Below, one piece after another: positions 1-64,000 of a DNA stretch of 64,000 nucleotides; position 1 is the stretch's first letter, and every line of letters starts with the position of its first letter. A program made the translations under genes and the position numbers. The stretch lies in contig NC_092676.1 of the NCBI RefSeq assembly GCF_964355755.1, positions 16,350,288 to 16,414,287 on the forward strand, given 5' to 3'. Source of the DNA: Antedon mediterranea. Taxonomy: Eukaryota; Echinodermata; Crinoidea; Comatulida; Antedonidae. The notes below the pieces were generated by a model that was given only the letters and a program-made list of their open reading frames with translations, was not told the DNA's origin and made no database searches.

Positions 1-3000
1 CTAGGCCTCAAGTAAGTCTACGCTACCCAGTCTGGCTACAATATGGTCTATTTTGTAGCTTTATTGATAGCTGGGTTCAAATCTGGGTTGGGACGGCTTT
101 TTCTCATTTAAAACAGATTTCCTTATCATAATAAAATAATATATGAATTTATTTGTAATATTATTGTAATGTATACATAATATAAGTAATTGCCATTGCC
201 TTTATTACTATTAATTATGTATTATACGGTTACTCCTTAATTATACTATAGTATAATTTCCTTGTTATATTTTACAATATTTTCTTCCTAATTCTACAAT
301 TTTGTCTTTCACAGCACAAATTTATCATACTGAATCATCACACACCAAGTCTCATAAATCTCTACTGTATTTGTCCAAGCTACTCCAGCTACATGGTATT
401 GCCTTGAGGCTAAACTACACGGTATACTGGCACTACCATCATTCCTGGCTCGTCAACCTGTACCACATAAGCACAGTTTCAGTTTCAGTTTATTTACCAT
501 TTCAATTTCTGAACATAAGAGATGAACAACTTATATGGATGGATAACCGTAAGAGCGGAGCTCGTTTACCGGTCACCCGTTAGTGCAGTGACATTACAGA
601 AAACATAAAGACAGGACAAAGGTGCAATACTTAACAAGACATGTGAACACTTGTGTTTGCAACCCCTTGGATAAAATAATATATTTATATAAAGGAGAAA
701 GTTAGATATTATAATATTTCTTTTTGATCATACAATGATAATTTTTAAATTACTTCTTAAGAAGTCATACTACTGATTCAAAATAGTGACTTACACCCTG
801 TGGTCAAGGCTTTCTTTGCTCTTATGCTTATTTCCTCCAACATACAGAGTACATAGGACTTTTTTTATTCATAACTGTTGAATTGTTTCCCAATACATAG
901 TACCTATTGGTATTATATCTAAAAATACAAAGGCGGCTAACACAGATAGTTCCATATATACAGTACTCTTTTATAAATAAATGTATCTCTCCAAACTACT
1001 CCCAACTACCTAATCTAATAATAGTACTATTAGCATACTACTATACACTTTGTAGACAAGAAATAAGTTGTATACACTAGAGGACTTATGGTAGCACAGT
1101 CGATCGCCCTCTCACTGGCCCGGTCAACATAATCTATACCTAGATTATTACAGTAATTAAAGTACATTATTACAGAGTTTTTTTTTTTTGCAGAAATCAA
1201 AGTTATGTGTATAGAAAGCAGTACTCGTATTAAAAACTAAGCAGGTTTTTGAACGCAAACTGGCAGGATATTTTGAATATTTTTTGTTGTTGAAATGATG
1301 GAATCCTAACTTCAATTTCCACGAACCCTTTTATTTAAATTTATTTGAATAGACCTCCATGTAAACTCATTAAAGGCTACATGATTGTTTTATATTTTAA
1401 TATGTGATAGTAGAAAATCATTGTGTATAATGAGGACTATGAATCTGATATTTACTTGCATTCTCATCTTTTTAAATTATTATTTATAATGCCGGTAATG
1501 AGTTTAAAATTTAATTATATTGACTATTTTTGATAATCATCATGTCCTTATAAATTCATTTATATTTCTTTTGTGTAATATAGTTCATATATTATGTATT
1601 AAGTAAATTGGTAAGGCCCTATACTGTTACTATTTAAGGAAAGTTTATATACACTATTATTTTATGCCTACCAATATTAGTATTAATTGTTTATGTAAAT
1701 ATTTTGTCTAATTTCCTTGATTTTTTGTATAGGCCAATGGCATCAATGTTTTTCTCAAAGCAAATTAGCCTAATAATGCCACATTTAGACACATGATTCA
1801 TTGATTTCTGATATTCTGTACTTGTGTATGCATTACTAAAATAGTAGTTAATATATTTCATTTATAATGTATGTATAAACATATATTCATATTTTTTTAA
1901 ACATTTTTAAATTAAAAAAGTATTACAATACCTATCTACCTTTCTGATATTGTTACTATTATATAATATTTTTTGAGGCAGCAATAAAAAAAAATTAGAA
2001 CAATTAATTTGAGTTATACTGTACTATGTTAGTTCAGGAGATGAAGTATGTGTGGGCAGAAACTAGTGTGTTGGAGGTTGGTGGTGTGAGGTGTATAGTT
2101 GTCACTTTAAGATCTAAATTAGATGTTTTCTGAAGAAAAGAAGTAAGCGCATACGCTTTCAAACAACTCCAAGAAGATTCACACAAAAATAATTACTTTT
2201 CAATAAAGTAGTATAACAGTGTATATTACAGTACATTGAATAAACTCGAGCGGAATAATAACGCACATAAAAAAACATTCATTTTCTTTTCGAAAAGTGC
2301 CCTCTCTAGTTTTCTATTAATTTATTAATAATTATTATTAATTAATGAGTAATATGAACATATTTGTAACATTCAATGCTGGAAGCTGGTTCTACTCCTA
2401 ACAAAGTTTCATATCTCCAAATTTCATCAACGTATTCAAAGCACTTCAATATTAAATATCACATTTAACATAAAAATTCGGGTTTTGGATAGAATTTTGC
2501 TTAAAAACATATACAAAAAACATCGATAAAAAATACTTTTCGTATTCAAAAACATTTGATACTTGGTATAAATGTTCACTATAGGTTGCTCTATTCACAG
2601 AAAAAAATTGCATTCATGAACGTTTTTTGTTGGTTGTTTTTTCAAAATAGTTATTAGCTTGAAAAAAATGAGTTGGAATTGTATGGTCTTTCATAAGTGT
2701 ACATTTTGTAAAAACGTAAATTTAAAAAATCAGTGATATGGCTTGATAGTTATTTTTGGTTTGCAATATGGATGGAGCAACCTATATTGAACATTTATAC
2801 CAAGTATCAAATGTTTTTGAATACGAAAAGTATTTTTTATCGATGTTTTTTGTATATGTTTTTAAGCAAAATTATATCCAAAACCTGAATTTGTAATGTT
2901 AAATGTAATTTATTTAAGTGCTTTGAATACGTTGATGAAATTTGGAGATATGAAACTTTGTTAGGAGTAGATACAGTTTCCAGCATTAAATTTTAAAAAT

Positions 3001-5228
3001 ATGTTCATATTACTCATTATTTGATAATAATTATTAATAAATTAATAGAAAACTAGAGAGGGCACTTTTCGACAAGAAAATGAATGTTTTTTTTATGTGT
3101 GTTATTATTCCGCTCGAGTTTATTCAATGTACTGTAATATACACTGTTATACTATTTTATTGGAAAGTAATTATTTTTTTGCGAATCTTCTTGGAGTTGT
3201 TTGAAAGCGTATCCGCTTACTTCTTTTCTTCAGAAAACATCTAATTTAGGTCTTAAAGTGACAACTATACACCTCACACCACCAACCTCCAACACACTAG
3301 TTTCTGCCCACACACACTTCATCTCCTGAACTAACATAGTACAGTATAAGTCAAATAAATTTGTTAATTTTTTTTTATTGCTGCCTCATAAAATATTATA
3401 TAATAGTAACAATATCAGAAAGGTATATAGGTATTGTAATAATTTAAAAATATGAATATATGTTTATACATACATTATAAATGAAATATATTAACTACTA
3501 TTTTAGTAATGCATACACAAGTACAGAATATCAGAAATCAATGAATCATGTGTCTAAATGTGGCATTATTAGGCTAATTTGCTTTGAGAAAAACACTGAT
3601 GCCATTAGCCTATACAAAAATCAAGACAATTAGACAAAATATTTACATAAACAATTAATACTAATATTGGTAGGCATAAAATAATAGTGTATATAAACTT
3701 TCCTTAAATAATAACAGTATAGGGCCTTACCAATTTATTTAATACATAATATATGAACTATATTACACAAAAAAAGTATAAATGAATTTATAAGGAATTT
3801 ATCATGTAGCCTTTAATGACTTTACATGGAGGTCTATTCAAATAAATTTAAATAAAAGGGTCATAATATGTCTTCGTCTCCAGTTCGTGGAAATTGAAGT
3901 TAGGATTCCATCATTTCAACAACAAAAAATATTCAAAATATCCTGCCAGTTTGCATTCAAGACCTGCAACCTCCTTAGTTTTTAATACGAGTACTGCTTT
4001 CTATACACATAACTTTGATTTCTGCAAAAAAAAAAAAAAACTCTGTAATAATGTACTTTAAATACTGTAATAATCTAGGTATAGATTATGTTTACCAGGC
4101 CAGTGAGAGGGCGTTCGACTGTACTACCATAAGTCCTGTAGGTGTATACAACTTATTTCTTGTCTACAAAGTGTATAGTAGTATGCTAATAGTACTATTA
4201 TTAGATTAGGTAGTTGGGAGTAGTTTGGAGAGATACATCTATCTATAAAAGAGTACTGTATATATGGAACTATCTGTGTTAGCCGCCTTTGTATTTTTAG
4301 ATATAATACCAATAGGTACTATGTATTGGGAAACAATTCAACAGTTATGAATAACAAAAGTCCTATGTACTCTGTATATTGGAGGAAATAAGCATAAGAG
4401 CAAATAAAGCCTTGACCACAGGGTGTAAGTCACTATTTTGAATCAGTAGTATGACTTCTTAAGAAGTAATTTAAAAATAAAATTATCATTGTATGATCAA
4501 AAAGAAATATTATAATATCTAACTTTCTCCTTTATATAAATATATTATTTTATCCAAGGGGTTGCAAACACAAGTGTTCACATGCCTTGTTAAGTATTGC
4601 ACCTTTGTCCTGTCTTTATGTTTTCTGTAATGTCACTGCACTAACGGGTGACCGGTAAACGAGCTCCGCTCTTACGGTTATCCATCCATATAAGTTGTTC
4701 ATCTCTTATGTTCAGAAATTGAAATGGTAAATAAACTGAAACTGAAACTGTGCTTATGTGGTACAGGTTGACGAGCCAGGAATGATGGTAGTGCCAGTAT
4801 ACCGTGTAGTTTAGCCTCAAGGCAATACCATGTAGCTGGAGTAGCTTGGACAAATACAGTAGAGATTTATGAGACTTGGTGTGTGATGATTCAGTATGAT
4901 AAATTTGTGCTGTGAAAGACAAAATTGTAGAATTAGGAAGAAAATATTGTAAAATATAACAAGGAAATTATACTATAGTATAATTAAGGAGTAACCGTAT
5001 AATACATAATTAATAGTAATAAAGGCAATGGCAATTACTTATATTATGTATACATTACAATAATATTACAAATAAATTCATATATTATTTTATTATGATA
5101 AGGAAATCTGTTTTAAATGAGAAAAAGCCGTCCCAACCCAGATTTGAACCCAGCTATCAATAAACCTATAAAACAAAATAGACCATATTGTAGCCAGACT
5201 GGGTAGCGTAGACTTACTTGAGGCCTAG
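1..5228. repeat. large inverted duplication (about 2.5 kb arms, 183-bp spacer)
   Basis: The arm 1-2591 is repeated as its reverse complement at 2775-5228, with 2592-2774 as spacer. The right arm ends at 5228, exactly opposite base 1, so the repeat may continue left of the window. The arms differ by scattered substitutions. About 140 bases near 1385-1535 are absent from the right arm, and about 22 bases near 3864-3886 are absent from the left, so the copies have diverged for some time. A 93-codon open frame occurs in both arms (302-583 plus, 4641-4922 minus); it starts at TTG and resembles nothing I know, so I do not call it a gene. A tRNA-like stretch near 1090-1160 could be an old SINE remnant. 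No transposase or reverse transcriptase is visible. Confidence 0.9.
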
Positions 5229-6187
5229 GCATAGTACGATTAGCTAGAAGGATACAGGTCAACCCGTACCCATGCCATGCCAACACGCTCGTACCCAAAT
5301 TTTGGTTTACATATATCCAAAATTTTGGCTTACTCGTACCCATCATGGGCTGCCTAGTAGTAGTAGTAGTAGTAGTAGCCTAGCCTAAGGCAGCAGGCCC
5401 GGCCCTAGCCTACTACAACTTAAGTCTAGGCCTAGCCTAGTACTAGTAGGCCTCTAGGCCTAGCCTAGGCCTAGGCCCTAGTAGTTAACATCATACATAC
5501 GCCCTAGAGTCTAGGTAGTATATTCCTACCTACTACTCACTACCTAGGCCTAGGTAGTAGCAGTAGTAGTTATTGTAGTAGTATTATTATATTGTAGTAT
5601 TAGTTGTAGCTGTCCGGTGATCCTTGGTCACTTGTCTAGATCCCCTAGTAGGCCTAGGCTAGGCCTAGTACGTAATTATTCTTCAACAGTCACACAATTC
5701 AGATTCTGCCGGCCGCTGATGATTGCTAGTGAACAGGGGGAGGGAGAGAAAGAGTTAGAAGAACTGAAATAAGCCGTGACGTATAATAAACATCATACAA
5801 AATAATAATATAACTAACGAATCCGTATAATATAATAATGTTGTATGTTATAAAGTAAAGTAAATGCGTTTAATATAATACAATTATATTATAATATAAT
5901 GTATTTTATTAATAATATAATATTAAATGTTCATAATATAATGCTAAAACCAAATAATATAATACAAAAAGTCAATAATTTGTTACATTTTTCACATAAT
6001 GTGATAAATGATACTTGACTTGACTTGACTTGACTTGATAATATATTAGAAATAGATATAATATAATGCTAAAACCAAGTAATATAATGCAAAACGTATA
6101 ATTCATTACAATACAATATATAATATAATAAAAAAATGATATAATAATATAATATTTTGAATACTTCAGACAGCTGAGGCTTGCCAT
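5229..6187. other. gene-free low-complexity DNA
   Basis: 5345-5665 is dominated by TAG and GGCCTAG words, many of them self-complementary. 5780-6180 is AT-rich with two imperfect copies (about 5935-5990 and 6055-6110) of a segment containing ATAATGCTAAAACCAA. An ACTTG run lies at 6013-6036. I see no gene here. Confidence 0.6.
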
Positions 6188-6200
6188 ATATAAGTATAGT

Positions 6201-7635
6201 TTTTTTTTTTTTTTATCTTATGTGGGTTCATCCCACTTTTATTTCCATACCACTGTTCTCTTTACATATATTTTTCACTATACACTATACATATCATTAT
6301 ATTTACAATGTTTGTTTAATCATCTGTATACATATACTTATTTAAAGAGTTTTATTCATTTGTTTACATATTATCACATTGATTACATAGCTTCCTCTTT
6401 TTAGACATATTATCTGTAACACATTTTCATTAACAAGCTTATTTTTTTTTCTTACATAGTTGTTTTTGATTTTTTCATCTACCACATTTTCATTTAACAA
6501 TGCATATTCTCTGTTATACTCATTACTTACTTACATAATATTGTTCTCATCCTTTAACATTAATATTAATATTTTTGTTCTTTAATGTTTACAAAACCAG
6601 CAGATCCTTTTTTGCATCTATAACTTCTTAAATTTTCATTTAACTTTTTTACTTTCTTCTCTTATGTGGATTCATTCCACTTTTTTTTTTTTACTTATTT
6701 TCTTTAAAAAAAAAAAAAAAAAAACTATTTCCATATATTATTTTGTTTATACATACATTATCATTTAACCACATTGATTACATAGTTTCATCTTTTTATA
6801 CATATTATCTATAACACATTTTCATTAACAAAGCTTATTTTTTCTTACATAGTTGTTTTTGGTTTTTTTTTCATCTACATGCATATTTATTTCATACAAT
6901 TATAATACGTTTATGTTTAATAAATCCATCCCATGGGTTTGTCCCATTTTATTTTTCTTTGGATTTATCTATGCAAACATATTTTCATTTAAACAATGCA
7001 TATTCTCAGTTATACTAATTACTTACTAACTTTTTACTGTTAACATTATATTTTCCTCATCCTTTAACATTGATTTTTTGGATCTTTAAATGTTTACAAA
7101 ATTTTTTTCCAACAGATTATCCTTTTTTGCATCTACAGTATAACCCATCAAAGTTTCATTTAACTTTTTTTTTTCCTATGTGGGTTCATTCAATTATTTT
7201 TTTTTTACTTATTATTTATTCTATTATTTTTTTATACATACATTATCATTTACCAACATTTGTGTTTAATGATCCATTAAAAAAAATTTGACATTTTTTT
7301 TTCTTTTTAACCATTTTATCATTTCAAAATTCCACATGCAGTAAGAATGTGCAAATTACATATATACGGTATATACCTATAATATGAAAGCTTTGATGAA
7401 AACACTTCACCACTTAAACCTAAACCTTCTTATCCTTCATCATTTTTTTTTTATCATCAATCTATAAAAAGCTTTTCACATTTTGTCTTTTTGTTTTCAA
7501 ATCATCAAGGTATACATATTTACAAAATATACAGTATAGTAGCAAGGAAAAAAAGAAAAAAAAAAAAAATCTCATTTTCTCATTTACATATTTTCTTCCT
7601 TAATCTGGTTGAGCATATATAGTATACCTGCAGAT
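6201..7635 (-). repeat. LINE 3' untranslated region with internal ~500-bp repeats
   Basis: A T-rich tract on the plus strand contains imperfect copies of one segment, for example about 6500-6680 and 6996-7200. They share the start TGCATATTCTC and the word GTGGGTTCAT, GTGGATTCAT or similar (near 6221, 6666 and 7179). Long T and A runs interrupt it. It sits between the reverse transcriptase stop and the poly(A) tail of the LINE, so I read it as the untranslated 3' region expanded by tandem duplication. Confidence 0.6.
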
Positions 7636-10600
7636 TTACATATTTCTTATCTTTTTTTCAGATTTAAACATTTGTAGGAGATTGATTTTTTTTTCTTTTT
7701 CCAATAAACTTAATATCTTTACTTTATAAATACAAAATGCTCCTAAAGTGTATAATTTATTTACGTAATTATTGTCAGTTTCAAATAAAAGTCTTTTGAA
7801 AGAAAAAACAGGAATATGTATGCTTACTGCTCTAATTATTTCGTTTATCTCTCTCCATAAACATTTTACTGTTATGCACTCTACTAACATATGTTTATCA
7901 TTCTCAATAACATTGCATGTGTCACAACATGGGGAATTTACAAGTCTCCACCTATGTAATCTTTCATTTGTTGGCAATATTCTGTGCAACAATTTAAAAT
8001 TAAAATGTGCCAGTTTTTTTTCTTTAAGACCAGAAACTTTCTTAACCCATATTTTTGTCCATGGCATATTACCAAATATGGATTCCCACTTAACCTGTGC
8101 CGTAGGTGTAATATATTGAGCATCTATTATGAATCTATATAATTGTCTAGACGTCATATTTAAGACCTTATTGTTTGTAATAGGTATATCATTTACATTA
8201 ATGTCATGTGTTGATTTTAAAATACATTTCCATTCTTTTGGAATGGCTTTCAATATACATGAATATTCACTGATCCAATTTTGTGTACATCTTAACCTTC
8301 TTTTTATCTCTATCGCAGGCTTAAACACATTATTATTTATTACATCATATATTTTTAAAAACCCTGAACTAATCCAGTTACAGTTATATAACGGCTTCTT
8401 TTTAATACATATAAACTCATTACCCCATAATGATTGATTAATAATGTCATCATAGCTTATTGGTTTTTAGTTTGTTTTATCTTTATACTGGGTGACCTCT
8501 TCAGTCAAAGACTGATCTCCCAGAGGGCCCAGTTGGTGATCAGTGGCTGTGATGTACTAGTACACCGGGGTAACCCCCTACTCGTCTCGAAAGATGTACT
8601 AGGTTCTTTAAAGTGCACACGAGCAAGTTGTGTACACTGGACCTACGGTTTATAGTCCTTATCCGAGAAGACTCGTTCTACCACCAGAACCATGGAGTGA
8701 GTGAGCCTCGAACCCCTGCCGATGTTATGGCTACGTGATTACGGTTCCACTGTCTTAACCGCTCGGCCACTCACTCACTGGTTCCTTATTTAATCTATTA
8801 TTACAAGCATTAGCTACTGCTATAGACTTAATAACTGAGAGGTAAAATGGTGGTACGGATATATTACACGGAACTTTTGATAAATTTGAGGTTAATGATT
8901 TTGGGCCTATCTTTTCTATATAAAATGTAGGTAAATATTTCCATTTGGCATCATCGTTTTCATACAGTCTCCTGTACCATTTAACTTGGAAAGATATTAC
9001 CTGAGATCTGAATTCTACCATTTTTAGACCACCTTGACTGTAATTGGCACACATGGTTTTTCTTTTTATTTTCTCTTTCTTAGTTTCCCAAATGAATTTA
9101 AAAATTAATTTATCCACCTCTTTTATTACTTTTTCTGGTACTAGCAAAATGCAGGAATTGTATATAATTTTTGAGAGCGCTAATGTTTTTACAATAGTAA
9201 TTCTTCCAAAAAAAGTGAGGTGTCTTTTCTCCCATGTTTTTAGGGTATTTTCTAATGCGTCTATTTTTTCTTTCCAGTTCTTTTGATAACAATATTCCTT
9301 ATCATGTCCAACATAGATACCTAATATCCGAATTGGTGTGGATGTCCAAGAAATGTTACCATGTGTGTCCTTGCAGTCTCTTAAACTGCCAAGCCAAAAA
9401 GCATTTGTTTTATTCTTATTTAATTTTAATCCAGAAACCTCTCCAAACTTTTCAATAATACTTATGCTGTTATCTATACTATTTATATCCTTTAGAAAAA
9501 GCACAGTGTCATCTGCTAGCTGTGCAATCTTAATATCTTTAAATATACCATTGCCTGCAGGAACAATCAGGCCTTTGACCATATCACATGCTCTTATTTT
9601 TGTAGCTAGGACTTCAGCTACTAAAATAAACAATAGAGCAGACAAGGGACATCCTTGTCTAATACCTTGGTGCATTGCAAAACTTTCTGATTGCCAACCA
9701 TTATTTGTGAATATACAATTTGTATTGTTATACAGTGCTTTTACCCAGTTCACAAATGAAATACCAAAATTGAATTTATTTAAGGCTTCTATTAAAAATG
9801 ATCTATTGACACTGTCAAATGCTTTTTGGAAATCTAAACTTATAAGTATACCTTCAAGCTGTTCATTTTCCATGTAAGTAATTATGTCCTCTATTAGTCT
9901 TATATTGTCACCACCAAAGCGACCTTTTACATACCCTTTTTGGTCATTGTTTATTATATACTTTGCAACTCGATGTAATCTTGTTGTAAGAACAAAAGAA
10001 GCTATTTTGTAGTCAATATTGAGTAAAGTGATAGGGCGCCAGTTATTTAAATCTTTGTGATCACCTTTTTTGTAAATAAGGTTGATTATTCCCCTTCTTT
10101 GTGACACAGACATTTCTTGTGTGGCAAAACCATAATTTAGTGCATCACAAACAAGGTCACAGATAAGGTACCAGAAGAGTTGATAAAACTCAACTGTTAA
10201 ACCGTCACTGCCTGGAGCTTTATTTTTTTTCATTTTCTTTATTGCTTGCTCACATTCGAAGAGAGAGAGATGACCCTCACACATCTCTTGTTCTGCCTCT
10301 GTGAGTTTAGTTAAATTAACATGAGATAGGTACTTATCAATTGATTTGTAAGGAACATCTTGTTTTGCATATATTTTTTTGAAGAAATTAACCTCTTCCT
10401 TCAATATCTCTGTGGAATTTGATATAATGGATCCGTCCTGTTTTTTTTAATTTTTTAATATGTTTTTTATTACTATTATTTTTCTCTAAACCAAGAACGT
10501 ATTTAGTGTTTCGTTCGCCATCTTCTATCCACTTTGCTCTTGACCTAATTTGAGCGCCTTTAGCTTCCAATAGGTAAATTTGCTCAAGTTCATTCTTTTT

Positions 10601-11266
10601 TTGATCTAATTCTGTTTCATACTGGATATTATTATCAGTATTATCCTTTTTCATAATTAAATCATTAATGATAGCAATTTCCTGTTGAAGTATTTCTTTT
10701 CTTTTGCATTTATTTTTATTTTTCATTTTCCCATATTTTATGGAGAATTCCTTTATTTTTACTTTAATCATTTCCCATTTATCCTTTGGGTTAAGTTCTT
10801 CTAATCTAGCTCTTTCTATTATGTTTTTGATGTTGTTTATATAATCTTCATTATCTAAGTGAGAATTGTTCATTTTCCATAATCCTGGGCCTCTTTCTTC
10901 ATTAGTTAAACTTATTTTTAAGGATATGGCTTGGTGATCAGACATGATTGACGGCCTGATATCACATGTGTTAACATATTCACATAAGTCGTTAGATATA
11001 AAAAAAATAGTCCAACCTTCTGTACGTTTGGGTGGATTTCCTTCGCCATGTGAATTGACATGTATCCGGGTTATTTTTTCTCCAGATGTCATTAAGATTC
11101 AGATTTTTCATAAAATGTGTTATTGTAAAAACAGAATTATCTACTCTATCGACACTACCTTTTTGGTCAAATTTTCTGTCTAGAGCACAATTCATGTCAC
11201 CACCTATAATTATTTTATCATTTTTGCTTTCTTTGAAGTCAATAATTGTTTTATGTAAAGTCCTGA
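7636..11266 (-). pseudogene. LINE ORF2 remnant: endonuclease end, reverse transcriptase, C-terminal domain
   Basis: Three adjoining frames encode one broken polyprotein. 11266-10992 has the endonuclease word GGDMN. 11092-10388 continues with SDHQAI, the end of the EEP endonuclease fold, followed by a charged linker. 10404-8755 carries the reverse transcriptase with SLDFQKAFDS, GIRQGCPLSALLF and the catalytic LADD in place of the usual FADD. After the SINE the frame resumes with SYDDIINQSLWG near 8445 and runs to 7636 through a Cys-His cluster (CCDTCN). Frameshifts near 11040 and 10395 plus the SINE make it non-functional. The GCPLS and LVAEVL pattern fits the L1/Tx1 clade better than CR1. Confidence 0.85.
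8482..8779 (-). mobile_element. tRNA-derived SINE, copy 1 (nested in the LINE)
   Basis: This 298-bp element recurs with the same length at 37916-38213. On the minus strand it begins with TGGCCGAGCGGTTAAG, an A-box-like tRNA sequence, followed by GGGGTTCGAGGCTC, a B-box-like sequence, as in class II (Ser/Leu-like) tRNAs. The rest is non-tRNA body ending in ACCCAGTATAAA. It interrupts the LINE reading frame after the residues NKEP. The flanking words AATAAGGAACC and AACTAAAAACC could be a decayed target-site duplication. Confidence 0.8.
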
Positions 11267-11286
11267 AGTAACATATAAGTATAGTT

Positions 11287-11690
11287 AATGTATAAGATTA
11301 TAAAAGAAAGGAAATGTATTAATGATGACATGTATAACAATTAATTAAAGATAAAAACGCATCTTATTTGTATTTATGATGTTATTTATTATGTTAATTG
11401 ATAACGCAAGTATAAAGAAAGGTATATAAGATTATAAAAGAAAGAAAATGCATTAACGTTAACATGTATACAAATTAATTAAAGATAAAAACGTAGGTTA
11501 AGTTGTATTTATTTTCAAGCAAAAGTAAGAATTAAAAAGATAAAAATTGTTAAAAAGAGAAAAAAAGTTTGTTAATTGATAATGTATGTATCAAGAATAT
11601 AAGTATAATTAATATATAAGATTATAAAAGAAATGAAATGCATTGATGATGACGTGTATAAAAAATAGAAAATAACTATGGTTAATAATG
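11287..11690. repeat. three imperfect direct repeats, AT-rich
   Basis: Copies begin near 11290, 11425 and 11610. Each contains TATAAGATTATAAAAGAAA, and the first two continue into AATTAATTAAAGATAAAAACG. No coding potential is visible. Confidence 0.6.
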
Positions 11691-12040
11691 ATAATAGGTA
11701 TAGAAATAAATACAAAAATCATTAGTAATTCAAACAGATGATAACAAAATTTCAATTGCATACATATATATTACTGTTTTGATATGATGTTTGTTTGAAA
11801 TAAAAGTGGGATGATGAAAAATCATGCTAAATTTCTGTCGAGAAACGCATGGCACGGAATATAGTCAGGCCATCCACAGCATGAATTGTTTAAGTTGTTT
11901 TTGTACATATGTTTTTTGTGTAATAACCTATCGTATTTTGTACTTTAATTGTAATATAACGCTCTAAATTAATTTGAATATACCAAGAACCTGAAACATA
12001 CCATTACACCATTGTGTAGGCAGAATCAGGTAAGTTAAAA
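11691..12040. other. non-coding lead-in to the hairpin-unit array
   Basis: No gene is visible. The stretch around 11945-12000 (TAATATAACGCTCTAAATTAA and a nearby ACATACCATTA) matches 21570-21615 upstream of hairpin A3, so it belongs to the repeated unit described under the array. Confidence 0.5.
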
Positions 12041-12046
12041 AAAAGA

Positions 12047-12177
12047 AGGTTTCCTCGTCTTTAAGCAGTTACTTCGTTACCCAATGCTCTTCTCCAAACG
12101 CTATGTAAATGACGTTAGGAAGAACAGCACAACAATACCCGTAGGAACGAAGTACTGTGAGATACTAACAAACCACT
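12047..12177. other. fold-back hairpin, class A copy 1
   Basis: GCAGTTACTTCGTT at 12065 pairs with AACGAAGTACTGT ending at 12158. An inner stem pairs CTTCTCCAAACG with CGTTAGGAAGAA around a short loop. Flanking GGTTT and AAACC extend it weakly. Copies A2 and A3 are nearly identical across the whole hairpin. It resembles a long pre-miRNA or hairpin-siRNA precursor, but a palindromic transposon relic is equally possible. Confidence 0.6.
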
Positions 12178-12395
12178 AATGACAGAGTCTTGATGACCAT
12201 CTTTTGTTTTTTTTTTAATATTTCTTGAAATATAGTCATCACTTGATTTCTAAATTCTTTATTTCACCCTAAACAATATCATGCGCTTTTAGATTGAAGA
12301 GCAGAGAGCAATACAATTTACAGTAAAAAACAATGATTAATTGGTAAATATCTTGAAATAAGGTCAAAATCATTCAAGCGTCGCTGGAGTTAGCT

Positions 12396-12447
12396 CCGTG
12401 GCGTTAGTTAAGATAGGGTATATAGCTGTCGTTAATAAGCGCCACGG
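12396..12447. other. small GC-rich hairpin
   Basis: CCGTGGCG at 12396 pairs with CGCCACGG ending at 12447, and TTAGTTAA/TTAATAA extends the stem. It stands out from the AT-rich surroundings. Function is unknown. Confidence 0.4.
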
Positions 12448-12879
12448 ACGTAATGATTTGCGTTAATAACGCCATAAACCATTTGGAATTGTGTTTGTGT
12501 GTGTTGACTTTTATTCATTTTTAAACTTTTTTTTATTATTTCAATGGCTTTGATATTTTTTTGTTTGAGATGTGTTTCCTATGTTAGTTTTTGCCTTTTT
12601 ATAGTGTTTTTCTTTAAAATTCAGACATAGCCTATAAAGACATAGCCTATTATGTGCGGCCCTTCAATAATAAGCAGACGTGGTTTCGAAGGAGATACGT
12701 AAAAGTACGCGAAAAAATTAATTGCATTAAAATATAGATACTGATTGACCAGTCCCTGGTGGCCACTCACTAATTAATATTCAACATTTAAAAAAATAGC
12801 CAAACCACGCGAAATTAAAAATTAGGACATTCTTTATTGTTATCCGTTAATAATATATTTCTTCATAATCTGTTATTTT

Positions 12880-13184
12880 GTCTCCGTAGTCGTTGAAATA
12901 CATGATGAGTCTGATAACTAAATTATCTTTGTGTGATCTTCCTAAGACACCCCTAGTCTGTGACATCTTTCCAGCTACCACTCGTCCACTTTTCAAAGTC
13001 AACATCTAACAGATGTCTTTCATTTTTTTTTGCCGGTTTTCCCACATCCTTAACTTATATTAATTTTGTGTTTTTTTAGTTTATTTTGTATTTACTGTTT
13101 GTTTGAGGGTCCCTAATGATCAGCTGATGCTGGATGGACCACCCTCATAAAATATTGTTGAAATAAATAAATAAAATAAAATAT
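12880..13184 (+). mobile_element. LINE 3'-end fragment with AAAT-type tail
   Basis: The segment 13095-13184 ends in AAATAAATAAATAAAA after GCTGATGCTGGATGGACC. This is the form of a CR1/Jockey-like LINE 3' end with a simple-repeat tail. No coding frame remains. Its tail abuts the last recognisable exon of the minus-strand gene at 13185-14550. The 5' boundary is uncertain. Confidence 0.4.
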
Positions 13185-14550
13185 TGGATGTCTCGTTCTC
13201 GCCTCATTGACAGTCTATGAAGGCGTCTTTTGTTCTGCCTTTCTTCCTCTTCTAGTTTGTACTATTAAAAAAAAGAAGCTTAAATTAGAGGCTTTTTATA
13301 AATAAAATAAGTCCACTGCCATGTTGACAATCACCATCTCCACTCCACCAACCAACCCTTGCTTATAATATTATATTATTTTACCTGGTGGAATTTATTA
13401 GCATGTTTAATTCCTTGCATTAGCGAATTATTACGATGACGAGGATGGTTATTTTGAATATTGGTGAAGATTGATAGTAACTCTCTGTCAACACCAGGAC
13501 CAAACGATAATTTCAGCTCATTCATGAGTCCGTATCTTGTCGGTGGTCCGTATCGACGTCGTTGGACAGATAACTGACTGTCTACTGACATTTCCGATGC
13601 AATTCTGAAAAAAGAAGGAATATTTATCATCAACAATGATAGTTGAAGATGATTTGTGATTTGATCATTGACAAAAATTAATACTTTATGGCGATGATAA
13701 TAATGATGATGATGATGATTATTATTATAATGATGAGATAAATTAATTGTGATTATTACGGGTGATAATTACTTTTTAATCTGACTGGTTAGAATATGTG
13801 CCTCGGCAGTCCAATCATGGTCACCTTTTGAAAAATAAAGTATGAATATATTAACAACTTTGATTCATTTTGGAAATATCTATAAATAAATGACAACAAT
13901 AAACAATATCTTAAATAAACGGTTCCTCTTACCTTCTTGGACCATCTTTACGTCGTCGTCCTCTACGTCCGACCCTAAACTGTTCCTGTCGTCAGAGTTA
14001 TCCTCTGGAATAATGAGCTCATCGTCATTTGAATGGATCTTCAGCAATGAGCTGATCGTCATTGTCAGCAATCAGTTCAGCAATGGGCTGATCATCGTTG
14101 TCAGCAATCAGTTCAGCAATGGTTCTCATCGACTTCTTCAGTGATCGTCGAAGGGTGGCCGAACGGGATTTAGACTTCCTTTTCTTGTCTTCCCCATCCT
14201 TAGTACCCGACAGCTTATCTGTGTCAATTGTCAACGCAGTTACTTAATCATCATCTGCTGTCGTGTTCTTAGATTCAGAACTTGGCCACTACCGCCGGGA
14301 CATTTGGAGGATCAACACTACTTCCGTCTTGCAAATTAAATTCTTCGGGATTATCAGCAACGAATTTCTCAACTGAGTTGCGTTGACATAAGTTCAAAAG
14401 ATTACCCATATGATTTGTAATTAATATAGATACAATACGAGATATGAAATCAATACAAATTTCAGAAAAGGTTTCGTTGATATGGCGAATGCGTTCTTTA
14501 TCGTAGTAACATCGACGCGCGTACAAGGCATCCATGCAAACAAAGCGCAA
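13185..14550 (-). CDS. unrecognised multi-exon gene, possibly damaged
   Basis: I do not recognise the family. Four blocks join with matching splice phases: an upstream block ending at 13933 (KMVQEG, donor GTAAGAG), 13824-13773, 13604-13385 (acceptor after a T-run and CAG, containing RRRYGPPTRYGLMNEL and SFGPGVDRELLSIF), and 13261 to about 13185 (charged, KLEEEERQNKRRLHRL). The most upstream frame starts with ATG at 14550, next to CpG-rich sequence that could be a promoter. The middle part is acidic with a repeated ELIADNDDQ motif. Two problems remain. The frame breaks near 14027, where one extra A in a run would explain it, and the join between 14275 and 14234 is unresolved. The 3' end runs into a LINE tail. 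It may be a real gene with an assembly error, or a recent pseudogene. Confidence 0.45.
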
Positions 14551-15480
14551 CCGCTATGTGTGACGACGCCGCCCGCTACGTGTGACGCAAGATGGGGAAG
14601 GAAGGGGGTGGATGTCTTAACTATCGATTACAATATACTGTTATATTATATCCATACAAACAAAATAATTAATTTCATTTGAAACAATTTTCATTCAACA
14701 AAAAGTATTACTATGAAAATAATTAAATTGATTATTAAATCATTATAATAATGTGTACTTTCAAATAATACAGAAAAAAAGTTATTACACAATTTAAAAA
14801 ACATAAAACAAAAATAATTATTCTGTACTAAAACCGTGATATTTTTGTTCATCTACCATTAATTTGGATTTACATTCAAAATAACACACAGTACAATACA
14901 GTGCACTACTGTATAAAGAAACTATTGAATTCAAATTTTATTTATCAATTTGATTTGACAAAAGTATGCAAAACCTTTTCACACATATTTAATATAAATT
15001 AGCAAACTATTTCTACACAACTAAAATTTGTGAAAGCAGTGACAATAATTATAACACAATATAAGTTTATGTTATATTATTTGATAATTTGAGTTAATTT
15101 TAATATATTTTATAATAATATTAATTATTAATAATAATATGTCTCTCTTGTTATTTAGATGATATTATTTCGATTAACATATATTTTTAAACAAATCATA
15201 CATATTCATGAGCTTTTACTGGGTCACATGTATTGATAATACAATCCAACATTGAACAATTTGATCTAAAAATAACATGAGAAATTGTCAATACGGTATT
15301 AGAATACTGAAGTCAATAGACCCGACGAATCATTTATATATTTTAACTGCATGATACTACAAGCCGTTACGGTGACTCTGAAGAATAGATGAAATACATA
15401 TGCTATCCTGATCATATTCAATATTTCAACAGTAAACATTAATGTCAATTGTGTAACAGGATCCTATCTTATTAATCTAT
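14551..15480. other. gene-free stretch; array unit 2 downstream block
   Basis: 14551-14620 is relatively CpG-rich (GACGCGCG, GACGACGCCGCCCGC) and may hold the promoter of the minus-strand gene. 14640-15030 is AT-rich with nothing recognisable. 15040-15480 carries the array landmarks GCAGTGACAATAATTAT, CATACATATTCATG, GATCTAAAAATAAC and TGTAACAGGATCCTAT, but no hairpin is visible in this copy. Confidence 0.5.
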
Positions 15481-16570
15481 ATATAAATTTACGTAATGGC
15501 AAAATTCGGTAAATCATGCGTTACTTCTAGAATGTTTACTCGATGGTATATAAAGTTGGTTCGTACTTTCGGTACAGATTTTAACCACCTGATGTAACCC
15601 TGTTTACTAATAAAATTGAGTTAGATAATTAGTTATTGACAATTAAAACGAATTTAGTTCATAATGTTGAAGACAGACCGATTTTATTAAAAAAATACTA
15701 TTTTGATAGATTTAATATATGTTTAGGCCTATACAAATGTATTGATTTGTGATGATGAATGGAACATTCCAAATTATTTGGTTTAACCATAGAGGTATAG
15801 GCTTACCTCTATAATTTAACACAAGTAGGTAAATGTATGGGCCCTTTGGAGAATAAACATAAATAGTATTGCAATGCTGTACAATACTGCAAATAGGTAT
15901 TAACAACTTTTGATCGCCATTTGAATCGCAAATTTCTTACTGTGAGTGTTGGTACTGTTAGATATAATATAAACAAATATACAAATAAACTTTATTACTG
16001 TGAGTGTGGGTTAGATTATAAACATATAATATACAAATAAATAAACTTTATTATTGTATTACTGACAGTTGCTTCTCAACGTTTGTATTAATTAATAATT
16101 AAAAAATATATAAACGTCGTAGTGGTGTATCGTTACATGTACTTTACTATTTCAATCGACTATGACAGTGAGAGTTTTAACAAAGTAATAAATCGCAAAT
16201 GTCTTACTGTATTTAGTGGTATATTATTTATAAAACATTACAAAAATATTTCGTTACTGAGTGGATAAGAATATATTTAAAAATTGTTCCTCTTTGTACC
16301 TATCCTCTTCCCCATCCATCAACCCCAATGTTACATACAAAACACAAAATTACGTCCAAATAAAAAAAATTGAAAATTGAAGTTTCTCTCTCGGAAGTAA
16401 TTCCCAGGGTGCTAATTTTGGTTTACTACATAAATCATTGTGTCTATTTACTCGTTTTTCTGTAAACGACAATGTATTTTATAGTCCTCGGTACGTACAT
16501 TTGAAATCTCAAGTTTTTTTCTCACTAGAATTACTGTGTATTCGAAAACCATCTAGTATATGTAACTAAT
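15480..16570 (+). repeat. element A, copy 1 (within the array)
   Basis: This non-coding segment recurs at 33255-34260 (reverse), 53860-54045 (partial) and 58260-59530. Landmarks in order are CAAAATTCGGTAAATC, TTACTTCTAGAAT, TATATAAAGTTGG, CTTTCGGTA, TTGAGTTAGATAATTAG, ATACTATTTTGATAGATTTA, TGGAACATTCC, TTACTGTATTTAGTGG, GGAAGTAATTCCC and AATTACTGTGTATTCG. TATATAAAG has the form of a TATA box and GGAACATTCC is a palindromic heat-shock-element-like word; whether either acts is unknown. No conserved open frame is present. Confidence 0.7.
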
Positions 16571-16875
16571 CATATCACGTATCGCGTGTTAAATGTTTTT
16601 ATTCGATACAACAAGCTAATTATTCCTATGTTTACATTGGAGTAATACTTTGAAAACTTCAAAAGGCCTTTGCCATATTTTTCCTGTCTTGGTTGTCTTT
16701 GGCCTATACCATCCCTGCATCATTTTGGCAGCTGCAAACAGAATCCCCGTTGAAAAATAAAAGGAAGGAAGGTTTCCTTTGAACTTTATAATTTGATACC
16801 AAAATTCTGACAACATATAATGCCATTCAACTATGTGTGTAGACATACATAATCCTGTATTGAAAAAAAGGTAAA
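16571..16875. other. array unit 3 upstream block
   Basis: Non-coding. The segment 16650-16765 (AAAAGGCCTTTGCC, then ACAGAATCCCCGTT) matches 18298-18400 ahead of hairpin B1, which ties this unit to the next one. Confidence 0.5.
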
Positions 16876-16998
16876 TTCTTCGTCTTTTAGCAGTTACTTC
16901 GTTACCCAATGCTCTTCTCCAAACGCTATGTAGATAACGTTAGGAAGAACAGCACAATATCCGTAAGGAACGAAGTACTGTGCAACATTAACGAAGAA
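16876..16998. other. fold-back hairpin, class A copy 2
   Basis: TTCTTCG at 16876 pairs with CGAAGAA ending at 16998. Inside, GCAGTTACTTCGTT pairs with AACGAAGTACTGT, and CTTCTCCAAACG with CGTTAGGAAGAA. Sequence and structure match copies A1 and A3. Confidence 0.65.
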
Positions 16999-18422
16999 AC
17001 CACCAACGAAAGAAGGCTACTGCCCAATTTACGCGACATTGATCCTCTTATTTAAACACAATGAATAATAAAGTTACAACAAAGCAGTGACAATAATTAT
17101 TAATTATCAAACAATACATTTATTTTACATTATTTTATTAATTAAGTAGGTGTTTATACATTTTACTATATTATTTTGTATCAAAACATGTCTCTGGCAA
17201 TTTAGATGATATGATTTCAATGATTAACACTTACATGTTTAAACAAATTATACATATTCATGATCTAATAAGGATCAAACCATTGTGATCTAAAAATAAC
17301 ATCAGAAATTTCCAATACGGATAAGAATACTCTAGCCAATGATATGATACGCATGCGTGACAAAAAGAGTCGAATTGTTAATACACATTCATTTCCATTA
17401 TTTTAACCGTGTAACAGGATCCTATTTTGTATGAATCTATAGGCCTATATATATAAATTTCATAAGGCATCGGAGTATATTGTGGGGAATAGTATATACA
17501 ATTACATCGAGACAACTGATAATAAGACCTTTCGTTTGAAATCGAGTGAAACCCTGATAGCCGAGTTGCTGAGTAAGATGGCAAGACTGTATAACTGTGC
17601 GCTATTTGTGTCCCGTTAGGACCCTGATAGATGTCTGCCCATGTTGCAAGTTGTCTAAAAAAACGTCTTCCTTCTTAAGCCGAAACGGCCCACTGTGTCG
17701 CGGTTGGTATTATATTTGAATAAACGCCCGAAACACCTCCCCAATAACACATCACTGAAAATAATAATCGCCCATCCACATTTATACGCACAATATTGTA
17801 TTATATTTAGTTATAATTATACTATTTGTAGTAGAATTCATCGGACTGTTATCTAAAATTTACCAAGCATTTGTTATTCTTTTTTACCACTTTTCATATT
17901 ATCTACTAGTGGATTTTTTTTAATTATAAATGTTAGCATATTATTAAAAGTAAAACATCAAAGTATCCCTCGAATACGCACCTCCCTCAAATTAACTCCG
18001 CCTCCCCACCCCCACCCTATAAGTGCCCCACCAAACAATAACAACTATACTTTAAAATGTTAATATCAAAAGACACTGTGAAACAGGTTATATAGGTTTA
18101 ATTAGTTTTACGAATATCAAGCATTTCAATCATGCAACCGGCCGAAAACGTCCAGACCAAAACGCCATTCTAAAACGCCATTCTAAAAATTTTTAGCCGA
18201 GTCATTATCATTCCGAGAACCATCGTCTACATGCGCATGTTAAATTTGGATATTCGATACAAAACATTGATTATGGTTACATTGGTGTAATAATTTTAAA
18301 AGGCCTAAGTTTGCCTTATTTGTCCTGTCTCTGCATCCTTTTTGGCAGGACAAAGATTTTGCTGCGAACAGAATCCCCGTTTAAAAAAAGGAAGTTTTCC
18401 TTGTTTGTTTTTTTTTTTGTCT
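16999..18422. other. array units 3-4, non-coding
   Basis: 17087-17420 carries the downstream landmarks (GCAGTGACAATAATTATT, TACATATTCATG, GATCTAAAAATAACATCAG, TACGCATGCG, TGTAACAGGATCCTAT). 17600-18200 contains GC-richer words such as AAACGCCCGAAACACC and a duplicated AAAACGCCATTCT, which I cannot assign. 18200-18400 repeats the unit 3 upstream block. Confidence 0.5.
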
Positions 18423-18535
18423 CCTGACACATCGTTATGACGACGTACCTTAAAGAACACTGGTTTCGTTACGCTATCGTCATATCGTAACGAAACAACC
18501 TTTATTTAAGGTACGTTTCATAACGATGTGTCAGG
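18423..18535. other. fold-back hairpin, class B copy 1
   Basis: This is a strong 113-nt hairpin. CCTGACACATCGTTATGA at the left end pairs with TCATAACGATGTGTCAGG at the right end, GTACCTTAAA pairs with TTTAAGGTAC, and GTTTCGTTACG pairs with CGTAACGAAAC around a 12-nt loop. It occupies the position taken by class A hairpins in other units. Confidence 0.75.
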
Positions 18536-20180
18536 CACTAAAGTGATACTCGGTGATTTTATTTATATACAAGAAATATTAAATTCACCGCAAAACAGTG
18601 ACAGTATTTTCAAAATCTCTTGTTGGCCAGTTACTTTCAATGTTTTGATTAAGCATTATATTTTGTAATTAGCTATCATATTTTTTTTAAATTATATAAT
18701 ACTTTAAATATTGTTTCGATTGAAATTAACTTTTATGCAAATCATACATATTCATGCCTTTTTGCCGGGTCACTGGTAATTTAAAGATCACACTTTAACA
18801 TAAACAATGTGAGCGAAAAATAAAAAATAATACTAGGGAAATTTCAATACAGGCTCTCATACGCATGCTTAAATAACTACGTCATCATGATTTAGAGACT
18901 ATTATAAATACTCCAAGTATTATTATTATTATTTTGACATAATGTTACTTCCGTGCGTACTAATGGTCTTTTCTGTCTGTATACTATCGACACGATAACT
19001 CTTAATTTAGTAATGGTATTATTTGTAATCAAAGTAAAACTTCTGATTTACGATAAATGTTAGGCTTATGATATCAATTTGAATGATTTTTAAAAATGGT
19101 AACAAGATAACACACCTCGTAATAAAAACATAGAAAAGGCCAAATCAAATAACAACATGCAGCGCGTAAAAAAGAAACAAATGGATCAAGAGTGACCAAG
19201 ACAATTAATGAGAAATTACGTAGGCCTATACCGTCATGGAAGTAGTATTTTATTAAGTTAGATCAAGACAAAACCTTGCGCTGTACTAACTGCATTATGG
19301 TATGTATGTATGTTTCCAACGTGTTTGATCTGGGGTATTTAGATGTTTCACAACATTATATAAAACCAGGATATTTTGCCTTGCATTGCAATGTGCTGAA
19401 CGATACCAATCTAAACACATAATCCATTATGCATGTGATCGCCTCCCGAATCTTGGCTTCTTTAATCCTAAAAAATAGCACAAATAGAATTCAAAGTATT
19501 ACAGATAGTAAACTTTAACATCAATAGTGTCACGTGTCTTGATTTTGTTCATACTTATTGCGATATTGCTATGAGCAAGGCTACAACCAACAATAACAAA
19601 CGAAGAATACAAAGAGTTAGACACGAATCTGTAGAATATTTGATTACGAATAAAATATCTCTTACAACAGTAAAGCCATCCGCAATAGCATCTTAGTAAT
19701 TAACGCCATTATAGAGAAACTAGAAATAAGTAGAGAGTTATTTTTTCTGGAGAACTAATATTGAATATAGGTGAAAGAAATTAAGATACAGTTAACATAA
19801 GTTAAGACTTAACAATAATAATAATAATAACAAAATATACGTTAAGACAAAATAAGGAACTTAAAATAAGTTTAAATATACTGAATATCGTTTGCTAAAT
19901 TAATTGAGAAACAATATAACAGATTTTAGATGAATCAAAATGTAGAAATCAGAATTGTTGGTGAAAAATTGTAAAATAAAAAAAAAATTGGAATAGTTAT
20001 GATAATGTAAAATTAATCTTCACTTTGTTAGGTTTTGGTTTGTAAGAAATACGAAATAAAATAATTAAAAATAGATTATAATATCATTGTAATGTTAAAA
20101 ATAAGTAATTTATAAAAAAAAACGTTTCGTAAAGTTATTAAGCTTTAATATTAGGCCTAAGTAAGATTTTTTTTTTATAA

Positions 20181-20228
<48 letters not shown>

Positions 20229-20570
20229 TCTGAAGTCGGAGATGCTACCTCATCGTAGTAGACTGGAGTCAACATCATTGGTGAAACGGTACCAGTGATG
20301 GCTAACAGCATCACGCTAGATTGATTTGAAACAAGTCTGTATCTTGCATGTTGTACTTGTGTATGTAGCTTACCAATTTCCTTTACTTATTCTTGTTTTT
20401 TTCATTTATTTATTTTTTCATTATTTATTTATTTATTTTTTGACTAGGCTACTCTTGAAATGTTTTATTTTTATATACTTTTTGATTGTTTTTTTCTGGT
20501 GGAACTAGCCTCAAAGCCTCCCTGCTTATTTAAGTTTCTCCAGAATATTAAAGTGCATTCTACTTTCTTA
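18536..20570. other. array unit 4 downstream block and gene-free DNA
   Basis: The landmarks ACAGTGACAGTATT, CATACATATTCATG (18743) and CATACGCATGC are present. 18935-18985 (ATAATGTTACTTCCGTGCG) matches 23085-23130. From 19500 to 20560 the sequence is AT-rich without a recognisable gene. A run of about 38 A residues lies at 20184-20222. Confidence 0.5.
19265..19375 (+). mobile_element. SINE fragment (tail part)
   Basis: CTTGCGCTGTACTAACTGCATTATGG and the following TATGTTTCCAACGTGTTTGATC match the body of the tRNA-derived SINE at 46535-46815. The tRNA-like head is missing here. Confidence 0.55.
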
Positions 20571-21477
20571 GGGTCTGTTTCTGCTGAAAAAATCAAAATA
20601 ATCGATTTTTTCCAGTCACCGCAAACCACAAAAATAATCGCGTTGCAATTGAAAATTGCTACGACTTTAATCGGTTATTCAGGTAATCGGTTTTTAAAAT
20701 CACGTCATCATTCCCCCACAGCGCAGTTCAAGTTATGAAAGGCCGATGAGAGTTGGTTTGTTTACATCCTATCGCTGCCTAAAACTCTCACATGTAGGAT
20801 TAAAAATTACTCTTACGTAAAGCTTTATTATTTCTAAAATAAACATCTAGGCCTACTACCGTACCACATACAACAGAATAATGATGTTATATTAATAAGG
20901 ACACGTCGGCGAAAAAAGTTCGTTTCGCCGTTCGTTGGTTCTACCTTCGGCCTGCTAGGCCTAGAGGCTATTATATTTCTACCGAAACAAGTCAACAGAC
21001 AACAGGCCTACTAACAAATGACATGTAAAACATCGTTAGCCTGGACTGGTGGTATGTAACGGGTGTACTTGTAACACAGAATCCTGGAGTCTCTCGGTAT
21101 AATTCTCCCCCACAAAATAATAAAAATCAAATGTTTAACATTTGATTTTTATTCGGTCTACATCGCGATCGTGGTTTTGCTGATCGTCGTCGATATCGCG
21201 CAAATAAACAGCATGCTTTGTGACGTGAATAAGTTTGTCATACTCTAGAGGTCAAAGTGAGGTCAATAATCGCTATTTGTGTTGCAGCTCAAAACTGCTC
21301 CGCAATAATCGGTTAAAACAAGAAATAATCGATTAAAACACGCAATGGATTGAGTGTTTTTAATCGGTTATTTTTAATCGGTTATTTTATTTTGCGCCGT
21401 TTCTGCTGCCCAAAAATAATCGATTAAAAAAATAAACGGTTAATAATCGATTATTTCTGCTCAGCAGAAACAGGCCC
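20571..21477. mobile_element. PIF/Harbinger-type MITE with AATCGATTA-like subterminal repeats
   Basis: The ends are inverted repeats: GGGTCTGTTTCTGCTGA at 20571 and TCAGCAGAAACAGGCCC ending at 21477. TTA flanks both sides (20568-20570, 21478-21480), the target duplication typical of PIF/Harbinger elements. Near both ends the words AATCGATTA, AATCGGTTA and ATAATCG recur about a dozen times, which would suit clustered transposase-binding sites. No transposase is encoded, so it is non-autonomous. It interrupts array DNA. Confidence 0.8.
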
Positions 21478-21666
21478 TTAAAACTCTCATTTTTGTTATT
21501 CCATAATGATGTATCTTATGAAAATAAATAAATATTTTGTAATTGAAACTTGTAAGCATATTTTGTAATATAACGCTTTAGGCCTAAATTAAGTTGGAGA
21601 TCAAAAAACATACCATTAAATTCAACATAATTACAGAATAAGAGATTTAAAAATGAAAAAGGAGGA

Positions 21667-21796
21667 GGTTTCCTCACCTTTTAGCAGTTACTTCGTTACC
21701 CAATGCTCTTCTCCAAACGCTATGTAAATAACGTTAGGAAGAACAGCACAATACTCGCAACGAACGAAGTACTGTACACATTGTAGCGAAGAAACC
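21667..21796. other. fold-back hairpin, class A copy 3
   Basis: This is the longest class A copy, 130 nt. GGTTTCCTC pairs with GAAGAAACC at the base. GCAGTTACTTCGTT pairs with AACGAAGTACTGT, and CTTCTCCAAACG with CGTTAGGAAGAA near the loop. It is followed by AAACCACCGATGA, a motif similar to those after copies A1 and A2. Confidence 0.65.
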
Positions 21797-22229
21797 ACCG
21801 ATGAGATATTACTATTAAACCTGACAAACACTGATGATCTTATTTAACCGCAATAAATATTAATTTCACAAAAAAGCGGTGACAATAATTATCAAACAAT
21901 AGGCTTATGTTAATTATAATCGCAGATTATATAATAATACACATTTTAATATATTGTATATTTCTTTTATGTCTTTCTGGTCATTTAAATAATTATTTCG
22001 AATAACGTTCATTTTTGAATAATCATACATATTCATGAAATTTAATCGGATCACGTGTAACTAATGATGACATCATCTAACATTGAAAGGAATGAATGAA
22101 CAATGCGATCTAAAAATAATATCAGGAAATTTTAATACTGAATTGATCAAGAATAAGTAAATAGACCACTATGAGCTCTCATGATACGCATGCGTAGATA
22201 AGCAAGCCTTACTTCACCCGATTATTATT
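21797..22229. other. array unit 5 downstream block
   Basis: Non-coding. It contains GCGGTGACAATAATTATC, CATACATATTCATG (22024), GATCACGTGTAAC, GATCTAAAAATAATATCAG and GATACGCATGCGT, in the same order as unit 3. A LINE fragment follows at once. Confidence 0.6.
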
Positions 22230-23045
22230 AGTCATAGTCATAGTCATATAGTCATATATACTTTATTGTCCATTTAAAAAACAGAAATGTGATTTGAAAA
22301 CTGGCAAAATACAAAAATATAAAATACAATTTACAAAAACACGCACAAAAAGTTAAGAGGCTAAAAATTGTTAAAATTATATAAAAATTATTATTATTTA
22401 ATTATATTATATGATTTATTATTATATTGAACTAACGATGATTTAAAGTTTATATAAAAGCATTAAAACTATAAAAATAAACAAAAGCGGTTACATTTTA
22501 CCTTTGTACTCTGGAGTTATATAAGTGTATAGCATTAGGTACAAACGAGCACCTAAACCGTTTTGTTTTGGTATTAAGTGCACGTAGTCTTATGCCAGAA
22601 TTCATGGGAGCAAATTGTTTGTGAAGAGGATGTGTTTCATCATCAATGATACTTTTTACTTTTTTTAACACATTTTCTTTATACAAGGATTCAACATCAG
22701 GTAAGTGCTCTCCTACTAGTCTAATTGCTCTATTTCCTATTCGATTAAGTTTAATTTTATCTTTTTGCATTGTATTACCATAAAAACAAACATTACAAAA
22801 AAGTATTACACTGAGAATTACAGAGTTATAAAACAATTTAAGTATAGTTTTGTCAATTTGTAGGTACTTCATTTTTCTTAAAATAAACATCCTTTGGTTG
22901 GCTTTGCATGTGGCTTTATTTACATTATTTATCCAATTTAGCTTATTGTCAATTATACAACCCAGATATTTGTACTCATTTACTACTTCAATCTCATTTT
23001 CATTTATAATCAGAGGTTCTAAGGGTTCTTTAATTTTCCTAAAAT
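22230..23045 (-). pseudogene. CR1/Rex-like LINE 3' fragment
   Basis: The minus strand encodes the C-terminal part of a reverse transcriptase. 23045-22890 gives NEYKYLGCIIDNKLNW, and 22890-22498 continues with KLNRIGNRAIRLVG and a tail rich in HPLHKQF and FVPNAIHLYN, the usual end of CR1/Rex-type ORF2. The 3' end is a short tandem run of CATAGT-like words near 22230-22250. ATTATTATTA on both sides (22220 and 23065) is a possible target duplication. The 5' part, including the catalytic YADD region, is missing. Confidence 0.75.
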
Positions 23046-23700
23046 TATTAATTAAATTATTAAATTATTATTATTTGTATATTATTACGTTACTTATAAT
23101 GTTATACTTTCGTACGTATGATCTTTTCGGTCTTTAGATTTATTCATAGAGGTTTAATGGTGTATTTGTCAATACAAGTTGAACTAAATTTGAATTTACG
23201 ATATATGTAACATATCAATCTGAAAGGATTATTTTAAAACGTTGCAACAAGAACATACCACCTGAAAATCAAAACAGAGGAAAGCCCAAATCACATAATA
23301 ACCAGGGAAGAGATTCCCTGTAATAAAACAAAATAAATCAACAAAAAATATAAGAAATGCTACTTGACAGTAGGGCCTACTTAATAGCTTGACCATTTAT
23401 GGCCCATGGTTTAGTTTTACACCTAACTCTTCCAAATTAATCAAAGTTGTTCTTTACCGACTTCTAGGACATTTAAAAGAGAACGTTTCATTTCTGTTTG
23501 GAATTCGATTATATCATATTGTATGTACTGTATATTTTTGTATCATCACTACAAGTAAAAAAAGGGTTTCCCTTTTAAATGTTCACACTACTGGTATGAT
23601 CGTAACGGCAAGCGTTCTCTGGTCTCTTAACCACCTGATCGCATTGCGAATATTGATATTGAAACGAAAGAACCCATTTCGAGTCATACAAGACGTGTCA
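23046..23700. other. array unit 5-6 junction, non-coding
   Basis: 23085-23150 resembles 18935-18985 from unit 4. GGGTTTCCCTTTT near 23571 takes the place of the GGTTTCC word that precedes the other hairpins. No gene is seen. Confidence 0.45.
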
Positions 23701-23812
23701 CCTGACAATTCGGAACGGACTGTCATTAACGGAAGACGAGCATCGTTACGGTATCATCATATCGTAACGAAGAGGCCTTACGTTAGAGCATGAGGCGGAA
23801 CCGACAGTCAGG
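23701..23812. other. fold-back hairpin, class B copy 2
   Basis: CCTGAC at 23701 pairs with GTCAGG ending at 23812, with TTCGG/CCGA next to it. TTAACG pairs with CGTTA, and TCGTTACG with CGTAACGA around a 12-nt loop, GTATCATCATAT. Class B copy 1 has the very similar loop CTATCGTCATAT. The stem is less perfect than in copy 1. Confidence 0.6.
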
Positions 23813-24442
23813 CAACCTGAATAACTCTAATAATTTTATTTATGTACATTAAATCTAAAAGTCACAAGTAAACAGTGTCATTAGCTAGTTATAAGTTATA
23901 ACGTTGCAGTTATAAGCAAATTATCCTCGCTTATTTTGATTTTACAACTTATCAATTTCAATAGATACCGGGGGTTATACCTGGTCATTTAAAATAATGT
24001 CAATTGAAATTGATTCTTTTAACAGACCATAAATATTCATGTCGTTTGGATGACGCTATCTAACATTAAATACTACTGTAGGAAGTCAACTACTCACGCT
24101 ATCAGGCATACACATGCGTCATTGTAGACAACTAAAACAAACACCCGATTCTGTAGCTGTCAGTACACTCAGTATGGAAGACAAACAAAAAAGATAATGT
24201 GTTTAGGCTAGACATCACTATGGATTAATGTAAAGAACCTTTCGTTGTTTTGAATATATTTTCTATTTTGACGTTGGTACCTCAAAAACTTATTTCACTC
24301 TTTTTGTTTGTTATATCAAAGGCCGTGTTGTTAATTTACATTTTTATTGTATAAGAATTTAGCTTGATTTTATTTCATAAAACTGTTTTAATTTCTGCAA
24401 CATTTTCAATTATCTGTACAGTACAATTTGAAAAATGTATAT
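23813..24442. other. array unit 6 downstream block, then unique DNA
   Basis: Variants of the landmarks are present (AACAGTGTCATTAGC, CATAAATATTCATG at 24028, CACATGCGT). From about 24200 I see nothing recognisable. Confidence 0.45.
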
Positions 24443-24882
24443 TGTTACGACCACTTTTGGCCTAGGCCGAAATACCTAAATAGCAACAACGAGGCTTGGA
24501 ACAAACAATAGTCGACACTCAAAGTATTATGCAAGGAGCACGAGCTCCATTTATTTCCTTTCGCGAAGCACAAAATACATAACAACACAATTATAGATAC
24601 GTATGATACCGAGTGGTTGGTTTGCCTGGCCATCCGTACACATCACAACCTCCCCATTCTTATCGTCCTGCCTCGCTTCCAGTCTCAAGCACAGTTCTAA
24701 ACGCAAGCGTCCTTGGCTGGCCCTGTCTCCTGAGTGACTCCCTTCTTTGTATCACACACCCAGCACAGCTTTCCAAAATACCCCGCACCACCATGCTCCA
24801 TTCTGATTCGTCCACTTGACCACCGGCGACTTGATTCATTTGCATGTGACATGTGACACCTGGTCTCTCGTCACACGTAACA
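24443..24882. mobile_element. solo LTR
   Basis: A 440-bp segment begins TGTTACG and ends CGTAACA, the TG...CA inverted termini of an LTR. It is flanked by ATAT on both sides (24439-24442, 24883-24886), a possible 4-bp target duplication. It is more GC-rich than its neighbours. No internal retroelement genes or second LTR are present, so it would be a solo LTR left by recombination. Orientation is not determined. Confidence 0.6.
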
Positions 24883-24993
24883 ATATTAAAATGTGTATAC
24901 TGTATATTTCACCAATTATTTTATCAACGGTTCTTCTATTCTATAGCTTCATCTGTATAGAGTCTATTTATCTTTATGCCAAAAATGTAACTT

Positions 24994-25057
24994 TATCGTT
25001 GATAGATAAACAGACAGATAGACAGATATACAGGCAGACAGACATACAGATAGACAT
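24994..25057. repeat. GATA/GACA microsatellite
   Basis: An imperfect run of GATA and CAGA tetranucleotides. Confidence 0.8.
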
Positions 25058-25179
25058 ATTTGTACAATAATTCTTTGTCATGGTTAATCCACTTCCATTT
25101 AGCATTAACTAAACTTATTTGGTACATACATTGGTTCCCATACATTTCTTAGTGCCTTGCTTATAATTAAATCTGTAAC

Positions 25180-25345
25180 TTCATAATGCGCCAATCGCGT
25201 TCCATAATAATGTAATCAAACGCCACCACAGGTCCAAAACACGCGCGAGATCAGAATTCCATTCCACATGTGCGTCGTGCATGGTGGTTGTATAATCCAT
25301 CCATCCTTGCTGCTTCTTGTATAATACTATTTTTCGGTAAGATGT
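25180..25345 (+). promoter_or_regulatory. possible promoter and non-coding first exon of GART
   Basis: This short stretch is richer in CG dinucleotides than its surroundings (CGCCAATCGCG, ACACGCGCGAG) and ends at a donor-like TTTTTCG followed by GTAAGATG near 25338. GART needs an upstream exon because a splice acceptor lies two bases before its ATG. The link across 5.3 kb of repeats is only a guess. Confidence 0.2.
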
Positions 25346-25369
25346 CATGGTTTTCTTTGCTAGGTCTAC

Positions 25370-25690
25370 TATCTGGTAGTAGTAGGCCTCTATAGATGCC
25401 CGGGCCAGGCTAGTAACCAGGCTATGGCCTAGCTAGCTAGCTAGCCTTGTAGGCATTGCTTGCTTCTACTAGCCTAGGCCTAGCTAGCTAGTAGTACTAG
25501 GTAGTAGTAGCGGATAGTAGCTAGGCCCTCTGGAGTACGTAATTTGGTAGGCCTATCTAGAGCCTAGGCTAGCAGCATACTGTAGTAGTAGGGTAGTGGC
25601 CTACATACAGTAGTACTACTATACTAGGCTAGGCTAGATGCATGGGGGAAATAGTTAGGCTAGCCTACTACTAGCTAGGCCTATTTAGGC
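25370..25690. repeat. GGCCTAG/CTAGCTAG-rich low-complexity DNA
   Basis: The same type of TAG, CTAG and GGCCTA word mixture seen at 5345-5665. Confidence 0.6.
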
Positions 25691-26361
25691 TGGTCGTCTT
25701 TCTGGAACTTGAAGCTGATTATCAATTGAATCGGGAACGTTTCGGTCCCGTTTCATCGAAGCTAATAACATGAAAAAAAAGACCAACAAAAAAATATTAA
25801 AAAAAATTACTAAATTGAAATAAATAAAATACTACTTAAGTTAATCTGGATCAACCTGAGTTTTCGGCATGTATTGAATAAAGGACTATTCCATTATTAT
25901 TTATAGGGGTATTAGTCAATGTGTTTAAGTTGGGTGTGCCAGGCTTGTTGAGGCTTCTGTTGTTCGCGAAAAATAAAACAAAAAACTGCTGCTGTAATTA
26001 GCCTTATTATTATTTTACATATCATGTTTTATTTTACATTTCATGTAATATTATTACGAATACATGTTTGTTTTATGTTTTCTCAACAGCCGAATCAAGT
26101 TATATATATAGCCTCTACAAATAACAAGAAAAAAATACATTCAAAATTTATTCACAATAAGGAGAAAACATATACAACTTATTTAATTTATGTTGTTTTA
26201 ATTTATATAAATCCAAAGGAAAATTACTGAAAAAATGACAATATGCTGTGGGTATCAGTAGCTGGATCTCAATAGAGATACAAAAAAAAAAAAAAAAGCG
26301 AAACACTAAATCAAAACGATTATGTAAAACAGCCAGAAAAATAATTTATATGAATACATCC

Positions 26362-26509
26362 ATATTGGAAATATTCTTTTTTTCAAACCAATAATTAGTA
26401 AACTAACCTTGACAGTTTCGCTGTCCTGATCGGACAGCTTCTTCAGACAGCGAAACTGTCAAGGTTAGTTTACTAATTATTGGTTTGAAAAAAAGAATAT
26501 TTCCAATAT
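26362..26509. repeat. perfect 64-bp inverted repeat with 20-nt spacer
   Basis: 26362-26425 and 26446-26509 are exact reverse complements over 64 bases; the spacer is 26426-26445. The arms contain CAAACCAATAATTAGTAAAC and GACAGTTTCGCTGTC. Perfect identity implies a recent origin by fold-back synthesis or active conversion. The spacer and inner arm together form the hammerhead-like core described next. Confidence 0.9.
26415..26446 (-). ncRNA. hammerhead-ribozyme-like core
   Basis: On the minus strand, CTGAAGA (26446-26440) fits the conserved CUGANGA box. After one A, GCTGTCC and GGACAGC form a 7-bp stem II with a 5-nt loop, and GAAAC (26419-26415) fits the GAAA box. Such cores are known from Penelope-like and other retroelements. 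A cleavage site of GUH type is available downstream (GGTT or AGTT), but a normal stem I cannot be drawn because the inverted arm takes its place. Activity is uncertain. Confidence 0.45.
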
Positions 26510-26739
26510 ACTTTATACCTACAAACCAGATGAACATTTTCAATCATGTTAAATACATCCATGTTTGTTTTTTCTCAACAGTTTATGACTCTGAAAAATT
26601 CAGTAGGCCTACACGTAAAGGCATAAGATGAAGAAAAAAATACATTGTGTAACATATTTAATTTAATGTATATATGTTTTATTTCATCAACCCATTTTTA
26701 AGTGTTATTTAGTAGTGTCATGTTTGGTTCAACTTATTT

Positions 26740-26940
26740 CAATGAGTTAGCAATATGTTCATGAGGTTATCGCTCGAGCTGATCCTGACACAAAAACTGA
26801 AACAGCCAGAAATAAAATTGCAGAGCTTTCTCTCATGCAACACACACTAACCCTTCCTCAGCACAAGATTTACAGGGCCTACTATTATATATGGATTAAT
26901 AAGACAACAATTATATTCACGAATTTTGAATATGCTTTTT
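26740..26940 (+). other. coding-like stretch, unrecognised
   Basis: One frame reads YVHEVIARADPDTK then AELSLMQHTLTLPQHK without a stop for about 65 codons. It could be a second protein of the surrounding transposon or an old exon. I cannot name it. Confidence 0.25.
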
Positions 26941-26999
26941 AATGACATTCTCAGTATCCCTCCCGTTACTTACTAATTACCGTTAATTTGTATGACAGT

Positions 27000-27440
27000 A
27001 TGATCTATTTGTTGTCAACTAATAAACTCACCTACAAGAGTAACCAGTAATACAAGTACAATCATAGATCACATTATTTGCAATAATGATGACAAAATAT
27101 TACAATTTGGTACTATTGACATAGGGTTAAGTGATCACTCTTTAATTTATTGTACTAGGAAAGTAGCTAGATGTAAAGTAAATCATCACAAAGTTGTTAA
27201 ACTAAGATCTTTAAAAAATTATAATGTTAATGATTTTACTTTAAAACCTTCCAATACTGATTGGTCCACACTTGTTAATTGTGATGATATTTGTCATACA
27301 TGGTCCATGTTTAAATCAATGTGGTTAGATATCATCAATTGCTCCTAAGAGGGAGGTTCGATTACAAAATCGAACAGAACCAACCAACCAGTTCGAATTG
27401 ATGAGAGTGTATTTAGTTACAAAAAGAAGGTATGAACAAC
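27000..27440 (+). pseudogene. CR1-like LINE endonuclease fragment
   Basis: The translation contains PTRVTSNTSTIIDHIICN and GLSDHSLIYC, the C-terminal part of the EEP endonuclease of CR1-type elements. After a frameshift near 27340 it continues APKREVRLQNR and RVYLVTKRR. Both ends are truncated. Confidence 0.75.
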
Positions 27441-27462
27441 TAATTCTTCTTTCATAATTTAA

Positions 27463-27790
27463 ACATTGTCAAATATTTTTTTATTTATTTACAGTCAACA
27501 AAAATGAGTTCTGACTGGTATTTAAATGCTATATTCATGATGCTATGTTTATTATATTCTAGGAAATATATTAGTATGCTTTAAATTGCCATATCTCGTA
27601 ACTATGCTTTTCTTCTTAAACATTGTCGCATAATGTTTTATTTAATTACAGTAAACAAAAATTATTTCTGAATGGTATTTAAATGCTGTATTTATGATAC
27701 CTACCTATATTATGTTTATTATATTCTATACTACTAGAAACATGTTATCATGCTGTAAATTGCCATATCTCGTAACTATCTTTTCTTCTT
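27463..27790. repeat. two imperfect copies of a ~160-bp segment
   Basis: 27463-27605 and 27610-27790 both run from AAACATTGTC through GGTATTTAAATGCT to TTGCCATATCTCGTAACTAT. No coding frame is visible. Confidence 0.65.
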
Positions 27791-27887
27791 CTTCTTAATA
27801 CACTACACGGATAGGCATAGCAAAGGGATATATCTCTATGCCTACCGTATATTAAGAAAAGAAACTAATGTACATTATTATTTCATT

Positions 27888-28130
27888 CCATGTTCAATGT
27901 TGATCCAATAACAGGAGTCCACACTTAAAAAATAGAGTCCTACTGGAATCGTGCAAAATTAAAGTTAGAAAGAATGCGAGGGTGTAAACGGGAATGGCTA
28001 CCGGAATACCTTGACGAATTTATGTGACGAGAAGGATATGGCAAGTCAGGGGAGGAAGCCTTTAATAATATTTTATCTCACATTTCTCAAATAGGTACAG
28101 TATGCTGGACAAATAAGTAAAAAGATTAAA
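27888..28130 (+). pseudogene. ISXO2/Merlin-like transposase C-terminus, inactivated
   Basis: One frame reads VDPITGVHT, stop, KIESYWNRAKLKLERMRGC, then LPEYLDEFM, stop, REGYGKSGEEAFNNIL. The sets VDP-TGVHT, IESYWNR-K and LP-YLDEFM-R are hallmarks of the end of the ISXO2-type DDE transposase domain. Two in-frame stops (TAA near 27927, TGA near 28027) make it inactive. The tandem duplication at 28032 starts within it. Confidence 0.6.
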
Positions 28131-30039
28131 TAAATGGCTATATAAATTAAACAGATTAAGTAAGTTAAAATTGTATATATGTAATATGTTCCTTGAGGCT
28201 TATTAAATAATGTTAAAGTTCTTGAGCCTTATATTTGAATAAAGTTTGAAGAATGTATATCTCGATCTATCGATTTTTTTCTTGTTATTTGTAGAGGCTA
28301 TTTGATTCAACTGTTGAGAAAAAAACAAACATATAAATTAAAACATAAATTGGATATATTTATATAAATTAAAACATAAATTAAATAAGATTAAAATGTA
28401 TATGTATATAAATCTTTTTCTTGATCTTTTCTTGTTATTTGTAGAGGCTACTTGATTTAACTGTTGAGTAAAAAAACAACATTGTTATATAGTGTAAAAA
28501 ACGATATAATTTACAGACACATAATAAAAGCTATAGGCTAACTACAGCAGCAGTTTTTTGTTTTATTTTTCAAACACAGTAAAATACAAAACAATTGGCA
28601 CAATGACGCGAACAATAGAAGCCTCAACAAGCCTCTCACACCCAACTTAACACATTGACTAACACCCCTGTAAATAATAATGGAATAGTCCTATATTCAA
28701 TACATGCCGAAAACTCAGGTTGATCCGTTAATCTTAAGCCTTTTTCATGAAATGGAAGACATCTTATCGATGAAAAACAAATAATTTCGGAGGACAAGTT
28801 ACTTAATTTAAACTTTGGACAGTCTTGTAGACTAAATTTTTACTGTAAAAGTGATTAACCTTAGTAGGCCTACTGTATGATTAAAAATATCATTGTTTGT
28901 TATTGAAAAAGGCTGGCATATATAATTTATAAATAAATATTAACATTTAAATAAAACAATGAATAAATATAAACGAAGCAATTAAAGAGAAATCAATTAA
29001 AATTATGTGTGAATTTAAAAAATCAAATAACTCGAAGGATATGGCAAGTCAGGGGAGGAAGCCTTTAATAATATTTTATCTCACATTTCTCAAATAGGTA
29101 CAGTATGCTGGACAAATAAGTAAAAAGATTAAATAAATGGCTATAAAATTAAACAGATTAAGTAAGTTAAAATTGTATATATGTAATATGTTCCTTGAGG
29201 CTTATTAAATAATGTTAAAGTTCTTGAGCCTTATATTTGAATAAAGTTTGAAGAATGTATATCTCGATCTATCGATTTTTTTCTTGTTATTTGTAGAGGC
29301 TATTTGATTCAACTGTTGAGAAAAAAACAAACATTATATAAATTAAAACATAAATTGGATATATTTATATAAATTAAAACATAAATTAAATAAGATTAAA
29401 ATGTATATGTATATAAATCTTTTTCTTGATCTTTTCTTGTTATTTGTAGAGGCTACTTGATTTAACTGTTGAGTAAAAAAACAACATTGTTATATAGTGT
29501 AAAAAACGATATAATTTACAGACACATAATAAAAGCTATAGGCTAACTACAGCAGCAGTTTTTTGTTTTATTTTTCAAACACAGTAAAATACAAAACAAT
29601 TGGCACAATGACGCGAACAATAGAAGCCTCAACAAGCCTCTCACACCCAACTTAACACATTGACTAACACCCCTGTAAATAATAATGGAATAGTCCTATA
29701 TTCAATACATGCCGAAAACTCAGGTTGATCCGTTAATCTTAAGCCTTTTTCATGAAATGGAAGACATCTTATCGATGAAAAACAAATAATTTCGGAGGAC
29801 AAGTTACTTAATTTAAACTTTGGACAGTCTTGTAGACTAAATTTTTACTGTAAAAGTGATTAACCTTAGTAGGCCTACTGTATGATTAAAAATATCATTG
29901 TTTGTTATTGAAAAAGGCTGGCATATATAATTTATAAATAAATATTAACATTTAAATAAAACAATGAATAAATATAAACGAAGCAATTAAAGAGAAATCA
30001 ATTAAAATTATGTGTGAATTTAAAAAATCAAATAACTCG
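28032..30039. repeat. recent tandem duplication of ~1.0 kb
   Basis: 28032-29034 and 29035-30039 are almost identical, with only a few single-base and short indel differences (for example CATATAAATT against CATTATATAAATT). Both begin AAGGATATGGCAAGTCAGG and end AATCAAATAACTCG. The unit includes the right inverted end of the transposon above. Near-identity argues for a young event, or an assembly duplication of two haplotypes. Confidence 0.9.
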
Positions 30040-46170
<16,131 letters not shown>

Positions 46171-47132
46171 CTCCAGGGTGCTAGAAAAAATTAATATTTT
46201 TCATTTTACAGTAATGAAATAATTTTAATAGTGCTATATACTGTATTTATTAACTTCATATATGAATTGCACAATTTTGAACAAAATACTCACTTGAAAA
46301 ATACATATTTGTTTTCCTTATTTTGGGTTTTCTCAGTATGAATATATTCCATATAATTTGTATTAATGTACCATGACCTACGACCTGGATTGCAATCATT
46401 GATTGTTGATGTTTAACTTGGTCAAGTCAAATACAGGGTGTTATATATATTTATTAAACTATTTACATGAATAATGTTTTTGTAAGGCTATAAGTTTCTG
46501 AGATCTTAGCAATTTAGTTTGTCACATCTATTTCAACAATCAAATGAAACGGGGCATGTGGCACAGGGTGTTTTGGACGTTGGACTACTGATTGTGGGTT
46601 CGATCATTGCTTGTATCCTTGGTCAAGCATGTTTGCCTCGCTCCACCATCCAGGTATACAAATGGGTACCTGGTAGAGGTCAAAACACAACTTTGCGCTG
46701 ATTACTAGCTGCATTATAGGAGTATGTTTCCATATGTGTTTGATCCAAAAATGACCAGGGTATTAATATGTACAGCACTTACAGGTGTCTCAACACTTGG
46801 CGCTTTATAATTCACAAACAGTGTATGATGAGACATGATGATGATCACTACAATTATTAACAGATTTTCAAACTATCGTTACTGGATTAACAAAGTTAAA
46901 ATATAAATTTCACAGTTTTAAAAATTACAACGAAAAGAGTTAAATAGTTAATACCAGATTATGATTAATGTTAATTTTCAAATTCATTATTAATATTTGT
47001 TTATATTTTTACTATTGTTATTCGCTTAAATTGACAATACAGAGTAACATTCTTTGCACTCTCAATCCATCCGTAAATCCGTTTCCACGGCACACAAAAT
47101 TAAAACCTGTTAATTTATCGTAGTTTTTTTCG
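46171..47132. other. intergenic region between GART and the sulfotransferase
   Basis: The two genes face each other tail to tail. Apart from the SINE at 46535-46815 the DNA is AT-rich and unremarkable. I do not see a canonical AATAAA close behind the GART stop. Confidence 0.5.
46535..46815 (+). mobile_element. tRNA-derived SINE of a third type, downstream of GART
   Basis: TGTGGCACAGGGTGTTTTGG and GTGGGTTCGATCATTGC stand at A-box and B-box spacing. The body then includes TTTGCGCTGATTACTAGCTG and ends near ACACTTGGCGCTTTATAA. Part of the body recurs at 19265-19375. Confidence 0.65.
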
Positions 47133-50100
47133 CTATACACAAATCGTTTTACTTATATACTCAAACTGAAGGCCAGTATTTTGCATTTTGTGTTCGTAAA
47201 GTTCATCAAATTTTTCGGTTTGAGTCTTTGTAAAGTAATGTATCCAATCTCCAACTATTCCTGAAAAAAATAAATCATATCAATAATCATAAACCAAGTA
47301 AATTCTCTTCATAATACCATAATAACATTCATGTTATCAGCATGCTGATCTATATATACTGTATATATATATATATTTGTTAACTGTTTTTGTCGGTAGT
47401 GGCGGTAATTATCGCCGTTGGTTTTGATTGAATAAAATAAAAATACAATTTTAACGAAAGAGCGGGTAAAATATGAATCTGGAAATATTTTGATCGTTTT
47501 CTAAATTTCATTAGGTACTTATACGAAGATCTCTTTAAAAAAGGCAAATAGTCAAAAATGGAATATTAATACACTCTTTTTGGACAGATGGGACGCTTCG
47601 CGGAGGAAGTTGTAGTACAACCTTAAGCTCTGTCTACACTATCAAACTTTATGCGACAATAAAATTTGATGTGCCCATATATGATGGACAATATCATATC
47701 ACTGCCATTAGTTGGGCATACCACTACCGTGGGAACATCACCAAACTAGTTTGATAGTGTAGACAAAGCTTTAAAAAGTATACACAATTTTAACTTTAAC
47801 ATTTGTATGTTTATATATAGTGTATATATATGGCACAGATCCCAGGTTTAATACAATTTTACGCCGTTCACAGAAAACAAGGTCACTTTATTTAAATTTT
47901 AATTACACGGCCTGCTAACAAGTAGACTACAACGTACGGTTGAACTAGTGCCATCAAAACCGTGTATAGTTTGTAATATAAAGTAATTGTAATTTAATAT
48001 AAATTAATATATCTTCATAAATATTTAGCTGCTGTTACCATGCAACTACTAACCTTTCCTCATAAATGGATACGATTCAATGTTCATCAAAGGATGTTCT
48101 GAAAAGTTCACTTTACGATTTGATTTCATTGAGTCAAATGAACAGTGGAGAACGATGTCAGCAAGTTTTCCATCTGGAACTGGCCAACCCAAAAACTTGG
48201 ATACTTTCAAAATAACACTAGAAAGATCCTTTAAAAAACATGTAGTAATTATTAATTGTGAGTAAAAAAGTAAGATACAATATAGTCACTCTTAAAGGAA
48301 CAACTTTGTGAACAAAGCGTCCCTCACACCTGAGATATTTTATAATACAAGTAACAATTTGATTTAATTACTGTACCTAAACTGGAGCGGGGTTATGTAA
48401 ATCTTCACCATAACGCACACATTGTAAATGTTATTATAACGTGATACCAACCTGATGCATTTCTTCATACTTGACAAACAAAACATTTTTCTGTGTACGT
48501 TGACTCCACCAGTAAGTATTCATTTCAAACCAGCTTCCATACACAACTAAAAATTAAGTGCTTTCTTTTAAATATTTTTTAAACAATTTAGTTTGCAATA
48601 ACCAAGGCTATCTAGGGTAATATAAAACAAACCCCGAAAAAAAAGTAAAGTGAGGCCAGTCATTATGATTCAATATTTCGAACTTTATTTATTTTGGACG
48701 GTATTTCTTGACATTTATATTGATTTAATGGAAAACGCATTCTTAAGGCCAACTCAGACAGCATTACGATGAGGCCCGACGAAACGTCTTGACTCGTCGA
48801 TGCTGTCTGAGTTGAATCCCGACAAGACGGTCGTCTCTAGATAGCGCCGGTCGTAATTTTTAAGTCGTCGCGAGAACTTTAATCATGTTTAATTTTCTCC
48901 CGACGAGACAACTCTTTGGACCTCGTTGTACTTCGCTGTCTGAGTTGGCCTTTATTCTATGCAAACAAAAGTTTTCTATAAATTACCGTCGCCAATACAG
49001 AAACTATGCAAGAAATCTTGCCATGTATATTTAGGTAGATCCACAACCCCTAAATGGAAATTGAAGTACGATACAGCTGTGTCTTTAGGATTTCTGCTAA
49101 CAAATATAACCTGAAAAAAGAAAGAGTATACAGTATATAAACTAATAAAGTGGTGTGGTGGTAAAGAGTTACCCCTTCTGGGGCGGGTGTTTATTCTAGT
49201 GTACATAATGTTTCACAGTAGCACAAGCATATTGTTTAAAAACAATTTAAAATGGCATGGATCTTATTTGACATCTAGAAATTTGGAACTGAATGTTGTG
49301 TTTTTAACACAAACATTGCTGGTAGACTTATAACTACAAGCACAGTCAATTTACAGTGTTCAGCTCACGAGAACATCTATCTACTTCCTTGTTTCAACAA
49401 TACTACAGGTCTACGTAATGTACAGGGCGTTTTTTCGAAAAACGAGAACAAGTATTATGATGATATGAAAATGTGGAAGCAACATGTACAGTTTGACACA
49501 ATTAAACGAGTTTTTGATCTGAAATAATAAGCTTTTACATATTTAAAGTATCTTGGTCTGAAGCTGAATTGGGTTTTGAAAAATTAACATAAAGTTTTTG
49601 ATCAATTCGTGTACGAATGTGGCACATCAGATGACCCCTAGTAACAATGAAACTCGACTGCAACAATAATATAATAATCTTCCAGTGTAGGTCTAAATAA
49701 ACAATTATGAGCATGTGTGCATAAAAATGATGGAGTTGATGTCACCAAATAAGGGACAGTACTGTACTGTGTAGTAGGTCTACTGTTAAATGTTTCATAT
49801 TTTATTATTTTTATATTTTAGTCATTACAAATATACACCAGCAATTTTTGTAAGTACAAATAAAACACACTTCATGCCAGTAAAATACATATATACCTTG
49901 GCTTTCTTGGCAAATATTTGAGGCGGTAGTTGATGTTTTTGTAAATGTGTTTTTAATAACCTAGGAGACGGTTGTGTCTTTGCTTTTATGTATGGCGCAA
50001 TCTCGTTTCCAATTTGGTGATCTAGAAACATAAATCGTTCGCGCATAAAGTCTTCGTCTGCCTTTTGAAAATCACAGTTGTGTCTTAAAACCGAGACGAT

Positions 50101-50412
50101 CTCCTGCATCCAAGTTGTTCCTAAGAAGTTTGAAGACAAAAATCAATTGTTCAATCTCTGTCAAAAGCTGTCAAACCAGAAGCTTCTGCTAAGCAACCTC
50201 ATACGTTAGGCATAATTTGTTTTCAACTAACAGTTGACAGTAGGCCTACCTGATTTAGGATAAGTAATGACAACAACATCATCTGTACGAATTTCAAAGG
50301 TTTGTAGATCTTGTAACAATTTTCTGGAGGTAACTTGACGTCTGTGGCGAACGCCTCCAACAATGTGTGTATTCAGTTCGACGTCATCAATCTTTTTGGT
50401 TGAAAATTCCAT
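47133..50412 (-). CDS. cytosolic sulfotransferase (SULT family)
   Basis: Transfers sulfate from PAPS to small hydroxyl or amine compounds in the cytosol; the substrate cannot be read from the sequence. Six coding exons on the minus strand: 50412-50250, 50120-49897, 49110-48987, 48546-48452, 48228-48054, 47260-47133. They join in phase to 302 residues, the usual SULT length. The PAPS loop [13 protein letters not shown] (50-62, Lys53) spans exons 1 and 2. His113 in LLKTH is the catalytic base. [12 protein letters not shown] (133-144) holds Arg135 and Ser143 for the 3'-phosphate, and RKGIVGDW (259-266) is the C-terminal PAPS motif. The dimer motif after it ([10 protein letters not shown]) departs from the usual KxxxTVxxxE. 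There is no signal peptide or membrane segment. Introns hold MITEs at 47626-47770 and 48746-48951. Confidence 0.95.
47626..47770. mobile_element. Harbinger-type MITE, family 1, sulfotransferase intron 5
   Basis: AGCTCTGTCTACACTATCAA at the left is inverted as TTGATAGTGTAGACAAAGCT at the right. TTA flanks both sides (47623-47625, 47771-47773). It is related to the copy at 36412-36542 but differs inside. Confidence 0.8.
48746..48951. mobile_element. Harbinger-type MITE, family 2, sulfotransferase intron 3
   Basis: AGGCCAACTCAGACAGC at the left is inverted as GCTGTCTGAGTTGGCCT at the right, with TTA on both sides (48743-48745, 48952-48954). An internal third copy of GCTGTCTGAGTTG near 48811 gives it an extra fold-back. 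The interior is GC-rich with several CGACGAGAC-like words. Confidence 0.75.
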
Positions 50413-53400
50413 GACTGCAGCAAAATTAAATATAATCCCAATAACATTTGTGCATAGGCCTACATGTTTGAAATTTTTAATACATTGCACCAGCCTAGTG
50501 GTGGAACCAGTTGTACAAGGGAGCTTCCTTTCCTCGTCTCTTAAAAACCGCTAAAAGATGTAAATAGGGAAAATGATTAAAGAAGTACATTGAGGCACCT
50601 TTTTATACTCTAGTTCAATGACGCTATGCATCGCTTTCTAATGAGAGCTGCTGCCGTACGGGAATTATGTATTTTCCACGCCATTTACCGTATTTCCATA
50701 ATTATGCGTGATATTTAGATAACACGCACTTGTATTGTTGTAAAAATAAAATAGACATAAAATCTAGATATAATAAAAAAAAAAATAGATATAAAAGAGC
50801 AATATTAAATATTCTTTTATGTACAGGCCTAATATAGACCATAATTATAAAATTTGAAATAAAAATAATTATGCCCAAAACAAAATATCTATAGGCCTAC
50901 CATGGGAATCATTCATTATTATTATTATTATGCCTCACACTTTTGGGTAAAATAATGTTAAAAGGATGCCTCGAATTTATTTACAAGACGTTATCATTAG
51001 CCTATTCCTCACAATTTTAGGATACCTCGCATACATTGTTAACCCTTGCTCTTTGCCTCTGTAATTGTACGTATTTTGAGACCATATTTGATTACTAACA
51101 GTAGCCCATTGTCCTGATGGTATAGCACTACTTTGAGTGCCTACAAGAATATAGGGTTGTTGCCAAACTTACATTATCCTATTAGTTTGGAGTATAATCA
51201 AAATCAGTGATATTCATAATTGGAATCATGAATCTATAGCAAGACGATTTTTGCTTACCTTCAACACCACTTGGAACACCAAACACAGAGTTAAACAAAA
51301 TAATAATTTTATACGTAATGCAATATAAATCTGACAAACGTTTCGAATTCCAAAATAGAACCACACCTCGTAATTGTTTTCATTTATGGGACAGATGCTT
51401 TAAAAAAAAAACCATTATTTAAGTCTATGGTTATAAAAAAACTAGCCTCTGGATTAGGTCAACCGTTAAGCCACAGGGCAGGCACACCATGAGGTTTTCA
51501 AAACCGTTGGAGTAGTTAGTTTTTTGTGTTGACGCTTGCCCTAGTTTAATAATACGTTTCTAGCACTTTAATAATTTCCATTATTGGAAATGATAATAGA
51601 GGGTAAACGTGCGTGGCATGAAAGATTGTAATCAGCTTACTAATTCACCAAATCTCTGAGTATCTGTCTGTCTGCCCGGGTTCATACCTTTCATAAGCTT
51701 AGGTAACCTCTTTTCCAACACCATTCTAAATATTTACCACAGAGTTTAAACAGAAATCTGTGTATAGGCCTATTGCGCACAAAATATCCACATTGATTGT
51801 CATAATAAATCATTCAAAATGGTTAATCATTTACCATTACTTCAATAGATTCAAACATTAGTACTTACGACGGCTGTCTGCGTATTACTAGAGTGTGCTA
51901 GCTAAATAGCTTCTGTTGATTCTCGAAAAATACTCATAAATTGTTACCGATGTTAGTAGCCGAAACGTAGCAAAAGTCTGTTATCATGGTTTACCCACTA
52001 AAAAAAAAAAATAACTATTAGATAATGATATGTTTTTAGTATTTTTACAAAGTGAACAATGTATTTTATTTTATAAATTATATTATTCGAGATTAAGCGA
52101 AAAACATTGGCAATCATAACCGATGTCAACAGAAGCCGATGCAGACGATGTCAATTTTTGTCAGCCGAAGCGAAAACCGAATAGACAAACTCGAAGAACA
52201 TCTGGCAGTATTAAATCTTAAAAATAAGGTAAAATCTGAATAATCCTACATTATAAATGAGAAAGCAGATATTCAAAAGAATGAAGGAATACCAAAAATG
52301 GTGTCTCTATTTTAAGCATAGGCTTATATGAAGACACAAACTCTTTGAGAGATAAGAATCCGACAGTACAATTATCTAAACCACCGCATCTTATGCTCAA
52401 CATTTTCTCAGAGCTAAATATACGTGGTGTGCCGCAAACTTTAAATCAACATACTGATTTCGCCATGCAAACCCTAATAACTTCCTAATAATAATTATTA
52501 ATAATTCAAGTTTATTGCCTTACAAATGAATACAAGTGAATGAAAATCATATAAAAAGTAACTCAGCCGCAGAATTGTAAGAAAACATACTAAACCCAAT
52601 TCTAAACAACAAGAAATCCTACTAAAGACGTAGTGCGAGCTAATTTATTCAAAGCAAGGATTCTCGAAATTTGGTCTGACCACCATCATTTTCGCCCTTA
52701 TGTTAGTGAAGAGTTTTCAGTTATGGCATGTTTAAAGGAAGGAAAGATGCAATCAAAGGATATATATGCCACCAATATTGTCCTCAAATAATTTATAATT
52801 AAGTTATAATTGGTGTCTTAAAGGAAAGGAGAATTAATCTAATAACATTGGTTTCTATTTATTTTTAACTAATCACACGGACAAGTACTATATTACAAAA
52901 CCTGCATGACGAATAACACGGGTAAGATCAAGATCCTCCTTTATACGTAAACTGCCATCTGTTTCTGCCAAATCTATGTAGTTTCTATATGATGACTCTA
53001 TGAGCTCATGTGAATGGTTACCCATACCCATTCATAGTGGTATTATTGGGTTATGGGTTACCCACAGCCGTTTGTGACTTTTTTCTTAGCGAGGCGATGC
53101 AGAAATCATTTTATATAAACAATAACTACTTCATGATTTCTGCATTGCTTAAGAATAGTTGCCTGCCGATCAAATCAAGCCTAATGTTGATGTAGGCCTA
53201 CAGGGTATTTCACATAAACTCTAAGGTTTAAAATGTCTGTGAACCATGTATTGTGTTTTATTATATAATATTCTTAAATCCTATTAATATGCCCGTTCCG
53301 ATATTATTGTTAAATGCTATGAATAAATGGAGTTATACGAGTCAAGCACATGCATTATTCATCCTCGGTAGTACAGTAGTTCGTAAAACCTGTTGAATTT

Positions 53401-53859
53401 AATTTTGACGCACATGTTTGTTTTCTTTTTTTTCTTCCTCAATTGACACATTGTGCGATTATTGCCAATTGTTTATCATAATTCATGTTTTTCTTGCTTT
53501 TCATAAATGGACAATGCCTTTTAATACGAATGGGGGAAACTAGCAATTTTTTTTATCAGAAAGATAGACAAAAGAATCTCGCTGTTACACACCAACCAAG
53601 TGGCCTGATAACATGTATATTTGGAGCCTGAGTAATATTTTGTTAGAGCATAGAGGATTCTCCATGGTCAGGCAGAACAAAATAATTGACAAACTACAAA
53701 ATGTTGCTATAATCTGAACGTTATATAATAATATGTGGCAATTTGAATTGTTTTTAACTGTAACTTTAAAAAGTAAACACAAGTTTAAAGAAAACCCAAA
53801 TTAAAACATCCGTTTTTTTCCCTTACAGATTTTACTACCCAAATATCTTAAACCATTTA
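50413..53859. other. intergenic DNA without recognisable genes
   Basis: AT-rich. No reading frame here has a recognisable motif. Short ATT runs lie near 50915-50930. 52140-52260 contains a short coding-like stretch (RIDKLEEHLAVLNLK) that could be an old LINE ORF1 coiled coil. 52490-52560 resembles a LINE tail. No promoter for the sulfotransferase is recognisable just upstream of 50412. Confidence 0.4.
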
Positions 53860-54045
53860 TATAGGCCTATACATTAATGTCAGGGCAAAATTCGATAAAT
53901 CGCGCGTTACTTCTAGAATTTTTACTCACTGGTATATAAAGTTGGTTTGTACTTTCGGTACTGATTTTAAACAACTGATGTAACCATGTTTACTAATTAA
54001 ATTGAGTTAGATAATTAGTTATTAACAATTAAAACGAATTTAATA
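53860..54045 (+). repeat. element A, partial copy
   Basis: It matches 15470-15655: CAAAATTCGATAAATCGCGC, ACTTCTAGAAT, TATATAAAGTTGG, CTTTCGGTACTGATTTTAA and TTGAGTTAGATAATTAG. It then runs straight into the 60-bp minisatellite. Confidence 0.75.
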
Positions 54046-55540
54046 ACACAGTAAAGTGGTGCCCATCACAATTAAATGGTGCCTCAGTGAACTTTTATTG
54101 AATAAAAATAGTTAAGTGGTGCTCATCACAGTTAAATGGTGCCTCAGTTAACTTTTATTTAACAAACATAGTTAAGTGGTGCTCATCACAGTTAAATGGT
54201 GCCTCAGGTAACTTTATCTATTAAACACAGTAAAGTGGTGCTCATCATAGTTAAATGGTGCCTCAGTTAACTTTTATTTAATGAACATAGTAAAGTGGTG
54301 CTCATAACAGTTAAATGGTGCCTCAGTTAACTTTTATTTAATGAACACAGTAAAGTGGTGCTCATCACAGTTAAATGGTGCCTCAGGTAACTTTTATTTT
54401 AATGAACACAGTAAAGTGGTGCCCATCACAGTTAAATGGTGCCTCAGTTAACTTTTATTTAATGAACATAGTAAAGTGGTGCTCATCACAGTTAAATGAA
54501 CACAGTAAAGTGGTGCTCATAACAGTTAAATGAACACAGTAAAGTGGTGCTCATAACAGTTAAATGGTGCCTCAGTTAACTTTTATTTAATGAACACAGT
54601 AAAGTGGTGCTCATCATAGTTAAATGGTGCCTCAGTTAACTTTTATTTAATGAACACAGTAAAGTGGTGCTCATCACAGTTAAATGGTGCCTCGGTTAAC
54701 TTTATCTATTAAACACAGTAAAGTGGTGCTCATCACAGTTAAATGGTACCTCAGTTTACTTTTATTTAATGAACACAGTAAAGTGGTGCTCATCACAGTT
54801 AAATGGTGCCTCAGGTAACTTTTATTTATTGAACATAGTAAAGTGGTGCTCATAACAGTTAAATGGTGCCTCGGGTAACTTTATCTAATAAACACAGTAA
54901 AGTGGTGCTCATCACCGTTTAATGGTGCCTCAGTTAACTTTTATTTAATGAACACAGTAAAGTGGTGCTCATAACAGTTAAATGGTGCCTCAGTTAACTT
55001 TTATTTAATGAACACAGTAAAGTGGTGCTCATAACAGTTAAATGGTGCCTCAGGTAACTTTTATTTAATGAACACAGTAAAGTGGTGCTCATCACAGTTA
55101 AATGGTGCCTCAGGTAACTTTATCTAATAAACACAGTAAAGTGGTGCTCGTCACAGTTTAATGGTGCCTCAGGTACGGTAACTTTTATTTAATAAACATA
55201 GTAAAGTGGTGCTCATCACAGTTAAATGGTGTCTCAGGTAACTTAATCTAATAAACACAGTAAAGTGGAGCTCATCACAGTTTAATGAACATAGTAAAGT
55301 GGTGCTCATCACAGTTAAATGGTTCCTCAGTTAACTTTTATTTAATGAACACAGTAAAGTGGTGCTCATAACAGTTAAATGGTGCCTCAGTTAACTTTTA
55401 TTTAATGAACACAGTAAAGTGGTGCTCATAACAGTTAAATGGTGCCTCAGTTAACTTTTATTTAATAAACACAGTAAAGTGGTGCTCATAACAGTTAAAT
55501 GGTGCCTCAGTTAACTTTTATTTAATAAACACAGTGTGTT
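54046..55540. repeat. ~60-bp minisatellite, about 25 copies
   Basis: The unit contains AACACAGTAAAGTGGTGCTC, then ATCACAGTTAAATGGTGCCT and CAGTTAACTTTTATTTAATG. Shortened units lacking the last third occur near 54490-54550 and 55270. GTAAAGTGGTGC and GTTAAATGGTGC are themselves related, so the unit probably arose from a shorter repeat. It begins at the edge of an element A fragment. No coding frame is visible. Confidence 0.95.
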
Positions 55541-56104
55541 TATTAAATAAAGGTTTACTACAGTACTATACTATACTAGATAGAGCCTGTTGAGTGTACG
55601 CTCTACTCCTAGGAGTAAGTGTATCGGCGATCAGGCAAGACAAGGGAATAAAACTCAATAAAACTAGATATAATTTATAAAGTTTCCTTAACAATTACTA
55701 AAATCGACTACCGACGCAAGAAACGAAAGAGTTATTATGAAGGTTATTAAATAAACACAACACGGAAAGAAAAAACATACGAAAATTACACACACGGTGC
55801 TATCAGCGCTATACGTTGAGGTGATCTTTTGATCTTCTTGAAATATGAATATGCAAATTACCTGCTCATGTATAATAATTACCATACTTAAAGGGTACCT
55901 CTATAGCGTCTACCACCACCTGGTACGCGCGGCACGCTGAACATCCGGTGATTCGGCTCTAAGAAGAGGAATTTTATTTCGGCCTACTTGATAATAATAC
56001 AATTATTATTAATGTATGCTTATTGATGGACATTCGTCTATTAATTTAAACAACCTATAGGCCTAAGTGAATATTTTATTGCCAAGGAATAATTAATTAG
56101 TAAT
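55541..56104. other. gene-free stretch
   Basis: 55541-55560 is a short inverted copy of the minisatellite edge (GTGTTTATTAAATAAA). The rest holds nothing I can identify. Confidence 0.5.
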
Positions 56105-56210
56105 TACCGTAAATCTTCTAATTCTAACCCTGGGTTATTATTATTTATTTATTATTTATTTATTTTATTCATTTCGGCAATAAACATAAAATAATCATTA
56201 CAAAAAAAAC

Positions 56211-56211
<1 letters not shown>

Positions 56212-56301
<90 letters not shown>
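56212..56301. repeat. TA microsatellite
   Basis: About 45 TA dinucleotides without interruption, at the 3' end of the LINE. Overlapping reading frames of repeated Ile-Tyr are artefacts. Confidence 0.95.
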
Positions 56302-56305
<4 letters not shown>

Positions 56306-56441
56306 AACAAGACACGAGGCCGAGGAAAGACAAAAGCATTAAACAAACGCTGTCACCGGTAAGGTGTGTCTCTCCAACACATAAATAACAAATAACAAGA
56401 ATATATACAAATATAGTAGACATATCATTTCATTTAAAAAT

Positions 56442-57754
56442 TTAAAAAGTTTCTCTCCGACATTTAAAATATAGCTTTAGAGATAATTTAAAATTAATAA
56501 AAGAACCATTAACAAAAATATCACGAATCTCATTGGGTATGGAATTCCAAGTTCTAGTGAATCTGGTCGGGATGCAAAATTTTGACATATCATTACTGGA
56601 GCGAAGATGCTTGAAAGTGAGAGTATCATGACGATTATTAACTATGAGTAAATTATAAATAATAGATCTTTGATGATAAAGTAAAACATTGCAAACAAAT
56701 AGAACAGTATAACAATCTCTAATAGCGATTGTGGATGGGATATCAAGAGTGTCTAGTCTCCCCTCATATGACTGTTCCTGACGACGTTGATGTAAGATCA
56801 ACCGGGTGGCCCGTCTCTGGATTTGCTCAATCATTTGAATTTGACATATGCGATAAGGGTACCACACCTCGCAACAGTACTGTATATGAGGGAGGACTAG
56901 ACACTGGTATAATTTTAAAAGAACGGGTGTAGAACAACCACCAGCAATTGCTCTAACAAGACCCAGTGTTCTATTACACTTATTTACAACCTCATGGACT
57001 TGTTTAGACCATGACAAATCATCGGATATGTACACACCAAGAATTTTCAGATGTTTAACATGTGCAATAACCTGCTCGTTAAGTACATAGTCATTAGAAG
57101 ATGGAGCTCTCCTTCTATCGATAGACAAGATGTTACATTTAGTAGGGTTTAAAATAAGTTTGTTTAAAATTGACCATTCAGAGATTTTGTTAATGTCTCT
57201 CTGTAAGGAAATAAAATCACAATAAGAATAAACTGCTTTACTAATAAATGTATCGTCAGCATATTGGTACGGTTTATTTTCCAAGTGAAGATTTAAGTCA
57301 TTCACGTAAATGTTGAACAATAATGGCCCCACGACTGACCCCTGGGGGACACCTGACTTGACTAAACACCAGTCAGATTGGACACCATTAAAAATTACTC
57401 TTTGCTTACGACCAGATAAGAAAGAGTTAATCCATTTTAATAATACACCGCCAACACCATACGTTTTTGAAAGCTTATTCACCAGAATGTCATGCGAGAT
57501 GGAATCAAATGCCCTACTGTAATCAAGAGCCACGACATCAATCCGTGGTGCCCCATTATCTAAAGCCTTAACCCAGGATGTTGTAGCCTCAGCCAAGACT
57601 GAGGAACAAGATTTTCCTGGAGTAAAACCATATTGGCCATCAAACATGAGTCCAAATTCGTCCAGATGAAGACGGAGTTCATCGGTGACAATACTCTTGA
57701 GCACCTTTGAGAACAAAGATGTCAGTGAAATTGGTCTATAGTTGCATAGATTCT
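56442..57754 (-). pseudogene. reverse transcriptase of the truncated LINE
   Basis: One uninterrupted frame of more than 424 codons encodes most of the fingers-palm-thumb of a CR1/Jockey-type reverse transcriptase. Motifs visible in order are NYRPISLTS, DYSRAFDSISHDIL, KSGVPQGSVVGPLLFNIYVND, QYADDTF (catalytic Asp pair) and LKILGVYISDDLSW. The C-terminus has WNSIPNEIRD near its end. The open frame means the insertion is fairly young, but without its 5' half it is a dead copy. Confidence 0.85.
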
Positions 57755-58259
57755 TTAATTATTCTTTAATTGTTTTTTTAGAATGGGTTACTATTAGAAG
57801 GGGTTACTATTAGAGTAGTGGGTTACTATTAATCTTAAATTAGGCACCTGAAAAAAGTAACCCACCCCCAATAATAAAACAGTACGAATAAACAAATTTG
57901 GTTGAACTCTAACTATATTTTATAAACTCAAAAACACTCAATCCTCCTGGGTTATTATTATAGATTGACTTATAAGGTGGTTTACTATTAGAAGGGAGGT
58001 TAGTATTAGAATGTGGGTTACTATTAGAAGATTTACGGTATCTGTAAATTATTCTTCGCAAGGTAAGGTGAATGCAACGCCTAACTAGGCCTAGGCAGGC
58101 TTATTAGTATTTACATTAAAGGAGGCCTAGCTACACCCGATTCAGTAGATATTCAACTTATATCAACAGATATCGCCGTTTATATCGGTAAAATATAAGA
58201 TTTGACATTTCCTCGGGGGAATTATATTTTGTTCAAGGGAATATATTTCCTGAAGCGCG
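57755..58259. other. right part of the MITE and gene-free DNA
   Basis: 57780-58030 repeats GGGTTACTATTAGAA-like words and their complement (AGTAACCCACC). 58040-58259 holds nothing I recognise. Confidence 0.5.
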
Positions 58260-59530
58260 TACCTCTAAGCAGGCAATATCTGTTATTAATAGCTGAAAAC
58301 CGGTTGAAGAGCTGAAGCACAGCATCATAATGTTGAAAACAGTGCGATTTTCTTTGAAAAATACTATTTTGATAGATTTAATATACGTTTATACAAATAT
58401 ATTGATTTGCGATGAATGGAACATTCCAAATTAGTTGGTTTAAGTAAGCAAATTTATGGGCCCAAAATCGGTCTAGGTCACCGGCGTACCAGTTTTGGCC
58501 ACCAAAATCAGTTCGAGGGACCATTTATGGCTGCCAAAACCTGTCCAGCCGGAGCTTTTTTAGCCAAAACTGGTCCGGCCTGGATAAAATCGATCCGGGC
58601 AGTAGGACTGTGTTTGACCGCCAAATATGGTCTGGTCTTACAAATATATGGTGCGCAAAATGAGTCATAATGTATATGTCATTCAAAAAAGGTCATGATT
58701 AGCCATTATTAATATTATTTAAGACTACGGGGTTTCATTTGTTACTTTAATATTATAAATTAAGCCTGTTTTTTTAATTAACATTATTAGTAGCAACTCA
58801 TCAATAATTAGTACTTTTGTTTATAGGCTTTTTGTGTACAATATATCTGGTTTTAATCCACTTTGTTCTTTTGTTTTAACATTATTCATTCCTCCATGAT
58901 GTTAACAACAATTTAATTCATTATTGATTTATGGTTAATCAATTCAATACAAACATTATAAAACAATTATACCAATATTGATTAGGCCTAGGAAGAAAAA
59001 AGGACTCATCATCATAAAATAACATTTTGGGCCCGAACCATATTTGTCGTGACAGGCCCTTGGAAAATAAACTTAAAACCTTAAGATATAGTATTGCAAT
59101 ACTTTACAAATACTGTAAATATAAGTATTAAATATAAAAGTATCAAATCGCAAATGTTTTACTGTATTTAGTGGTATTATTAATTTTATAGGCCTATAAA
59201 ACATATAAATATTTTGTTACTGAGTGGATAAAGAATATATTTAAACATTGTTCTTCTTTGTACCCATCCTTTTCCCATCCCTCAACCCTAATGTTACATA
59301 CAAAACACAAATTGGGTTTGTTTAAATGAGTCAAAAATTTGGAATCATTTTGTGACAAGTTTCTTTTTCGGAAGTAATTCCCAAGGTGCTAATTTTAGTT
59401 GACTACATAAATCATCGTGTCTATTTATTCGATTCTGTAAATGACAATGTAGTATAGTCCTGCGGTACATACATTTGAAATCGCCAGTTTTTTTACGCTG
59501 AAATTACTGTGTATTCGAGAACCATCTGTG
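58260..59530 (+). repeat. element A, copy with internal degenerate repeat
   Basis: 58300-58440 matches 15660-15790 (AATGTTGAA, ACTATTTTGATAGATTTA, GGAACATTCC), and 59080-59530 matches 15840-16560 (TTACTGTATTTAGTGG, GGAAGTAATTCCC, AATTACTGTGTATTCG, AACCATCT). In between, 58450-58640 has five or more imperfect copies of GCCAAAACTGGTCC at about 30-bp spacing, absent from the other copies. The upstream TATATAAAG segment is missing. It lies directly upstream of the SLC22 gene. Confidence 0.7.
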
Positions 59531-59880
59531 GGCACGACCTAGATGGTACACGAGCGAAGCTAATTGCCTACATCCATTAATTGAAATTGTTTTTCAACTA
59601 CTAGTTTGTTGATTGGTAAAGTATACCGACCTTTCCTCGACTATTTGTTTCAATGAAAATAAAATAATATTAGATATCCCTACATTCAATTTTATAGCGA
59701 AGTTTTATAATCAAGGCGTGACAGAGCGAGCGTCTCAATGGAACAGTCCTAACTGACGCTATTAATATACACGACATTGTGGCTTACTTTAAAAGGTTTG
59801 TATCGTTAAAATTAGAATTGGCAGTTTTACCAATGAAACTTGACTGCTGTAGATTTACTTTTTTAAAGATTTTTTAAATC
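59531..59880 (+). other. 5' flank of the SLC22-like gene
   Basis: No repeat or reading frame is recognised. It would include the 5' untranslated region and perhaps the promoter, but I see no clear TATA box or splice acceptor close to the ATG. Confidence 0.35.
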
Positions 59881-62800
59881 ATGAAATTCGACGCAATTCT
59901 TGAATGCATTGGTAGTTTCGGAACATATCAGAAGCGTATACTTTTCAGTGTTTGTCTGGTATGGCTTCATTGCTCTTTTCATCAATTCGGTCAGGTTTTC
60001 TTAGCAGCTAATGTTGACTTCTGGTGCACAACATCGGAGTTCGAAGAGCTAGAATGCCCGGCATCCTGGAATCTAACAGAAAACCGATGCAGTGATGCAA
60101 AGTACTCTTTTTTGGCGCCCAGTGATGGCGAAGGCTGTTCTAAATTTACTAATGTTACAGTTGATACGTTTCTAAGCGGAGGAGAGCCAACCGATGGCTG
60201 GCCTGTTGGCTCATGCCACGAATGGGTGTACGATACACAGCAGTATAAATCAACAATCATACAAGAGGTAAAAGAGTTAAAACTAGTATTTTATACTATT
60301 CATTATTTTCTGATAAATCATTCTACCATGGGTATATGTCGATTACCTACTATTACTGTTTATACCAAAGTTACGAAACTTGACGTTCTGTTCTGAAGAA
60401 TCTGTTTTTAGATTTACACTTTTTTATCTTCGGCATCAATTCTAATTTTTGTTTAATGTATCTTACAATCTTTTTGCTTTTGATTTAAATAAGAGAGATT
60501 TTGGTAAAGTAGCAGTTTTGTTTTCGGAAATAGGCCTTGATGTAAATTACAATCATTGAGTATTTATTTATTATTCAATCTGTGATTAAGGTTTGGAATT
60601 TAGTCGGTGCTTTTTCTTCTTAATTACTATGTTTTGTATTTATCATAGTGGAATCTTGTCTGTGACGACAAAACAAAACCTGCAATCGCGCAGTCAATTT
60701 TCTTCTTGGGTGTTTTAGTTGGATCATTCTGTATTGGTGCAATGGCAGACAGGTAGGCAGTTATAGTTAGAACTATAAATTATTGGAACTAAATAGATAA
60801 TTTAAGACATATTGAATTATTAATGTCACTTTTATACATCTTTATTTGTTCATGTTTTGAAGGCAATACATCTTTAACGATTACATTTTGCTTATTTAGG
60901 TTAGGTAGAAAACCAATGTTCTTTGCGTCATTGGCAACACAGTGTATATTTGGTTTTGCTACGTCATTCTCCACTTCATACGCCATGTTTACTTGCCTAA
61001 GATTTGTCGTTGGAGTCGCTAATATTGGAGTTTTTATGAATGCCTATATTCTATGTAAGTTTTTTTAATAATAACTTTAAGATTATTTTGTAACATCAAG
61101 TTGAACAGGAACTGATATACCGGTAGCATAATGTTGAATAAACAACATTTATCTATTTGGTCCAGTTCAAGCCACAAATACACCTTCCACATGCGATAAT
61201 TGTTGGTCTTTCAGGTACTGAATGGGTTGGACCTTCCTATAGGAAGTACGTAATTGTCTATTCATCGACATTGTGGGCAGTTGGTCAAATGGTTTTGGCT
61301 TTCTTGGCTTTTCTGATCCCGAGATGGCGGATACTACAATTGGTAATCTCACTGTGGGGTGTCGTCTTTTTAGCCTTAATTCCGTAGGTTGATTTCATAA
61401 TTAAGGCTGCCAAGTTGATTCATACAAATCATACACCAGGTTCCTCTTCTGAGCCAGATAACTCTCTCTATTCCCGTGCTAACGGTTCTTTACTAATTAC
61501 CAAAGTACAAAACGTTAACTCGTACACACTTTCTCTCGACTTTCATTGTTAATCATAGGCTTAGGGCCTACAACTTGATAGTTATGATTCTTTGTTTAAC
61601 CATCGTAACGTTTGAAAATAAATTCCAGTATAATATAACTATCGATATTCCACGACATAAATTGTTGAGTTTTAATCATGTCCTACCTTGTCAAATCTCT
61701 AACGGTACTTGACCTTTTGTCCCAATATTTTTGGAAAACATCTTAATTTTATAGAAGAAAAAAAATCATTGGCATGGTTCTTATTGTAATTTGTTTAGTT
61801 TTACACCAGAATCTGCAAGATGGCTAATCATGGAAGGGAGATTGAAGGAGGCCAAGGCTGCAATTGACAAAGCTGCTAAAACAAATTGCATTAAAATGAC
61901 GCAAAACATCTTCGAGGATGATGCTGATGAAAGTAATGAGGTAACTTTAATTGGTCATTCTTGAATACTTATGTCCAGTTATGTAGTGAATGAGTATAAG
62001 ATATTTGTGCCAGATGATGTCTGTATTATTAAAATAAGAAATGAGTAAGAATCGTACGTAATAAAGAGATTAGAATATGCAGGCCTAAGGTATGAGAAAG
62101 AATTTGAATGTTGTAAATGATGAATAATACAGTATAATATTATTATAAAAATGAGAAATGTGTTGGAATGGTAAGGCAGAAATATTTTTGTTTTAGATTT
62201 AGGACTAATTGAACGTTAATTAATTCAAATATAAAAAAAGTGAACATTTTTTATTTAAGTCACTACCAAGAATTTAAAAAAAAGGGATGGGCAAAGTTTT
62301 GTTCCTTTAAAAGCCTTAATGTTATATGTTATTACAAATACTGTAGTTGGTTCATGAGCAAACAATAACCTATGACTCGACGCAAGTTTTGAAAACGGCA
62401 CGTAGGCATACGGTACTGTATTTGGCAGAAATGCGCATGCAAACATTTTCCATTTTTGCTTAGGCCTATTTATTTCTTTGTCATATTGAATATCACATTG
62501 CACATTTAGTATACAAATAATTAATTGTTATTGGTTCAATGGTGATGCTATTTTTTATTATCACCAAAATGTAAATATAATAATAATATTAATAATAAAA
62601 ATCATTATGGTGCCATGGAGATCATTGATTATAATATATTATACAAAGGGCTAGCCCGAAGCTCTGCTGTTTTTTCTGGCTGTTTTATTTTATCGCTTTT
62701 TGCTTACTTTATTTTCATTTCATTTCATTATTTATTTGGTCTATTTGAGTGTAATTATACATTTAAAAAAATTAAAACTGGGGAGAACATGGTCAACCTA

Positions 62801-63642
62801 AGATCCAGCCAGTGATACCCACAGCATTGTCCTTTTTTCAGTAATTTGCTTTTAGATTTATATATAAAATTGTTATATATTTTGTTTTCCTACAGGATCA
62901 AAAACCCAAGGGAAACAATGCAATCGTTGGTCTTTTCAAAACTCCGAATATGCGGCGAAAAACACTGAGTTTGATGTTTGTGTGGTAGTTACTAATATTT
63001 ATCATTTATTAATATCAAGGCAATTAAATGACCTATTTAATATTCATATTATGATACTCATACTATTATATTGCTTACGATTAAGATTTATATCTGACAA
63101 ATGGACGTATATTCTTATCTTTAATTGGCTTCAACAAAATTTCATTAAGATCTACGTGACACCAAAATCCGTACCATCCAAAATCCGTACGTTTTGCTTT
63201 AATTCAAAACCCTCCACTTTCAATATACATTAATCAAAATGAGCGGCACTTCTTTGGGGAAAACAAAACAATAAAGTGCATATAGTACACACCATCTGGT
63301 TTTATGCATTTTAATGTCAAAATGAAATGTAATGGTACACATAAAAAAAAACTTAAAAGAACTGGTAAATCTCAAATATTGTGTCTATTTCGATAAAATT
63401 TGTTTATAAATATTGGATTAACACATTTTTCAGGTTTGTTGCCAGTTTTGTTTATTATGGTCTAAGCTTGAGTACATCTGGTCTTGGAGTTAATGACTAC
63501 CTTGCATTCTTTATTGGAGGTGCCGTCATCATTCCCGGCAGAATCCTGCTCGTATTTGCACTGGACATTATTGGCAGACGTCACTCCTTATTCTGGTCAA
63601 TGTTGATTGGTGGGATAGGCTGCATTCTTACATTATGGACTC
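59881..63642 (+). CDS. SLC22-type organic ion transporter, 5' part (gene runs off the window)
   Basis: A plasma-membrane major-facilitator carrier for organic cations, anions or carnitine; the substrate is not decidable. Exons: 59881-60267, 60649-60752, 60900-61054, 61215-61383, 61799-61940, 62896-62984, 63434-63642. Phases agree and give 418 residues of an expected 540-580. The start MKFDAILECIGSFG is typical of SLC22. Residues 20-40 form the first membrane helix. A large Cys-rich extracellular loop follows, with N-glycosylation sites NLT and NVT and the end WNLVCDD. ADRLGRKP is the MFS loop between helices 2 and 3. TEWVGPSYR matches the helix 4-5 region, and PESARWL marks the start of the large cytosolic loop after helix 6. 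Helices 7 to 9 follow in exons 6 and 7. The last donor is CGTGAGT at 63642. The remaining exons lie to the right. Confidence 0.92.
61941..62895 (+). other. intron 5 of the SLC22-like gene
   Basis: AT-rich. 62600-62760 contains CTAGCCCGAAGCTCTGCTG followed by a T-rich stretch, which may be a transposon tail. I cannot assign it. Confidence 0.4.
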
Positions 63643-64000
63643 GTGAGTGTACAGGCCTACTTTTAATTGAATTGATTATTGGTGGAAAAGCAGGAGATCA
63701 ATCTCCTTTGCGGGTAGGCCTACAGCTACATTCACTTTCACTGAAGGCAAGTCGGAGCCGTTTGTGTGTTAATGTAACATGCTGCGAGTCTTTGCGTAAT
63801 TGCATTTTAAGAGCCTTGTTACATACACCTACGCTTAGGGTCTACCACCAAGAATTGTCACAGTATGAAATGCTAACGTGATAGATCTTAAATTCTTTAG
63901 TCTTATAATGGGATTCTCTGTAGGTCTATTTTTATCCAGATTTCAGGCCCAAATGATGTTACATGTATTATTATTATTTATATTGATTATTATTATTATA
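63643..64000 (+). other. start of SLC22 intron 7
   Basis: No further exon with the expected motifs is found before the window end. ATT repeats lie at 63968-64000. Confidence 0.5.

Follow-up and report, generated by a model that had tools for sequence, protein, structure and literature searches.

The array at 11.9-24.2 kb of the 64-kb stretch of DNA analysed here (the window) probably consists of five genes in tandem, all paralogues and four of them complete, whose products would be small structured non-coding RNAs. They would be transcribed from the minus strand by RNA polymerase III (Pol III) under the control of gene-external promoters of the U6 type (type 3); judged from the sequence, this reading has a probability of about 0.83. 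On our best reading, the array would represent a family of hairpin RNAs new to Rfam, in an animal, and we infer that it is transcribed by Pol III.

Tandem units and promoter-like elements

Comparison of unit with unit by BLAST reveals five hairpin-bearing units in tandem between 11.9 and 24.2 kb, all in one orientation, with class A hairpins at about 12.1, 16.9 and 21.7 kb (units A1, A2 and A3) and class B hairpins at about 18.4 and 23.7 kb (B1 and B2). This bears out the tandem array of diverged units, five of them built on a hairpin, that an earlier, sequence-only reading of this DNA had proposed. A sixth copy was not found in the window by BLAST (query 11.5-25 kb, E values up to 1e-3) or by covariance-model searches. 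That the units have no reading frame in common also holds, since no open reading frame (ORF) of at least 120 aa recurs across them. A single ORF of 139 aa is present on the plus strand at 23374-23793 and spans the B2 hairpin.

The block CATACATATTCATG, described in that reading as recurrent, is indeed found five times, in the form CATAAATATTCATG in B2. The proposed rule that the hairpins occupy one slot relative to this block applies to four of the five units and fails in A1, where no block lies within 240 bp. The block marks the outer end of a series of conserved elements; the others (PSE-like, TATA and T-run) had been overlooked, as had the fact that they read on the minus strand. In four of the five units, these elements make up the complete layout of a Pol III type 3 gene on the minus strand (Table 1).

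Table 1. Features of the array, in window coordinates; genes and their RNAs are predictions
Feature	Position	Strand	Remarks
Gene A2	16863..17025	-	+1 about 17025; RNA about 156 nt; T7 run 16869-16863
Promoter core A2	17048..17092	-	PSE-like TGTCACTG... from 17092; TAAATAA 17054-17048
Distal element A2	17239..17264	-	at -237
Gene B1	18383..18536	-	RNA about 147 nt; T7 run 18389-18383
Promoter core B1	18559..18603	-	PSE-like from 18603; TATAAATAA box, TAAATAA 18565-18559
Distal element B1	18733..18758	-	at -220; octamer ATTTGCAT starts 18742, minus strand
Gene A3	21656..21817	-	RNA about 157 nt; class A hairpin; 3' GAGGAAACCTC; T5 run 21660-21656
Promoter core A3	21840..21884	-	PSE-like from 21884; TAAATAA 21846-21840
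Distal element A3	22014..22039	-	at -220
Gene B2	23557..23813	-	RNA about 250 nt; GGGAAACCC; T7 run 23563-23557
Promoter core B2	23836..23880	-	PSE-like TGACACTG... from 23880; TAAATAA 23842-23836
Distal element B2	24018..24043	-	at -228; variant CATGAATATTTATGG
Apex, A2	16923..16940	-	motif search
Apex, other units	12098-12115, 18471-18488, 21717-21734, 23748-23765	-	motif search
A1 hairpin remnant	12037..12185	-	class A hairpin + T8 run
DNA between A1 hairpin and promoter half	12186..15008	.	about 2.8 kb; limits approximate
A1 displaced promoter half	15008..15212	-	distal element 15212-15187; PSE-like start 15044

The elements, their order and their spacing can be read directly from the DNA. 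In all four complete units, the CATACATATTCATG block forms a distal element at -220 to -237, a PSE-like block lies at -67, and TAAATAA, the TATA box, is located at about -29. It should be noted that +1 was set from the position of the TATA box, and that the independent facts are the spacings between elements: TAAATAA lies exactly 38 nt after the start of the PSE-like block in 4/4 complete units, within 45 nt that align without an indel. The PSE was called by its position and conservation rather than from likeness to a known PSE. For type 3 promoters, one source places the TATA box at about -30, the PSE at about -60 and the DSE at about -240 (PMC3958870), and another gives ranges of -40 to -70 for the PSE and -250 to -170 for the DSE (PMC9652321).

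When a promoter matrix was trained on three units and the fourth was scored, only 4 of the 127,912 window positions reached the score in each of the four tests. The matrix matches the minus strand only, and on this ground a plus-strand transcript was rejected. Runs of T4 or longer, one or two per span, are also present on the plus strand of the same spans (4/4), and they argue only weakly against a plus transcript because most of them are close to the left edge of the span. Identity between units is 0.73-0.85 in the distal element and 0.69-0.80 from PSE to TATA, versus 0.55-0.61 in shuffles, and that of the spacer between the distal element and the PSE is 0.58-0.67, versus 0.58-0.63 in shuffles. 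Whereas the spacer has diverged almost as far as shuffled DNA, the distal element and the PSE on either side of it have been kept, and they thus look selected. An exact octamer ATTTGCAT is present in the distal element of B1 and absent from those of the other four units, and four of the five units agree with a POU-dimer site, ATGCATATGCAT, in 10 of its 12 bases, as do six further places in the window; the B2 distal element contains no POU-dimer core even at two mismatches.

These conserved elements bear on the main alternative named in the earlier reading, a decayed transposon or MITE that was duplicated in tandem and whose palindromes survived by chance. Such an origin would be in keeping with the two palindrome classes, the AT-rich flanks and the insert at 22.2-23.06 kb between A3 and B2, which by its likeness is probably a reverse-transcriptase remnant (Pfam gave no match). 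It is disfavoured, however, because promoter-like elements have been kept and their core spacing has stayed fixed, although the spacer has drifted to near shuffle level, and because the copies found in the window, five in 64 kb and all in the same orientation, are confined to one array. Moreover, no inverted repeats framing the units were listed in a repeat search of 11.5-25 kb, which copies bearing indels can escape. We regard this origin as highly improbable. Also scarcely credible are minus-strand genes of the Pol II snRNA type, with a PSE and without Pol III. DSE and PSE elements are common to Pol II snRNA promoters, but the same source describes the TATA box as decisive for the use of Pol III in human (PMC3499247), and in the array a TATA box is present at fixed spacing in 4/4 complete units and T-runs are located after each hairpin.

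In the case of A1, the unit is split, and the half matching the other units lies at about 15.0-15.3 kb. Its TATA region has decayed, with TAGAAATA from 15015, just 29 nt after the PSE start. The hairpin of A1 has been retained despite the broken promoter, which counts against our best explanation.

Predicted RNAs, hairpins and the shared apex

The RNAs predicted for the four complete units measure 147-250 nt, and the first downstream T-runs in A2, B1, A3 and B2 are T7, T7, T5 and T7, respectively. In a control with 200,000 random starts, the first run lay at 146 nt or more and had at least seven T in 2.4% of cases, and at least five T in 10.4%. None of the four RNAs contains an internal TTTT (product of background frequencies 0.0013; the units are paralogues, and counts of units are therefore not independent). 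The A2 RNA would consist of the class A hairpin, with a closing stem formed by its 5' and 3' parts. In B1, a long class B hairpin from +1 would be followed by an A-rich linker, a short GGAA-TTCC hairpin and the T7 run, and in B2, the class B hairpin from +1 by a second domain, whose fold is not significant (z -1.9). The B1 and B2 hairpins both start at the predicted +1.

The three class A and two class B hairpins of the earlier reading were recovered by alignment, BLAST and covariance model. The class A copies, each of 122 nt, start at 12038, 16863 and 21657, and the outer two show ungapped identities of 73% and 88% to the middle one; a gapped alignment contains runs of 14, 21 and 44 consecutive columns that are identical in 3/3 copies, the 44-column run covering a portion of the loop together with the 3' arm, and the 21-column run lying in the 5' arm. 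The two class B hairpins lie at 18423-18535 (B1) and about 23694-23815 (B2). Folding of the minus strand against dinucleotide shuffles gave z-scores of -5.4 for A2, -11.1 for B1, -5.8 for A3, -3.7 for the B2 hairpin and -2.5 for A1. The structured non-coding RNA family that had been suggested is well supported. Fold z-scores leave the strand undecided: A2, B1 and the B2 hairpin are alike on both strands, A3 favours minus and A1 favours plus, and they were dropped as a strand guide. The compensatory changes for which a check had been proposed turned out to be weak overall, since class A covariation is not above that of shuffles (180/500), and class B covariation is modest, with 19 of the 48 B1 pairs not formed in B2.

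The two classes have an apex in common. The motif ACG-N-YAY-N4-RTR-N-CGT, defined after the hairpins had been seen, is present in 5/5 hairpins of both classes (0.02 expected in the window) and nowhere else in the 64 kb, and the hairpin tips are predicted to fold into a 3-bp stem with a tetraloop. Local alignment of class A with class B bodies, A1 left out, gave no significant homology (p 0.46, 0.058, 0.52 and 0.21), and the kinship of A and B therefore rests on the common promoter, slot and apex. On its plus strand, B1 is also matched by the class A covariance model (27 bits, E 0.0005); since long hairpins score well whichever strand is read, we do not take this match as homology.

It is from these hairpins that the main functional rival draws its support, in which Pol III or another polymerase would produce small-RNA precursors and Dicer would cut class A into miRNAs and class B into hairpin siRNAs. 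The array resembles animal miRNA and hairpin-siRNA clusters in its tandem long hairpins with conserved arms; the identical 44-column and 21-column runs of class A and the 48 predicted pairs of B1 are what such precursors might show. The apex of a miRNA hairpin, however, is normally its least constrained part, whereas here it is common to both classes and ends in a tetraloop. In addition, the lower stem of B2 is poorly paired under the B1 structure, each hairpin has its own predicted Pol III-type promoter, unlike those of such clusters, and Rfam miRNA models gave no match in the window at gathering score. We therefore consider small-RNA precursors unlikely, if less so than the other rivals.

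Comparison with known RNA families

At gathering score, Rfam gave no match in the whole window, and hence no known RNA gene. A weak search of 11.4-25 kb (E up to 10) returned 15 matches, none of them credible. The covariance models of 7SK, U6, U6atac, and RNase P and MRP RNA were matched neither at gathering score nor among these 15. One weak match, of MIR4387 to the plus strand of B1 (30.9 bits versus a cut-off of 84, E 0.0067), is read as an effect of the long hairpin. The Ro60-binding stem motif was not detected, the best matches having 4-6 mismatches to the consensus, with 4 in the best cases (A3 minus, B2 plus); the sole control, 300 shuffles of A2, gave 4 mismatches in 15, 5 in 79 and 6 in 168. 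The plus-strand text of class A resembles the start of a vault RNA, and box A and box B were therefore looked for on that strand as well. Neither exceeds chance in the five units on both strands (best 2-3 mismatches for box A and 2-4 for box B; control, A2 shuffles only), and a vault RNA transcribed from the plus strand was rejected. Scans of viral contigs gave one match for an 18-nt class A string and none for a 26-nt class B apex, and the matched contig (L001) shows by eye no likeness outside the 18 letters. Among the matches listed from open-licence literature, covering titles and the starts of abstracts, no such family was found; we do not claim that it is absent from print.

These searches make it improbable that the array encodes a known Pol III RNA (Y, vault, 7SK, U6atac, RNase P or MRP RNA) diverged past recognition. 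The promoter class would be the same, and in class A the closing stem of the 5' and 3' parts adjoins the U-tail, as in a Y RNA. Against this stand the lack of Rfam matches at gathering score, of any of these RNAs in the list of 15 weak matches from 11.4-25 kb, and of a Ro-type motif, box A or box B above chance.

The genes of Y RNAs and of nematode stem-bulge RNAs are clustered. The array is similar in this respect, as it is in the small size of its predicted RNAs, its putative type 3 promoters and the terminal stem of class A by the U-tail; its bodies of 147-250 nt, however, differ from human Y RNAs, given as small RNAs of 84-112 nt from type 3 promoters (PMC10498592). With U6 and 7SK genes it shares the order and spacing of distal element, PSE-like block, TATA box, predicted start and T-run, but by Rfam its RNA bodies are unrelated to theirs, and its five paralogues, arranged in tandem, have bodies of two different kinds. 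Vault RNAs are described as small paralogous Pol III genes, clustered and with extra upstream elements (PMC7058938), and the array would likewise consist of small, paralogous and clustered genes with upstream elements.

Possible function and evolution

For the Pol III genes that we propose, transcription, factors and function would be as follows. Activators, POU proteins among them, would bind the distal element (-220 to -237) and help SNAPc onto the PSE-like block at -67, and the TATA box at about -29 would direct a Brf2-type TFIIIB and Pol III. The RNA would start at the start of the hairpin or shortly before it and end at T5-T7, leaving a terminal U-tail for La-type proteins. The 147-250-nt RNA would fold as a long hairpin whose apex is conserved, and might form a stable RNA-protein particle or a decoy. 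This function, by analogy with Y, vault or 7SK RNAs, is the weakest step of the explanation, and we hold it to be slightly less than an even chance. More tentatively, the family may be modular, one U6-type cassette having been duplicated in tandem and its A and B bodies exchanged or rebuilt while a small apical motif was kept; its members could then be lineage-specific Pol III RNAs that bind one protein via the apex and differ in their other parts. A2 even retains a B-like terminator block downstream of its A body, as though an A cassette had been inserted into a unit of the B type.

The RNAs known from type 3 Pol III promoters are described as few, and core cellular machines are among them: U6, 7SK, RNase P, RNase MRP and Y RNAs (PMC10498592). 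If true, a tandem family of new type 3 RNAs would add an RNA-protein system for study, supply this group of animals with candidate Pol III promoters, and offer a case of promoter and RNA body evolving separately. Genes of this kind might moreover be recognised from sequence alone, by a fixed PSE-TATA spacing beside a hairpin and a T-run.

Array and predicted promoter elements

The sequence-only reading had described tandem units built around two hairpin classes, A and B, and this arrangement was borne out by repeat finding, self-BLAST (query 11.5-25 kb against the window) and covariance models. Repeat finding recovered three class A copies of 122 nt each and a self-complementary stretch in the B1 hairpin, self-BLAST added B2, with all unit-to-unit matches in the same orientation, and all covariance-model matches in the window (seven for class A, E up to 1; four for class B, E up to 5) fell on the five known hairpins, on either strand.

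Alignment of the minus strands of the four complete units (A2, B1, A3 and B2) revealed three common blocks: (i) a distal element (DSE), CATGAATATGTATGATTTG with variants, which is the reverse complement of the short conserved block singled out in the sequence-only reading; (ii) a PSE-like block, TGTCACTGCTTTGTTGTAA with variants; and (iii) TAAATAA. The second and third blocks are 38 nt apart in all four complete units, and the first and second 153-170 nt. If the predicted start (+1) is set 29 nt beyond the first T of TAAATAA, the TATA lies at -29, the PSE-like block at -67 and the distal element at -220 to -237. The promoter descriptions in PMC3958870 place the TATA of type 3 promoters from about -30, the PSE around -60 and the DSE from about -240, and the PSE of the buffalo 7SK promoter at -67 to -47; according to statements in PMC3499247 and PMC9652321, the human TATA box decides Pol III over Pol II. 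The distal element matches 10 of the 12 letters of the POU-dimer site ATGCATATGCAT, in the form described in PMC11873960, in four of the five units; an equally good match is present at six further sites of the window, and only the B1 element holds a perfect octamer.

Since the units are paralogues, block identities and leave-one-out scores measure retention versus drift and not independent origin: in the six pairs of complete units (A1 left out; shuffled partners as controls), identity was 0.73-0.85 for the distal element and 0.69-0.80 for the PSE-TATA block versus 0.55-0.61 for the shuffles of both, and in each of four leave-one-out runs the score of the left-out site was reached at only 4 of 127,912 window positions. 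The corresponding values were 0.58-0.67 versus 0.58-0.63 for the DSE-PSE spacer, 0.56-0.70 versus 0.55-0.59 for the 100 nt upstream of the distal element, and 0.41-0.73 versus 0.50-0.55 for the 22 nt past the TATA. The promoter blocks look selected.

Coordinates of features in and around the array
Feature	Position	Strand	Detail
Class A copies	12038, 16863, 21657		repeat finding
A1 hairpin homology	11949-12186		self-BLAST
A1 hairpin core	12045-12185
DNA splitting A1	12186-15008		~2.8 kb
Open stretches therein	13379-13768, 14028-14243, 14278-14553	minus	Pfam tried on first
A1 promoter half	15033-15322		self-BLAST
Block shared by A2 and B1	16583-16779 with 18234-18402		67% identity, self-BLAST
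A2 second terminator-like block	16731-16790		AAAGGAAACCTTCCTTCC then TTTTATTTTT
A2 predicted RNA	16863-17025	minus
B1 predicted RNA	18383-18536	minus
B1 self-complementary stretch	18443-18516		repeat finding
Rfam match, HDV-F-prausnitzii ribozyme	20225-20313		25.9 bits (cut-off 44), E 0.26
Element with inverted ends	20572-21471		between B1 and A3
A3 predicted RNA	21656-21817	minus
Remnant downstream of A3	22240-23064		minus-strand ORF 22498-23064
Stop-to-stop ORF across B2 hairpin	23374-23793	plus	139 aa
B2 predicted RNA	23557-23813	minus
B2, self-BLAST	23743
Long palindromic sequence	26385-26510		outside array, by eye
Two adjacent ~1 kb segments	28020-30040		nearly identical, by eye
GART-type gene	30.9-41.8 kb		GARS_N, GARS_A, AIRS_C
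Minisatellite	38289-40144		30 bp, 61 copies
Tandem satellite	54038-55535		60-bp/179-bp

Predicted RNA ends, folds and the shared apex

The first T-run of at least four after the predicted start is T7 in A2, B1 and B2 and T5 in A3, and lies 147-250 nt from that start; 2.4% of random starts are followed by a first T-run that is seven or longer and at least 146 nt away, and 10.4% when the length limit is lowered to five. Internal TTTT is absent from all four predicted RNAs. Background windows of the four lengths are TTTT-free at 0.226, 0.245, 0.224 and 0.104 (product 0.0013), and shuffles of the B1 RNA itself at 0.71. A short self-complementary stretch directly precedes the T-run in four of the five units (GAGGAAACCTTC in A1, GAGGAAACCTC in A3, GGAAAACTTCC in B1 and GGGAAACCC in B2), its place being taken by GAAGAATTTACC in A2; in the A2 fold and the class A consensus, base pairing joins the pre-T-run stretch to the 5' portion of the RNA.

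In the class A fold, a terminal stem closes a single long arm, and the hairpin begins at +1 in B1 and B2. Shuffle z-scores (minus/plus strand) were -5.4/-5.4 for A2, -11.1/-12.4 for B1, -5.8/-2.7 for A3, -3.7/-3.6 for the B2 hairpin and -2.5/-3.7 for A1. The compensatory changes by which selection on RNA structure was to be recognised were not borne out in class A and only partly in class B. Among 48 pairs in the three class A sequences, 38 are invariant, four differ only by unpaired cells, five change on one side and one on both, and 180 of 500 shuffles do as well. In the two class B sequences, six pairs changed on both sides, a number reached by 9 of 500 shuffles, and 19 of 48 pairs are unformed in one sequence. 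These findings count against any strong claim of covariation. All five class A changes on one side are G-C/G-U or U-A/U-G, so that pairing is kept only if the RNA is the minus strand; for A2 and A3, the G-U pairs number 10 and 11 when the minus strand is folded, versus 1 and 2 when the plus strand is (minus and plus: B1, 1 and 1; B2 hairpin, 3 and 5; A1, 4 and 4).

The pattern ACG-N-YAY-N4-RTR-N-CGT, defined after seeing the hairpins, is present at the tip of all five and nowhere else in the 64 kb (expected, 0.02 per shuffled window), and its strict form (TAT and ATA) occurs four times versus 0.005 expected. Beyond this apex, the class A and class B bodies have no significant similarity.

The units combine conserved elements, a fixed core spacing, T-runs and folds. 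Pol III would transcribe them into a U-tailed RNA of 147-250 nt, whose shared apex may be bound by a protein, and which may serve as an RNA-protein particle or a decoy. A rival explanation is that the hairpins are small-RNA precursors, one of the possibilities raised in the sequence-only reading. No Rfam family reached the gathering score window-wide, and neither boxes A and B nor the Ro motif exceeded chance; vault and Y RNA membership is rejected on these results, as far as sequence can do so, and they offer no support for any known Pol III RNA. The proposal that the genes function in the manner of type 3 Pol III genes is not weakened by them.

Possible exchange between units and the broken unit A1

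Past the terminator, A2 and B1 have a further block in common, and in A2 this includes an additional terminator block of B type, ~100 bp beyond the terminator of A2 itself; this block and its 3' flank match B1 at 93% over 27 nt (repeat finding). The arrangement fits the insertion of a class A cassette into a B-like unit, or of a B cassette into an A-like one, under a constant promoter. On it is based a bolder and less likely reading, in which the array would be a modular family with one promoter cassette and exchanged RNA bodies.

The A1 unit is split, its hairpin and promoter half being separated by DNA with no long inverted repeats at its ends (self-search; longest 14 nt, internal) and no Pfam domain in its longest open stretch. 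The promoter half has its TATA-like TAGAAATA 29 nt past the PSE-like start instead of the 38 nt of complete units, so the promoter core is decayed, and A1 is therefore counted as broken. Its hairpin core is nearly identical to those of A2 and A3 despite the displaced, decayed promoter, which could reflect a recent loss, gene conversion or the use of another promoter.

Other features of the window

The weak ribozyme match directly follows a run of 39 A and is most likely due to chance. The element between B1 and A3, with inverted ends of TTTCTGCTGA type and repeated AATCGATTA / TAATCGGTTA (by eye; one inverted pair by repeat finding), is perhaps a non-autonomous transposon. The remnant downstream of A3, which we take to be a likely reverse-transcriptase remnant, had no Pfam match at 0.001. 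The ORF across the B2 hairpin is not seen at the other units. LINE reverse transcriptases surround the GART-type gene, and with these the window has the look of animal DNA. The minisatellite is strongly C-rich on the plus strand, with several frames open.
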